This document shows, in pieces, positions 1 through 64,000 of a stretch of DNA of 64,000 nt (position 1 is its first letter; every line of letters begins with the position of its first letter). The notes beneath the pieces are model-generated. The model was not told where the DNA came from. It was given only the letters and a program-made list of their open reading frames with translations, and ran no database searches. The position numbers were made by a program, and so were the translations under genes. Source of the DNA: Exobasidium rhododendri (Eukaryota > Basidiomycota > Exobasidiomycetes > Exobasidiales > Exobasidiaceae); assembly GCA_026210745.1 (NCBI GenBank), contig CP110630.1:4712001-4776000 (forward strand), written 5' to 3'.

Positions 1-849
1 AATAGCATCCTGAAAGGCGTTCCTACCAACGCCCAGCTGACTATCACACTCCTCCGAATCGGTGAGGCGAACAAATGCCCCCTTCCTCCACCACCACCTG
101 CCGTTTCTGCACCTGATGCCACTGCGAAAGAAGGCCATGAAATGACGGAAGATCTGCCGGAAGAGTATGTCCAAGACTTGAAGGATCATGTCGATGAAAA
201 GGAGACGGAAGCACCGGCAGAAGAGGAAAGCAAGAAACCGAAACACAAGAAAGGGTCAAGATTCCTGGCATTTATAAAGGGTACCGCCGCCGCAGGCACC
301 ACGACGGCCCTTGGTACCAATCGAGTCAAAGCGGAAGCCGGCTTTCAACATGCTCGACAAAAGGTGGGCGTCGTCAAGAAGGACTTGGGCACAGAAGCAG
401 TGGGAGATGGACCAGCTTCGTTTAGAGGTCGATACAAAGGCAAGAGGGGACTGATCATCATTTCCACAAGTGCAACGACACCCTGTGTCTCTTTTGAAAA
501 GGAACTACCGGCTCATGCCAAAGTGGCACTTGATGCGGCCAAGACCTTCAACGACAGCAAAGAGACCGATACAAAGGCAAGTCAAGCACTAAAGGCAGCT
601 GCTGAAAAGGCCAGACCTACTCCCCTGTTCAGTATTGCCATCGATGAGATTGTCAGTTGTCGTAAATTGGGAGGTCTGGGCTTCAAGGGAAAGCTCATCG
701 TTGGCTGGGCATTGGAAGCCGCTGTAGCCGATGGAATCGAAATCGTCACCGAAGATGGTAACACGCACGTCATCACTGCCCTACCCCGAAGAGACGAGGT
801 CTGGAATCGTCTCGTGTCGATGGGACAGCAGAAGTGGGAGCTGTGGTAG
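1..849 (+). CDS. DUF3292-like fungal protein, C-terminal part (5' truncated by the window)
   Basis: The frame is open from base 1 to the TAG at 847-849 (282 residues visible), so the start lies outside the window. The first residues (ILKGVPTNAQLTITLLRIGE) and the end, where a PH/GRAM-like stretch (FSIAIDEIVSCRKLGGLGFK) is followed by a WGLE-like segment, resemble the fungal family Pfam calls DUF3292. I recall this family only in outline. Between them lies a Lys/Glu-rich linker (about residues 55-85). No catalytic motif, signal peptide or membrane segment is visible in this part. Function is unknown; a lipid-binding or membrane-contact role is only a guess from the GRAM-like look. It converges on the RBM25-type gene with about 150 bp between the stops. 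Confidence 0.6.
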   Translation, partial: NSILKGVPTNAQLTITLLRIGEANKCPLPPPPPAVSAPDATAKEGHEMTEDLPEEYVQDLKDHVDEKETEAPAEEESKKPKHKKGSRFLAFIKGTAAAGTTTALGTNRVKAEAGFQHARQKVGVVKKDLGTEAVGDGPASFRGRYKGKRGLIIISTSATTPCVSFEKELPAHAKVALDAAKTFNDSKETDTKASQALKAAAEKARPTPLFSIAIDEIVSCRKLGGLGFKGKLIVGWALEAAVADGIEIVTEDGNTHVITALPRRDEVWNRLVSMGQQKWELW

Positions 850-1001
850 AGGGTCGCATGCTTTCCCCCAGAAAAAGGACTTGTACGATAGCCCCTCTTC
901 ACACCCAATCAGTATCCACCGCTTGTACACTTGGTTAAATTAGCAGAACGACGGTTCGTTCTTCTTCTCCCTTCTATTGCAGGATTTTCTAATGTACATA
1001 C

Positions 1002-3141
1002 TCAGACACTCCAGGTATTAATGAGCAGCTCCCTCCACAGCCTCTCAATGAGTGGCACCGCTTCTTCCTCCAACACTTCCTCTACCACGCTGATGAGATC
1101 TTTGGCGGAATGATGCGCCCGGATCTTGCTGACAAGTTCTTCCACCATGTCGGGCACCGACTCGCCAATGCTCTCGACGATGCCCTTATCCAGAAGTGCC
1201 TTGTAGCTCTCTTCAATGTCAGACTAACCAACAGAAAAAGAGGAAAACGGGAGCAGATGTTATTAGAATGGTGGCCATGCCTTCCTCGCCGACCATACCA
1301 AGACTTACCTCTCTCAAGTGCTCCCATTTAGGTTCTCTGTCGAACACTGACGTCGCGTCTGCGGGCAAGTCCTCCCTGATCTTTCTCTTTCTCTCTTCTC
1401 GGTTGGAGGCATCGGTAGCTTCATCGTTGAGATCGATGCGCGCCAATTTGCCCCTTCGTAGTCCCGTCAAATCGCTATCATCTTCTGCATTACCCAGAAC
1501 ACCTACTTGTACTTGTCGAGCGCTCTCTTCACTACCGTGCACAGCTGTCGGTGCGACCTTGAGCTTGAGAGGAGCGTGCGATCCTTCACCAGGAATGAGA
1601 ACTCCTGCTGCTCTCTGTTTTGCTTCAAAGGCAGCCATATCTTCTGCTTGCTGTGCCAAGAATTTCTCCGCCTCCGACTTTGCCCTCTTTTCTTCTTCTG
1701 CCTGTGCTTGTCGATCCTGTTCATCTTCTCTCTCTTCTCGATCTCGCGCAGCCTTTCGCGTAAGCCTCCATCTTTGGCGGTCAGTGTAAAAGTATTGCCT
1801 TTCTGCTTCTCGTTTTTGGTCCCATCCGTCGTAGATGCGTTTTCGGACGACCGATTCTCGTTCTCTATCTTCCTCTTCTGCCTTTTCCCTGCCCAATTCA
1901 CGTTCCCAGTGCGTCAGTCGACTTCTCTCCAGTCCTAGAAAGCGCCTTTCTGCGTCAAGCGCCGTTCTGTTCAAGTCATCTTGCTCTCTTTGCTGCCTTC
2001 TCTCCTCTTCCTTTTCATCTTTTTGATCCATGCGTAGGTTCTTCTCTTCTTCGGCGTCTGAGCTTCCGACGAATCCGACGGGTCGCAAGTAGCTCTGCCT
2101 GTCCTGTTCCCCACCCAAAGCTCTACCATTCGAGGCAGGCCCTGTAAGACCTCCTCGATTGTGATCCCTGTTGGCCCTCACTCTTTCCAAATCTTGAATC
2201 TTTTCTTTCCTCTTCTTTTCATCTTCTCTCGCCGCACTTGCTTGGCGAAACTTCTCTATCTCGCTCAGGACGCTTCCTCGATGTTCTTCTGGCAGCTCTT
2301 CTGGCGGTAAGTCCTTTAGGTGTGAGGGGACGTTGTATGAGGCAACTGTCTCTGTCGATTCTGTGTTAGCCGAAAGCAGCATCTGTGTCATGACAGTATC
2401 GACCCCATCCCTTGCTTGCCTTTCAGCATGATCGTCATGCTATCAAGGGTAGAAGAGAGAGCGTCAGTGTCGGTCATATTCATCAAGAGTCATCTCCACA
2501 CACCTCTGTCTTCTGCTTCTCCTGTTCGTACTGATCTAAGAACTTCCTCGTCTTCGCATCGGCTTTGACAGTCAATTTCTTGGTTGCATCGGCTGATTCC
2601 TGGTAGACTGCTCCCAAAGCCGGTAATTCTTGCCCTGATAGAACAGCTAATGCACGCAATACTGAGTCTGGGTCGGCATATTCCGCGAAACCAAAGGATG
2701 CATTGACTCGCTTGAACGATCGAAGAGGACCGCATGACTTTCAGGACATGGCATATGTCAATTTCTCAAAACAAAGGTTCGACGCCTTCTTACTAAATTG
2801 CACGCTCCACTCACATTAAGTAGGCTGTGTAGCCATGGATCTGTGACTCCAGCAGAAATATTACCCACGAATAGAGTTGTATGCGCAGGAACTCCTCCAG
2901 CTGAAGTCGGCGTCGGACCAGCGAGCATGTCATTCATCATTGGAGGTCCCCCCATCGTGGCGCCCATTTGCGGCGAAGGGCCTCCCAACATCATGCCAGG
3001 CCCTGGAGGCATCCCTCCTTGCATCCCTTGTGGCATCTGCGGTGCTCCCACACCTGGTCGGGGTCGGATGGGGAGCGGAGCCATATTTGGGTTATTAGCA
3101 TTCTGCCAATTTTGACGTGAGCCACCCCCTCCGTTGTACAT
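1002..3141 (-). CDS. RBM25-type splicing factor (N-terminal RRM, charged middle, C-terminal PWI)
   Basis: Four exons, all phase 0: 3141-2815, 2737-2504, 2439-1309 and 1223-1002, giving 637 aa. An N-terminal Pro/Gly/Met-rich stretch leads into an RRM whose RNP2 is TTLFVGNIS (end of exon 1) and whose RNP1-like segment is ASFGFAEY (exon 2). Next comes a long Arg/Glu/Asp-rich coiled region with many ERE/DRE repeats. The C-terminus is a PWI fold (IVESIGESVPDMVEELVSKI ... LIERLWRELL). This order is that of RBM25/Snu71-like U1 snRNP-associated alternative splicing regulators, acting in the nucleus. A GTG at 3165 lies further upstream in frame but follows a stop closely, so the ATG at 3141 (MYNGGGG) is chosen. 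It shares a 299-bp divergent promoter with the SPB4 gene. The family is well supported; the exact ortholog is inferred. Confidence 0.85.
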
Positions 3142-3440
3142 GGATGTCGAGATGAAGCTGGACACAGCAAAGGGACACCTCTAGAAGAAGCCCTAAAAGA
3201 CAAGCTAATCGGTCAGGCGAGATAGAGAGTATTCGAGAAGGTTGGTCCTTAGATCTTCGACATGAATAATTCCCCCGCTCTAAAGGGACGACCTCGTCTG
3301 ATACTCACGTGCCAAAACTTTTTTTGGCTTTTAAAGTTCGAGAAGGGCGGATCCTCCTCGTCATTGCAATCTCGCATATTGGCTGAAACTACACATTTTC
3401 GCCATAGATCAACGCCGAGATTCGATTCGACCTCACCAGG

Positions 3441-5655
3441 ATGGTCGCCAACGAAGCGGGTCCGTCATCTTTGGCTTCTGCACCCTCCTATGCTGGCCCA
3501 TGGACGAAGCTTAAGCCCGCACTCCATCCATTGCTGCAGCATCATATCACGTCAACGCTTCAGTTCTCGCAAATGACACCAGTCCAGTCCAGCGTAATTC
3601 CCCTCTTCCTGTCGCATCGGGATGTCATTGTAGAGGCAGTGACGGGAAGTGGAAAGACCTTGGCATATGCTCTTCCGGTGTTGCAAATGATGCTTCGAAA
3701 GAATGAGAGAGAAGAAGATCGATTTCGCAAGGGTCAGGTAGGCGCGCTGATCGTTTGTCCGACCAGGGAATTAGCGATTCAGGTGTATGGCGTTTTGAAT
3801 GACTTTGTGAAAGCACAGAGCCCAGAGGAGACTACTTTAAAAGAGGATCAAGAATCTGAAAAGTCACACCTTTCGCTGCTGTCCAGTGCGTTGCTTGCTG
3901 TCGGCGGTTCAATTTCTTCTCCCTCGGATGACTATAAGAGACTGCGAGAGCTGGGCAGCAATATCATCGTAGGCACCCCGGGACGTGTGGAAGAGCTGCT
4001 CAAGAGGCCAGGTGTCGATGTGAGAGAACTGGAGGTTCTCATCTTGGACGAGGCAGATCGCCTCCTTGATTTGGGGTTCTCTCAGACCCTTCAGACTATC
4101 CTACAGCTATTACCAAAGCAGAGGAGGACAGGCCTGTTCTCAGCTACAATGACAGACGCCCTTGGGGAACTGGCTCGAGTTGGTCTTAGAAACCCTGTTC
4201 GGGTAGTTGTCAAGGTGGAATCAAAGTCACTCAAAGGTATGCAACAGATTAGTGAAGATAGACGCATGCCGGCAAGCCTACAGAATCAATATCTGGTATG
4301 TCGTGCTGAGAATAAGCTCATACAGCTTATTCGACTGCTGCGTAGAGAAGCGTATCACTCGAATCAGGGCGTAGCGGTACGTAAAGCCATCGTGTACTTT
4401 AGTACATGTGCCCAGGTCAACTACTTTTACAAGGTTTTGAGCAAAGTGAAGGAGATGGCAGGTATCAAGCTGTATTCTTTGCATGGTCAGCAAACGCCTT
4501 CTCGTCGTACGATCACATATGATGCGTACGTTGCCGCCACTCCGATGGGCGCCGCTTCTTCCACTGAGGCTGTCTCCGTGCTCTTCTGTACCGACGTGGC
4601 CGCAAGAGGGCTAGATCTACCCAACGTAGATTTGGTCGTGCAATTTGATCCCCCGACTGATCCAAAGGTCTTCAGTCATCGATGTGGTCGCACAGCTCGA
4701 GCAGGAAGGCTTGGTCGAGCCGTCGTCTTTCTCAACAAGGGTCGAGAGGAAGATTACGTCGACTTCCTCAAGATTCGAAAGAGTCCAGTCCGGCCGTACC
4801 CCTATCTAATCAGTGAAGAGGAAGCAGGCCTCGAGCCAGAAGAAGATCTTAGCAAGAATCAAACCGACAAGGGAGCATCGCAAGTCACCAAATCAATGAG
4901 AAAGATCATCAAGCAGGATCGTGAACTCTACGAACTGAGCGTTAAGGCATTCGTAAGCTTCATCAAATGTTACAAAAAGCACGAAGTCAACTTTGTGTTT
5001 CGAGAAAAGGACATGGATTTCGCCAAGATCGCCACCTGCTTTGCGTTGTTGAGGCTACCCCGGATGCCAGAGATAGACCGCTGGAGGAAGGAACACAAGG
5101 AGGACTCGGTCAAGTTCGATGGCGAGGAGTTTATTGATGTGAGTTTTTCGTAGACGATGTATGAAGAGAGAATGAGGCAGAGCGTTGTCACTGAAGTCTA
5201 AGCTGCTGCTTTGTTCTTTGTTCCTCCTTGCTCCTCTTACTATATCATCGCCATTCTCATAGATGGACACTTTTGCATATGCAGACAAAGCGAGGGAAAA
5301 GCAGCGTCTCGAAGTATTAGAAAAGAGGAAAGCTGAGAAGGAGGAAGAGGCAAAGTCATCAGACGTACCAGCGTCAAAGAAGAAGAAGATGAGAGGCACG
5401 CTCGCTTCTGAAACAGCCTGGAGTCTTCAGAAGGCCAAGAAGGAACGAAAGGAAGAGAGAAAGGAGAAGAAAGCGGCCAGGAGAGCCTATGACAGAAAGC
5501 AGAAAGAGGGAGGCAAGGAAGAAGAACAGCCTAAAGCGATAGAGGGAGAAGAGGAAGAAGACGATTGGGCGGAAGACGAAAGAGTGGCCAAGAAGGCGCG
5601 AAAGGTGAAAGAAGGCGATGAGATCTTCAACGACAGTCACTTCGATGACTTGTGA
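3441..5655 (+). CDS. SPB4: DEAD-box ATP-dependent RNA helicase, SPB4/DDX55 type
   Basis: Two exons, 3441-5138 and 5263-5655 (intron 124 nt, phase 0), giving 696 aa. All helicase motifs are present: Q motif (FSQMTPVQ), Walker A (AVTGSGKT, about residue 66), PTRELA, TPGR, DEAD (LILDEADRLLDLGF, about 203), SAT (LFSATM), ARGLDLPNVD and HRCGRTARAG (about 412). The C-terminal block KAFVSFIKCYKKHEVNFVFR, then LLRLPRMPEI, is the hallmark of the SPB4/DDX55 subfamily, which acts in nucleolar 60S pre-rRNA (27S) processing. Exon 2 encodes a Lys/Glu-rich nuclear tail (KKKKMRG, repeated KKERKEER). The first ATG follows a stop-rich leader and aligns with the family start. It is convergent with RFA1. Confidence 0.95.
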
Positions 5656-5966
5656 ATGAGACCCCTTAGTGTATAGATATTCTGAACTCATCACTGTAGA
5701 ACACAATTGACAAGCGCATATGATAATTCGGGAGCCTGGTCGAGAGACGTGAACCTTGAGGGTGAGTAGTAGAAACGAGAACTTGAGAGGAGGAAGAGAA
5801 GGTGTGGGAAGCGAAGAGAAGAGTGGAGTAGACTAGGTGTACAGCGTTGCCGAGATGGGAGAGGGCCTGGCAAACACAAAAAGAGAAATAAGAGAAACAA
5901 GAGAGTAGAGTCTTCCTTACGAAAGTACTTGCACGAAAGGGATTGGAAAGGGGAAGACGAACAAGC
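5656..5966. other. Convergent intergenic stretch (SPB4 / RFA1 3' ends)
   Basis: About 310 bp between two stop codons on opposite strands. The stretch is purine-rich on the plus strand (pyrimidine-rich in RFA1 sense), as expected for 3' UTRs. The open frames in it show no protein-like composition. No RNA gene is recognised. Confidence 0.6.
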
Positions 5967-8071
5967 TTACAGGAGCTTTTGGATGGCATCAGCCAGCTCG
6001 TTTCCTACCTTGACAAAGTCGACGGGAGCCATCTTGGAGATCGTGTAACGGACTCGAGCTGTGTCCTGGTATGTGTCTTGCTTTGCTCGAATGTTGAACA
6101 TGAACGTCTTGTTGCCAGCTCGGAGATTGATCAGAGAGAGTTCTTGGTCTTGTCCGTCCTCCTGTGTTCATCCAAGCGTGTAATGGAGCAGAAATCAGTA
6201 CGTGAGAAAGCGAGTGATCCGGTTCTCTTCTCTTCCCCTCCACACTTACCTTTTTGGCTTCGTACTCATTAGCTGTCAGACCGAGCAATGCTTCTCCGAC
6301 GTCGTTGAATCCGCTCAACCACATTTGTCCAGTGTGATCCTGGACGTTGGTGGAGATAATGTATCGGTAATTTGGCTTGTCGAAGCTTCGGTCGCACTTC
6401 TCACATCTCCATGAGCCATTGCCATCCAGTGTGACTTTCTTGTTACAGTTGTCGCTACCACAGGCAGCATAGTAGAGATTGTCCTGCTTGAGATGTACCA
6501 CAGTGGCTCGCAAGGTGAAGTAGTCTGCTTTGTCGTCGCTGGACATGCCCAAATTCTCGTCTCGAGCTTGCACGATCGTTTTCCTTTCTCGCATATTCGA
6601 CGTCCAGTCACCACCGCCACCTCCCATGCCTGTTCCACCCAATCCAGCCGATTGGAAGCTGGTGAATTTGTCTTGTCGGGCCAAATCTTTGCCTTCTTGG
6701 TCGAACCAACCCCGGAGCCCGTGCGCTTCCAGAATATCTGGTTCTACCGTCATGGTAGACGAGCTGAACATGCTTAAACTCCTACCTCCAAAATCACTTA
6801 CACTCACACCCTTGAAGGCAATAATGGGGTTCTTTCCTTCACCGCATTCAATGTGACCCGAGGGAGTACCGTATGTTTCTGCATTCTTTCCCCACAAGGT
6901 CAACTTGACAACCCTATTCGTCTGATCTACCAACGTCAACTCTCGCTTTGGAATAGGCTTTTGGGAAGCTTTGGAGATGATTTCGGACAGCTCTCCAACA
7001 GACAAGACAATGGCAAGCACATCGCACGTCTGCTTTGGTTCCACACCTTCTAAGAGTTCCAAGGCTCGGAAATCGTACTTGACCTCGGGAACATCACTAG
7101 TGTCGGCGCACTATAAAAGGAAGGAAGAGTAAGGGAGGAATTAGGGAATATTTGAGCATGCCATCGAACTGTCTTGGCTACCGTCCTTCCTTTCTCACCT
7201 CTGTGATCTGTGTGTCACGCTCAAACGTCAATTCATACTCATTCGACAGATTCGAGAATTTCTTGCGAGCAATGGCCACCTTTGCCTTTGTGATGTAGTA
7301 GACTCCGCCTTCCTTGAGAACATTGTACCATCGATCGACCTGATCGTTGAATGCAGTCGCTTTGATTTCGGCACTCTCATCGAGAAAGTTGCAGCTAAAG
7401 AGCTTTCCTTCACCACGTTGATTGGTCCAGTGCTTGATTTCACTCTTGGTCGTGACTCTTGCTTTGATGGTCCACTTGTTCTGGTAAGGTGACAAGGCTT
7501 CTATGGGGTAGACGGGCATGTCTGAAGAAGGCGCCATGGTAGTTCCTTGACGAGGTATACCCGCGCCTGCACCTTCGCCTTTCACTGTCGATCTAGCATT
7601 TGCTTCCGTCTTTACTTGAGGCGCAGCGTGAGGAGTCTCTTCCACTTTCTTGTCCAGCGATTGTGGAGCACCTAGTCTGTCGTCACACTGCTCGAGAACT
7701 TCCAAATCTAACAGGATCAGGATCTTCCGATCTGCAATCGTATTAACGGCGTACGAGATAACTTTGATCAAGCAATTGCGATTCAATTCGCCGCTATCAA
7801 TGATACGTTTAGTCTGAGTTGACAACATGGCTATAGAAGCGATCGTTAGCATCAGAACGACTCTGTCTTCGGCACCGTCAAGCTAATCACCTTGTGCATA
7901 GTAGTCACCATCACTCAGGATGACTCGAAAGCGGTCAGGTAGACTTTCACCACCTTTTGGCGCAATCTTCTTGACTGTCAATACTTGGCAAATCGGATCA
8001 ATGACCTGATCACTACCATCATCGGCCTGCATGTCTCTGATGGCATTCTTCGTCAAGTCGGATAAAGACAT
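5967..8071 (-). CDS. RFA1: Replication protein A 70-kDa subunit (RPA1)
   Basis: Four exons (8071-7891, 7830-7199, 7110-6250, 6161-5967) give 622 aa, the usual length. The order is the N-terminal RPA70N OB fold (AMLSTQTKRIIDSGEL), a Pro/Lys linker, DBD-A (PIEALSPYQNKWTIKARV), DBD-B (EPKQTCDVLAIVLSVGEL) and DBD-C. DBD-C carries the zinc finger C-x4-C-x13-C-x2-C (AACGSDNCNKK ... RCEKC). The protein is the largest subunit of the single-stranded-DNA-binding heterotrimer used in replication, recombination and checkpoint signalling. The ATG at 8071 (MSLSDLTKNAI) is preferred over upstream in-frame non-ATG codons because it aligns with the family start. The divergent promoter holds two inverted ACGCGC motifs, suggesting G1/S control by an MBF-like factor (inference). 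Confidence 0.96.
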
Positions 8072-8190
8072 TGTGAGCGTATGAGTCGAGGCGGGAGGCG
8101 AGAGAGAATGGAGGGAAAAGGCACGGAGGTGGCGAAAGGACAAGGGTGAATTGAGAGTGCGTGCTGAGCTGCTCCGTTACTTCTTGACAA

Positions 8191-8214
8191 ACGCGCAACG
8201 ACTTTTGGGCGCGT
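8191..8214. promoter_or_regulatory. Inverted pair of ACGCGC (MCB-like) motifs upstream of RFA1
   Basis: ACGCGC occurs at 8191-8196 and, in the opposite orientation, at 8209-8214, about 120 bp upstream of the RFA1 start. MBF in fungi binds ACGCG cores upstream of S-phase genes, and RFA1 is a classical target. Binding here is inferred from sequence only. Confidence 0.4.
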
Positions 8215-8262
8215 CGAGAGAAAGTATTCAGAAGTGCGCGATAAATTGACGTGAGTGTTCGG

Positions 8263-8279
8263 TTGTGTGTGTGTGTGTT
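8263..8279. repeat. Short (GT)n microsatellite
   Basis: An almost pure GT dinucleotide run in the divergent promoter between RFA1 and the RNPS1-like gene. Confidence 0.7.
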
Positions 8280-8385
8280 GCTTTCGAACATTCACGTGGG
8301 TGCTGCACTTATGGCTCGTTGCTTTTAGCGCTTGCGTAAATTGAGCATCTTCCTCACTACAAGTAAGCATCTTAAAGTGACAGAC

Positions 8386-9093
8386 ATGACAGATGCAGAC
8401 AGATCTCCAGAAGAGTCAGCAGAGGAGGCCAATCTGACAGGAAAGAGTGGGGAGGATAGCAGACGAGTACCATCTGAGGCCCGCAGTAGATCGCGGTCCA
8501 GATCAGCCTCTTCTAGATCGGCGTCGTATTCACCTTCCCCACCGCATAGCCCAGCAGCGCTCTCGCCTGTGCGACGCGGTGCTTCCCAAAATCCTGTGCA
8601 CGCAAGAAAAGAGCGAAGTCGTAGTCCGCTAGCTAGCGGAAGTAGGGATTCGTACGATCGCTCACGGAGGGATGACAGCCGAAGAGATTATCGATCGATT
8701 GAAGTTTCTGGTTTGACAAAAATGGTGAAACAATCGCATATAGATCATATTTTTGGCCAATATGGTAGCATCGTTGACATCATCCTACCCACCTTTCGAA
8801 CATGTGAGTACTGCTCCCTAAACATCTTTGCAAGGTAGTGGAAGACTGATATCTCTTTTGTCTAAGCTGGGGCGTCTAGGGGCAGAGGCTATGTTGTATA
8901 TCGATCTAGTGCTAGCGCTCGAAAAGCAGAGGACTATATGGACGATGGCCAAATAGATGGGGCTATCATCAGTGTCCGACAAGCATCTGTTCCGGAGAAA
9001 GACTTTGAACGTGACTCTAGAGGGTACGAGGAGCCCCGATATCAAGATGCAGACTCATACTATGACAGAAGAAGTAGCTATCGCTTCAGATAA
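8386..9093 (+). CDS. RNPS1-like RS-domain / RRM protein (exon-junction or splicing factor)
   Basis: Two exons, 8386-8803 and 8867-9093 (intron 63 nt splitting a Thr/Ser codon), giving 214 aa. Residues about 25-100 form an RS domain (repeated RSRSRS, SRSAS, RRD). A single RRM follows (SIEVSGLTKMVKQSHIDHIF ... RGRGYVVY ... DDGQIDGAIISV). The phrase DDGQIDG and the spacing match RNPS1, a peripheral exon-junction-complex and splicing activator protein of the nucleus. A short Tyr/Arg/Asp-rich tail ends the protein. Budding yeast lacks this protein, while fission yeast and basidiomycetes have it. It could instead be a generic SR-like protein, but the RRM match to RNPS1 is good. The ATG at 8386 is the first in the frame. 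Confidence 0.85.
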
Positions 9094-9221
9094 AAACAAA
9101 CGCTGACATTTAAGCGAGGAGGTAATATTGTACAATCAATACTGAAAGGAAGAAAGGCAAATTGCCATTACACGGGGTTGGGATGGCGATATGGAAGGAA
9201 GGAAAGGCCCGCAAAGGACGG

Positions 9222-11879
9222 CTAGTCATCCCGAGTCAAATTCGAGGCGCCACTTCGTACTGTGGCATTCCTTTTGAGCCAAGCTTGCCCTGCTTCCGAT
9301 CGAGGATCCAGAGGAGCAGCGACTACTTCTGACCCAGCACTGGACTCGTTTGCAATACTGCCGGACATCAACCAAGCTTCGTCCCAAGCTTCCCACGCTG
9401 TCGCTCTTTTATTAGCATCTCTTCGTAGTAATCTGGCCACCAATCTTCTCGCCGTAGGAGTTATCAGGCGATGATTCGGAGGACAAGATGATGACGACGA
9501 CTCCGTGACTTGATCTTGGCTACTTTCATTTGTCTGACTGGGCCATTGCAGATCACCTTTTGCAATACGTAATAAATGCGCTTTTCTCGCTAAAGCACTG
9601 TCTTCGGCGATTCCTTTTTCGCTCGAATACCCTTTCTTGAAACCTTGTTGCTGTCGATACTGGCTCTGACTTTCTTGACCAAGAAATGGTAACGATCCCG
9701 AAAGGAGAGCGTACAAAACGACACCCATTGCCCAAACATCCGTCTTTCTTCCATCGTAGCGCTTGCCGATGATCAATTCCGGGGCAGCGTACTCTTCTGA
9801 TCCGCATCTCGTCTCCAAGAGTGGCGAGGAAGGATCTACGAATCTAGACAATCCAAAATCGCTGATCTTTAGCAGTGGACTGGGACGTAGCGAAGAAGGA
9901 CGAAGAGAATCGAGGTCACCAGAGAACAGCTGATGGGTCAGAAGAATATTCTCAAGCTTGATATCTCGATGAACCAAATTAATACTGTGCATCCATCCAA
10001 CAGCATTGGCCAGCTCTCCAAAAAGCAGACGGACTAGCCATTCTCTCTGCGCCAATCTTGGATGATGATTTGACAAGAGCTCGAACAGTTCTCCTCCCGC
10101 TACCTGTTCCAAGACTAGATTATGATGTTTCGGTGTGGAAAAGGACGAAAGGAAGCGAACGATGTTAGGGTGGATGATGTGCTGTAAGAAGAGAGAGAGA
10201 GAGAGAGAAAATGTTCGAAGTCGTGACGATAACGATGTCAGCAGAAAGTACTTGCCTCTAGGCCTCATCCTCCTGTCTCTGTCTCTCACCTTGAGCACTT
10301 CCACTTCGCGAACCCAGCTGACTCTCATGCGCTCATTCTGCAGGCAGGGTTCTCTCTCCAGTATCTTCAGTGCCACGAATCCTCCTGAGCGAGCCTTCTC
10401 TTTCCTAGACCTTTGCGAGGATTTCGACATCCACCTCTCACTTGCCAGTGCAACCCTACTGAAAGCGCCTACACCTAATATCCTTTCGATCTGATATCTT
10501 CCAATCCTGCCCTCCTCCTCATCCTCGCTCTCTTCGGAAAGATTGGAGGAGGCTTGATCGTTTCGTTGCTGATTACTACTTGATTTCTCCCCATTGTGTA
10601 GATCTTTAGATTGATGCATTGCCTGTAGCGAAGGCAACAGACTGGATCCGGATGCATTTTCAGAAGGGCCGTGAGCATGTCTGGAGTGAATTCCATTCGA
10701 TATAGGCGAGAAGGGCGGTGAAGCTAGATGTGAAGACGATGTTGTGGAAGAGGTCACAGATGGCCGTCGATCGTAGTTTTCGGCTTCTGCTAGCGGAGGA
10801 GATGGCACGATGGTGGTAGTTGGCGTCGCTGCTCCTAAATCTGTTTCTGCAAACGGAGGCAGCTGATTGAAGAGCTTGAGTGTCTTTGGCGTGGGTGTAG
10901 AAGCGGCTGAAGAAGAAGAGGAGGAGGAGGTGATGAATGCTCCCGTGATCAAGCCTTGCTCTAATGGCATGGAGGGTAGTCTGGACGGCTCATACAATTT
11001 CGAGACGGTGCTAGGATATCTAGCAGTACTGTGAGGTGGCGAAGATGCCGTACTTGAAGAGGATCCCTCCAGATTGGATGACAACTCCTCCGACGACATT
11101 CTGGTAGCTGGTAGAGACGACCGATTGGTCCCAAAGAAGCTACTGGTCTTAGATGATGATGACGAGGAGGAGGTAAGTTGAGGCACCTCTGACAATATAG
11201 TGCCATTTTGGAATCCATCCAGTGACGGTAGAGACGGCAAAGAAGAGAACGAATCAGAATTCGAAGTGGAAAACGGTGCCACTTGTCGATCTCTGGAAGA
11301 CCCTCCAGAAGCTTGATGATCTTTCATAGATTGATCTCGGTACTCTGAAGCAATCGTGGGGGTTTCCTTTTGACTGAAATCAAAGTCGAAGATGCTATTA
11401 CCTTTCCTTGAGCCTTGTCCTTCTTCCATGATGTTTGGACTGGGTAGAGGAGTGATTGGTTTCCCCTCAAAGTTGTCCCATTTGAGATGAGTGCCTCTCA
11501 ATGAGTCCCTCCAACTGTTGTTTCGATAAAGATCGGTGGACGAAGTTGACCCCTCTTCAAGCTCTCTGTACCGATCTTTACTCGGTGAAGCGTAGGACGG
11601 CGATCCGGATGAGATGGATCTAGACGTCGGCCTCACCAAATTGCCATTTGCACCAAAGAATGCTGCCGTCTTAGAGCTGGCAGATGGTGTAGGCGAAGAT
11701 GCCATTTCCACTCCATTTGCATTCTCCGGAATTGAAGTTGACGACGACATCCTCTGATGATTACCACCACTCCGGATGCTAGTGTTGATGTAAGGTAGTG
11801 CTCCGCGATCGGCATTATTCGCATTAGTCGACGTCATTGCAGCGGAAGCAGTGTCATTGTTTGATAAGGAGGTGACCAT
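9222..11879 (-). CDS. Serine/threonine protein kinase with long disordered N-terminus
   Basis: Two exons, 11879-10290 and 10181-9222, give 849 aa. The first ~455 residues are Ser/Pro/Thr-rich and low in complexity, with several Ser runs. The kinase domain (about 458-820) has the Gly loop (GVGAFSRVALASE), the VALKIL lysine, HRDIKLEN, DFG (SDFGLSRFV), AAPE (GSEEYAAPELIIGKRYDG) and DVWAMGVVLYALL, so it should be active. The activation-segment wording places it in the CAMK/AMPK-like group; I cannot name an ortholog. The 108-nt intron falls between helix C and beta-4 (EVEVLK / HIIHPNIV), has no in-frame stop and is a multiple of three, so retention would insert 36 residues. An ACGCGT lies about 345 bp upstream of the start. 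Confidence 0.88.
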   Translation of the reverse strand: MVTSLSNNDTASAAMTSTNANNADRGALPYINTSIRSGGNHQRMSSSTSIPENANGVEMASSPTPSASSKTAAFFGANGNLVRPTSRSISSGSPSYASPSKDRYRELEEGSTSSTDLYRNNSWRDSLRGTHLKWDNFEGKPITPLPSPNIMEEGQGSRKGNSIFDFDFSQKETPTIASEYRDQSMKDHQASGGSSRDRQVAPFSTSNSDSFSSLPSLPSLDGFQNGTILSEVPQLTSSSSSSSKTSSFFGTNRSSLPATRMSSEELSSNLEGSSSSTASSPPHSTARYPSTVSKLYEPSRLPSMPLEQGLITGAFITSSSSSSSAASTPTPKTLKLFNQLPPFAETDLGAATPTTTIVPSPPLAEAENYDRRPSVTSSTTSSSHLASPPFSPISNGIHSRHAHGPSENASGSSLLPSLQAMHQSKDLHNGEKSSSNQQRNDQASSNLSEESEDEEEGRIGRYQIERILGVGAFSRVALASERWMSKSSQRSRKEKARSGGFVALKILEREPCLQNERMRVSWVREVEVLKVRDRDRRMRPRGKYFLLTSLSSRLRTFSLSLSLFLQHIIHPNIVRFLSSFSTPKHHNLVLEQVAGGELFELLSNHHPRLAQREWLVRLLFGELANAVGWMHSINLVHRDIKLENILLTHQLFSGDLDSLRPSSLRPSPLLKISDFGLSRFVDPSSPLLETRCGSEEYAAPELIIGKRYDGRKTDVWAMGVVLYALLSGSLPFLGQESQSQYRQQQGFKKGYSSEKGIAEDSALARKAHLLRIAKGDLQWPSQTNESSQDQVTESSSSSCPPNHRLITPTARRLVARLLRRDANKRATAWEAWDEAWLMSGSIANESSAGSEVVAAPLDPRSEAGQAWLKRNATVRSGASNLTRDD
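10182..10289 (-). other. In-frame, stop-free intron (possible exitron) in the kinase gene
   Basis: The donor reads GTGAGAGACAG and the acceptor TTCTTACAG, after a CT-rich tract. At 108 nt it is divisible by three and open throughout. If retained it adds a 36-residue Arg- then Ser/Leu-rich insert (RDRDRRMRPRG ... SLSLSLFLQ) in the kinase N-lobe. Family alignment supports removal. Confidence 0.75.
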
Positions 11880-12699
11880 CGATTGCTGGGCTAGGCAACG
11901 AGGCGCGTGGCCTCGTCGTGTCGAGGTGTAGGATGTCGAGCTAGTTCGAGTGGACGTTGCGGCCGGTGAAGACTAGAAGCGCTACTCGAGACTAGACAAG
12001 ACCGATCTGTCGAGTAAATTTGCGGTGGACAAGATCAAGATATGCTTGGCTTACCTCTCTGCATACGCAAGTGTTGAGACCGAAGCTTCACGAGAGGGAC
12101 ATCCGATCTTCGACGGGGTGAGGATCTACAGAAAGAGAGGGAATACAGAAGGAGGCGTCCGATCTTTCCATACATGCACTCTAGTTTACGTAGTGTACTA
12201 AGACTCTTTTTCCAAAGTGCGCAACGCGTTTATTTTCATATCCTCACCTGTAACATTTGTAACGATCCACGCCCCGCCAAGGAAAGGAGAAAACACTTTT
12301 CTCCTCTCCGCTGCGCTACCGGTGCTACTAGTCTCTCTCTCTCTTTCTGCACACATTGAAACACAAACGAGGCTCGTCAAGATAAGAACATCTCAAAAGG
12401 ACCTTGCCAGTGGGGCGGGCAAACCATAGGAGAAGGAGGAAGGAGGGAGTGATGGCTGTAAGAGAGACCAGGCAAAGGCTGTGATGAAGAAAAGAAAATA
12501 AAGATTGCGTCGAGCGAGGTAGAGGTTCTAGTGCTGGAGAAATCGTGTAAAGGTGAAAAGATACGAAGAGAAAGAAGTGACCGAAAGAGGAAGAGTGTGG
12601 GTGTATATATGTATATATGCTAGTGAGAGTCGATGAAGAGTACATGTGCTTTGGATGGTGTTCGACGGGGTTGGTGAAGAAGGGAACAAAGGAGTCCAA
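11880..12699. other. Noncoding stretch upstream of the kinase gene
   Basis: About 820 bp between two minus-strand genes, holding the kinase promoter/5' UTR and the 3' UTR of the downstream-facing Ser/Asp-rich gene. An ACGCGT sits at 12224-12229. On the minus strand a plausible 5' UTR intron donor (GAGGTAAGC) lies near 12053. The region from 12420 to 12690 is purine-rich with a short TATATGTATATATG stretch. No gene recognised. Confidence 0.5.
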
Positions 12700-15009
12700 T
12701 TAGAAACCCCCAAGGGCACCTTCATCGTCCAATTCGCTGTTGAAGGCGCTTGTCTTCTTCACTAGAGGAACTCTTCTGGGAGATAGTGATGAAGTAGAAG
12801 ACATGCTTTTGCTTCGAGGGGTCAGATTGGGTCGATTGAATTCATCTGGCGAGCTGGCTGCCCTTCTTGTCTTTCTATTCTTCTTACTGGAGCACCGAAA
12901 GAAGTCCGATACCTTGTGACAGGTATCTTCTTCGTCTGCTGAGAGGATTTGAGGAGACGTTTCTCCAGACGTAGGCGAAGAGACTGTCTCACGGATCCCA
13001 CGTCGATCAAGTAGATTTGCGTACCGTGTTGAAGGCTCCAAGAACAGCTTCTCCACTCGATTGTCCTTTTCGTTTATCTGCAGATCTAGCGGAACAAGTC
13101 GTTGCAGATAAGCCCCTTTCACTGAGTGATCATTGAGGAGTACGCCCGTAACCAAAGCTCCGTCAACAGTCATTGTATGACTCAAATCAATTGCTTCCAC
13201 TTCCGGCGAAGTACAGCAACTACTCATCCAGCCGGGTCCACCCCCGCTGCTGGACGACGAAGTGGCTTGCTCGTGATCCAACTCCTGATGATGAAGTCTA
13301 TCCGCTTCTTCCAGTGTCTGAGTATCTGGCGACGACCTTCTATGACTCAAGTTCTTTCCTTCTTCTGCATTCAGATCCGCTAAAGCAGACGGCACTAGCT
13401 TTGGCGTGGCTGTTTCATCAATTGCTGAAGAAGAGGGCACAGTAGCATGCTTTGAGAAGGCGGCATCGATCGCCTCTTGCTCGCTACGGTTCCAAGTTTC
13501 TCCTATTCCGCCACTACTCCACGCATCAAAGCTGGAGCATCTTGATGACATCGGCGAGGAGAAATTATGTGAAGGTGTCGACGTTGTCGTCGCTGTACCG
13601 TTGAAGTCGCCGTTGTCTTCAGGCGATACAAGGTTTGATGACTTCGCCGAAGGTGAAGCCAGAGTAAAGGCAAGGACTGGTGCAAGTGGCAGCTTCTCCT
13701 CGATAATGCTGACTGCCTGGTTCTCCGTCCAAGTAGCTACTCTGCTATCTTCCTGCTCAGTGGTGAGAGAAGAGCAGAGAGTGGAAGACGATGTCAGCTC
13801 CATGTCACCTATTTCCGATGCTTTCCTTGCTGGCTGTTCTGCGACACTTTGCAGCGAATCACACTCCTTGGGCGAGCTTGACTCCTTCTCCGTGTCAAAG
13901 TAGGAAGTAAGAGATTCCCATCTAGGTCGAATCTTGGGGCTTGGCATCGGAGTAGCATTGGGGTCTTTAGACAAAGTAGCATAGACAGCCTTTCGGAATG
14001 AATCGTTCTCGTCATCTGGTTCGGAATCATCAACCTGATCATGATTCTCAAGAGTCGCCATCGAATTACTATCGACGCTGTCACTGTTCCTTGACTCAAT
14101 CGAGTCTTCCTCGTCTCCAGTGTTTGTAACATCAACGCTTGGCGTCAGACAGCTCTTGCCAGCTAAACCTCCGAAAGATCGTATGCCATGAACCGGAACA
14201 GAACAGACAGTCACACCTTCAGGGGCCTCCTGGCTATTCCTTCTTCCGCTTGTGCCGTCGAACTTCACACCCGTCGCTCCCCCCAGCATGCTTCCTCCAT
14301 TCTTGAGTCGTGCCCATCGCGCAAAGCCTCGAAGCCGCTCTTGTTTACTTTCCTCATCTTCGTCTTCGTCTTCGCAAGCTTCATCATCGGCATCATCGGC
14401 GTAACGAGGGCAAGTACCTCGAGGTGGCAACCTAAGATCCAATTGAGAACCTCCTTGAGTGCATTCAATGGGTCGACGATCGTAATGATCACCAGAGTGA
14501 GTCAAGCCAGCCTCGGGTGGTGCGACTTCAAAGTGAACCGATCGCTTCGGAATGGCAGGGAAGAATGCCTTGATCCCAGTGAAAATGTAAGAATTCGCTT
14601 CATCTGGGGAGGTTTTGCCCACCGAAGGCGATGCAGATTCCAAAATGTTCAACGATGATCTGCTCTTCGCTTCCGCAGCAGCTTGTCGCTTCAGACATGG
14701 CGCCCGCAAACATGAAACAATCTGCATCGGGTCAGGTTGCAACAAGGGAGGGGCATCCAGGTCATCATTTTCAGATTGTGCATCGTCATTTTCTTCCGTC
14801 GCCGTTGTAGAGATAAACGAGTCGTCGATCGATTCCATTGTGATGACGGAGGTGGAAGGACTTGACAGTGATGCTGACATGTTGAGATCGTACCGTCGAT
14901 AAGCTTTGTCCGTCGATGCAAGCTTCTGAAGATCTGTCGCAGTGCTATTGAGTGAGCGTAAGATCAGAGTATCCGCGTCGACAGCGCCAGAGGGAGATGT
15001 GACCGGCAC
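12700..15009 (-). CDS. Unknown Ser/Asp-rich protein with a PP1-docking-like RVxF motif
   Basis: One uninterrupted 769-codon frame; I do not recognise the protein. Most of it is predicted disordered (Ser, Thr, Asp, Glu rich). Two blocks look conserved: residues 155-182 (KRSVHFEVAPPEAG, then THSGDHYDRRPIE) and about 250-285 (GVTVCSVPVHGIRSFGGLAGKSC). RSVHF fits the [R/K]-x(0-1)-[V/I]-x-[F/W] docking consensus for protein phosphatase 1, and an acidic run follows at about 205-220. A PP1 regulatory or targeting subunit is one possible reading, by motif only. There is no signal peptide or membrane segment. The ATG at 15009 is the first in frame. A very long (1.6 kb) upstream region suggests complex regulation. 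Confidence 0.75.
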   Translation of the reverse strand: MPVTSPSGAVDADTLILRSLNSTATDLQKLASTDKAYRRYDLNMSASLSSPSTSVITMESIDDSFISTTATEENDDAQSENDDLDAPPLLQPDPMQIVSCLRAPCLKRQAAAEAKSRSSLNILESASPSVGKTSPDEANSYIFTGIKAFFPAIPKRSVHFEVAPPEAGLTHSGDHYDRRPIECTQGGSQLDLRLPPRGTCPRYADDADDEACEDEDEDEESKQERLRGFARWARLKNGGSMLGGATGVKFDGTSGRRNSQEAPEGVTVCSVPVHGIRSFGGLAGKSCLTPSVDVTNTGDEEDSIESRNSDSVDSNSMATLENHDQVDDSEPDDENDSFRKAVYATLSKDPNATPMPSPKIRPRWESLTSYFDTEKESSSPKECDSLQSVAEQPARKASEIGDMELTSSSTLCSSLTTEQEDSRVATWTENQAVSIIEEKLPLAPVLAFTLASPSAKSSNLVSPEDNGDFNGTATTTSTPSHNFSSPMSSRCSSFDAWSSGGIGETWNRSEQEAIDAAFSKHATVPSSSAIDETATPKLVPSALADLNAEEGKNLSHRRSSPDTQTLEEADRLHHQELDHEQATSSSSSGGGPGWMSSCCTSPEVEAIDLSHTMTVDGALVTGVLLNDHSVKGAYLQRLVPLDLQINEKDNRVEKLFLEPSTRYANLLDRRGIRETVSSPTSGETSPQILSADEEDTCHKVSDFFRCSSKKNRKTRRAASSPDEFNRPNLTPRSKSMSSTSSLSPRRVPLVKKTSAFNSELDDEGALGGF

Positions 15010-16656
15010 GGTGATGGTATGGGCGGCAAGTAGGATATGCTATGCTACGATATTCAGAGATCAGAGAAGGAGAAGGAGAATGCGGTGTGTCTCGGTCCTC
15101 TGTTCGATTTGCTGAATACGTGCAAGATTGGTGCAGCGAAAGTTGCTAGAGTGAAGTCGACTGTTCTCTCGGATGGAGAAAGACTAGTGTGAATGACTTC
15201 GGATGGCGACGAAAGAGTACTCCTTTTCGAAGAAGAAGAAGAAGATGATGGTGAAAGAAGGTTCCCTTCCACCACGTATAGTGTTATCGTCAGTTTAAAT
15301 CCCTGGACTGATGCGCTAGATTGCCGCTTCTATGAAAGGTACAACGTCATCCTAAGCAGAAATGTGTCGCGTGATATGATGGCGAAGAGATTTCAGGGGG
15401 TGCGACTTCGGAAAGGATGACACAATCTGTCGCTTCTTTTGCTTGTCCTACTAGACCGACGGCCTGATGTTTCCCAGATAGATGCAGAAAAGGAGACTTG
15501 ATCTGACAGGTCTTCGGTGGCCGATATTGATCTCAAGTCGACAGGTGGTCGGCTTTGTATGCTGATGGTGAATGAAGTGAAACAACGGCAGGGACGACAA
15601 GTCGCCCCTCTTGCCCTTTGTGTAAGATCAAAGAGGCTCGAGATATGACTTCGACCCTATGTCGATCTTTCCTTCTTGTGTGATGGGTTAGGGAGGCGAG
15701 TTGAGGAAATAGGGAAAATTGATCGTCAGAGAGTGTGCAGGTCTGAAATCAGTCCGTCTGGGGCAGGCGAGCAAGCAAAACCACATCAAAACGGGCCAGG
15801 CCTGAAGAGGAAGTTTTAATTCGTTTGATTACAATCGTCGTTCTACTTTCTTTCTCTTGTCTACAGACAGTGTTGTAATTGATTTCACTCGACCTGAAGT
15901 TTTAATTGTATCGGATTTTTGTGAAACCATACGGCACTTTATTATGCTGGCGATAGAGCGCGTACCCAACGTAATATAAAACTGGGCTGAGACAAATCGA
16001 AAGTAGATAGAGCTCCGAGGCCGAAGTTTCCCAATGACTTGGGTACCACTCGCTTGCTCTCCGACAATCTTGCCAGAACAGGAGAACTGTTAAGAATTGT
16101 TGCAGTGATTACTTTCTGTAAGACGAAAAGGGAAGGGGGGAAGGGGGGTGACGAGTCAGGGTCAGGCTGTTGTGCAAAGTACCTGATCCTGTCAGGACGA
16201 GGTTGATCTCACGAGGCAGAAATCAATCTGCTAGCGGCGTGAAATGGAGCGATAGACGGTGTGAGCAAAAGTGAAGGAAACGACTTGTGTCTTCTTTGAT
16301 CATCTGCAGCCCGAAGGAGCAAAGCTATGCAAGGCGGACAGTATATTCATCAAAGGGAGGTGACAACGGCCCTGGTAGACTTCCTAGGAAGGGTAAGACC
16401 GAGCACAAGGATGGTGGAAGCATCTATGCTGATGTCATAAATGCAATGGTGGGGTGAGTGTGACGGCTTGCTCATGGCCACCGAGCTCTCTGCCTTTGTC
16501 TGCTAATGTATGAACATATCAATTGATGGGTAGGGGTGAAATAGAGATAAATCTATTTTCCAGTCACATGTCCGCTTCAATGGAGAGCAGACAGGGCATG
16601 CCTTCCACCTTCGATTTTCCACCTCACTTGCTTTTCTCTCCGCAACAATTTGGCAA
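15010..16656. other. 1.6-kb noncoding interval upstream of the PP1-motif gene
   Basis: It lies between two minus-strand genes and carries only short scattered open frames without protein-like composition. It should contain the promoter and long 5' leader of the 769-aa gene and the profilin 3' UTR. The clearest feature is a G-rich tract at 16130-16161. No tRNA, snRNA or transposon relic is recognised. Confidence 0.55.
16130..16161 (+). repeat. G-rich tract, potential G-quadruplex
   Basis: The plus strand has four G runs (3, 6, 6 and 3 G), with loops of 2, 2 and 10 nt. It meets a relaxed quadruplex pattern and lies in the long intergenic region, downstream of profilin and far upstream of the 769-aa gene. 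Confidence 0.45.
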
Positions 16657-17208
16657 TTAGTAGCCAAGTCCGATGAGATAGTCAGCCAGACTCTCCACCA
16701 CCTTTGTCGCCTGCCCTGGTAGTATGGGTGAGGCATAGTGAGTGATGAGAACGGCTTGATTCGTCTTTACACAGATCAGTCCATCGGCCTGGAAACAGGA
16801 AAGAGAATGTCAGTCAGTGTCGGATTGCGTAGTAAGCTCTTTCACGCCCTTCTACGCACGCCCTGCTTCCCGTATATACTTCGGTCAGTGGCCATGAGTG
16901 CAAAATACTTCTTTCCGTTGACGTGAATTCCGCCTGCTTGCAGTGGTGTCGGGTCATCAAAGCCCTTCACTAGACTAGTGATCTCTTGCGGTGAGACCTG
17001 TAAGCAGATTCGTCATGACGTGGTTAGGAGGGCGCGATCGTAAGCAATTTGCGTCGCGGCGGGTCGAGAGAAGTCAAGAAAGGGACTCAAAACTCACTGT
17101 GAAGCCGGCGCTTGAGGCCCATACACCCCCTTTCACACCCACAATGGCCGCTGATGTGAGACTTCCTGTTCCCACTAAGTTGGTGTCGACATAACTTTGC
17201 CAAGACAT
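16657..17208 (-). CDS. Profilin
   Basis: Three exons (17208-17098, 16997-16860, 16788-16657) splice to 126 aa, the normal profilin length; all junctions are phase 0. The N-terminus MSWQSYVDTNLVGTG and the segment GGVWASSAGF are diagnostic. GGIHVNGKKYFAL and the C-terminal helix ending ESLADYLIGLGY complete the fold. Profilin binds actin monomers, polyproline and PIP2, and supplies formins with actin in the cytoplasm. No exon is long enough to stand out as an open frame, so the gene is easy to miss. It is divergent from triosephosphate isomerase, with 387 bp between the two starts. The assignment is secure. Confidence 0.95.
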
Positions 17209-17595
17209 TGTGCAGGTATACTTGTCAAAGGATGATGAGAGTAATAAGAAGATCCTTCTATATGTTTGTTGCGGCGACTTCGGTCTCCTGATGTCTTAGA
17301 AGTGTCAGTCTGCGCCTGCTGTAGCCTTTGTTGAAGATGAGAAAATACGGAGAAGGCAAGTAACACTTCTCTCTACCACATCAATCGAGGAATCGCGTTA
17401 TGAGCGAAAGAGTTGCTCGCGTGGTCGCTCAGTCTCCACCCTTCAGAGGCGCACTTTCTGGGAGGAGATACACAACGATGGAAGATTGGGACCAAAGGGA
17501 TCACACAGCGACGGTATCTCTAATTTCTTTCGAATCTTCTCTTTCAACTGCATCATCTCTAAATCCTTCATACAAAGAATTCACAAGTATTCGAT
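17209..17595. promoter_or_regulatory. Divergent promoter, profilin / triosephosphate isomerase
   Basis: 387 bp between two ATGs on opposite strands, both of normally highly expressed genes. I see no clear TATA box and no coding potential. Confidence 0.5.
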
Positions 17596-18818
<1,223 letters not shown>

Positions 18819-19034
18819 AAAGAAGAGTAGAATACGCTACAGAGAGAGAAATTCTGATCACAAGCTCACACTGTAGTTCTCTTGAAAATCGTAATGATCA
18901 TAATTACAGTTACTTGGCACACACTCGTTAGCAGAGACATGAAAGGTTCAACGAGAGCGGAGAAGGGCGACGACTGAAGGGCTGGAGCTTTTCTTTGGCA
19001 GATCGCTTGTTCGCTGCTTTGTGTTTCGTCTTCA

Positions 19035-20463
19035 TTAGACTTGAGAGCCGCGAGTGAAGTAGGCCTTTGCGCCATGACTGGCCAATTCGGCTCGAGCTTG
19101 AGCAAATGTGTGACCCTCTATGATGAGTCAGGGAGGAGATTGGAGAAAGGGTGATCAGAAGAGGTCCCGGAAGGATTCTTTTGGTCGAAGTGGTGGTACT
19201 CACGTTGATGATTGTGCTTCCAAATCTGAGAAAGGACGTAAAGGCGCACGATTAAGGTAAGAGCCATCAAGGAGTAGAGGATGCATACTTCCACTCACCT
19301 GCTGATAGTACCAGAGGTTCCCTAGCCCTTGCAGCGCAAATCCAACAGTCACAAAGATGCCAAGAATGCCAGCCACAACTACAGGTGTCAAGAGGTGGTG
19401 TAAGATGATGGTTCTCGGTGAACGAATATAAGTATCATCAAGACTTACTCCTTCTATCGCTGTCGGTGAAACTTTGGATTGTATTCAGCAGCCCAGCCGA
19501 ACCGGTCGAAGGGATGCCTAGAAAGACGTAGACGCTGAATGCCAAGTGAAAGCCACAAAAGACAAAGTACCTGACGAGGAGAAGCGAAAGCGTCAACATA
19601 CACGTTACAGCATATTCACTGAGGGAACACACCAAGGTACACCCACATATAGTAGAACAAAGAGTGCTCTTTCATAAAGCCATTGTACACAGGTCTGCAA
19701 GGATTGATAAAACATTGAAGCGGAATCTTGTCAGGATTATCGTTCAAGATAATGATGAATGCACTCACCTATACCAAAGCAAGAAGCTGGCGACAGTGAT
19801 GACGGGAAGGTAAACGACACTTGAAATGACATCCTTGATACCGTCGTGACTTCCTTGAATCAGGAGGAAGATACAGGCAACTACGTTTATGATGAGAGTG
19901 CCTACTAGCACAAGCCAAAGGTAGTAAAGGTGCGTCATGGCAACTTGCAGGTCGCCCGGTGGAATTTCATTTTGAATGTCGTGATAGATGAGTGGATAGA
20001 CTGAACCACAAATGCACAGAGTTTCATGATCGCTCTTCAGTCTGTAGGTCCTGGAGGGTAGCAAGTGGAAATATTCTGCACTCACAAAACGGCCAATTAT
20101 TTCTACCATGTTTCTGTATATTACTAGCTCGCTGTTGTAGATCCCTTTCCCTCTGCTCCAGTTCTCTTTCCCTTCTTTGGATGTCCTCTAGTCGACTGTT
20201 CGAGGCGCTTTGCCCATCTCCCCTGTCGAGCGTATACTCTGCTGGGGTGTTGACTACCGAATCTGTGTCCTCTGCATTCCAAGACTTGCCGTCGTAGTCA
20301 TCGTAAGCCCGATTAGAGGATGAAAGTGCATTTCGAACGGATGGATCTGCAAAAGGATTAGCGTCCAAAGCATTGCGATCTGCAAAGGGGTCTGTAAGGT
20401 GGTGAAGGTGAGCGAGGTCTCAACTGCACATCACATCAACAAGGCGCCCCACGTACCTGCCAT
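19035..20463 (-). CDS. Secretory carrier-associated membrane protein (SCAMP)
   Basis: Eight exons (20463-20457, 20391-20086, 20000-19769, 19694-19641, 19570-19449, 19378-19299, 19225-19204, 19117-19035) give 301 aa with consistent phases. The start MADPFADRNALDANPFADP has the NPF-type endocytic motif. A Glu/Arg/Gln coiled coil follows (QRRERELEQRERDLQQR). Four hydrophobic segments come next, introduced by NNWPFFYPLIYHDI and linked by the cytosolic loop HSLFYYMW. The tail is IWKHNHQQGHTFAQAR. SCAMPs are tetraspanning post-Golgi and endosomal recycling proteins. Exon 1 has just 7 coding bases and exon 7 just 22. The donor after exon 4 (GTACCT) is weak but is the only one that keeps phase. Confidence 0.88.
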
Positions 20464-20806
20464 CTCTCTCTCTGATGTTGTGAGGGCAAGTGATCTATCC
20501 TCTCGCAAGGAGAATTCTATTTAAACACTTTCTTAATTGAGGCGTCACACGCCAGATAGAGTAGGTATCTACCGGTAAAGAGAGAGTGTGTGTGTGTGGG
20601 CGCGCGCCTCAGACAACACGTGCCCGCGACAAGACTCAGCCAGGAGGATCCATCCGCCAAGGGCCACCAGTGTTGTCCAACCGCTGCACATCTGCATGGG
20701 CTTGGGGAGCGTTCTTTTATGTTTTAGGATAGGCCTTGCAACATTAAACTTCCTCCTCTACACGACGCTTTATTCTCGCCAGATTACACCCATTAGCTCT
20801 CATTAG
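20464..20806. promoter_or_regulatory. Divergent promoter, SCAMP / RSC4-type gene
   Basis: 343 bp between the two proposed starts. It contains a GT run passing into GC alternation (20586-20607), a potential Z-DNA-forming tract, and the palindrome CACGTG at 20619-20624. No coding potential seen. Confidence 0.5.
20586..20607. repeat. (GT)n-(GC)n alternating purine-pyrimidine tract
   Basis: A run of TG repeats followed directly by GCGCGCG. Such alternation is prone to Z-DNA; it lies in the SCAMP/RSC4 divergent promoter. Confidence 0.6.
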
Positions 20807-23800
20807 ATGCCAGTAAATCCGAGGACGAGCGGGTCTGGTGTTTCTGCCGAAAATGTGAGTGGTTTTGGTTCTCGAGCAAAGTGCTTGTAAGGAGCGGTGG
20901 TCAATCGGACGCGACGCGAAGGGCAAGCAATGGTGATCGAATGTGTTTGGGAAGATTATCGCAGGGGGTGTAGCTTTGGACGTTGTAAGCGTAGGCAACG
21001 ACGGAGGGAAGATGCTGCAATCTACGACGTCGCTTCTCGTACCAGCACAGCTTGCATGGTGAATGGAAGGGCAGACACTGAGGATTGTCTTTGCGTGTGT
21101 GGTAGAGCTTGACATCTGCATTCGGAGAGGTGAAAGAAGCCCTAGCGAATAAGGCTTCGGGTTTGAGCACGGTCTCGAACTCTACACCTTCCTCTCTGAT
21201 CTGCTCGCACGCCTTGGTGTGGCTCTTTAGCGATGATCCAGAATCGCTGTTGTAGATGACAAGTACTAACACAGATCTTCCTGGCTGTAGATTATCGCGG
21301 GCAGCCGAAAGAGGGTCAAGCTGGAGGCAGATCCCAGCAGTGCATCTTATAATTCGCCTGCTTCTTCCACGTCTCGACTTCCTGACATCGCACCTGGTGA
21401 TGCAGGACCAGGAGCTGAAGAGGCCACTCACAAAGGTTTCAAATTACTGGACGTCCTCATAAATCGCATCGATGAGTGAGTGGATGGATGATCGATGTGG
21501 GACTCTTGTCTCTGATTGTCCACCTCAAGACTGATCACATTTACGTATAGGGACGACACACCCCTCACAGTACCCTTCCTTGCTCTTCCTTCAAAGATCG
21601 ATTATCCCGACTACTATCAGTTAATAAAGAATCCAATCTCACTCGAGCAGATTCGAAGAAGACTTCAGAACAGGCAATTCTCATCCTTTGAGCAAGTTCG
21701 TATCGCCTGCGAAACAGTTTGTCGGAATGCCAAGAGGTACAACGTCAAAGGGAGTGAGATATACGAAAAGTCACGAGTAATGCATGTGAGTGAGCATGTC
21801 TGAGAATTGGATAATAGCACACGTCTGACTGAACCTTCACCACCACACAGCAAATCATTCTGCATGTGTATGTCGACCTAGTAGAAAAGAATGAAGTCCA
21901 ACCAGCTGGCAGCATCATCTTGAGGAGTGACCCGCCTCTGGAGCAACAGTCTGCAAAGTTGGCAAGATTGGAACAGCAAAGCAAGAGGGCAAGACTAGAT
22001 TACGATGAAGTGGAAGGTCAAGACGTCGTTGGTCGAGTGTCTTTACGACTGAAGAAAGACGATGATATCGACTACGAGGAAGATGAAGACGATGGAGAGG
22101 GGGAGGGGAAGGTAGAGGCAAGCGAAGAAGTCGAAGAAAGGCAAGACACACGTACGAATTCGGTGGTTCGAGATGATGGTGGAGCTACGATTGAGAGGAA
22201 GACATCACAGAACAATGTCACAGTAGCGGTAGCGGAAGAAGATGAAATGGAAGGAGATCTCTCTTCCGCCCCTAATACATACGAGGGCGATCAGGAGATG
22301 CAAGATGGCAGTGGTCTTGACCGGTCTATGTTGACGCTCTCTGGCAAATTCGATCGACGAAAGAGACCCGGGCCTAGGGGTAAGCGGTTGAAGTCTACAC
22401 TGAGACAATTGGTCGCAGAATTAAGGGTTGCGCTGGATCGAAGGTGAGTAGAGACGAAAGTGCTGGTGAGGTGATCCTAGCGTTTCTCCCCCTTTGACGA
22501 TTTGTTGACATGCACACGATTCTTCCTTGTAGTGGCCAGCCCATCACTCGTTTCTTCCTCGCCTTACCATCTCGCTTGCAGTATCCAGATTACTACAAGG
22601 TGATCCTGCGACCGATTGCTCTCGACAGCATCGAGGATAGAGTGAACCACAAAGAGTACATCAATCCTCATGCTCTGATCACCGATCTTCGCCAGATGGT
22701 AGAGAATGCGCAGTACTTCAACGAGGAAGGTTCAGAAATATGGGAAGCGGCAGAAGAAGTTCGGCATTATGTAGAAAGCATCACTGTGCCAACTTTGCTT
22801 GCTGATGGCTTCACATTGGATCCTAACGATACGAGGCAGTCAGCTATGCCGATTGACCTTGCCGCGAACAGCTCCATTCCATCACAAGCAGCCGCCTATC
22901 GTATTCAGACGGAGAGAAGATTAGCGATGGAAAACGGTACTTCGACGGAGATGATCGAGTCTGTCAGTCCTGAAATGTTGGGTCGGACATTACCGGCATC
23001 ATCTAATGAAAGGCTCAAGGTACGATCGAACACGAAAGGCAATCATGCTTCTCCGACACCTGCTCTTGTGTCAGATCTCCAACCACCTGGTCTGGCACCT
23101 TCCAGCGCTGGACTTGGTCTCTCCACCAATGACCCCCTGAATCCTAATCGAATGATGAACCTTCAGAACCCCTACAACGTCGCCATGGCAAGCCCTGGTG
23201 GTCACATACCAGGCCCTGGCTATCCTACCCAATCTTCATCGATTCCAGCCACGCCATCTTCCTATCTGGTGAATGCGAGTCAATCACTCGACACACCATC
23301 AAATGTACTACCGTGGGCAGCGCCGAACTCGAATTCACTCTCTCACCAGATGCACGGCAATCCTACGTACTTTGCACCACAACATCAACACTTGAACGGT
23401 ATCGCTCAAGGACCCAACAGGCAGCTGCCAACGTCTTCGATCATGGCCCCACCGGCAATAGCGGGCTATCCGAATGGTGCTCTGCCCTTCCAAAGACCGA
23501 CTGGTGCTCAGATGCAGCAGCAGCAGCAACAAATTCAACAAATTCAGGACAACTTCCCACAACCTCTAGGAGGCGACATTGCGTCCACTCGGCCTTCGCC
23601 TCCCTTAAGCAAGCGACTTCCCGGTGAAGCAAGTCCTTTCGACCCATTCCAGACGAACGTCTTGCAATTGGAATCGGGAAGTACGATTGTAAAGCAAGCT
23701 GTAGTGTCGCACTTTGATGTGAAAGTAAGAGATAAACATGGCGGAGATGACAAGTTCGTCTCCCGAATAAGGAACGATGTGACAAGGATGCATTCGATAA

Positions 23801-24258
23801 ATGTCTCTCTAGGCGCCTCTGAGCAATTGGAAGTCCAAGTCGATCTGACACCCCGAAACGTCGTGCAAAAAGAGAACGGAGGAGAGGGAAGAGTAGTAGA
23901 AGACCGAAGATGGACTCTCTCAATTCATCACAATGGGAAGGGAATCAAGCCGCACTGGCAGAACGAAGAAAGAAACGGAGTTGTGAAAAAGGCAGTCGAG
24001 GAAACCCCGGCGTCGACGATTGCCCCTCCCACATCTACTTCCACGACGAGAGTTCAAGTGCCCACTGGATCTGCTTGTACCTTCAATTTCACTCCTCAAG
24101 CGGGCGCCAACATCGTCAACGTTCACATCTACCCTCCACCGCCTAATTCGACCCTGCAGGAGATTGTGAGTAATGAAGGGCATCCTCTGCGTTCGAAGGC
24201 AAAAGCCCTGCTAGATTTGCCAGAGAGGTATAGACTTCTGTTCTACTGTCGACCGTGA
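20807..24258 (+). CDS. RSC4: RSC4-type tandem bromodomain chromatin-remodelling subunit
   Basis: Five exons (20807-20854, 21291-21475, 21551-21785, 21851-22443, 22533-24258) give 928 aa. Bromodomain 1 is at about 62-165 (YPDYYQLIKNPISLEQI ... CRNAKRYN) and bromodomain 2 at about 335-450 (YPDYYKVILRPIALDSI ... NAQYFN). Both keep the acetyl-lysine-binding Asn. An acidic linker separates them. A Pro/Gln-rich region follows, and a C-terminal beta-rich domain starts near VVSHFDVKVRD. This layout matches Rsc4, which tethers the RSC complex to acetylated histone H3. Exons 2-5 are certain. Exon 1 (MPVNPRTSGSG) is inferred because exon 2 has no ATG; it needs a 436-nt intron with a TACTAAC branch site near 21265. 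Confidence 0.85.
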
Positions 24259-24497
24259 TCAGGTAGTAAATGTTCCACTTTGTCCTCATCGTTCAGTGGC
24301 TGAGACGCCGCTTCGTTGTACCTTTAAATATACTCTTCTGATAACAGTCAAACGATGTAGAAAGGTGGCCAATCTAGGGTGCGATGGTGGTGGTAATGCG
24401 TAGTAGTACAGATGAGGAGAAGAGGAGGGGGAGGAGGATCACATGTAGTGGGGTAAGAAGGGCTTCTTCAGGCGACTCCGGCTGATGCCACCCCGAA

Positions 24498-26023
24498 TCA
24501 ATCTTCATCATCTTCGTCGCCTTGAAAGATGGGCAAGAGCTTCAATTCAACATAGCCTTGACTCTCAGGATCCAATTGAATGTTCCGATTGTTGGCGGCA
24601 TTGGTGTCGACATGGGGATTGAGTGCCTGTTCGACACGCTTGGGAAACAGGCATTGTAGATCCATCATGCCCTCATCGCAGATCCGGAGCGACGTCTTCA
24701 GCGAAGTCTGGAGCGCTTTGAGACACCTCTGCAAGTCAGCAAATTGATATGTTTTAGAATTGTTGTACGAGCAGGTGAATTGCTCAAATACTCTATTCTG
24801 ATTTGGAAGATGTAGCTGAGGGAAGGAGCAAGAAGTTTGTGTCAGGAACTTCAACCCCTTCATAAGTGAGCAGGGCGCCTCCCCTCACTCACTTCGGTCG
24901 AGCCATTATCACCCTCGGACTTTATCATCATCATCTGTACTGTCCCAAGCTCTCGAGTGTTGCCGTCCCCTCCTTCCTCTTCCTCTTCTTCTCCTCCTCC
25001 TCCTCCCCCTCCTCCTCCTTCGCTTCTTGAGCCGGCAGTTGACATGATAATGGAAGACGCCGCTCTTGATTGTTGCATCAATATCGAATTATGAAATGCC
25101 GTACTACCTGCTTGCTTGCTTGCAGCCTTTGAGGTGTTTGAAAATGAGAAAGTCACTTCTTTACTCGTCGCATCGATACTCTGCAAAGCGTCAGTCAGAT
25201 CTTTGGAAGCCATAATAACCTGATCTATCACATTGTCCGACCGGAAAGGCATGTCGGTAAGCATGTGTGGGTTTACTTCGTAAGTAGTCAACTCGCATCG
25301 AGTGGAAGTATTGCCTTCCTGTAGCCTTTTGCGTTTCACCCCGGGAAGAAGTCGGACACGAAATCTCAGCCTTTGACGACGTGAGCGAAGACACCATACA
25401 TGTATTCTACTCACTCTAGTCGCAGCGGACTGCCTTGTCCCTCGTATATGATGGTCATCTCTGTGTCTATCGGACCGCCACCGTTCGATGGAAAGCGCCT
25501 TTCCCTCTCCTTTCGCAGCGCTACATCTTCGTCTCTCTCTTTTGCCTTACCTGGTATTGAAATACCAGCATTGCCATAGATATTAAGGCAGACAAGCAGA
25601 TCGCTGAGTGAGATCTCGAAGATAGAAGCTGGTAGGTCCTCGTCATCGTCGTCTCTCTGATCGATGTCCTCCTGTTGGGCAGTATAGGTGTACTCGTTGA
25701 AGAGTCCGGCAGTGAGATAGGCAGTAGCTTGAAGAACACCGTTGACTTCTGTAGTGAATTGTAATCCGTAATCAGCAACTGAGACATGGCAGAGCTGTGG
25801 ACAAGAGAGTAAACGATGAGATTTGCCGCAAACATTTTACCTGCTCCTCCCCTATGGGCTTCAACGTAAAAGTGCTCACCGTCGTGAATGCAATAGCGCG
25901 CAGGATCAGAGCAAACGTTCGGACATCTCTTACTACAGCCTTCAGCACCGGTTTCGTTGGCTGGAGTCCAGGAATGGTGGAAGCTGCGCTCAGTCTCGTC
26001 TCGATAGTCTGACTCTGCGGCAT
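24498..26023 (-). CDS. RAD1: RAD1 / Rec1 subunit of the 9-1-1 checkpoint clamp
   Basis: Five exons (26023-25880, 25794-25551, 25460-25415, 25325-24893, 24815-24498) give 394 aa. Recognisable segments are LCHVSVADYGLQFTTEVNGV, IFEISLSDLLVCLNIYGNAG, MTIIYEGQGSPLRLE, RCELTTYE and LKTSLRICDEGMMDLQCL, all in Rad1/Rec1 order. It forms the PCNA-like ring with Rad9 and Hus1 that is loaded at damaged DNA; the Ustilago member is Rec1. A Gly9-Glu6 run with an acidic flank interrupts the second half (about residues 245-265). Intron 3 could end at either of two in-frame acceptors; I chose CAAAAG at 25326 because the other leaves a 44-nt intron. An ACGCGT lies upstream. Confidence 0.92.
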
Positions 26024-26342
26024 TATTTCCCTCCCGCCTGCCCGCTTGCCCTTTCCACTTTCAGCTGTTGTGATGGTGTGTTGGTCTTTTCTTCCTTCTT
26101 TACAAAATAAAACGCAAGTACAAAACTGTATCAGAGTCGTCGACCCCTGCGAAGTTGCTTATTTCTCCACCTTCTTCCACGCGTGAGCGGTGACCAAAAA
26201 TAGAGTGTCGGTTGCCTGTTCTTCCTGCAGACAGCTGTACGAACCTTTATCTTTCTGTGCCAGTTCGATAGGGATCGTCGACCCCGAATCAAGCTCAAAC
26301 GGCGCCAGGGAGAAAGTCTTTCATTTTTCATCTGGACTCGTC
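26024..26342. promoter_or_regulatory. Divergent promoter, RAD1 / SYM1, with ACGCGT
   Basis: 319 bp between the starts. One perfect MluI cell-cycle-box core, ACGCGT, is at 26179-26184, about 155 bp upstream of RAD1. No coding potential. Confidence 0.5.
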
Positions 26343-27359
26343 ATGGCCGCCTTTCAACGATTTCTACAGGCTTCAAGCTCTACGCTCCCTCGACAGTGTG
26401 CAACAGCAGGATTCCTCTTTGCAACGTGCGTCCCTTCTGTCTAGACCACATTGGAGCAGTGAATGAGAACTTGTGCCAGACGCTGATACGATCCTGAATG
26501 TCTCTTGTCCGCCTTGAAATCCTAACACAGAGGTGACTGCATCGCACAGCAACTCATCGAAAAGAAAGGCAGAAATCATGACCTGATACGAACTGCTAGG
26601 TTGTCAGCCTATGGGTGAGCCTACTGTCGTCTTGGTGCAGTGCCTGCATCGTCTCGTATTCTTACAATTCGTCACTACTTCTTCTTTACTCCTTTTCCTT
26701 CCTACTTCCGCGTGAACGTTATCGTGACTCCTTGCAACAGTGGTTTGATATTCTCGCCAATCATGGCGATTTGGTTTGGTAAAGTCCTCGAAAAGGTCCC
26801 GTACAAAGGAACGCTAGGAACGGTCGTGAAAGTAGGTCTAGATCAAGGATTCGCTGCCCCCAATATGCTGGCTCTTTTCTTCACTGCGACAACCCTGATG
26901 CAAGGCAAGAGCACCGCAGATGTCAAAGAGAAGCTTAGCGATGTGAGTGCAGACGCTTTTTACTAATTGGCTGTATTATGAGGACGTGCTTAAAACGTAT
27001 ACCTCTGCCAAATTTGACAGTCTTACTGGAGCACACTCAAGACATCCTGGGCTGTCTGGATCCCAGTGCAGACGATCAACATGGCGTTTGTACCGCCGAG
27101 TCAGAGATTGCTCTTTGTGTGAGTCAAAGGTCGATAAAGGCAGTGAAGAGACGGTCGTGCTGAGAGAATGTGACTACTACTACTTTCCCTTTCCAGTAAT
27201 GTCATCTCCATCTTCTGGAACACTTTCCTGGCAGTGGTAGCAGGAGGAGGAGCAAAGGAAGCAGACAAAGGAGAAGAGTCCGTTGAGATGGGAACGCTTC
27301 CGCAATATTCCTCCAAGATCCCTGAACTTCGCGATGTAAAAGCAAACAAGTTTGCATAG
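26343..27359 (+). CDS. SYM1: Mpv17/PMP22 family mitochondrial inner-membrane protein (SYM1 type)
   Basis: Five exons (26343-26425, 26531-26614, 26741-26942, 27021-27118, 27197-27359) give 209 aa with clean phases. Family signatures are [67 protein letters not shown] and [20 protein letters not shown]. Four membrane segments are expected. Sym1/Mpv17 proteins form channels or metabolite carriers of the mitochondrial inner membrane needed under heat or ethanol stress. The charged C-terminal tail ([14 protein letters not shown]) is longer than in yeast Sym1. A peroxisomal PMP22 paralog is possible, but the N-terminus, which is basic, Ser/Thr-rich and lacks acidic residues, favours mitochondria. 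Confidence 0.9.
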
Positions 27360-27565
27360 ATTACAGCATGAAGTGTAGATTAATATTGACACCTCCGCCG
27401 CACCTCGACAGAATGCGTTCATGCAAGGTCCCATCGTAGTCCACAAGGAAAGGTAGAAGCCAGTCGGGGAGAATTAAGTGGAGAAAGGGGAAGGGAAGCT
27501 GAAGTCTACTTCAAAGTAGGAAGGGTGAGGAAAAAAAGGGGGATTCAATGTTCGAGTAGTACAGT

Positions 27566-27587
27566 CTAGGCTCCATTGCTTTGAGCT

Positions 27588-27619
<32 letters not shown>

Positions 27620-28851
27620 TTGCTTTGTACTCGATTCCTTCAAAGCCAGAAGTTGTCGACTAAGGAAAGAGAGTGAAAATTCGATCAGCCAACGACTACG
27701 GGAAAGGACAAGAGCTGTTCATTTGCTCCACACACCTTCTGAAGGATTCGTAGTGTGTCGCTGAGGTGGTCTCAATGAGGTCTTGAAGATGCGTTCGGGT
27801 GAGGAAGTCTGCAAGCAAGGGAGAGCATGTCTTAGTCCTCCTTCCCTCTTTCCTTAAGACACATCACAGTGACGCTTTCCACAAACTCACTCCTTAAGAA
27901 AACAAACTCGCAGTGGTTCTCATTCTCTACGTTGACTACTCCATATCGATTCTTGCGTCCCCGAACAGTCTTTCCATCGATCACAACACTATTCTCACTT
28001 CCCACGACAGCAAAGGGGATGAGTGACTACGAAGAAAGGGAGGAGTGAGCAAGCAGTACATCCCTGCCAGAAAGTCACCTCCCACCGTTGCAATTTGCAC
28101 TCACTCGAATCTGATCATTCAGCTCGCGCTCCTCTTCCTCGTGGTCTTCATCGTCGTATGGGTACAGTCGAATGTTGTTGTACTGCATCTCCGCTCTGAT
28201 CCTCTCCTTGAACAACTCTCGCTCTTCCAATGTCAGGCTGTCGCTCTTGGCAATTACTGGCACCACATTGACCACATCAGACAGCTTCTTCATCACAGTC
28301 ACGTCAATCGGTCGGAGTCCGTGTCCAGTGGGATTGATGAAGAACAGGCAGCAGTGAATTCTTGTGTCGGTGATGTATCGATCACGCATAGCCGTCAACT
28401 CCTTTCGAAGGTAAGCGCTATGTTGGTCTTTGATATACTTGATAATGGGATCCCAGCAATTCTCATTGTTGACCTGATCACCAAATCCAGGAGTGTCGAC
28501 GATATTTAATTTCAGCTTGACGCCGTTCTCCACAATCACTGCATCGTGCACAGTGGTCAGTATCTGTGGTCGTCGTTACAGGAACGCCCTCGCTCCCTAC
28601 TTACAGTGAGTGACTGGGTGAATCTCTGTAGTGCTTCTAGGTACCTCGTAAGCCTCCACTCTGCCCTTCGATTCGATCAGATGACTGGCAAACAGTGTGT
28701 TGATCAATGTTGACTTTCCCAGACCAGTCTGACCCACTACCATGACGTTGAACTGAAAGCCTCTCTTGAGCAACTTTTGCTCTATCTGCATAGGTAGACT
28801 GTCAAAACCAACATAGGAGCTGAGAGGCATGGGATCAACGGCAGCGGCCAT
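27566..28851 (-). CDS. CDC10: Septin CDC10
   Basis: Five exons (28851-28605, 28538-28105, 28026-27891, 27808-27736, 27659-27566) give 327 aa, close to yeast Cdc10. Motifs: P-loop [19 protein letters not shown] (G3), AKSD (G4), [18 protein letters not shown] and the septin-unique element ending [20 protein letters not shown]. There is no C-terminal coiled coil, as expected for the Cdc10 group. Septin filaments organise bud neck, septum and hyphal cortex. The protein ends in about 12 glutamines (CAA/CAG mix) plus AQSNGA. For intron 1 I used the 66-nt splice to GCAG, which restores frame (THLIVENGV); the nearer ACAG gives a 41-nt intron and a frameshift. Confidence 0.94.
27570..27625 (-). repeat. 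CAA/CAG repeat encoding the septin C-terminal poly-Gln
   Basis: About a dozen Gln codons in a mixed CAA/CAG order close to the stop codon of the septin gene. The triplet run is likely to vary in length between strains. Confidence 0.8.
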
Positions 28852-29288
28852 GGTGTATATGTGTGATGTGGTCGAGAAGCTGAAGTAGCCAAGACTTGAC
28901 ACGAGTTGTGCTGAATGCGAGACAAAGAAATGGTCCGGCTTAAGGGAAGGTAGAGAGAAGTAAAGAAAAAGGAGAGCAGGTCAATGAATACGGAGCAAAG
29001 AGTTGATAATCTGACGGGCTAGCGTCTTTGGAAAGTCTTTAGCAAGTGCAGGCTGGCTGGCGAAAACAGATTCGACCTTCTTGGGCAGAATTAAAGCTTT
29101 CCCTCGTATATTCCACGTGGTCGGAGAGGGCCAACTACAGGATTCTCGCTTTTACGTCCTAGTGACACGGTGAAAGTATACATATGATGAACACATTATA
29201 AAAGTTACATGGACAGTGACAATGACGGTGGGTGTACAAATGCTACTAGAATTACAGTATGGTGGAATGCTTGAAGGAATACGTATAT
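28852..29288. other. Intergenic stretch: septin promoter and DNAJC17 3' end
   Basis: 437 bp between two minus-strand genes. It is purine-rich in plus orientation near 28920-28985, and AT-rich with several ATATG/TATA-like words near 29170-29290. No gene seen. Confidence 0.5.
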
Positions 29289-30578
29289 CTATATGGATTG
29301 CTCTTCCACTTGTCGAATGGCCTCTTCCATCCTTCTTCGCTCTGCTTCTCTCATCTTCTGTAGTGTTGATGATTCAAAATCTGCCTTTTCCAGATTGCCC
29401 TTGGTCTTGCCTGACTCCAAGCCTTGTTCGATCGACGACGTACTGAAGGAAAAGCTAGGAAAAAGTTTGAGTGAAGAAGTTCTGTCGGTAGAGCTCTGGT
29501 TCGTGTCCGTTCTGTTTTTCATCCTGCTCAAGATGTCGTGCTCCGGCGGTGAATATGGTCGCCCGCTACTCGTGAGTGATTCATCATCGTCGCTCGCACT
29601 AGCAACTTCAGTAGATAGTCGACCATGATCTCTCAGCCATGTGACCCTTGTGGGCTCTCCGTTTCTAGCTGCATCCTGACTAGAGTCAACAGACCGAGAG
29701 CCAGCTGCCCAGCCGATCCAGACATCCTCTAAGACATGTGCCAGACCCGGTCCTCCTGCTCTTAATTGGCTACCTCTTTTGACAGCTGCAAATGCTGAAT
29801 CTAGTGTCTTAAATGTAGCATGTGCTGTGACTTCTCTAGATTTCTTCTTGCCGACCTTTGGTGATTTCCAGATAAGGGAGTCCAATTTCCCAAATCGAAC
29901 TTCTAGACCTTGAGCAAGCGGTGTATTCAATGCGGAATCTCCTGAGGAGGAAGCTGTCGTTGATGTCGTGAGAAGGGCAAGTTGGTCCGAAGGAAAGCGA
30001 AGACGAACCGTGAGATCTAGGGGGCCAAGATCGGGCTGTCCTTGTAGCAGTGGCTCGGGTACGGATATTGATGAGCTGTGGTGCATATCGTTCACCCTTT
30101 GACTTTTTTCATTTTGTCCTCTCGTAGCCTGCTTCTCGGCCTCTAGGGCCCTCTTCTTCTCTTTTTCTTCTCTCAGCTTTCGACCCTCTTCTCTGAGCTT
30201 TTCCAAGGTCGCACTCCTCTTTTTTTCATCGTGAATACCTTTAAACCTCTTCGCTCTTTCCTCTTCCTCTTTCCTTTCCAACTCCTCGGCCATCTCTTTC
30301 CTCTTCCCATCATAAGCGCCTCTCCGTTCCTTTCTTGCTACCTCTGCCTTGTTCCTTTCTGCCGCTGCAAGCCGAGCAGAGGGATCCATCAGGATCTCAT
30401 ATGCCAACTGCATTTCATGAAACTTGGCAGACGCCACCTCCGGATCTTCATTGAGGTTTTTATCCGGGTGTAATGCTAGCGACAATTTCCGGTAAGCCTT
30501 CTTGATCTCTGCTTCGGTAGCACTCGGACTCAGGCCCATCACCGCAAAGTGATTCATCTCCTCCTGAAGGCGCACCAT
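29289..30578 (-). CDS. J-domain spliceosome-associated protein, DNAJC17 / Cwc23 type
   Basis: A single exon of 429 aa. The N-terminal J domain (about residues 7-75: NHFAVMGLSPSATEAEIKKA, then the HPD of LHPDKN) is followed by a long Lys/Glu/Arg coiled region. Next comes an RRM-like segment (TVRLRFPSDQL ... LEVRFGKLDSLIWKS ... AHATFKTLDSAFAAVKRG). The order J domain, charged helix, RRM-like is characteristic of DNAJC17/Cwf23/Cwc23, a nuclear cofactor linked to spliceosome disassembly and Prp43. Upstream in-frame codons exist only without a good ATG, so the ATG at 30578 (MVRLQEEMNHF) is chosen. The C-terminus is Ser-rich then helical (MREAERRRMEEAIRQVEEQ). Confidence 0.88.
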   Translation of the reverse strand: MVRLQEEMNHFAVMGLSPSATEAEIKKAYRKLSLALHPDKNLNEDPEVASAKFHEMQLAYEILMDPSARLAAAERNKAEVARKERRGAYDGKRKEMAEELERKEEEERAKRFKGIHDEKKRSATLEKLREEGRKLREEKEKKRALEAEKQATRGQNEKSQRVNDMHHSSSISVPEPLLQGQPDLGPLDLTVRLRFPSDQLALLTTSTTASSSGDSALNTPLAQGLEVRFGKLDSLIWKSPKVGKKKSREVTAHATFKTLDSAFAAVKRGSQLRAGGPGLAHVLEDVWIGWAAGSRSVDSSQDAARNGEPTRVTWLRDHGRLSTEVASASDDDESLTSSGRPYSPPEHDILSRMKNRTDTNQSSTDRTSSLKLFPSFSFSTSSIEQGLESGKTKGNLEKADFESSTLQKMREAERRRMEEAIRQVEEQSI

Positions 30579-30771
30579 GCTTGGTGATTTTGCTGGATGG
30601 CAAATTAGAGTATGCGCAGATCGGTGCCTGATCAGTGACGACGCACTGTGTAGAAGTGTGTGCAAAGGGAAAGTGAGAAGAAAAGAAAATGCTCAAACTC
30701 TAATTATGGCGCGTCATCCATCCATCACAAGCCTCGACAGGCCACAAAGTAAAAAGATTTGAGCGATGATG

Positions 30772-30793
30772 TTTTTTTTCTTTTTTTTTTTTT
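30772..30793 (+). repeat. Poly-T tract
   Basis: A run of about 21 T interrupted by one C, between the DNAJC17 promoter and the aminotransferase 3' end. On the minus strand it is an A tract just past the aminotransferase stop on the DNAJC17-promoter side. Confidence 0.7.
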
Positions 30794-30850
30794 CGTTTAC
30801 TGTTGATTATATGATACATGCATGTCTCACACAAACGTCTATCGTTTCCC

Positions 30851-32465
30851 TCAAGCTGGCATTTCGAGACCTTGCTCTCGCCAGGCTTCCTCCACTACAC
30901 TTCGAAGCCTTTTGAATCCTTCTTCGACGTCGTCCTCTGGAATCAAGCTAAAGCTAGTCCTGACGTAGCACGAGCTCCCCTTCTCTGGTAAGAAGCTCAT
31001 TCCGGGCACAGCTAAGATCCCCTTGGCCTTGGCCTTTTCCGAGATGAGTGCATTTGAATCACCTACAGATGATTCTTTGGTCGGTGGAAGCTTTAATTTA
31101 AGCCACAAGAACATGCCGGCTACGGGTCTGACCCAAGTAGCAACTTCCCTTTGTTTCTTTGAGGGGTCGCTTCCTAATATCATTTTTGCTTTGGCTTCGA
31201 AGTTGTCACGCCTCTTCAGGTAAAAGCTGGCTACATTGTCTCCATGCCTCAAAAGACCATCGTGGCCCCAGTGTTGAAGTAGTTTATAGGTGATCACTTG
31301 AGAAGCTCCCGAAGGTTGCAGGTTGGCCACGGCTGTTTCGGCTTCGATGTAGTGTAAAATAGTTGTCGACCCTGTAGCATATCCCATTCGTATACCAGCG
31401 GACAAGATCTGTTGTGGAGGATAGATATCTCCCTTAGTGGGGAGAAGAAGTGGCCATAGAGCACATCTATACTCACCTTGGAGAAGCTGTCGAAGCGCAT
31501 AACCCAGCCTGTTCCCCACTCTTCGGCTCCTTCTTGATCAAGATCCCAGTAGGTTCTAGGCCTTGCTCTCGTTTCCGGTGATCCTTTCCCCAATCCTTGA
31601 AAGCTCAGAAGCATGTATGGGTCATCTTCTAGGAGTAATATGCCATACTCTCTCACTACTTGTAGAACATCCCTCTTTCGCTCTTCCGACGCAGTTGTAC
31701 CCGAAGGATTGGCACCTGTAGGCGTGGTGTACACAAATTTTGGAAATCGCAAAGTCTTTGTCGCCTCTGATGTTGACCAGGAAGATAGAATCTCTCGAAG
31801 CGAAGTGGCGGTCATACCTTCATTGTCTGAAGCTACGGCAATCATTCTTGCATCTAATGAAACGAGTTGAGGTAGGACCCCTGCATAAGCAGGTGATTCG
31901 ACCAAGCACGAGTCTCCTGGATTGAGCAATGTATTGAATGCCTGAAGAAGCTCACTACGGGGTAAGCTCTCTTGCTGCAACATAACTTGACAAACTCCTT
32001 CATCATCCTCACCTTTGTCAGTAAATCTTGACTGCCGTGACCGACATTGATGGTCCATGGATTGTGACCACCTTGGATTGCATCGCCTTCTTTTACTATT
32101 TTTCGATGATGCATCTTCGACTGCCATTGGGTAAGCCATTTCACCAGGGCTGGCATACCAGGCGTTAGACCATATTGCAGTGCGGTCTCCAATTCGCTTC
32201 CTTTGATGGTGAGACTGGTTTGATTCTTACCGCTACCTTCTGCATCTGGCTTCAATCTCAAGGTGATCTCATCCAAAGGGAAAGTGGAAGCATTTGGCTT
32301 TCCAGCCAAGAACGAAAGCATCCCCGGTAATGACTCGGCAGGAAAAAGGGATCTGATAGGGCTTTGGGGTCGACGAAGAGCTTGATCAGCAATCAAAGCT
32401 TTGTGATGTAAGCCCGGACCCTTCATCTTGTGACCGTTGACCCCATTAGGAATTGTGGTAGTCAT
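30851..32465 (-). CDS. PLP-dependent class I aminotransferase (ARO8 / kynurenine-aminoadipate type)
   Basis: Three exons (32465-32013, 31941-31477, 31408-30851), all phase 0, give 491 aa. Family marks: LPGMLSFLAGKPNASTFPL, NVGHGSQDLLTKAFNTLLNP, VYTTPTGANPSG, LLLEDDPYMLLSFQG, the PLP lysine in RFDSFSK/ILSAGIRMGY (split by intron 2) and CYVRTSFSL. It transfers amino groups from aromatic amino acids, kynurenine or 2-aminoadipate to 2-oxoacids; which substrate is preferred cannot be read here. No targeting signal is obvious, so it is likely cytosolic. Intron 1 was set at 71 nt because this restores the conserved TKAFNTLLNPGD. A 38-nt alternative would add eleven unmatched residues. Confidence 0.9.
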
Positions 32466-32956
32466 GACGTGGGTGATATGCTGGGACCGTGGAGGTGTTC
32501 TCTCCTCGACTTGGAGAGGAGAATGGAAGAATGGCGTTTCAAATTCGTAATATTAGGAGCAACTAACTCTAATGTTCTCGTTTCGGCTTATTTCCGAGGG
32601 GTTCAGCGAGACGCGATTGAGCGTTAGAGCTGTTCAAGAGAATCGTGATGGGCGTTTCGCAATCTTTACGATGTGCACATAAGAGAGTATATTGACAACG
32701 TATAATTTCCAACTCGTACTTCACTTCTAGAGATGCGGAGAGGTCGTCCTCCTTAGAGATCCAGGTTGGCCGGCTTGCCAAAGATGTGCATTCCGATCTC
32801 CTGATGAGAATCCGATAGCACGGCGATCACGTGCTAGCTTTTTTCATGTTCAAGAAATTCTGGAAGAGTGAATTTGAGGAGAAGTTGAGAAGGAAAGGTT
32901 ATTTGAGAAGCATTCTGTCTTCCTGCCGTCCCTCAAATTCTTGCGTCTGAGACAAC
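32466..32956. promoter_or_regulatory. Divergent promoter, aminotransferase / MAK11
   Basis: 491 bp. AT-richer than the flanks, without coding potential. A GATCACGTG word is at 32825-32833, an E-box-like core (CACGTG) of the type bound by Cbf1/bHLH factors. Confidence 0.45.
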
Positions 32957-34869
32957 ATGGCACCTAATCGACCTGCACCGCCGCAATCTTCCAGAGCTCC
33001 TTCAAGTGGAACTGCATTCAGGACGAGCGCCGCAAAGAAACGTAAGAGAGCTGCAGATGAAGGAAATGCTGCCACACAAACTGCGGAGACACCCAAGAAG
33101 ACAAACGCTGCAGCCGTCAAGGGCAAGAGCATGGGCAAGGGAAAGATACAAGCAACAAGCTCAAGAACAGCCGATACACTCGACACGAAATCTGCAGTGA
33201 CAAATAAAGCACCGAAGACCATCAAACGATCTGCAAACGTACCTCCATTGGCCGCTGCGTCAAAGCCTTCCACGAATGGCAAGCAGAAGGCTACCGCACG
33301 TTTCGATGCGTCTGCGTTGCCAGTAGCGAGCATAGCGAAGGTAAAAAAGCCGAGCACTGGAAAAAGTACCACTGCAAAATCTGCGAAACAAGTCGCAAGG
33401 TCTTTTGACTCCTTTCGCGTAATTGTTGGCTCATACGAACGGTTGCTGTACGGCTACCACGTTACCTTTGAAAAGCAGGGAGAACTCAAGCCAAAATTTA
33501 CTACAATGTTCAGCTTTGCAGCACATACCTCTTGCATCAGTGCACTTGCAGCAGCAGGAGCTGACTCGAAATGGTTAGCTACAGGGGCAGGGGATGAGAC
33601 GGTGCGAGTGTGGGATCTGAAGAAGCGAAAGGAGGTAGGAGGCTTGATCGGTCACAGTGGTACCATCCATTCTCTGAGTTTTCCTGCAAGGACTTACCTT
33701 CTTTCGACGGATTCGAGTGGCTTGATCAACCTATACAGAACACGAGATTGGTCTCTCCTCAAGACTTTGCGAGGACATACTGGCAAAATCAATGCTTGCG
33801 TAGCCCACCCCTCTGGCAAGTTGGCACTCAGTGTCGGAAAGGACGGCATGTTACGAATGTGGGACCTGATGAGAGGAAAGGGAGCCGGAGCGGTTCGTCT
33901 CGATTTAGGCCAGGAGGAAGGAAGCAAGACGACTTTCAAAGAAGAGCCTCTGGATGTCAAGTGGAACAAGAGTGGCTCGCATTTCGCCGTCATGGGTAGA
34001 ACTGAAGTCGTGATCTACAAGACAGACATGAGTCGAGTGGCAGGTATCTTAGTGAGAAGAGACGATCCAAAGAGGAAATTTGGCTGCATTGAATGGCAAG
34101 GTGATGACACTCTATTGACGGGCAACGAGATGGGTATGGTGGAGGTGTACAAGCTGGGCAAGTCATCCATCCACGGTCCGGTCGGGAAGCTCCTTGGTCA
34201 TACGAACCGGTGAGTGTGCAATTTGTATTTAGGCTAAGGGGGATGTGCATCTAGCTGACTCTCAATTATGTGTCGTCCGCCTACAGAATCAGAGCTATCC
34301 GTACCATCGAGTTGCAGCTAGACGGGAAAGTGGGAGTGATCATAGCTACATCGATCTCTTCCGACGGTAAGATAAGACTCTACGACATCACTTCCATTGT
34401 GACATCCTCCGCTAGTGCAGAAGAGCAAGTGAAGGAGGCTCTTGGATTACAACCAATTGGCTCACACGATACAGGCGGCGCCCGTCTGACATGCTTGGAT
34501 GTCGTGGGGGGTGCAGGGGGTCAATTCCAGACTGAAGACGATGATGCGGAGGCGATGATGGATGATGAAGAAGGAGAAAGGCTTGATGCTGCTGATGATG
34601 AAGATGACGAAGAAACAGACTTGAACCAGGCAGAGATCGAGGAGCTCTATGATTTGCTAGATTTGGTCGAAGAAGCTAAGAAGCAAGGAGTTGAAATCGA
34701 TGGATTGAGCGACTTGGACAGCGAGATGTTCGGTGATGATGATGACGATGATGACGACATTGATGAGGAAGATGACTTCTACAATGACAGTGATCCAGAA
34801 GGTCAGGAAGGCGAGCTGGAGCTTGAAGAGGAGGAAGAGGAGGAAGAGGAGGAAGAGGAGGAAGACTAG
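32957..34869 (+). CDS. MAK11: WD-repeat ribosome-biogenesis protein, MAK11 / PAK1IP1 type
   Basis: Two exons, 32957-34209 and 34287-34869, give 611 aa. An Ala/Lys-rich basic N-terminus (about 140 residues) precedes FRVIVGSYERLLYGYHVTFE, the typical Mak11/PAK1IP1 first blade. The WD repeats follow, including LATGAGDETVRVWDLKK, LLSTDSSGLINLYR, LALSVGKDGMLRMWDLMRG and TLLTGNEMGMVEVYKLG. Mak11 chaperones and helps assemble pre-60S particles (uL16/Rlp24 context) in the nucleolus. The C-terminus is extremely acidic, with Asp runs (GDDDDDDDDIDEEDD) and a final run of Glu, as in many nucleolar factors. The intron splits an Arg codon. Confidence 0.92.
34730..34866 (+). repeat. GAT/GAC and GAG/GAA triplet tracts (poly-Asp, poly-Glu)
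   Basis: Two in-frame triplet runs at the end of MAK11: GATGAC near 34735-34765 and GAGGAA near 34827-34866. They code for the acidic tail. Confidence 0.75.
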
Positions 34870-34976
34870 AACCAGTACTTCCACACCATTCACTGTAACT
34901 CTCTAGACTACAATCTTCTTCTTATCAAAGGCGCCTCTCTTGTATGGAGACACAGTTCTTGAGTGGTCGGTCTTCT

Positions 34977-37596
34977 TCAGCTTCGTTTAATTCCATTGGA
35001 TGCCTGGTTCCTGGCATCAAGGAAGCCGCGTAGGCCTAGGATATGTCGAACATCGCTGGCAAACCGAAGGCTGTCTAGCACGGGCAACAGATCGAGTAGG
35101 CATTCGTCGTTTGGATCATGAGTCCATCCTTCTATGGGAATTCCATTTCCTGATCGATTTTTAGAAAGGGGAGCAAGCAATGTTTGTGTGAACCTTACTG
35201 CACCGCATTTTACAAGTCGTGGCACTTCTTTTTCACCACACGCTCAGACATCTATCCCAACACTCACCTTGATTGATGACATAGCTGGCCGGACTGTTAT
35301 CGACCAGACACACTCGACTAAGATCTGCGTCTACATGAGCCAAGTTCTTGAGGTAAGATCCGTTCCGATAAGTGCATGACTCTCTGAACAAGCGAGTGCC
35401 TACCAGACCGCGACCTTGATCGAGCCAATCAATAACAGGATCGGCGTATTCCTGTACAGAGGCTGTGAAGATGACAACATGATACCAAGCTGCCACCTTT
35501 CTCAAAAAGTAATCAACATGAGGACGCTTATAGACGTGGTAGATGATACTTCGACCGTCCAGCACTACTTCCACCTGATGAGGTCGAACGCCTACCTGCC
35601 CTCGAAGACCCATCATGCCTCCCAAACCCTCCAATCCAAGTAGACTGCCTCCGGTGTTCACTGCCATTCTGCCTTTGCTCTTGTCAGCTAAGACGCTCCA
35701 CGTAGGACTTCGACTGGTGGAATGGATGAGAGTTTCATCGAGATCTAACACGAGCACTTTCGGAGTGTGATGGATGAGGGACGACAGAGGTCCTCGATTC
35801 GGCATTGTCGCTGCAAAGATCGGTGGATGCCTCTCTGAGGCTTGAGCCAGTGCTGTAAACGGTTTCGCATCGCGATCATGAGCAAGCAGTGGATCGATTG
35901 GGTTTGGATTCGGCAACAAGCGACTGGAACCTCTTGGCCTCGTCTTAATCTCTACTGCCGCTTCATCTTTGCGTTGCAAATCATCTTCCACTGCTGCAGC
36001 TGCTTCAGATATCTGCGCATCCCGTTGGGCCTTCTTCCGTCTGTTCCTTTCTTCTGCTTGATCTTCTGTTATGAGCTCCTCATCGGAACTACCTTCATAG
36101 CCTGCTATTGTCGTTCTGCCGTCCAAATTCCTTCTCCCAGCGATATGACGTGCTGCTGCCGGTCGTTCTGCTTGTGATGATGTTTGAAATCTGCTCTCAG
36201 AATCCTGTCTCGTCCCTTCCGTCCTGCGCTGCAACTCAACTTCCAGGGCATGTGCTCGTCCACCGCCTCGCCGACATAGTGCGACGAAGTGAAAAGGCGC
36301 TGTAAAAATTGCCAGAATGAGCTGGCGAAGAAGAAAGAGTGTTCGCTTTACACATCGGAGGAGCAGCGTCGCAGCTCTCCTCCCACTTTCTCCGGTTGCT
36401 TCCCCTGCCCTGCCGACCACGCGAGAAGCAGGTGAAGGGAGAAGGAGGCTACTGGAAAGACTGGTCGAGGCCACATCCGAGTATGGTGGTGGAGGTTCTG
36501 AGGGTTCTCCCACCCCGATTTCCTTTGGGGAAGCTGCTTCTACGTCTTTTCCATTCGCATTCAACAGTTCCGCAGCTTTCTCGGAGGGATTTTTTGCGGC
36601 TGCATCTTGCAGGCGCAGGCTCTTTCGTCTTTTACGCTCTCCACTCGGTGATACGGCCTCCGACTTCTTCATCTTACTAGACGGCAGCGTAGATTGCAGG
36701 CCGAAGTAATCATCGGTCAGAGGATTGAGAGCGCCAAACAGGAGCGAGCTGATCCTCGAACCAGTACTTATACCAGACACTTCTGGTCTAGGTCCTTCTT
36801 GTCTATGTGCTTCGTTCGTCGAAATCGCGTCCGCCGCTGCGGAGGGGAAAGGTGTAGAAAGAGGTGCGGTGGATCTAAGGCTCTGATTGAGATCTTCTTC
36901 CGGATCGTAACCTTCGAAGTCAACAACGTTCTCCTTTTCTCTTTCGGAAAGGAGAGACTCAGGAGAAACGCTTGCGAAGGCCCCTCCGACGTCGCTCGTC
37001 GACGATCGCCTTAGCGCTTTGCTAGTCATGTTATCAGAATCTACATCTGTCATGTCTGCCTTGCTTCTGTTTTCGTAGGGGTGTGACAGACCCTTTCTAG
37101 TATGCGAATCTTGACTCTCTGATCCGTCTAACCATCCTCCTAGACCCCACAGCCCGCTCCATCTAGCAGCCGAGGAGGAGCTCCTTAGCCGAAGAATAGC
37201 TGGTGTGCTATCCGACCTATTGAGACGCTTTCTACCTTCTGTCGCTGCCCCTGTTGATGATGACTTTGGATGAAGCCCATCCCTGACCTTCCGTTCTGAG
37301 GGTCCCCCTTCTGCCTCACTGTTCTTACCACTGCTTTGCCTGCTGCTGCGTTTGGATGACCTGGAAGACTTTCTCCGCTTGCCTGGCTCGTCATCAGCAT
37401 TCAATGCTGAAAGACCTAGACTCAAGGACAACCTTTTCCTTTCCCTGTCTCTAGCCCTTGACAGCGAATAATCAGAAGCCCTTCGACTAAGGCGATGGAC
37501 CCCATCTTCTGTGGCTGGCGTGTTCGAGCCGGATGCATTTCTCGACGTGGTCAAAGAGCGAGTCAAGATAGAGTCCAGGTAGCTGATTGAATTCAT
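34977..37596 (-). CDS. NEM1: NEM1/Dullard-type HAD phosphatase of the nuclear/ER membrane
   Basis: Two exons, 37596-35268 and 35149-34977 (118-nt intron), give 833 aa. The C-terminal FCP1-like catalytic domain has the DxDx(T) nucleophile in [12 protein letters not shown] (about 617), then [32 protein letters not shown] and [20 protein letters not shown]. This is the Nem1/Dullard (CTDNEP1) group, which with Spo7 dephosphorylates the lipin Pah1 and controls triacylglycerol synthesis and nuclear envelope growth. A hydrophobic segment at about 425-450 ([20 protein letters not shown]) should be the membrane anchor. The ~420-residue N-terminus is Ser/Arg-rich and disordered, much longer than a minimal Dullard. 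It is convergent with MAK11. Confidence 0.93.
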
Positions 37597-38885
37597 TGCG
37601 ATCTTCTAGTCGAGCGCTGTAGGAACGTTTCACCTGTCCTTCACTATGCCGAGTGTGCTGAGTGCGCTTGAATGCATGCATTTCTTAGGCGCTCGCCTGC
37701 TGCATGGTAATTCAATGAGATGACACCTGCTTCGTCGCACTGCCGGGAGTTGAAGAGGCGCGAGAAGGGCTGGAGCTGCTGCCCTGTACTTCTTTTCTAG
37801 AAGTATCACCCTTTACAGAAAAGCAAGTAAAATTACCGATGGTACCGGTCCAGAGAGGAAGAGAAATCGGGTGGAGGCTACGAGCAGGTCAAGGGAGAAA
37901 GAGGGAATACTCGGGAATTTCAAAGCCGATCTAGTGCTAAATACCAAGGCGACCTATTGTACTTTCGGATTGTGCCGTCTGCGGGAGCGGTGTTGTGATG
38001 AGTGGGCAGGCGAAAGACAGAGAGGAGGGTGAGGATGAGAGGGTGAGTGGGTGTATGGGGAGGAAGAAAGGCAACGACACCAAGCTCAGAAGTCAAAAGT
38101 ACGCCCGCGGCATACCTATTGGCTGGTTAACATGAGAACGGGTGATTATGGGTGGGCGCCAAAAAGGTGGGGTATATTCTCCCAAGGACTATGCAGTCTA
38201 GCATGTATAGATTCTGGTGAATACCGGGATCAGGTTCAGACGACGCGGAGACGCCTTGTACATACTCTAGTGCATCAATGTCGATACAAGATGGTGCTGT
38301 AGCGGAGGAAAGGATCAAGCAAGTACTTTCGTCGACTCTTCCATGGGGACTGCAACGAAAACATCCGAGGGATCCGTCGTGGTAAGAAGAGAGATTAAGG
38401 CGAGAGAGACTGATCCAGAAACGTGTTATGGACATGGCTGGTAGACTCAAAAGAGCTCACTCGAGAAGAAAAGAATGGTGACTATCAGATCAAACTGACT
38501 GACTCAAGATCACCGTCGAAGGTCAAAGATACCATAGCAAGGGCAGGTCTAAGATCCCTACTGCAACGCAATGCACTTGTGTCAGAGCGTACCAACTGAA
38601 CGCATATGACAATGTTGTCGATGCTCAGATCGCTCCTACAATTAACGGAACTTGATCACCGATGGACTTCGTACAGTCTTCACGTCGATCATGAAAGGAA
38701 ATTAGGGACATTGGCCGCTGAAATGTTGCGCATAAGGCCGAACGCCTTTATTAGAGAATACAATCTCGACGTTGCTGTACACGAATCCCCCTGCGCTTTA
38801 TTTAGCCTTTTGTAATCAGGCTATACGCCCCCGGTCCAGAGTAAAATATAACATCTGCTACAAAATCCCCTCAAGCTGCACCAGG

Positions 38886-38907
38886 CCACGCGCGAAAGCA
38901 GGCGTGG
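38886..38907. repeat. Nested hairpin in the 2.1-kb gap
   Basis: CCACGC pairs with GCGTGG around an inner GC-GAAA-GC mini-hairpin with a 2-nt bulge. A stable local fold; role unknown. Confidence 0.4.
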
Positions 38908-39383
38908 AGCGCTATGCTATGCGCAAGGCGGATCTCTTTTCACTAATGTCCGATTTCTTGCTTGCAAATTTCCATCATTGGTCTGCCGTCTAAGCACATC
39001 GTCAAGCTGTTTACGTCGTGGCCAAGCACCTAATCAGGACGCGGACGTATTGTGTGCAACGTCCACTGGCTAGAATAGAGGCTAACTACTTAGGCAGACG
39101 GACTCAGGTGCGAATTAGCAGAATCTGCATGCCAACTCACGCGCCTCGCGTCTTCAATCCTCTAATCAAAGTCAATTTTAATAGAAAAGAGCAAAATCCG
39201 AATAGACTGCCGTAATATTCGGTCTGTGTTTAGCCCTGATGTAGTCGACGTTCTTTGGAAGATGGCTTAGTTGAAATTTGTAGCGTAGGAGGAGCGGGTG
39301 GATCGTTTCATAGTTCCAAAGGCAGAATCTCACTGCGCTCGCGCGTACACATTTCTCCGTTCTGTTCTCAATGGAACGGTGGA

Positions 39384-39413
39384 GAGGTAAAGAGAGAGAG
39401 AGCGAGCGAGCGA
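39384..39413 (+). repeat. (GA)n-(GAGC)n microsatellite
   Basis: GA repeats merging into GAGC repeats, in the upstream region of the secreted DPBB protein gene. Confidence 0.6.
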
Positions 39414-39710
39414 GCAAAAGATAGAACGACAGAAAGGGGTGAGGAGAAGCAAAGCAGATCTCGTCCATTGAGCAAGCTCGGTCTCTTAAATCTCTTTCAT
39501 ATTCCTTCCCCCATCATCACTCCCTTGAACTTCCCTTTCTTTTGTTTGTCCTTTCCCCTCCTTCGTTAAACCTAGATCACTCTGCCACGGACGCATCAAA
39601 GCAACATCGACCGCAAACATCTGCCCTTCCACTCTCATTAGTCGCACTTTCATTTCACATCCACTAGAGTCCTAGCATACTCTTTCTCCACTCTCTACAC
39701 AGCATCCTCA

Positions 39711-39745
39711 CGCACACGTACACACACACACGCACACACCACACA
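39711..39745 (+). repeat. (CA)n-rich leader just before the DPBB start codon
   Basis: CA repeats with few interruptions ending 7 nt before the ATG, following a CT-rich stretch. CT- then CA-rich leaders are common in strongly expressed fungal genes. Confidence 0.6.
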
Positions 39746-39752
39746 AAGCATA

Positions 39753-40790
39753 ATGAGATCATCAATCCTGCTCGCCACTGTCGCCCTTGTCTTTGCAGTC
39801 GGCTCAAATGCCAGTGAAGACAACCAAGCTGTGTCAAGAAGACATCACTCCAAGGTTGCCAGGGATGCAAACGTTGCTCAATTGCAAAAACGATCATTCA
39901 GCGGCTCTGCAACCTTTTACGGCATCAGCGCTGGTGACTTGGGCGCGTGCGGAGGAGAATTAAGCGAGAACGACTACACTGTTGCCCTTAATGAGGTACA
40001 ATACGGTAGCTTGAACTCGGTCTCAAGCTATTGTGGCAAGACCATCACCATTACCAACGGTGTCAAGACTACCACTGCCACGATTGCCGATGCCTGCCCT
40101 ACTGGAGAACAATGCCACTTTGGTGCACTAGACATGAGCAAGAGTCTGTTCACGTTCTTCAACCCTACCTCTGTTGGTGTCTTTGACATCACATGGTGGG
40201 TTGGCAGTTCGTCCTCATCCTCTTCTTCGTCTTCATCCTCTTCATCCTCGTCTTCCTCGTCCTCGTCCAGCTCATCGTCTTCCAAAGACAACTCAAACAA
40301 CAATGATGACTCCAGTAGCAGCTCCAAGAGTAATGCTGCATCTGCCTCATCGTCCGCTGCTGCCGCTGCTTCGTCTTCCGCTTCAGTCTCAGCATCCTCT
40401 TCTGCCTCTGCCGCTTCCGCATCTGCGTCCACCGTAGCCGCCGAAGCTGCCAAGAAGGCAAAGGCTGCTAAGGTGGCAGCGGCTACAAAGGCCAAGAAAG
40501 CAGCCGCCGCCAAAGCTTCCGCTGCCGCCAAAGCTGCCGCAGAGAAGAAAGCAGCTGCTGCAAAGAAGGCTGCTGCCGCCGCAAAGGTTGAGACTGCTCA
40601 AAAGCAGAATATTGCTGCCTTTGGAGAAATCATGGAGACGCTCAACAGCATGGTCGTCGATGCAATGGACCAATCTAGCACCAGCGTGGCCTCTGCAGTC
40701 TCTACCGGCACAGAGTCGGCTTCCGTTTCAACCACCCTCCCGGCTACGATTTCGGCAACTGTCTCGACTACTACTACTACGGTAGCTTGA
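39753..40790 (+). CDS. Secreted double-psi beta-barrel (expansin/barwin-like) protein with Ser-rich and Ala/Lys-rich tail
   Basis: A single exon of 345 aa. A signal peptide (residues 1-20, LLATVALVFAVGSNA) is followed by a Kex2-type site after QLQKR (residue 47). Residues 48-150 form an RlpA-like/DPBB domain (FSGSATFYGIS, DLGACGG, DACPTGEQCHFGALDMS, VFDITWWV). Its four cysteines (66, 94, 115, 121) can make two disulfides. A run of about 30 serines comes next, then an Ala/Lys-rich helix-like stretch (AAKKAKAAK), then a Thr/Ser tail with no hydrophobic GPI signal. Similar small DPBB proteins include plant barwin, kiwellin-like and fungal cell-wall or protease-inhibitor proteins. The role could be wall binding or host interaction, unproven. 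No lytic-transglycosylase or cellulase catalytic site is evident. Confidence 0.88.
   Translation: MRSSILLATVALVFAVGSNASEDNQAVSRRHHSKVARDANVAQLQKRSFSGSATFYGISAGDLGACGGELSENDYTVALNEVQYGSLNSVSSYCGKTITITNGVKTTTATIADACPTGEQCHFGALDMSKSLFTFFNPTSVGVFDITWWVGSSSSSSSSSSSSSSSSSSSSSSSSSSKDNSNNNDDSSSSSKSNAASASSSAAAAASSSASVSASSSASAASASASTVAAEAAKKAKAAKVAAATKAKKAAAAKASAAAKAAAEKKAAAAKKAAAAAKVETAQKQNIAAFGEIMETLNSMVVDAMDQSSTSVASAVSTGTESASVSTTLPATISATVSTTTTTVA
40207..40300 (+). repeat. TCN triplet tract encoding poly-Ser
   Basis: A long run of TCC/TCT/TCG (and AGC) serine codons linking the DPBB domain to the Ala/Lys-rich tail. It produces long spurious open frames on the opposite strand. Confidence 0.8.
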
Positions 40791-41252
40791 TCTACGGAAC
40801 CAGATCCTCACTCTCACTCCTCGTCACCCGTCTCAAATGCTGACGTATCCTTTCCACCCAAATTGTCGGACACCTAATTTCTTGCACCCCATTCTCTTTA
40901 CTTCTCAGAATAGAGGTTTCCCTCGCTCGCACGTCAATCTTTTACCTTCCCAAGCTGGGTGCTAGTCGCTCGTTCTTCTGTACTTCTTCTTTTTCGAATC
41001 TTTCTCAGCTTGAAGCTGCATGAGATTTCTTTTGTGTACTGAGACGTTCTTCAGACGCCTCGTGTACTTCTTGACCGGATAGATTTTGCAATGAAACCGG
41101 CCTCGAAGTCACATTTTCCCCTACAACTTTCTCTTTCTTGCGCAACCACACAAGAGATGTGCGTCTTCAATGGGCGGGCCTAGCATCTGCAGCAAATCAG
41201 GTAGTAGTCTATGAGGGGAATTGTGTACAGGTAGGTAGGTCACAGAGGAACA
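40791..41252. other. Convergent 3' region of DPBB and DDHD lipase genes
   Basis: 462 bp, T/C-rich on the plus strand up to about 41150, as expected for the 3' UTR of the DPBB gene. No coding potential. Confidence 0.5.
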
Positions 41253-44051
41253 TTACACTATGCCGGGCAAGGAGATGGCAGTCGAAAGGGTGCTCGTGCC
41301 GCCGCTCTCCTCTCTTTCGCCTCTCTCAGCACTATCATCATCGTCCTCCTCGTCTTCATCCTCCTCGCCGGCATCACGGTTGCCCACCTCAGCTCCTCCT
41401 CCTCCTCCCCTCTCATCTTTCCCTTCCCCTCCTTTCCCCTCTCCAAAGTCACCAAACAATTGGACGAGAAGAAAGTTTGCGAAATTCTCACTGCTCCAGT
41501 ACATTGTGTGCGCCGACAACATATCAATGTACTGATTGAACCCACCGCTCTCGTGGATAAAGTCGAGACAGCCATGAGGATTGATAGCACGATACCTGCA
41601 TCAACAGACACGCATCCGGCACAGTGTATCAATTGTCAGATGTTCCTACTGAGAAAACAGCATCGTCCACCCACCGCCACTCACCTCCTCTCGGCTTTCT
41701 GTAATCGCTCCAGATCAAACTTTGACCGGCTTGATGCTTTCTCTTCCTTTCTCGTGGCCGCTTTCCCTGCCTTCTCATCATTGCTCTTATCTTCTCTACC
41801 ACTCGACTTCTCGGTGCTGTCCACCGCGTCGGAAGCTTTCACAAATGAATTGTCGGGGTCAAACAACTTCTTCAATGACAGTCGTGGTCGGGCCAGTTCT
41901 TCCAAGAGGTCAGAAGCAGCATCTGGAACGTAGAACGACTCTAGCACACGAGCATAGTAGGCGTCCACAGTAGGTGAAAGTTGAAGCGCAACTGGATCCG
42001 TGCTGTTGTAGTAATTGTAGATAGCTTCGGCAGCTAAGCAGGCGTACCCGCCTGTGCCGTCATCGTTGGCATCATCACTGACGTTCTGTGGCCCTGACAT
42101 CCTTTTCCGAGCCATCATCTGCGCTCCCTCTAGATGAAAGAAAAAGGCATTGGGTGAACCGATGAGGAACAGATTCTTGACGTTGAAGAGAAGGCTTTTG
42201 TTGCTGGTCAGGCTTTCTTTGCTTTGTTGAGACAAAGGCAAGACTACCGTCGGTTGAGCGGACAAGACATCCGCGATAAGAGACGACCCGAGAGAATGAC
42301 CTATCAATGACACCCTGCCGCCCTTCTCCTCAAAGTCTGGATTTCTTCGCACAAAGAGTCGGTAGACACGATTCAATTCATCAACGACGCCTTCGACCAT
42401 CTTGGCCTTATGCCGAGATAGATAGTACGGCACGTCCAAGACGACTTTGCTTATCACGCTCCTGACGATGGGAATCGTCGCACTGTTGCTGATGTCGTCA
42501 AGAGTATAATGGTTGTCGTTACACTTTCTTCCATCTCCCTCAAAGACTAGGTCTCTCCTCCACGAAATGGGAAGAAATTGCGCCCTCCTTCCCCTTGCCA
42601 AACGTTTCAAGGCTGAATCTGCTGCCATCTTGTTGGCTACCTTTCTCAGCTTCTCAACATCGTAGATGAAATCAATCGCATCCCAATCTTCGACCATCTT
42701 CTGCCCCTGCAAGGAGGAAGGGGAGCATATTCAGAGTCAGTATTCTCCTTCCATTGTAGACACTTTCGCATTCAATGACACCTACAATGCCATGTATGGC
42801 AAGCACCAATTCAGGTGGCTCGTCTTTGAGATCGTCGGGAAATGATTCTTCCTGCTCTGTGCCCTTTGTTTCGTCTGCCTTGCTATCGTTCTTGAGCCTG
42901 CTTTCGGTGTTCCTCTGCTTTGTCGCTCGTTGTTCTTCCTCTGTTGCGTCTTTCTTGCTCCAACCCAGCGCTCTCAAGAGATCGTAGCCAGGTCGCAGTA
43001 CATTTTCTGACTTTGGCCATAGACTGAAGAAGCCGCCGTCGCTTTGCTTACTTTCTCCACCTTCACCCTCGGTACCAGACGTCGAAGCAAATGCCTTGCT
43101 AGGAGCTTTCGCTGCACCCTCTTTGCTCTGAGCTACCTTTGAGCCACCGGTTGAATCACCACTGTCTTCATCTTCTTGTGACTTTGCCGACCAGAGATAA
43201 GAATGCAAAGGAAGCATACTGACCTTTGACCGACGTGCAGTCTCTTCCCAGCCACGGATGACTAGAGATCCACCGATAACAGACATGAGCTTTCCAGCCA
43301 AATCCTGTGTGTAGATTCGACCCGAGGATGCGTCTTGAAAGCTTACTTCTCCTCTGTTGTCCATGCTGGGCAACGCATAACGCTCAGCCTCTTGAACCTG
43401 CTGCTCATCCGTCTTCCCTTTCTCTGTTTCTTCCGTGCGCGATGACCTCTCCCAGGGCTTGGCTCGCTCGTACGCCAGTTCTAGATCGTAGGAAAGTCCC
43501 TCATTGTACGGAATAGGAGCAAAATCGCCGCTGCTGAGTGTCGAGAAGAACCATGTAGCTCTCACCACTTTCAAGAGCGCCCCTTTCCAAAAGGCAGGAA
43601 AGATGTTCATCTTCTCCAGATCAACATCGAATAGATGATCTTCCATGACCTCCACTCTGAATTTTCTGTTCTCGTCCGTCGCATCGGGATCCAAGCGCTC
43701 ATCGACGATCACCTTTTCTCTCTTCTTCTCGTCCTTCTGCTCTTCTCCGGTAATAATTTTGCTCTTTTCAAGGACTGTGTAGAAGCGATTCATGATCTCA
43801 TCTGCTCCGGAAGATGGAGCAGGAGCAGCGACAGTCGAATTATCTGCATTGCTCTCTTCCTTTCGCTCTTGCTCTTGCTTATCATCATTCAGCGATTTCT
43901 GCTCCTCAAAGCTCTTCGCAAGAGACCCGTCCTCGACCAGACTTCTCCACTTCGCCTCCAGCGCTTCGTCGTCCTCGTCAGTGAAAGCCTGCCATGCTTC
44001 TTCGACGGCATAGAACCACTTTCCCGTCTGATCAAGATAATTCTGCGACAT
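41253..44051 (-). CDS. DDHD-domain phospholipase A1 (PA-PLA1 family)
   Basis: Three exons (44051-42786, 42706-41685, 41595-41253) give 876 aa. The N-terminal WWE-like region includes TGKWFYAVEEAW. The segment LVLAIHGI/GQKMVEDWDAIDF is joined across intron 1. The lipase elbow is GHSLGSSL (Ser nucleophile), followed by FLIGSPNAFFFHL. The DDHD region contains YNYYNSTDPVALQLSP and, after intron 2, YRAINPHGCLDFIHESGGFN with SAHTMYWSSENFANFLL. Enzymes of this family hydrolyse phosphatidic acid and related lipids on mitochondria or the early secretory pathway. The C-terminal tail is Gly/Glu/Asp-rich. The ATG at 44051 is the first in the frame, but the family-like sequence TYLDEVLHVTQPPS just upstream (starting near 44102) suggests an additional 5' exon I could not place. 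Confidence 0.87.
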
Positions 44052-44356
44052 CACTGCGCTCGGAGGCTGTGTGACGTGCAGCACCTCATCTAGATACGTT
44101 CTCCAAGAAATCCACAGACACAGAGATTTCAATTTTTAAGACTCGGTAGGCCAAATTTGCTCAAGCTTAAGGTATAGAGATCTGCGCGCATCGAAGGTGG
44201 GTTTCTCGCACGGCAAGTGTTGGGATCTCTTGAGATTCTGTGACGCCTCTTTGCATGAAACTTGCCCCTCGCAAGCATCGATCGTAAGGACTTGATTGGT
44301 TATGACTGCCCTACGTCCGGGTCGCAGAACAGATAGCAGCAGGATCGCAGCTCGGT
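44052..44356. promoter_or_regulatory. Divergent promoter, DDHD lipase / 783-aa membrane protein
   Basis: 305 bp. It may also contain an unplaced first exon of the DDHD gene: the frame upstream of 44051 stays open to about 44132 with family-like residues. Confidence 0.45.
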
Positions 44357-46773
44357 ATGCCTTACACAAATAGAGTATCGTCACCTCGCCCACCTTCCTC
44401 ACTCAGCGCTTCCTCTTCCTCTCAGACGACACCGTACCAGAATGGACACCGATCATTACAAACGCAGAACGACAAGCGATGCACTCAAGTACCGAGCAGG
44501 GAACCACAACCCATTCGAGCAGATATCCTGACGACGTTTGTACGCTTCTCGAAAGTCGCCTTGTCCGGCGCTTCGACAGTAGATGCGGATGTAGACGCTG
44601 AAATCTCTCTAGAAGGTACTTATTTCTCTCGTTCAGATGCGAGTGCGTACATCTGGTGAGTAGTGACGAGCTCCACTCTTTCTGCGAGGATACTTGCTCA
44701 CTTCTCATTCAACAATATAGTCTCGCTTTAGAGGGATCATCATCAGCCCGATGGATACGAGACAGTGTCTCTGTCACACCAGCCACAACTTGCTCTTCTG
44801 CTCTCCGATCTTTTACTTTGGGTCATTCGAGTAGCACTCTGAAACCAAACTCTAGCCAGGAGCAGTCCCATGGTATGAGGTCTCCCCCATTGGCGTCACA
44901 ATATTCCGACGACACATCTGAAGATCTCCGAGATGCAGACAAGACACTAGATGACGAAGGTAACATACTGGACATTCAGCCTCCAAAAGAGTTATTTTCG
45001 CATAGTCTCGACTTCAGTTTCGATGGCGATGAAGATAGCAACCAAATAAACGCCCTGAAGCTGCGAGAAAGACAGCAAAGAAGATCTTCGCTCGGTGTGC
45101 GGCCGTCGAACTCTGCCCGTCTGCCAGATCAAGACCAGGCGACAAGTGATCGTGGGGAGGAGGGAGCTGTTCATCTGGTCCTCGATGTGGCATCTCTCAA
45201 AAGAAGCAATGGAGATTTCAAGTGCTCGTTGAAAGGCGTCGTAAGACTCGCAATCGAAAGAAAGATGGGAGATGATGTTTTTCTGTCCCTCCCTGTGATC
45301 AAGGCACAGGGCATACCGTTGAAGACCTTTGGAGTGATTCGAAGCTTGAATTGTGTAGTTGTTCAGTATGGGAAGTCCGTTAAAGTAAGGGAGGAAGATG
45401 GAATGACAAGTCATCAAATCATGCTGCCTTCTGATCCTTCGAAGATCGAGATGGGGAATAGCCGGGTTACTGTGAAGCTGAAGGTCGTAGCGAATGTAAA
45501 GTGGGGTTCCTTCAACGCGGCTTCAATTACTTTGCCGATCGAAGCGTCCCCACCCGAGGAGTTCCTGAGCATGTTTCTTGATGAGAGCTTCCTAGAGGAG
45601 GAGATAGACAGCAGGGGCAATCTGATAGACTCGATGAGTGGGATCATCCAAGAAGCCAGCGCAGAGATTACTATATCCAATTCGATCCAGGGTGGTGGAC
45701 TAGCAGATACAGAGTCGACCAAGACACCCAAGACGACTCATGCCCTCAAAGTGACCTGGCCTTCCACTTTTGCGCCTACCTCGATCAATTCTTGCGGCAC
45801 TCTTCTGCCTCGATTGGTTTTCGCTGTTCCGTGCAGCAAGAAGGGGGAGATGCAGATCATCTATGCAAGCATCAACGGTCTCTGTCTCCAGATCAACGAT
45901 GAGAATGAGGCTACAAAGAGCGACTACTCACGAATCATTGATATACAGCTTCCAGATGCGTTCAAGGAGGAAAGCAAGGTCGAATTTCATCTCCTGTATA
46001 CGATTCGATCGTCAGTCGGCCTCGAAACGATCTGCGCTTTTCCACCGGTGGCTAGCTCCATTGCAAATATGCACATTAAGGTGTATGGATACAGCTCATT
46101 CACCACAAAGAGTCCAACTTTCACCTTTGCGAACCAACCGCTGAGCTTGTCTCTCTTAGATGCACAGCGGGGATCTGGAGAGCTAAGAGCGTTCATGGTT
46201 CCTTCCATGACGCAGCTCATGGCAGACTTTGTTGAAGAGACAAAGGCTCAAGTGCATATCAGCATTGCGGCAGGGTCTCCGATCAGAAAAGCGGCTCTAC
46301 CAAGCAAAAAAAGCAGTGAGCGTCGTATGCTAGGTGTATACATGTCTCTGTTTCACCTGCTCTGCACAACTCTGTTGACTGTTGCTCTGATAAGTACTCT
46401 GATCGGCCTGGAGCCAACGATCGATACCCTAGTCCACAAAGTAGAGACGCTAGCCATGGCCTTGGATGTCAACTTCACAGACGGATCTTGGAGCTCAGAA
46501 GAAGTAAAGCTTAGCACAACCGTAGATGCTCTGGAGCTTAAGTACTTTCAGCAACTCCCCGAAGACGAAGAGAAGAGGGTTGCAAAAGGAGTAGGTACGC
46601 AACAAGCGGTGAAACCGATGCAGCAACGCATGCTTCCCCAAAAAACGATGAATGAACTTTCAGTTACTACAGCCCCTTTTACGGATCTACTCCATTCGAT
46701 ATCATTCAGCTTCACGCAAACAGTCAGTTGGCCGGTTCGACTGATGTTGCGAATCTTCCATCGGAGTAGATGA
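44357..46773 (+). CDS. Unknown 783-aa single-pass membrane protein
   Basis: Two exons, 44357-44655 and 44721-46773 (65-nt intron splitting a Cys codon), give 783 aa. I do not recognise it. The N-terminal ~230 residues are Ser-rich and partly disordered, except for RADILTTFVRFSKVALSGAS, which looks structured. From about 240 to 620 the sequence alternates hydrophobic strands (VHLVLDVASLKRS, VKLKVVANVKWG, LLPRLVFAVPC, VEFHLLYTIRSS), suggesting one or more beta-sandwich domains. A clear membrane segment follows at about 638-662 (YMSLFHLLCTTLLTVALIST), then a ~120-residue tail. No signal peptide, so the bulk is probably cytosolic or nucleoplasmic. No enzyme motif. Confidence 0.8.
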
Positions 46774-47152
46774 GGAATAGTCCCTCTGTCTCGTACACTT
46801 ACACCTTGTATTCTAGAAAAAGCAGATCGAGTATTACCTCGCCTCAGCAATGATATTACGATTATTGTTATGTCCCTCGCATCTTGCCAATCGTTGCCAC
46901 GACCAACACTTCGGGAGGCACCAAATAGTGCGGGAGAACGTGGCGATACTCGGGCAGGCGAGAAGATCTCCTCCCGACTTATTGTATTGTGAGCTCTGTC
47001 CAGTAGAGAGTGTTGGAGAGAAGGAGGTCTCTTTGCAAGTAACACAATAGCGCGCTAGTGGTGTGGGTAAGCGCGACACCTTTGGCGTGGTGCATTCTCC
47101 ACACACGTCCTCCACACACCTCTCTCGCTTCCCCTTCTTCCTTCAGCGAAAC
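46774..47152. other. Intergenic stretch between 783-aa gene and HTD2-like gene
   Basis: 379 bp between two plus-strand genes, containing 3' UTR and promoter. The last 60 bp are CT-rich with ACACAC words leading to the HTD2-like ATG. No gene seen. Confidence 0.5.
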
Positions 47153-48313
47153 ATGATAGTAAGGCGCCGCTTCGGAATAGACTTGCCAGGGCTTCTGTGT
47201 CGTGGTGTAAAGAATCGCTGTCACGATGCACAACTGCTTATGCTACACACATCTTCATCTATTCGCTCGTCTGACGGACCTTCCGCGGAAGCAAAACAAG
47301 CTCTTGCGGGTTTTCATTCTCGCTTCTCCTCTTCTGAACCAGCTACTCACTTGCTCCAAAGGATAGACGCCAATCAAGCCCATTTGACAAGACTGACTCT
47401 CTCCAATATGGTACCACTTCATGAAGATGAGGAAACAATACTAAGTACGGGGACTGTTGTACAACGAGGATTACCATCAAAGACCCCTCTAGTCCCATCT
47501 GAACACCTCTCCTTCTTTACTCCAAGAGTGGGACAAGCTTCACTAGGCTTGGACGGTTCCGACACTTCATTCAATCCACCGGGTGGTGTGTTCACTCGCA
47601 GAATGTGGGCAGGTGGTGAGATGATTTTTGATAAAGACAATCACCTTTGTGTAGGGGATGAAGCGTGGGAAAAGACGATTGTTGAATCGGCAAACCTGAA
47701 GAAACTCAAGAACGGCGGGGAAATGATTGTCGTCTGGGTCAAGAAGATCATTGGGAACGAGCGTGGCACCTGTCTGACTGATCGGAGAAGCTGGATCTTT
47801 CAGCCAAAGTTGGTCGAGACGACTACTCCAAAGTCTTCGGCTACGTCGTCCGCCGCCTTTGTGGTGGAAAAAGAGACGAGCATAGAGCCGTCGCCTTCCC
47901 TCATCACATCGCCGACGAAGATTCAACAATGTGCGAGCAGTCTCTTTCGGTACTCTGCTCTTACTTTCAATGCGCATGCAATCCACTTGTCATCAAGCTG
48001 GGCACAACAAGTCGAAGGTCATGCCGACATCGTCGTTCATGGCCCGCTCAATTTGTGCTTACTCCTTCGAAAATGGGGCAGAGAAAAGGCAAATTGGAGA
48101 GTGAACACCGATGGTCAATTTGTTATTGGAGAGGGCGGAAGGAAGATCCACACGGTTCAGTACCGTGCAATGAAACCCATCCATGCGAATCGTCCTTACT
48201 GGATAGGGCTGTCCTCTTCCTCTGATGATCTTGGCGACTCCGTCGGCGACAGGGTTCTGGCCGTCAAGTCTGGCGGTCAGGTTGCTATGCAGGCCACGAT
48301 AACATCTTGGTGA
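47153..48313 (+). CDS. Mitochondrial MaoC-fold 3-hydroxyacyl-thioester dehydratase, HTD2-like
   Basis: A single exon of 386 aa. The N-terminus is basic and hydrophobic without acids (MIVRRRFGIDLPGLLCRG), a plausible mitochondrial presequence. The first hot-dog half contains FTPRVGQASLGLDG and RRMWAGGEMIF. The second half contains the catalytic hydratase-2-like block RYSALTFNAHAIHLSSSWAQ, then EGHADIVVHGPLNLCLLLR, and RPYWIGLS near the end. Fungal Htd2 catalyses the dehydration step of mitochondrial fatty acid synthesis (lipoate precursor). A related reading is mesaconyl/itaconyl-CoA hydratase, which shares the fold. The ATG at 47153 is chosen; an upstream in-frame GTG is ignored. Confidence 0.83.
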   Translation: MIVRRRFGIDLPGLLCRGVKNRCHDAQLLMLHTSSSIRSSDGPSAEAKQALAGFHSRFSSSEPATHLLQRIDANQAHLTRLTLSNMVPLHEDEETILSTGTVVQRGLPSKTPLVPSEHLSFFTPRVGQASLGLDGSDTSFNPPGGVFTRRMWAGGEMIFDKDNHLCVGDEAWEKTIVESANLKKLKNGGEMIVVWVKKIIGNERGTCLTDRRSWIFQPKLVETTTPKSSATSSAAFVVEKETSIEPSPSLITSPTKIQQCASSLFRYSALTFNAHAIHLSSSWAQQVEGHADIVVHGPLNLCLLLRKWGREKANWRVNTDGQFVIGEGGRKIHTVQYRAMKPIHANRPYWIGLSSSSDDLGDSVGDRVLAVKSGGQVAMQATITSW

Positions 48314-48488
48314 AGTATGGGTATTTACAGTACAACTGTGGGTGCTTCTATTGTGGTACACTGGAGCTCTACTATTACATGGGAAGGGAAGCGGAGCAGA
48401 CATTCGAGAGGTTGCTTGGGAGGTGGGTGTCTGGCGTTTGAAATGACGGGATATAGTGTTGGCAGTAAGCAGAAGGCGACGACAGAGG

Positions 48489-51400
48489 CTAGGCGCTTCG
48501 ACCGGCAGTAGGATCTTTGGCGATGCTCAGTTGCTCCAAGAAGCCCACCCTTGCTTCGCCTTTCATATCGCCGTCATCTTCACCTAAAGCGTCATCGTCT
48601 TCATCATCGCCCACGACGTCTCCCACTTCAGCCAATCGATCCAGGAAGCCGCCCCTGTTCTGTGGAGGTGGCTTCGTCGCTGTCTGAATATCGAGACCTT
48701 CCTCGTTGGCCAAGTGAAGCAAGCAAATAAAGCAGAACGAAGTGCTGATCTCCTCCATTCGATCTTTTGGGTAAGCCTTGCGTAGACCAGATAAGACCGA
48801 ATTGAAGACCTTGGGTTGCAGTGATTCCGATAGTCTTGCCGCTCTTTTGGTCGCTTTCGGTGTAGCGCTACGATCTGCCATTTCATCCTCTATCTCCTCA
48901 ATCTCCTCGTCGCCGTCGCCGTCGTCGTCATCGTCCTCGTCACTGCCACTTGACGACTTGCCTATCGCTATAGCCAACTCTTTCCAAATATTCTCCTTAA
49001 GCTTCCTGACATCGACCCGTTTCGCCTTCTTTGCATAGTTGACAAATTCTGGTCGAATGCGCTTCAGTGCCTGTGTCGCCAACTCGGCATCATCTCCGTG
49101 TATGTCCAAGCCCAGCATTCCGTCTGGACCGTCGTCCATGGCATCAAAAGCACCATCATCTTCTGCATCGTGATAGAATTGCGTGTTAAATGGCATTCCT
49201 CCACCTTCTGCATCTGCGTACTCCGACTCTGTTCCCAACTCCCTGCTTGCTTCTCTTGCTGCAGCTGCTTTTGCCCAGTAAGCTTCATCGACGTCGGCCG
49301 GGTGAGATTTTCCATCGAGCGGATCCGACGTCACTACAGCCACTCCTTTCCGTTTCAAGTTCAGCATAGCGCGAGGTTTTATGAACAGTCGTAGCAATCG
49401 TCTGCTGTTAAAGTGTTGATCTTCCGGTAAGAGATATGTCTCTAGATGAGAAGCGTCCTTCTGTTGCGGCAGTGTAGTTCCACCACCTCCTTTTGCCACT
49501 TCAAAGAGTTGCTTTGCAGAGACGGCTGCTTCTGGAGAAGAAAAGTCAACAACGAAGGGTTCCTTTGACTTCTTGGCCACCCTTTCCGCCGCAACACCAT
49601 TCACGATGTCATTACGTTGACCAGGCGGCGCTCCCATGCCGACGTTTCTCATCTTCCAATGCTCTGGACCGGCCCAATTCTTTGCCAAACGCTGATCAAA
49701 ATAGTCAAAGAAGTCGTCCCCGTTCATTTTGACTCCATGTTCGTCTGTGATTCCTTGGAAAGCGGATGTGAAATCAATAGGCGCATTTGTGGGGATCATT
49801 GTTGCACCTCTCGTTATGCCTATTGCACCATCATCGCCTTCCTGATCGTCGTAATCGTAACCAATGTTGGCCCCTCCAGCAACTCCTGCTGCTGCTGCTG
49901 CTCCTCCTCCTCCAAATGCATCGACTTCACCAAATGCATCCTCCAGACCGTCGTTGTCATACGCTGGCATGTCATTAAAGAAGTCCTCTTCTTCTTCTAC
50001 AAGGCCAGGCATGGCATCTACGGCGTACTGTTGTGGCGTCGTCTCTGCCTCTCCTGCAGAAGTAATGGCAGTGAAGGGCGTGTCATCTCCCGGTGCAAAT
50101 TTGAAAGAGGCAAAGGTGGGACAGATGACGAGGTCTTCGAGAAGTCGATCGAGGATGTCATTTCCATCCTCTTCTTCACCTAGAAGCTCTGGAAAGAGCT
50201 TGCCTCGCAGCTTGAAGAGGTCCACCTGATCTTCAAAGGCGGCCGTCGTGGCCTGCATCGCGTCACTATTCTTCTCCCTATCCGGGTCACCTTCTCCCTC
50301 CTCCTCCTCTTCCTCAATAGACGCAAGGAGTTGCTCTTCCATCTCCTCATCGTCGCCCACGCCGGCAACATCACCTGCATCAAAGACCACCCTTGCATTA
50401 GAGTCAACGCCAAGATGATTCATGAGTAGACCTCCTGCACCCCCTTCATCGAAGTCAGCGCTTGTTTTCTTGAACAGCGGGTCCACTGTGAACTCCAAGT
50501 CCAGCTTCTTGACTGCCAATTGGGAGAATGATTTGGCCAGCGTAGGTTCTTTCGCTCGACTCTTCTTTTTTTTCGCGGCTGTACCATTCTCGTCTTCCTC
50601 GTCGACGCCATCCTCGTCGTCATCGTTCGCTCCTCCTTTCCCCCTCCTTGACTTGCTATTGCTGTCCTTTCCTTCATCCTGCAGCCCGCTCAGTAGCTTA
50701 CCGGTCTCTACTACCACACTGTCTACTCTCGAAGTCCATACCTTAACACACCCGTCCAAAGTACAAGACGCCTTCTGAAAGTTTATTGTTCCATCGCCTG
50801 TATCGCTTCGTAGTAGGGACATATCGTGAAAGTAGTCTATCAGAGCAAAGTTCCACGTATTCGTCGCATTGATCTTGTTGTCCGTTGCCATCTTCATCCA
50901 TTCCTCAAAGTTGGTGGAATCAACATTGAGTTTCACTACTTCCCGTACCTCTCGTTCGTGTTGTGCAATTCCAGCATTGGCAGCAGCATTGATACTGACA
51001 CCCAGACTCCGTCTCGGACCATTCCCCTGGTGTACTCGAGCAAGCGCAGCTACCGCTGGCTTAGACGTTGTCGACGAGCTCGATGCTTGACGGTCCATGT
51101 AACTATCGTCATTTGCATTCAAGGACGGCATCACTGATCTTGAAGTCACACCGGGAGGAAGCCTTCGAAGCGCAGATGAGGCCCCCTTTGCCCCACTGAA
51201 TGATCTTCTCCCTGTAATTGAGGTGCGAGGTATGGTGCGAGGAGGTCTCATCTCTTCGTTTTCGTGACCTATCATGCCCTCCGACGCCGCCATGGTCCGA
51301 GATGGCTTTCGACCTACGTGCTGTCGATTCATAGTATCATCCGTCGAGTTGGAGTGGAATCGGTTGGATATATTACCAAATGGTACAGTGGGTACCCCTG

Positions 51401-51563
51401 GTGTAGACACGATGCGATTCTTGACTCGCGTGATGCTGCCACTATCCATAGAGGACGATGTTGGAGGTGAAGAGCCAGACGAGACTAGAGACGTGATCGA
51501 TTTATCGGAGTCCTTTACAGTATTTTGAATAGAAGGCTGTCGTAGCCTAGGCGCACTATGCAT
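48489..51563 (-). CDS. BRN1: Condensin complex subunit 2 (Barren/CAP-H kleisin)
   Basis: A single long exon of 1024 aa. The family blocks are in order: KLNVDSTNFEEWMKMATDNKI, NTWNFALIDYFHDMSLLR (N-terminal kleisin helix region), LDGCVKVWTSRVDSVVVETG, LDLEFTVDPLFKKTSADFDE, KNWAGPEHWKMRN and a C-terminal winged-helix segment ISTSFCFICLLHLANEEGL. Brn1/CAP-H bridges the Smc2-Smc4 heads for mitotic chromosome condensation. Acidic linkers separate the blocks (runs of Asp/Glu at several points, plus a Gly/Ala run). A GTG lies six codons upstream, but the ATG at 51563 (MHSAPRLRQP) is the family-like start. It is divergent from the guanylyltransferase gene across 1.2 kb. Confidence 0.95.
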   Translation of the reverse strand: MHSAPRLRQPSIQNTVKDSDKSITSLVSSGSSPPTSSSMDSGSITRVKNRIVSTPGVPTVPFGNISNRFHSNSTDDTMNRQHVGRKPSRTMAASEGMIGHENEEMRPPRTIPRTSITGRRSFSGAKGASSALRRLPPGVTSRSVMPSLNANDDSYMDRQASSSSTTSKPAVAALARVHQGNGPRRSLGVSINAAANAGIAQHEREVREVVKLNVDSTNFEEWMKMATDNKINATNTWNFALIDYFHDMSLLRSDTGDGTINFQKASCTLDGCVKVWTSRVDSVVVETGKLLSGLQDEGKDSNSKSRRGKGGANDDDEDGVDEEDENGTAAKKKKSRAKEPTLAKSFSQLAVKKLDLEFTVDPLFKKTSADFDEGGAGGLLMNHLGVDSNARVVFDAGDVAGVGDDEEMEEQLLASIEEEEEEGEGDPDREKNSDAMQATTAAFEDQVDLFKLRGKLFPELLGEEEDGNDILDRLLEDLVICPTFASFKFAPGDDTPFTAITSAGEAETTPQQYAVDAMPGLVEEEEDFFNDMPAYDNDGLEDAFGEVDAFGGGGAAAAAGVAGGANIGYDYDDQEGDDGAIGITRGATMIPTNAPIDFTSAFQGITDEHGVKMNGDDFFDYFDQRLAKNWAGPEHWKMRNVGMGAPPGQRNDIVNGVAAERVAKKSKEPFVVDFSSPEAAVSAKQLFEVAKGGGGTTLPQQKDASHLETYLLPEDQHFNSRRLLRLFIKPRAMLNLKRKGVAVVTSDPLDGKSHPADVDEAYWAKAAAAREASRELGTESEYADAEGGGMPFNTQFYHDAEDDGAFDAMDDGPDGMLGLDIHGDDAELATQALKRIRPEFVNYAKKAKRVDVRKLKENIWKELAIAIGKSSSGSDEDDDDDGDGDEEIEEIEDEMADRSATPKATKRAARLSESLQPKVFNSVLSGLRKAYPKDRMEEISTSFCFICLLHLANEEGLDIQTATKPPPQNRGGFLDRLAEVGDVVGDDEDDDALGEDDGDMKGEARVGFLEQLSIAKDPTAGRSA

Positions 51564-52800
51564 GGAAGCAATTTCTACCACAAGGAATCATGAAAAAGAC
51601 AAGAAGCGAAGAGAAAAGAGCAAGGAGGAGGTGTTGCAGCGGTAGTCGACCTCGAGAAAGACCCGTGAAATCAAAGGTAGAGGCGCACTGACTAACAGCT
51701 CGCTTTGCCCTGCCCGTATACTTCACTCGGCTGCTCTCCTATTTAGATTTCATTGTTGGTTGTTCTCTGTCGCGCGCACAGAAAAAACACGACGCCTGAT
51801 GGAGGGCACGTGTTGTGTGCTCGGTGTTGTTCAACTTCAATTTCAATCTTGACCGTGTACTGGTCGGCTCAGTGACCGCGTACTGGTCCGCTCATGGCGA
51901 GATCGAGCATTGTGTACTTTGCCTGGGTGTGAGCTTCTCGATAGTCAGTGCTTCGAAGTTTCCGTTTTTATCTAAGAAGTGGTTTTGGAAGGCCCGAGAG
52001 CGGTAAGACTTTGCAAACGGCCGCGCTCTTCGACACTGGGGATATGATCGCAGCGTCCTGATCTGACTATTCGCCGGCATCTCAGCTCATGCTCTCATAT
52101 CACGAGGAGACACGTAAAGGTCATGGCTACTCCCAGAAAGTGCGGCAAGTGCTGCGGCCCTTCTCTGTGACCAAGGGGTGCTAAAGCCAAAAATACAGCC
52201 GTCAATGAATACGTCTTCTCCCCTCCTTCTTGCACGGCCATTTTCTCGAGTGTCTCTCAAAGTTCAAAGTCTTCGATCTCAGAAATGGTGGCTGAAGTGG
52301 GATGGAGCCAGCCTTGTTGTACGCAGCAACTTCTCACTCAACATCCAGGTTATCGTGTTTCATGTCTACAGCTTCTAGACACCTGCCATCTTTGTTTCAG
52401 GGCGCGAAAGCTTGAGTAATCCCGATCAGAACTCCCTGTATCTAGATAAACAAAGGGTTGTATTGGCACTATTTTATTGTAAATTCCGAGGCGATCAGTG
52501 CTTCCAAGTGGTAAGATTGGCGGGTATGATCTGGAACGGGGGAATTCCTTAGCTGAATTAAAGTGTGGCTACAATTTTGGAGGACACGCGTTTAATGCAA
52601 GGCCGAAGGCATTAAATGCGATATGCATGCAAATCTACCCGGCACAGTCGGACTGTCACAGGCATTCAGCACAAAGCTTCTTCCGGCTCCTTGTGTCTTG
52701 CTGTCCTTGAATCAAAGACACGTTTGCATTTCCCTCACCATCCTCACAAACAGTATAAGAAGGCTCACTTAGTTGCTGCCCCCCCACACACACACTCAAT
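51564..52800. promoter_or_regulatory. 1.2-kb divergent interval, BRN1 / guanylyltransferase
   Basis: Short open frames only. An ACGCGT is at 52586-52591 and CG-rich GCGCGC near 51772. The last 60 bp before the guanylyltransferase ATG contain a C run and a CA repeat. No RNA gene or mobile element recognised. Confidence 0.5.
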
Positions 52801-54558
52801 ATGGATCCTAGTGATAATCTAAGAACACCGAAAGTCATGCCATCGAAAGCCACCCTCGCGCCTAACGATCTCCTCCAAGCGGGTAGTGGAGCAAGCTTCA
52901 CTACGTACAATGGCAGCAGCGCAAGCAGCAACAGTAGCAGTGCTGACAGTAGCTACCTCGGCAAGCCCGCGACTCCTACCTTTCCCCAGTTGTCCGGCAA
53001 CAAGGCATCTACACCTCCTATCCTGAATCGCAACAGATCACAACAGAGTTATGAGCAGGCCGCTCCAGCTGATGAGAGGTCGGCGCTTGCGCAGATTTTG
53101 AGTGGCATCAATGACATGCAACGAGAGGTCAGTCCTCTTTGCTTGAGTGCAAAGAATTGGAGAGGGGAAGAATAAAGCGGCTGATCACACTCTCATTTTT
53201 TATTCCTTCCTTGCCCGCAGATGTCTCGCCTGCACATTCGAATGGACACAATGGAGGACCGCAGCATTGGCATCTCTCCTGCTCCTTCACCTCATATCCG
53301 ACCTAGAAGTATACAACGTGCAATTTCGAGTCGCAGTATGAGATCTTCTTCGCCGGAGAAATTGTCGACCATTCACAGCAGTACAACACCTGCTCATCTC
53401 GCTTCGCTTTCTCGTAATGCTGTCGCACAACCTAGTCCGATTTTGGCCAAAGAGCCTGAATTAGGACTTTGGTGCGTTGTGCCTGCAGGAGGAGCAGGAA
53501 CTAGACTGTGGCCTCTAAGCAGAGAAAGCTATCCAAAGTTCCTCCTCGACTTGGTGGGAAGTGGTAGGACGCTATTACAAAGCACTTGGGATCGACTCTT
53601 GCCCCTCTGCGGCCCGAAGCAAATGATCATCGTGACAGGAGATGCTCATGTGGATGGAGTACTAGATCAACTCCCAGAAATGGCCGAAAATAACGTCCTT
53701 GCAGAACCTTCACCAAAGGAATCTATGGCTGCTATCGGTCTTGCTGCAGCCGTTCTCTTGAAGAGAGATCCAGAGGCGGTATTAGGGTCGTTTGCCGCTG
53801 ATCACATCATCTCTGGCCGGGATGCATTTGAGAGTGCAGTCACAGAGGCAGTTGCTGTAGCGAGAGCCGGATATCTCGTCACGATTGGTATCGCCCCATC
53901 TCACCCCTCCACTGGATTCGGTTACATCAAGTTGGGGAAGTCGCTTGGAATTTCATCTGCTCCTAACGCAAAGATCGTCACTGAATTCAAGGAGAAGCCG
54001 GACGCAAGAACGGCTAGTGCATATCTCGCCACGGGTGATTATCGATGGAACGGTGGAATGTTTGTGGTCAAGGCATCGGTACTGCTCAACTTATTGAAGA
54101 GTAGCGTTCCCGAATTGCATGAAGGATTGATGAAAATTGCAGAATCCTGGGATGTAGGTGGGAAGCGAGAGCAAACGCTATCAGAAATCTGGCCAGGTCT
54201 GCCCAAGATTGCTATTGATCATGCTGTAGCAGAACCAGCGGCCAAAGCAGGTAAAGTTGCCGTAGTTCCTGCTACGTTTGGTTGGGATGACGTTGGTGAC
54301 TTTGCAAGTCTAGCGGATCTGATTCCAGCTGAAAAGGGTGAAGCTAGAGTCTTGGGTGATGCAAGCTTAGTCGTGACTGAATCGCAAGCAGGAGGTCTGA
54401 TTGTACCTGCCGCTGGTCGGACGATTGCTTGCTTGGGCGTGGATGACGTCGTCATTGTCGACACTCCGGATGCTCTTCTCATCACGACTCGCGCCAGAAG
54501 TCAAGATGTCAAGAAGATTGTGGCAAGGTGCAAGAAAGCCTTCCCTCAACTTTGCTAG
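52801..54558 (+). CDS. Bacterial (actinobacterial ManC)-type mannose-1-phosphate guanylyltransferase with fungal N-terminal extension
   Basis: Two exons, 52801-53127 and 53221-54558, give 554 aa. Residues about 1-190 are Ser/Ala/Pro-rich, with a predicted short coiled coil (LAQILSGINDMQREMSRLHI) across the only intron. The catalytic domain (about 191-554) opens with WCVVPAGGAGTRLWPLSRES (nucleotide-binding signature) and continues with EPSPKESMAAIGLAAAVLL, GSFAADHII, TEFKEKPDA, WNGGMFVVKASV and FGWDDVGDFASL. It makes GDP-mannose from GTP and mannose 1-phosphate, the donor for mannan, N-glycans and GPI anchors. The standard fungal enzyme (PSA1/MPG1) has a different signature (GGFGTRLRPLT-like) and a C-terminal beta helix, absent here. 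From family knowledge the closest look is to ~360-aa actinobacterial enzymes, so horizontal transfer is inferred. Confidence 0.9.
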
Positions 54559-54857
54559 GAATGGTCTTCCTCTCTAGTTTCTGAAGTTTCTGAACATCTC
54601 TACTCCATACGGACAACGCTCCCAATTCAGGACGATACAATTTATCGAATCAAAAGGCTCTTCTACTATTACAATACGATCTCTTCTCTCTGCAGGAACA
54701 GTCGGAATGCTCTTCAGTCTACTGGTACTAATGTAAATGTGTCTTCTTGCGTCGGTTTTTGGTATCATCTCCCTTGTATGTCACCTTCCCCTTCCCCTGT
54801 ATCACTGCTTTGCAATTGGATCTCTCTTTATGTTATTCTCCTTCTATCTACCAATCG

Positions 54858-55526
54858 TCATCTTCGTTTGCCTTTCACAACGGTTGTGAAGCCGTCTTCA
54901 TCCACGATGGGCTCTGCTCTTGACTTCGGTGCAGAGTCTACATCCATGGCGTCTTCCTCGCCTGACTCGCCGCTTTCATCTTCGCTACTACTGTCCTCCT
55001 CTGATTCCTGTGTTGTTTGAGTGACCACTTTTTTGCCCCGAATGGCAATAGCGTGTTGCTCCATCTTGTTCACCTCTTCGGTCGCAATCGACAATGACTC
55101 GTTTGTTGGTGGAAATGTCGCATATACAAGTTTGTGGAATTGAACCAATCTAGCTGCGATCAAATCAGCCGATTCATCCTCCAGTCTACTCTCGAATTCA
55201 TCCGCAAAGTACCCTTCCAAGATCTCAGCTAAATCGTCTACATCGGGTGTTTGGGGGGCTACAGGTAGGTTGTATTTTTCGCCATCATTGCCACCACCAC
55301 CACCACCACCACTGCTATCACCCTTTTCGACCGAAAATTCATCACAGAGATATGAAATGAGATAGTCGGCTTTGGCCTTTGATTCAGCACCTCCCCATTG
55401 CTCTGAGATCGCCAATCTTAGTGCAGGCCAGAGATCAAATGTGTATATGACGGAACGTGCAAACAGCAATTGTGTAGAACTCGGTCCTGCACTCGTTACT
55501 GCTGTCGCTGCCGATGAAGTTGCCAT
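54858..55526 (-). CDS. TSR2: Pre-rRNA processing protein TSR2 (eS26 escort)
   Basis: A single exon of 222 aa. The core RSVIYTFDLWPALRLAISEQ-WGG, then KADYLISYLCDEF, DVDDLAEILEGYFADEFES and ADLIAARLVQFHKLVYATF, is the conserved Tsr2 WGG domain. The acidic tail (EDSSSEDESGESGEEDAMDVD) and the terminal DGFTTVVKGKRR are also typical. Tsr2 chaperones ribosomal protein eS26 to 40S precursors in the nucleus. A Gly8 run sits mid-protein. The ATG at 55526 (MATSSAATAV) is preferred over longer in-frame starts, which lack family similarity. It is convergent with the guanylyltransferase gene and divergent from the PLC-like gene. Confidence 0.93.
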   Translation of the reverse strand: MATSSAATAVTSAGPSSTQLLFARSVIYTFDLWPALRLAISEQWGGAESKAKADYLISYLCDEFSVEKGDSSGGGGGGGNDGEKYNLPVAPQTPDVDDLAEILEGYFADEFESRLEDESADLIAARLVQFHKLVYATFPPTNESLSIATEEVNKMEQHAIAIRGKKVVTQTTQESEEDSSSEDESGESGEEDAMDVDSAPKSRAEPIVDEDGFTTVVKGKRR

Positions 55527-56131
55527 GTTGGTGTGTATGACCTGTAATAATAGGAAGGAGGTGCAGCTCTCTAAATTGGATGTCCTAAAGTCTTCTAGTC
55601 TCCTCAGAAAAATTATGTTTTCCAATTTCTCATGTGGTGAGAGTACCGACTTCCGCGAGTATACATATATGATCCTAAATTCGAGCCACGCGACTCCAAG
55701 AGGAAGCCGAGCTTTGTTGAACTAAAGTCTTGGCCCCTCGATGCCGTTTAGATCTTGAACCGTGTGTGCACGCACAAGACAGGCACGGCGGCTCCTCCAC
55801 TATCGCCCAAGTCGCCTCCGCCCCTGAGTTTGATGGAGCGAGCTTGTGGAGAGAAGTGAACTTCGTCGGGAAGAAAGAAGCGCGGTGCAATGTAGCAATT
55901 TTGGAAAAACAATTTAGGAAATAAGAGGTAAAAATAGTGCTTTGTGTTGGTTTCCTCCTAAAATAGCTTACCACAGCTCACCGCTCCCCATTCTTCTCCG
56001 TCCTCTCCAACAGACTTATTTTTGCTCATCATCAAGGCTGGTCCTTGTTCTTTTGAATTCTTGCTTCTCTTCACCATTCGAACACTGCCTCTCCCTTCCC
56101 GCCACCTCTTTACTTCCTTTCGATCTTCTCA
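55527..56131. promoter_or_regulatory. Divergent promoter, TSR2 / PLC-like gene
   Basis: 605 bp. TATA-like ATACATATATG is at 55660-55672. The 120 bp before the PLC-like ATG are strongly CT-rich, a likely 5' UTR. No coding potential. Confidence 0.5.
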
Positions 56132-57645
56132 ATGGTCTTTCGCAACGTATCGCTCCTACTTTGCTCCGTGCTGCTGGTCAGCATAAATCTAGCCTTTCTC
56201 CCAGCGTATGCCCGGAGTCTGCCAAAGCGTGCTACCGTGTGCAACGGGGAGAGCAGCCTATGTGATCGATCGTATGGCAATGTCACCTTTGCTGGAGCGC
56301 ACGGTGAGTCTTCAGGGTGATGTAATACTATGCTAAATGGGTCCTTACCTTGCAAGGACTGTGCTTCCTTTTCCCTTTCCATTCCAGATTCGTATGCCAT
56401 TGGAACGAGTCGTGCGTGGAGCGCCAAATAGATGTAGCGTAGCAGGAATGTGTTGCTGACTTTCTCTTCTCCTTCCTCTAATCTTTCCTCCAGTGGCGGC
56501 AAATCAAAACGTATCCATTCACGATCAGCTTAATGCTGGAATTAGGATGCTACAATCACAAGCTCACAAGAGCACAAACTCAACACCTACAGGTGTCGGG
56601 ATCGATCTCTGTCATACTTCGTGAGTGAAAAGGGAAGAGAAAAAGCGTAGAGCAAATCTTGTTGACGAAAAGAGTCCAACTTTCCTATTCTATCCCGCTC
56701 AGATGCTCGATATTCCAAGGCGGTGCAATCGAGTACTGGCTCGGTCAGATCAAGAACTGGACTGATGCCAATCCCACTGAAGTCGTCACCTTACTAATAG
56801 TCAACTCAGACGGACTCGCACCTTCCACGTTTGCCACCGCTTTTAACAGTACAGGACTAGCTGACAAGATGTACACACCTACTTCGGCCACCGTGACAAA
56901 GTCGAGCTGGCCTACGTTGGGAACGATGGTGGATTCCGGAAAGACGATTGTTGGCTTCCTTACTACTGAAGCCAATTACACTTCGGTAGACTACCTCTTG
57001 GATGGTGAGCGAACATCCTCAGATGCGACTGCACGCTGGAAACGTCGCTTGAAGGAGCTAATCCTTGTTCCCCTTCCTTTCCTTACGAGAAAAGAGTTCT
57101 CCAACATCTGGGAAAACCCCTACGATCAAACGACTTATCCGTTCAACTGTTCCATCAATCGTATCGGCGAGGGCGTCACAGATTCTTCATCGTTGATGTA
57201 CATCTCCAATCAGTTTCTCGACAGTTCAAGCCTCGGAGGACTTCTCGTTACACCTGATACAGCTGCTCTTAACACGACCAATTCAATCTCCGGCACCTTG
57301 TCAACTTCCGGGACTTGTGCATCCGAGCATGGTACTTATCCCAACTTTATCCTCACTGACTTCAGCACTGTACCTGATTACGACCTCTTGAAAGCTGTAG
57401 CAGAAGTGAGTGGGGCTTGTGAAGATTCTGGGTAGATGGAATGGACCCCACTAACGCCTTTTCCTTTCAACTACGATCAGATGAACGGCGTCACTTATAC
57501 AGCCACTGGCCCGCCAAGCTCAACCTCCTCCTCTTCCAGCAGCGCCTCTTCCAGCAGCAGCGGCGGTGCTACTATTCGCTTCCCCATTTGGTCGAGTGCG
57601 GCATTGGCCCTCTTTGCAATTGGATCAGTAGCGCTCCTGCTATAG
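56132..57645 (+). CDS. Secreted GPI-anchored PLC-like phosphodiesterase
   Basis: Six exons (56132-56303, 56388-56411, 56494-56620, 56703-57004, 57095-57405, 57481-57645) give 366 aa. A signal peptide (LLLCSVLLVSINLAFLPAYA) precedes a Leu-Pro-Lys-Arg Kex2-like site. The TIM-barrel phosphodiesterase marks follow: GAHDSYAIGTS (first catalytic His), NVSIHDQLNAGIRMLQSQAH (second His) and DLCHTSCSIFQGGAIEYWLG. The C-terminus is Ser-rich, then SGGATIRFPIWSSAALALFA and further hydrophobic residues, a GPI-anchor signal. Several N-glycosylation sequons are present. Fungal relatives are extracellular PI-PLC-like proteins of unclear substrate. Exon 2 is a 24-nt micro-exon carrying the DSYAIGTS block. The acceptor of exon 5 (AAAAG) is weak but phase-correct. 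Confidence 0.9.
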
Positions 57646-57822
57646 TGAACTGCTGCGATGTATCTCCCACGTTCAACATGCGCAGCACTGAAGCACGGAC
57701 TGTCTTATTGGAAGGAATGTTTTTTAATAATTGCAATGTATCTCCATGCTCTATGTTCGCTCGGAAGAAAAGGGCAAGCGATGGTTCTTTCGGTGGGCAT
57801 CTATCACACCGTGACCTTTCGC

Positions 57823-59808
57823 CTACACCGCCCCATCCACTTTCTCCCACTCCTCTTGCGAACTAAAGCTGTCATCCTTATGGGGCAGACCTTCTGTCTC
57901 GTTGGCTCCATCGACACGAGGCAATAGATTCAAGCTGAGCATGCTCGCTTTGATCTGCTCCTTCGTCTCTCCTTCATCCACTCGACTGCCATCTTCCTTT
58001 AGCTCAGAGAAGGGAGGCAGGGCGCCCTCTCTTGCTTCTTTCCACACTCGCTTTGCCACACCTTCACACTTGATAATGACGTCTCTAGCCAGAGCGCGAA
58101 CGTATTTCCCTTCTTCTTGTTGGCCGTACTCTTTTTCTGGTTGTTGTGTCAGACTTGCCTCGAACAACTCTTGTTTCTCTTCCTTTGCAGGACCCGATGG
58201 CGTGTTTGTGTACCAGCCATCGATCTTCCCTGCAAACACATACTCTCGAGCAAAGAAGTCCGACTGTGCTCCATATCGAGTCGAGGTATCTAGATGGCTC
58301 GAGGGAGCCAATGCGACATGTGACGCAGCTACTGCTCCCTTATATCCTTCGATATTGTGATGCTTTGAGAATGTCCATCTTGCTAGGTAGAATGCGAACT
58401 TCATACAAGCTGACAAGAAGGCATTGAGGCAAGCGGCAAAGATCGAACTAGCTACTACACCAGGGTGGGCCAAGTAGCATTTGGGCTCTAGCACACCCGA
58501 GCCTGATCGATGGGAAGACTGAAGCTTGTTCTCTTCCAAGGCATAAGGGAGCGGTGTGCCAGGTTGAGTGCGCATCCGACTTCGATCCAGCAGTTCCTCC
58601 AACCCTAGAGCAGCCAATTCACACTGGTACTTGGCACTTTCGTATGGTTTAGGTGTCTTGATAAGGTCAAAGCCTTGGAAGTCTGAAGGGGTGTATTTGT
58701 TCTCTTGTGCTTCCAAGCTCCCAGTCCAAATGATACGACTTGGCGTAGAGTATGGAGTAGCGCGAAGGGCAGGCAACAGAGCTCGGATCTTCAAGGGTGG
58801 AAGGGGAAAAAGAGGTGTGAGTGTCATATTCGACGCCATCGACAAAGTTGTCTGTTCACCATACCAAAACTCACCAAAATATAATGAGCTCCTAGATTAG
58901 CCTGCCAAACCCAACCATACCCATCTCGTCCTACGTCGCCCGCTCTTTGCAGCTTGTACTGTGGGTAGGTAACAGCGGCATGGAAGCTTGTCATGACCAT
59001 CCAAACGGCATGAAACCAATTGATGCCGGTAAAAGCGCTACTACCGGCATTCAAGACAATGTGAGTGACGTAGTGGTGTCTACGAAGGTGTGTAAATGTT
59101 AAGTAAGCTGTAAGATTGACTGTCCTACGTGCTACTGATGATGACTTCAACGTACCTGGCTGTAATCTCCTTTGCACAAGTTAGAGCAGAAGCCATGCTG
59201 CCTAGATCCAGCGCTTGAAACTCAATCTTCGTTTCTGCACAAAACTTTCTTCTATACTTCCCTCGAGCCTTGATCTCTCTCTCATATAGGGAAAAGGTTC
59301 TTCCCGTTTTTGGATCTCTCGTCAAGTCCCTTTCTTCATCAGCTTCTTGCCCTGACGATGAAAGGCTTACTGCCTTATTCCTCCTCCTTCTCCTTCGCAT
59401 ACTTGCTTCGACCGCCTGCGCTACCAAAGCCGGATCCGCATCTTCATCAATACTGCCATTCACTTTAGACTCTAGTGCCAAGTCGAAAAGGCTAGTTGGC
59501 ACACTCAAAGGTGTTTCTGCGTCATCTGGTAAGTCTTCTAGATATTGAAGGAGTGCTTGTAATTGAGCTCTTGCTCGATGTGCCTTTATTGCATTTCGAC
59601 ATGCCAAGATCAAGACGCAGCCATTAGGTGCTGCAAAGGGGCTGGCAGGTGGCTGATCCCCCGAAGGTGTGAGATGAGGATGGGTGGGTAGAGTGTCTGG
59701 AGGTGTTGGAGATGATAATTGTACAAGAAGTCGTTGAGCGAGACCGAAACCTACACCACTATTCGCTCCTGTAATGACAATCACTGGCCGGAGGACGGGA
59801 GAAGCCAT
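57823..59808 (-). CDS. ERG27: 3-keto-steroid reductase (ergosterol pathway)
   Basis: Three exons (59808-59156, 59079-58875, 58788-57823) give 607 aa. SDR hallmarks: VIVITGANSGVGFGLAQRLL (NADPH-binding TGxxxGxG), HIVLNAGSSAFTGINW (NAG), IIWTGSLEAQ (Ser) and YESAKYQCELAALGL (YxxxK). HPGVVASSIFA and the membrane-proximal segment match Erg27. It reduces the 3-keto group during C-4 demethylation of sterols at the ER, together with Erg25, Erg26 and Erg28. It is much longer than yeast Erg27 (about 350 aa). Extra length lies in a Pro-rich loop near residues 35-60, a charged insert with six consecutive Arg near 137-150, and a long acidic tail. It shares a 284-bp divergent promoter with GEP4. Confidence 0.9.
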
Positions 59809-60092
59809 GGAAAGTTTACAAGACGAGAGAAGAGAACTATAGAACGACTAGCAAAGAGTTTGAAGCGGTACTGACTTCCTTGACTTCTCCTGTTGTGCTT
59901 TAAAGTCGATACTGGTCGACCCTTTCTTCCACCTCTCTTCGTCTTTGATGTCTACGATCGAAAGGTAAGACGACTTCACACTGCATATACGTCAATTAAT
60001 GGGAGGCTCTAATTTACATGTGCGCTCCTCGACGCGTACTTCTTCTAAAAAGTGTAGGGTTGCACAGCGTCGTCCATCCTTCCATTTTCACG

Positions 60093-61617
60093 ATGGGCAA
60101 CAGCGCAGGGCTGTTTGGCGTCCTGACGGCACTGTTCCGGCCTGGTCTGGTGGTGCCTCAAGTGATTGTGCCAGGTGCGTGCATTAAAGATAATGTATAT
60201 GTCTAGTAGACACTGACTGTACTCTCGACTCTCCATTTCTACAGACATCACCCATCTCGACTGGGTCAAGCTCAAGGAAGCGGGAGTAGCACATGTCCTA
60301 TTTGACAAGGATAATTGTATAACAAGAGCCCATGAAGATTCCATCATTCCAGAGCTACAGGCTTCCTGGTATGGTTGCACACATCTGGGCTTTACGACGA
60401 TTCTCATTGTGTCGAATTCAGCAGGTAGCAGCGATGACCCTCTAGGTGTAGGGGCCGAGTATTTGTCTCAAAGATTGGGTCAATTGGTCCTCGCACATCC
60501 TAGCAAGAAGCCATCGAAAGCTTGTGCCAAGCAAATACTAGAAATTTTGACAAGACGACAAGATGGGAGAGACAGCATACCAGGTCATATTATGATGATC
60601 GGGGATCGGATCAGCACAGACATCATCCTAGCTTCTCGGATGCAGCGATTATTGCAGAAGAGAAAATCAACTGTGCAAGTTATTGGTACTCTGACAACAA
60701 CGGTGCACTCTTCAGAACGAGTGGGAACGAGAGCGATGAGGGCTTTGGAGATGTGGGTGTTGGGGAGGCTCGTAAGGATGGGCATCATGCCAGGAAGCAA
60801 TTGGAGGGGCAGCAAGGGCATGAACGTGATGCCCACAGATTGGCAACAGATAGCAACGGGCACCTCACGGTCTGCACAGTCTCTGTCAGTGAGCAAGCCA
60901 ACAGAAGAGAAGGTGGACCTGCCGCCTCTGATTCCTCTGGGACAAAGGATACGAAACCTTCCTTCGAGGTTTGGCGGTGCTGTCCTACTTGCCGGCTATA
61001 GAGGTCTATCTTGGCTTGGTGATGGCTGGCTTCTCATCAATGATGGTGTTCGCTTAGGAACAAAGGGCTTCATCGGTACACCTGATCCAGGCTTGCGAAG
61101 GATACGAATGAATCCTGATCAGGCACCTACACAGTCAAAACCTAGATCGGCCTTGTCGCTCTCCTCTAGTCTACAACCTAGGAGCAAGGCACTTCACCCT
61201 CCTTCTAGCCGTCACTACTCCTCTCGAGCTAGTAAAGCAATTCCCTCAAGGGCAGCACCTCCAAAGCCTCGAATACACGGCTGGCCAAGTGCATTTGCAG
61301 CATTGATCTTAATTCCTACATGCTGGTACGGCGGAGTGATGCTGCACGAATGGAGGAACCAACGTGAGACGGTGGACGAGGTAGAGAAGAACTTAGTCAG
61401 CACAAAGAAGGAGTCCGCCATATTCAGGGAGGCAAGGTCGACAGCCGGACCGCCAACGATGCCATTTGCACCGCAGCAATCTCAAACGCTGTTGACCACT
61501 CGCTTTCATCTGGAGCGAGAGCTGAATGATATTGACGAGAAGCTTCATCGTCTAGAAAGTCGAAGCAGACCACAGCAGACAAAGGCAAACACACCCACGT
61601 CATCGCATGTAATATAG
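60093..61617 (+). CDS. GEP4: Mitochondrial phosphatidylglycerophosphatase (GEP4) with C-terminal extension
   Basis: Two exons, 60093-60174 and 60245-61617, give 484 aa. The HAD core has VPDITHLDWVKLKEAGVAHV, the nucleophile motif LFDKDNCITRAHEDSIIPEL, LIVSNSAGSSDD (motif II) and MMIGDRISTDIILASRM (motif III/IV). Gep4 dephosphorylates phosphatidylglycerophosphate in cardiolipin synthesis at the matrix side of the inner membrane. The ATG at 60093 (MGNSAGLFGVLTALFRPGL) matches the family start. An earlier ATG at 60018 would add 25 basic residues that could act as a presequence. The last ~230 residues go beyond a typical Gep4 and include a likely membrane segment (WPSAFAALILIPTCWYGGVM), then a helical tail. 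Confidence 0.9.
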
Positions 61618-61838
61618 CAGCCATTGCAACAATGAGAAGTCGATGTCGAAAGAATAGGAGAGCAAGGTGTAAGAAATAGTGGTATGCATTGCTGTTAGTA
61701 AATGGTGGGAGAGTGTGGTATTTTGTCGGATTCATGCTATGTTAAAGGAAGAGCTAGGTAAGCTTCCCCAAATGAAAAGTGGTTGAAAGAGTCTTGTGTG
61801 GTGCAGAAAAGAAAGAAGGAAGTCTTGTGGTGCGTGCA

Positions 61839-63417
61839 TTACGCACTGGAGCACGCTTCGTAGACTTCCATGATGGCTCTCCTTGCAATGCTGATGTTGT
61901 AGTCCTGCGCAATGAGAACCAAAAGGAGGAGAGTCAGTCTAGATGGAGGATGCGAGCGATCACCAATACTCACTATCATGCCGGCATTTCGCGCTTGGAG
62001 ATCGTTTCGCACTACGTAGACGAGTCCAAGGTGATCGTTGACCTGGTGGAATGCAAGGGTTGTATCCGGTGCAAGGCGCATTACGCTGGATGCGTACCGA
62101 TCTGCACCGTGTCCGTCCTTGTCGTACTTGACACCACTGCTACTATAGAGACCGCTAAACTGCACAAGAAAGGTAAGGTAATCGGATATCATGTCGAATG
62201 TCGCCTCGTCAAAGGGGCTGCCGTCTGCAGTGACATATGTCTTGCTTGGTACGTCGAATAAGAACACCTTTTCCAGCTTGGACGACTGGAGATAGGAATA
62301 AAATGGAAGCGTCAGGCCTCCCCTCTCTCCACACAAGTGACAGCTTCCTTCTCCACACTCACGCTGCAGAGACCGTTGCAGATCGATTCCAACGTCCTTG
62401 ATACTTCTACGTTCATTAAGTCGATCTGTACCCGAGACCAGGCAATGTTGATACTGCAATTCAGGATTGAGGTGACATGGAAGGAAAGCCGGACATCTCG
62501 TTCCAGGTCGGATCCAATCCCTGACGGCAGCCCCGCCGATGTGAAATTGGACAGCATGGCGGAGGACGAGCGAAAGTAGGACGAGTGGCCTACTTCTCCA
62601 CCGCCTTCTTGTACCGAGTCATGTTGCAGCTCCAAATTGGAATCTTGAGCAGCTGCAGCTTCTGCAATTATCTCATGAGCTGTCGGTGCAAAGATGAAGG
62701 ATTGATTCGAGTCCGAAAGGTTGTCGGCTACTCTGGACTGGATGTCTTGCAGCGTGTCTGTGTTGAAGAGGAAGATAAGGTGATTCGTGCGGTCAGCATA
62801 CAGCAAAGGGGGAAGGGGGGTGTTGCATCTGCTGGAGGAGGCCCCCTCAACTCACCATATCGATAATCATTGCTGTGCCCGTCAGCCTTGTGCACAAAGA
62901 CATGGAAGTGTATGAGTGGATTGTAGGAATACGCGCTTAGGATCACATCATTCAGCCGCTCCAAGGCTTCGAAATACTCTCCCTACGAGACAGGCGTAGT
63001 CAGCAAACAAGTTGTCTTCCAGCCCTTCTTCCTCCTGCTGCCATCATCACCCACCTGCGAGTCGACGACAAAGATAATAGCGGAACATTCCGTCCAATAC
63101 AGCTGATCTCCAGTCCCAAAGGCCGCCTTTCCCTTTGCATTACTATCCTCCGCCTTGTCTCCACCGGCCTTCGTCGCTGTGTTACTAGGCATTGAAGTAA
63201 AATTACTGGTACCATCCCATATCTTCATGCAATGAAAGGCATTGACTGTGTAGGGTTCGCTTTTGTGGGCTTGCGTCACACCTTCTTGCAGCGCATCTTC
63301 CGGATTCAACGATTCAAATACCACCTGAAAGGATGAACTTTTCCCCGCCTTTCTCAACCCCAGAATGAGCACCTGATCTAGCGCGGGCTTATTCAGACGA
63401 CTTTCGCTCTGCGTCAT
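61839..63417 (-). CDS. GTR2: Rag-family GTPase GTR2 (RagC/D type)
   Basis: Five exons (63417-63055, 62982-62856, 62757-62363, 62285-61974, 61904-61839) give 420 aa. The G domain has G1 in LILGLRKAGKSS, WDG as a degenerate G3, CSAIIFVVDSQ and VFVHKADG (G4). The C-terminal roadblock-like half includes LEKVFLFDVPSKTYVTADGS, YDKDGHGA and the closing DYNISIARRAIMEVYEA. The GLRxxGKSS loop is typical of Gtr2/RagC, not Gtr1/RagA. With Gtr1 it forms the EGO/Ragulator-bound heterodimer that activates TORC1 at the vacuole in response to amino acids. The middle contains a Ser/Gly-rich insert (EGGGEVGHSSYF). The ATG at 63417 (MTQSESRLN) is the first in frame. Confidence 0.92.
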
Positions 63418-64000
63418 CTTTTCATGCCGATTCAGGTGATGAATATGGTGGTGTCAGGGCAAGAACAGAATGAAAAGCGAGGTGGAACGGCGCGGACAGT
63501 CTGGACAGCACGGGGGTCCGGGCCTGCAGACACTCAAGTGACGACGAGAAGAATTTCAACAGAAAGATAAGATTCCCAATTTTTACTGGCGCATAAACTC
63601 TGGTAGCGGCATTTAGAGATTGGAACGAGGAGATTGGACGTGGCTCGCGTGGGGGAGGGCATGACACACCATAACTCTGCAGAGGCAAAAGCAGAAGCCG
63701 GTGCTCGATCAAGCAAGGCAACGAAAGCTTGCGGGTCCTACTCTGCCTAAGTCAAATGAGAGCTAGGATACCTCCTCGACTAGGTCAGCGGGACACTTCC
63801 TGCGGAAGTGCAGACCAGAATAGCACGGCGCGAAGAATGCATGCCGTCTTATTCAGCTCTTCCTCGATTCCCGCCGTCTTGACTCAAAGTAGTCTGTGCG
63901 CCATGTCAACTTGTGCGTGGCACCAGTAGAATGAGCAAGCAGCCAGGATGCAGCGTTCTCACGGGGTACTCCGTCATCAGCTATCGTGTCTTTCCAATGC
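63418..64000. other. Upstream region of GTR2 at the window end
   Basis: 583 bp without a recognisable gene. It should hold the GTR2 promoter. Open frames here are short and without protein-like composition; a gene starting beyond the window cannot be excluded. Confidence 0.5.

What the first reader, a model, noticed from the sequence alone, without database searches (positions are those of the whole stretch)
53450..54558. Actinobacterial-type GDP-mannose pyrophosphorylase in a fungal genome: horizontal-transfer candidate
The catalytic domain carries the bacterial ManC-type signature (PAGGAGTRLWPLS) with KESMAAIGLAAAV, GSFAADHI and FGWDDVGDF blocks, and ends without the beta-helix domain found in fungal PSA1/MPG1. 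It is intron-free over 1.1 kb among otherwise intron-bearing genes. From family knowledge the nearest look is to ~360-aa actinobacterial enzymes. If true, this fungus has a second, prokaryotic route to GDP-mannose, or has replaced its own. The flanking genes (BRN1, TSR2) are ordinary fungal genes and the gene itself carries a spliceosomal intron, arguing against contamination.
Basis: partly seen in the sequence, partly recalled or inferred. Interest (0 to 1): 0.78.

Follow-up and report, generated by a model that had tools for sequence, protein, structure and literature searches.

The report
Bacterial GDP-mannose enzyme replacing fungal one
This smut-related fungus appears to make GDP-mannose, the sugar donor for its glycoproteins and cell wall, with an enzyme that an ancestor took from an actinobacterium long ago, and the normal fungal enzyme seems to be gone; public protein lists suggest the same for mushrooms and other smuts.

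Summary
The gene (exons 52801-53127 and 53221-54558, 554 aa) equals public protein CBS101457_002020 of Exobasidium rhododendri. Its catalytic domain is a bacterial ManC-type mannose-1-phosphate guanylyltransferase. In an 80-row tree the 40 fungal copies form one clade (100/98), sister to the actinobacterium Kineococcus (100/99) and within actinobacteria. In Kineococcus the gene keeps the usual actinobacterial neighbours, so it probably moved from bacterium to fungus.

Three PSA1 queries and two Pfam searches found no native PSA1/MPG1 in the 17.65 Mb assembly, though they touched the distant paralogues eIF2B-epsilon and, below threshold, eIF2B-gamma. Other mannose-pathway families tested are present. 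In best-120 lists, ManC appears in smuts, Agaricomycetes and Hypocreales; PSA1 in Tremellomycetes, Pucciniomycotina, Dacryopinax and Wallemia but in no named Agaricomycete or smut. Hypocreales nest inside Agaricomycetes: a second, fungus-to-fungus transfer. A 2021 study left a Dikarya-only GMPP clade of unclear origin; this family probably explains it. Enzyme activity is inferred, not shown.

The parts
52801..53127 (+). exon 1: Ser-rich low-complexity N-terminus and the first part of a coiled-coil-like segment (residues 1-109); bacterial ManC has no counterpart of this length
   Evidence: spliced translation; N-terminal alignment of 27 sequences, judged by eye
53128..53220 (+). spliceosomal intron, GT-AG, 93 bp
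   Evidence: sequence; the annotated NCBI protein P0001 is identical to the spliced product
53221..54558 (+). exon 2: rest of the coiled-coil-like segment, Ser/Pro-rich linker, ManC-type mannose-1-phosphate guanylyltransferase domain, stop codon
53479..54321 (+). NTP_transferase catalytic domain (residues 196-476)
   Evidence: PF00483, E 2e-36; PDB relatives 2x5s, 2cu2
54394..54528 (+). ManC_GMP_beta-helix small C-terminal domain (residues 501-545)
   Evidence: PF22640, 45.7 bits against cut-off 27
48489..51587 (-). flanking fungal gene, condensin subunit 2 (BRN1/Cnd2)
   Evidence: PF05786, E 3e-162
54861..55721 (-). flanking fungal gene, TSR2
   Evidence: PF10273, E 3e-20

Best explanation
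The gene encodes a ManC-type GDP-mannose pyrophosphorylase (GTP + mannose 1-phosphate -> GDP-mannose + PPi). An early basidiomycete acquired it from an actinobacterium close to Kineococcus, where the gene is ancestral and lies between sdh genes and an M20 peptidase gene. In the fungus it gained a coiled-coil-like plus Ser/Pro-rich N-terminal extension and, in this gene, an intron. It then took over the step between phosphomannomutase (SEC53) and the mannosyltransferases, after which native PSA1/MPG1 and its GMPPA-like partner were lost. It was inherited vertically in Ustilaginomycotina (this window) and Agaricomycetes, and later passed from an agaricomycete into the Hypocreales. Shown here: sequence family, tree position, bacterial gene order, failure to find PSA1 or GMPPA in this assembly. 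Inferred: catalysis in vivo, essentiality, absence of PSA1 from other smuts and mushrooms (from ranked lists), and the role of the extension (perhaps oligomerisation or location).
For: Family: TIGR01479 GMP_PMI at 254.9 bits, below its cut-off of 372.95, the match ending at profile position 347 of 467; PF00483 + PF22640; Thermotoga GMP 2x5s at E 2.3e-50; motif letters invariant in 43 sequences. Origin: 80-row tree with fungi 100/98 and fungi + Kineococcus 100/99, within actinobacteria when rooted on three distant Actinomycetota rows; holding the 37 actinobacterial ingroup rows together without fungi is rejected, p-AU 0.0175; in the order of Kineococcus 191 of 198 genomes hold a relative, 12 of those listed at 67-71% identity and every other listed row at 64% or less (list cut). 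Direction: Kineococcus manC keeps the neighbours SdhA, two Sdh_cyt, M20 and Bmp (Pfam on L011); matches to these five occur in 65, 65, 65, 63 and 56 of 74 other actinobacterial loci. Replacement: no PSA1 exon with yeast, composite or Wallemia PSA1; no PF25087 match over cut-off; PF00483 finds only this gene at E <= 0.001; the PSA1 queries do hit eIF2B-epsilon, and PF25087 hits eIF2B-gamma below cut-off (identified); PMM, PMI, PMT and UDPGP families are present. Clade-wide: the 120 best PSA1 hits include 29 named basidiomycetes: 12 Tremellomycetes, 15 Pucciniomycotina, 1 Dacryopinax, 1 Wallemia, 0 Agaricomycetes, 0 Ustilaginomycotina (my hand classification).
Against: No enzymatic or genetic test. 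Only one fungal genome could be searched whole; its completeness was not measured, and PSA1 could lie in an unassembled part. PMC9781776 (passages read) reports the Man-1-P to GDP-Man gene missing in Dichomitus squalens when mapped from Aspergillus niger, but a gene for every mannose step in Phanerochaete chrysosporium, which could mean that some Agaricomycetes keep a PSA1- or GMPPA-like gene. Two separate transfers from the same donor lineage are not firmly rejected (p-AU 0.065 and 0.067). The nesting within actinobacteria depends on long-branched outgroup rows (branch 2.39), and the two trees differ in which actinobacterial rows lie outermost; p 0.0175 is one of five AU tests, uncorrected.
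Confidence: 0.8

Rival explanations
1. Two independent acquisitions, one in Ustilaginomycotina and one in Agaricomycetes, from related Kineococcus-like donors.
For: Holding Ustilaginomycotina with Kineococcus, or Agaricomycetes plus Hypocreales with Kineococcus, is not rejected at 5% (p-AU 0.065; 0.067). Smut-Kineococcus mean identity (69.8%) is as high as smut-agaric identity (68.3%). The two lineages are not sister groups, and Tremellomycetes, Dacryopinax and Wallemia in between show PSA1 (species relationships recalled).
Against: Fungal monophyly at 100/98. Both lineages carry an N-terminal coiled-coil-like block plus Ser/Pro linker that the two Kineococcus proteins lack, though its homology is not proven.
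Confidence: 0.14
2. The ManC-type enzyme is an extra, specialised enzyme and native PSA1 is still present but missed.
For: Hypocreales plausibly have both (Trichoderma MPG1 is recalled, not tested). The search is exon by exon and heuristic, and assembly completeness is unknown.
Against: Yeast, composite and real Wallemia PSA1 all fail while they do hit the far more distant eIF2B-epsilon; PF25087 reaches eIF2B-gamma below cut-off but no PSA1. PMM is recovered across three exons. A PSA1 at about 70% identity should be easier to find.
Confidence: 0.1
3. The gene moved from fungi to Kineococcus.
For: Kineococcus is closer to fungi (67.0% mean) than to the other actinobacterial rows (59.8%), and Quadrisphaera, also Kineosporiaceae, falls elsewhere.
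Against: Kineococcus manC sits in the conserved actinobacterial locus between sdh genes and M20-Bmp. It is the sister of fungi, not nested in them, and gave one match in each of the 12 Kineococcus-like genomes listed. In-place replacement of a resident gene is possible but needs more steps.
Confidence: 0.04
4. Bacterial contamination of the assembly.
For: The domain is bacterial in kind.
Against: The gene lies on a 7.1 Mb contig between BRN1 and TSR2, has a spliceosomal intron, and has relatives at 62-85% identity in named smuts and up to 91% in unnamed sources.
Confidence: 0.01

Closest known systems
Bacterial ManC/GMP mannose-1-phosphate guanylyltransferase (Kineococcus; solved relatives Thermotoga maritima 2x5s, Thermus 2cu2; the two species names are recalled)
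   Same: Domain order PF00483 + PF22640, catalytic motifs, 67-71% identity to Kineococcus over about 356 aa.
   Different: Nuclear fungal gene with an intron and a roughly 190-aa N-terminal extension (coiled-coil-like plus Ser/Pro-rich); no isomerase domain.
Fungal PSA1/MPG1 (GMPPB type, PF00483 + hexapeptide beta-helix PF25087)
   Same: Presumed reaction and place in the pathway.
   Different: Different subfamily: the best of 120 PSA1 proteins against the ManC domain reaches only E 0.04 by BLASTP; no PF25087. It appears to have been replaced.
GMPP 'split E' clade of Schwerdt et al. 2021 (PMC8092308; abstract, sections 6 and 11 and selected passages read)
   Same: Dikarya-only, no early-branching fungi, separated by a long branch, no characterised member, function assigned by profile and homology.
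   Different: That split E is this family is my inference (figure and supplement not seen). In what I read, no bacterial origin and no mutual exclusion with PSA1 is stated.

Membership tests
ManC-type GDP-mannose pyrophosphorylase | NTP_transferase domain with GGxGxRLWPLS....PK signature | tested here: met
   PF00483 126.3 bits; motif letters invariant in 43 sequences
ManC-type GDP-mannose pyrophosphorylase | ManC_GMP_beta-helix C-terminal domain PF22640 | tested here: met
   45.7 bits, cut-off 27
ManC-type GDP-mannose pyrophosphorylase | phylogenetic position among bacterial ManC | tested here: met
   80-row tree, sister to Kineococcus 100/99
ManC-type GDP-mannose pyrophosphorylase | GTP:mannose-1-phosphate guanylyltransferase activity | not testable with these tools
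   needs an enzyme assay
Bifunctional GMP-PMI (TIGR01479) | C-terminal phosphomannose isomerase domain and score above cut-off | tested here: not met
   254.9 bits against 372.95; match ends at profile position 347 of 467
Fungal PSA1/MPG1 (GMPPB) | hexapeptide-repeat beta-helix C-terminus (PF25087) | tested here: not met
   only PF00483 and PF22640 found
Horizontally transferred gene | strongly supported nesting inside a distant donor group, with the recipient clade monophyletic | tested here: met
   AU p 0.0175 against fungi lying outside the actinobacterial rows; depends on a long-branched outgroup
Horizontally transferred gene | not contamination: linked to host genes, with intron and relatives in related hosts | tested here: met

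The most novel reading that the evidence does not exclude
A single ancient gift of an actinobacterial gene took over an essential, otherwise near-universal step of eukaryotic glycosylation. Mushrooms (Agaricomycetes) and smuts with Malassezia (Ustilaginomycotina) as whole groups now make GDP-mannose with a bacterial enzyme and have discarded both PSA1 and its GMPPA-type regulator. The fungal coiled-coil extension replaced the lost regulatory assembly, and the gene later jumped from mushrooms to Hypocreales, an order that includes fungi parasitic on other fungi.
Probability: 0.55. Interest if true: 0.87.

Novelty: new variant of a known kind. Interest (0 to 1): 0.77.

Why it matters
GDP-mannose feeds N-glycans, O-mannosylation, GPI anchors and cell-wall mannan (general knowledge), and repression of the PSA1 gene is reported to cost Candida albicans its viability (PMC12068732, passages read). 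Replacement of such an enzyme by a bacterial analogue in two large basidiomycete groups would be a clear case of core-pathway displacement by horizontal transfer. It would answer where the unexplained Dikarya-only GMPP clade came from. It could also explain why an orthology-based metabolic model missed this step in a mushroom (Dichomitus squalens, PMC9781776). It raises testable questions on feedback control without GMPPA. Because the enzyme differs in kind from the PSA1/GMPPB type, it is also a possible selective antifungal target in groups that include Malassezia and smuts.

Tried and rejected
Contamination: rejected (contig, neighbours, intron, relatives in other smuts). Recent species-specific transfer: rejected, since named hits span 15 genera of Ustilaginomycotina. 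Vertical Dikarya inheritance including Hypocreales: rejected, because Basidiomycota without Hypocreales gives p-AU 1.4e-5 and Agaricomycetes without Hypocreales p-AU 7.2e-6. Fungus to Kineococcus: disfavoured by gene order. Weak hits of the PSA1 searches in the own genome: C3:1567359 is eIF2B-epsilon (PDB match E 1.3e-36) and C2:501162 eIF2B-gamma (E 1e-16); C1:1547458 and C1:6433564 lie below cut-off (E 0.04 and 3.5) and C1:3850110 has E 0.185; I take these three for chance and did not examine them closely. Literature: in the listings of all 10 searches I saw no title or start of an abstract that reports a bacterial origin of a fungal ManC. This library lacks most subscription papers and all preprints.

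22 of the 102 (long branches or near-copies) were then dropped for the 80-row tree, which keeps 8 Kineococcus-like rows, 5 of them named. The N-terminal alignment used 27 hand-picked sequences, alignment A1 43.

Full report
What is there. The gene on the plus strand has exon 1 at 52801-53127, a 93-bp GT-AG intron at 53128-53220 and exon 2 at 53221-54558. It encodes 554 aa. A search of public proteins returned an annotated protein of Exobasidium rhododendri (CBS101457_002020) that is identical letter for letter to the spliced product, on a contig of 7,127,044 bases, the length of the window's own contig. Pfam finds NTP_transferase at residues 196-476 and the ManC-type small beta-helix PF22640 at 501-545. 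The neighbours are Cnd2/BRN1 and TSR2. NCBIfam's best family is the bacterial GMP_PMI (TIGR01479), below its cut-off, with the match ending before the last 120 profile positions, where the isomerase part lies (place of the isomerase recalled). The nearest solved structures are bacterial guanylyltransferases 2x5s and 2cu2. The letters of the main ManC motifs are invariant across 43 fungal and bacterial sequences.

Who has it. Of the 120 best hits to the window protein, 58 bear an organism name: by my hand classification 24 Ustilaginomycotina (15 genera), 26 Agaricomycetes, 5 Hypocreales and 3 Kineococcus. A search with the Trichoderma copy gave further Hypocreales (Beauveria, Metarhizium, Claviceps, Escovopsis, Ustilaginoidea and others) and many Agaricomycetes. 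Both lists show only the best 120, and a name is that of one member of a cluster, so absence from them is not proof. In the order that holds Kineococcus, 191 of 198 sampled genomes encode a relative; of the rows listed, 12 show 67-71% identity to the window protein and the others 64% or less. In a sample of the whole phylum 36 of 396 gave a match.

Tree. A quick tree of 102 rows and a careful tree of 80 rows and 359 columns (LG+C20+F+G4, bootstrap/SH-aLRT) agree on the groups that matter. In the careful tree all 40 fungal rows form one clade (100/98). The 8 Kineococcus-like rows are its sister (100/99). Rooted on three distant Actinomycetota rows, both lie among other actinobacteria: three actinobacterial rows fall outside a 74-row branch (100/99) that holds the fungi. 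The quick tree places different actinobacterial rows outermost, and the outgroup branch is long (2.39), so the deepest order is unsure. Ustilaginomycotina form one clade (100/98). Agaricomycetes plus Hypocreales form the other (100/97), and Hypocreales (99/94) lie inside Agaricomycetes (100/100 for the inner branch). AU tests, five in all and uncorrected: the 37 actinobacterial ingroup rows as a clade without fungi, p 0.0175; Agaricomycetes without Hypocreales, p 7.2e-6; Basidiomycota without Hypocreales, p 1.4e-5; smuts with Kineococcus, p 0.065; agarics plus Hypocreales with Kineococcus, p 0.067. A single transfer is favoured but two remain open. Six alignment columns set fungi plus Kineococcus against the other actinobacterial rows, against one for Kineococcus plus others and two for fungi plus others.

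Direction. In Kineococcus the gene lies between succinate dehydrogenase genes (Sdh_cyt, Sdh_cyt, flavoprotein) and an M20 peptidase gene followed by a Bmp lipoprotein gene (Pfam on L011). Proteins matching these five neighbours were found in 65, 65, 65, 63 and 56 of the 74 other actinobacterial loci (the count takes a match anywhere in the fetched stretch, and some loci are cut short). The gene is therefore in its ancestral place in Kineococcus, and the transfer most likely ran from an actinobacterium to a fungus.

Replacement of PSA1. The whole assembly (17,647,348 bases, 4 contigs) was searched with yeast PSA1, a composite basidiomycete PSA1, a real Wallemia PSA1, Pfam NTP_transferase and the PSA1-specific C-terminal family PF25087. 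None gave a PSA1 or GMPPA exon. All three PSA1 queries hit one exon at C3:1567359, which is eIF2B-epsilon; PF25087 gave, below its cut-off, a stretch at C2:501162 that is eIF2B-gamma. These are far more distant relatives than PSA1 would be, so the searches were sensitive enough. Phosphomannomutase in three exons, phosphomannose isomerase, protein O-mannosyltransferases and UDPGP-family enzymes are present. As far as these searches reach, the step from mannose 1-phosphate to GDP-mannose is left to the gene in this window. I did not measure assembly completeness.

The wider pattern. The composite PSA1 query, whose best hit is 94% identical (Kwoniella), returned 120 best proteins, 91 with an organism name (hand count). 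Of 29 named basidiomycetes, 12 are Tremellomycetes, 15 Pucciniomycotina, 1 Dacryopinax and 1 Wallemia. None is an agaricomycete or a smut, although Mucoromycota and Ascomycota, more distant from the query, are on the list. The 29 unnamed proteins could not be placed. The distributions of PSA1 and ManC in Basidiomycota thus look complementary. In support, an orthology mapping from Aspergillus niger reported the Man-1-P to GDP-Man gene as missing in the mushroom Dichomitus squalens (PMC9781776, passages read), and a Ganoderma transcriptome names a mannose-1-phosphate guanylyltransferase 'ManC' (PMC9605614, passages read). Against it, PMC9781776 reports a gene for every mannose step in Phanerochaete, which I could not resolve. 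One transfer in the common ancestor of Agaricomycotina and Ustilaginomycotina needs later loss of ManC in Wallemia, Tremellomycetes and Dacrymycetes. A transfer into one lineage followed by a fungus-to-fungus transfer needs fewer losses, and the Hypocreales case suggests that such transfers of this gene happen.

The extension. The 25 fungal sequences in the N-terminal alignment have extensions of 100-334 aa before the catalytic domain. By eye they hold a coiled-coil-like block (roughly ILxGIxxMQ+ELxRLHxRMD in smuts, IMxxVxKSxxEIxELRxECxxLRxAN in agarics and Hypocreales) and a Ser/Pro-rich linker; no coiled-coil program was run. The two Kineococcus proteins have 46-47 residues there. PSA1 oligomerises through its beta-helix and is controlled by GMPPA (recalled, not tested). 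A reasonable guess is that the extension supplies assembly or location in place of the lost parts. This is untested.

What is new. Schwerdt et al. 2021 (PMC8092308; abstract, sections 6 and 11 and selected passages read) describe a third GMPP clade, 'split E', as Dikarya-specific, on a long branch, without early-branching fungi or any characterised member, and possibly in need of functional reassessment. This family fits that description, and the data here give it a likely donor, a direction and a consequence. The listings of my ten literature searches showed no title or start of an abstract stating this (see Tried and rejected). The enzyme is a known kind; the displacement of a core eukaryotic enzyme in two large fungal groups, and the onward transfer to Hypocreales, is the novel part.

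Noticed in passing
P0100, P0105, P0106, P0121, P0129, P0131, P0137, P0142, P0146, P0156: Hypocreales (Trichoderma, Cladobotryum, Escovopsis, Beauveria, Metarhizium, Claviceps) carry a ManC; the 9 of these in the tree nest inside Agaricomycetes, a likely ancient mushroom-to-ascomycete transfer in an order that includes fungus parasites.
   Followed up: yes
P0017, P0024: Two smut relatives carry the source name 'aminopeptidase', probably a naming error or a fusion with a neighbouring gene in annotation.
   Followed up: no
window 56629-57435 (+): Reading frame that looks to me like a PLC-like phosphodiesterase (from memory); Pfam gave no match to this fragment.
   Followed up: partly
window 57823-58896 (-): Reading frame that looks to me like ERG27 3-keto-steroid reductase (from memory); Pfam gave no match to this fragment.
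   Followed up: partly
L064 (Quadrisphaera) against Kineococcus: Two genera of Kineosporiaceae fall apart in the ManC tree; only Kineococcus is close to fungi.
   Followed up: partly
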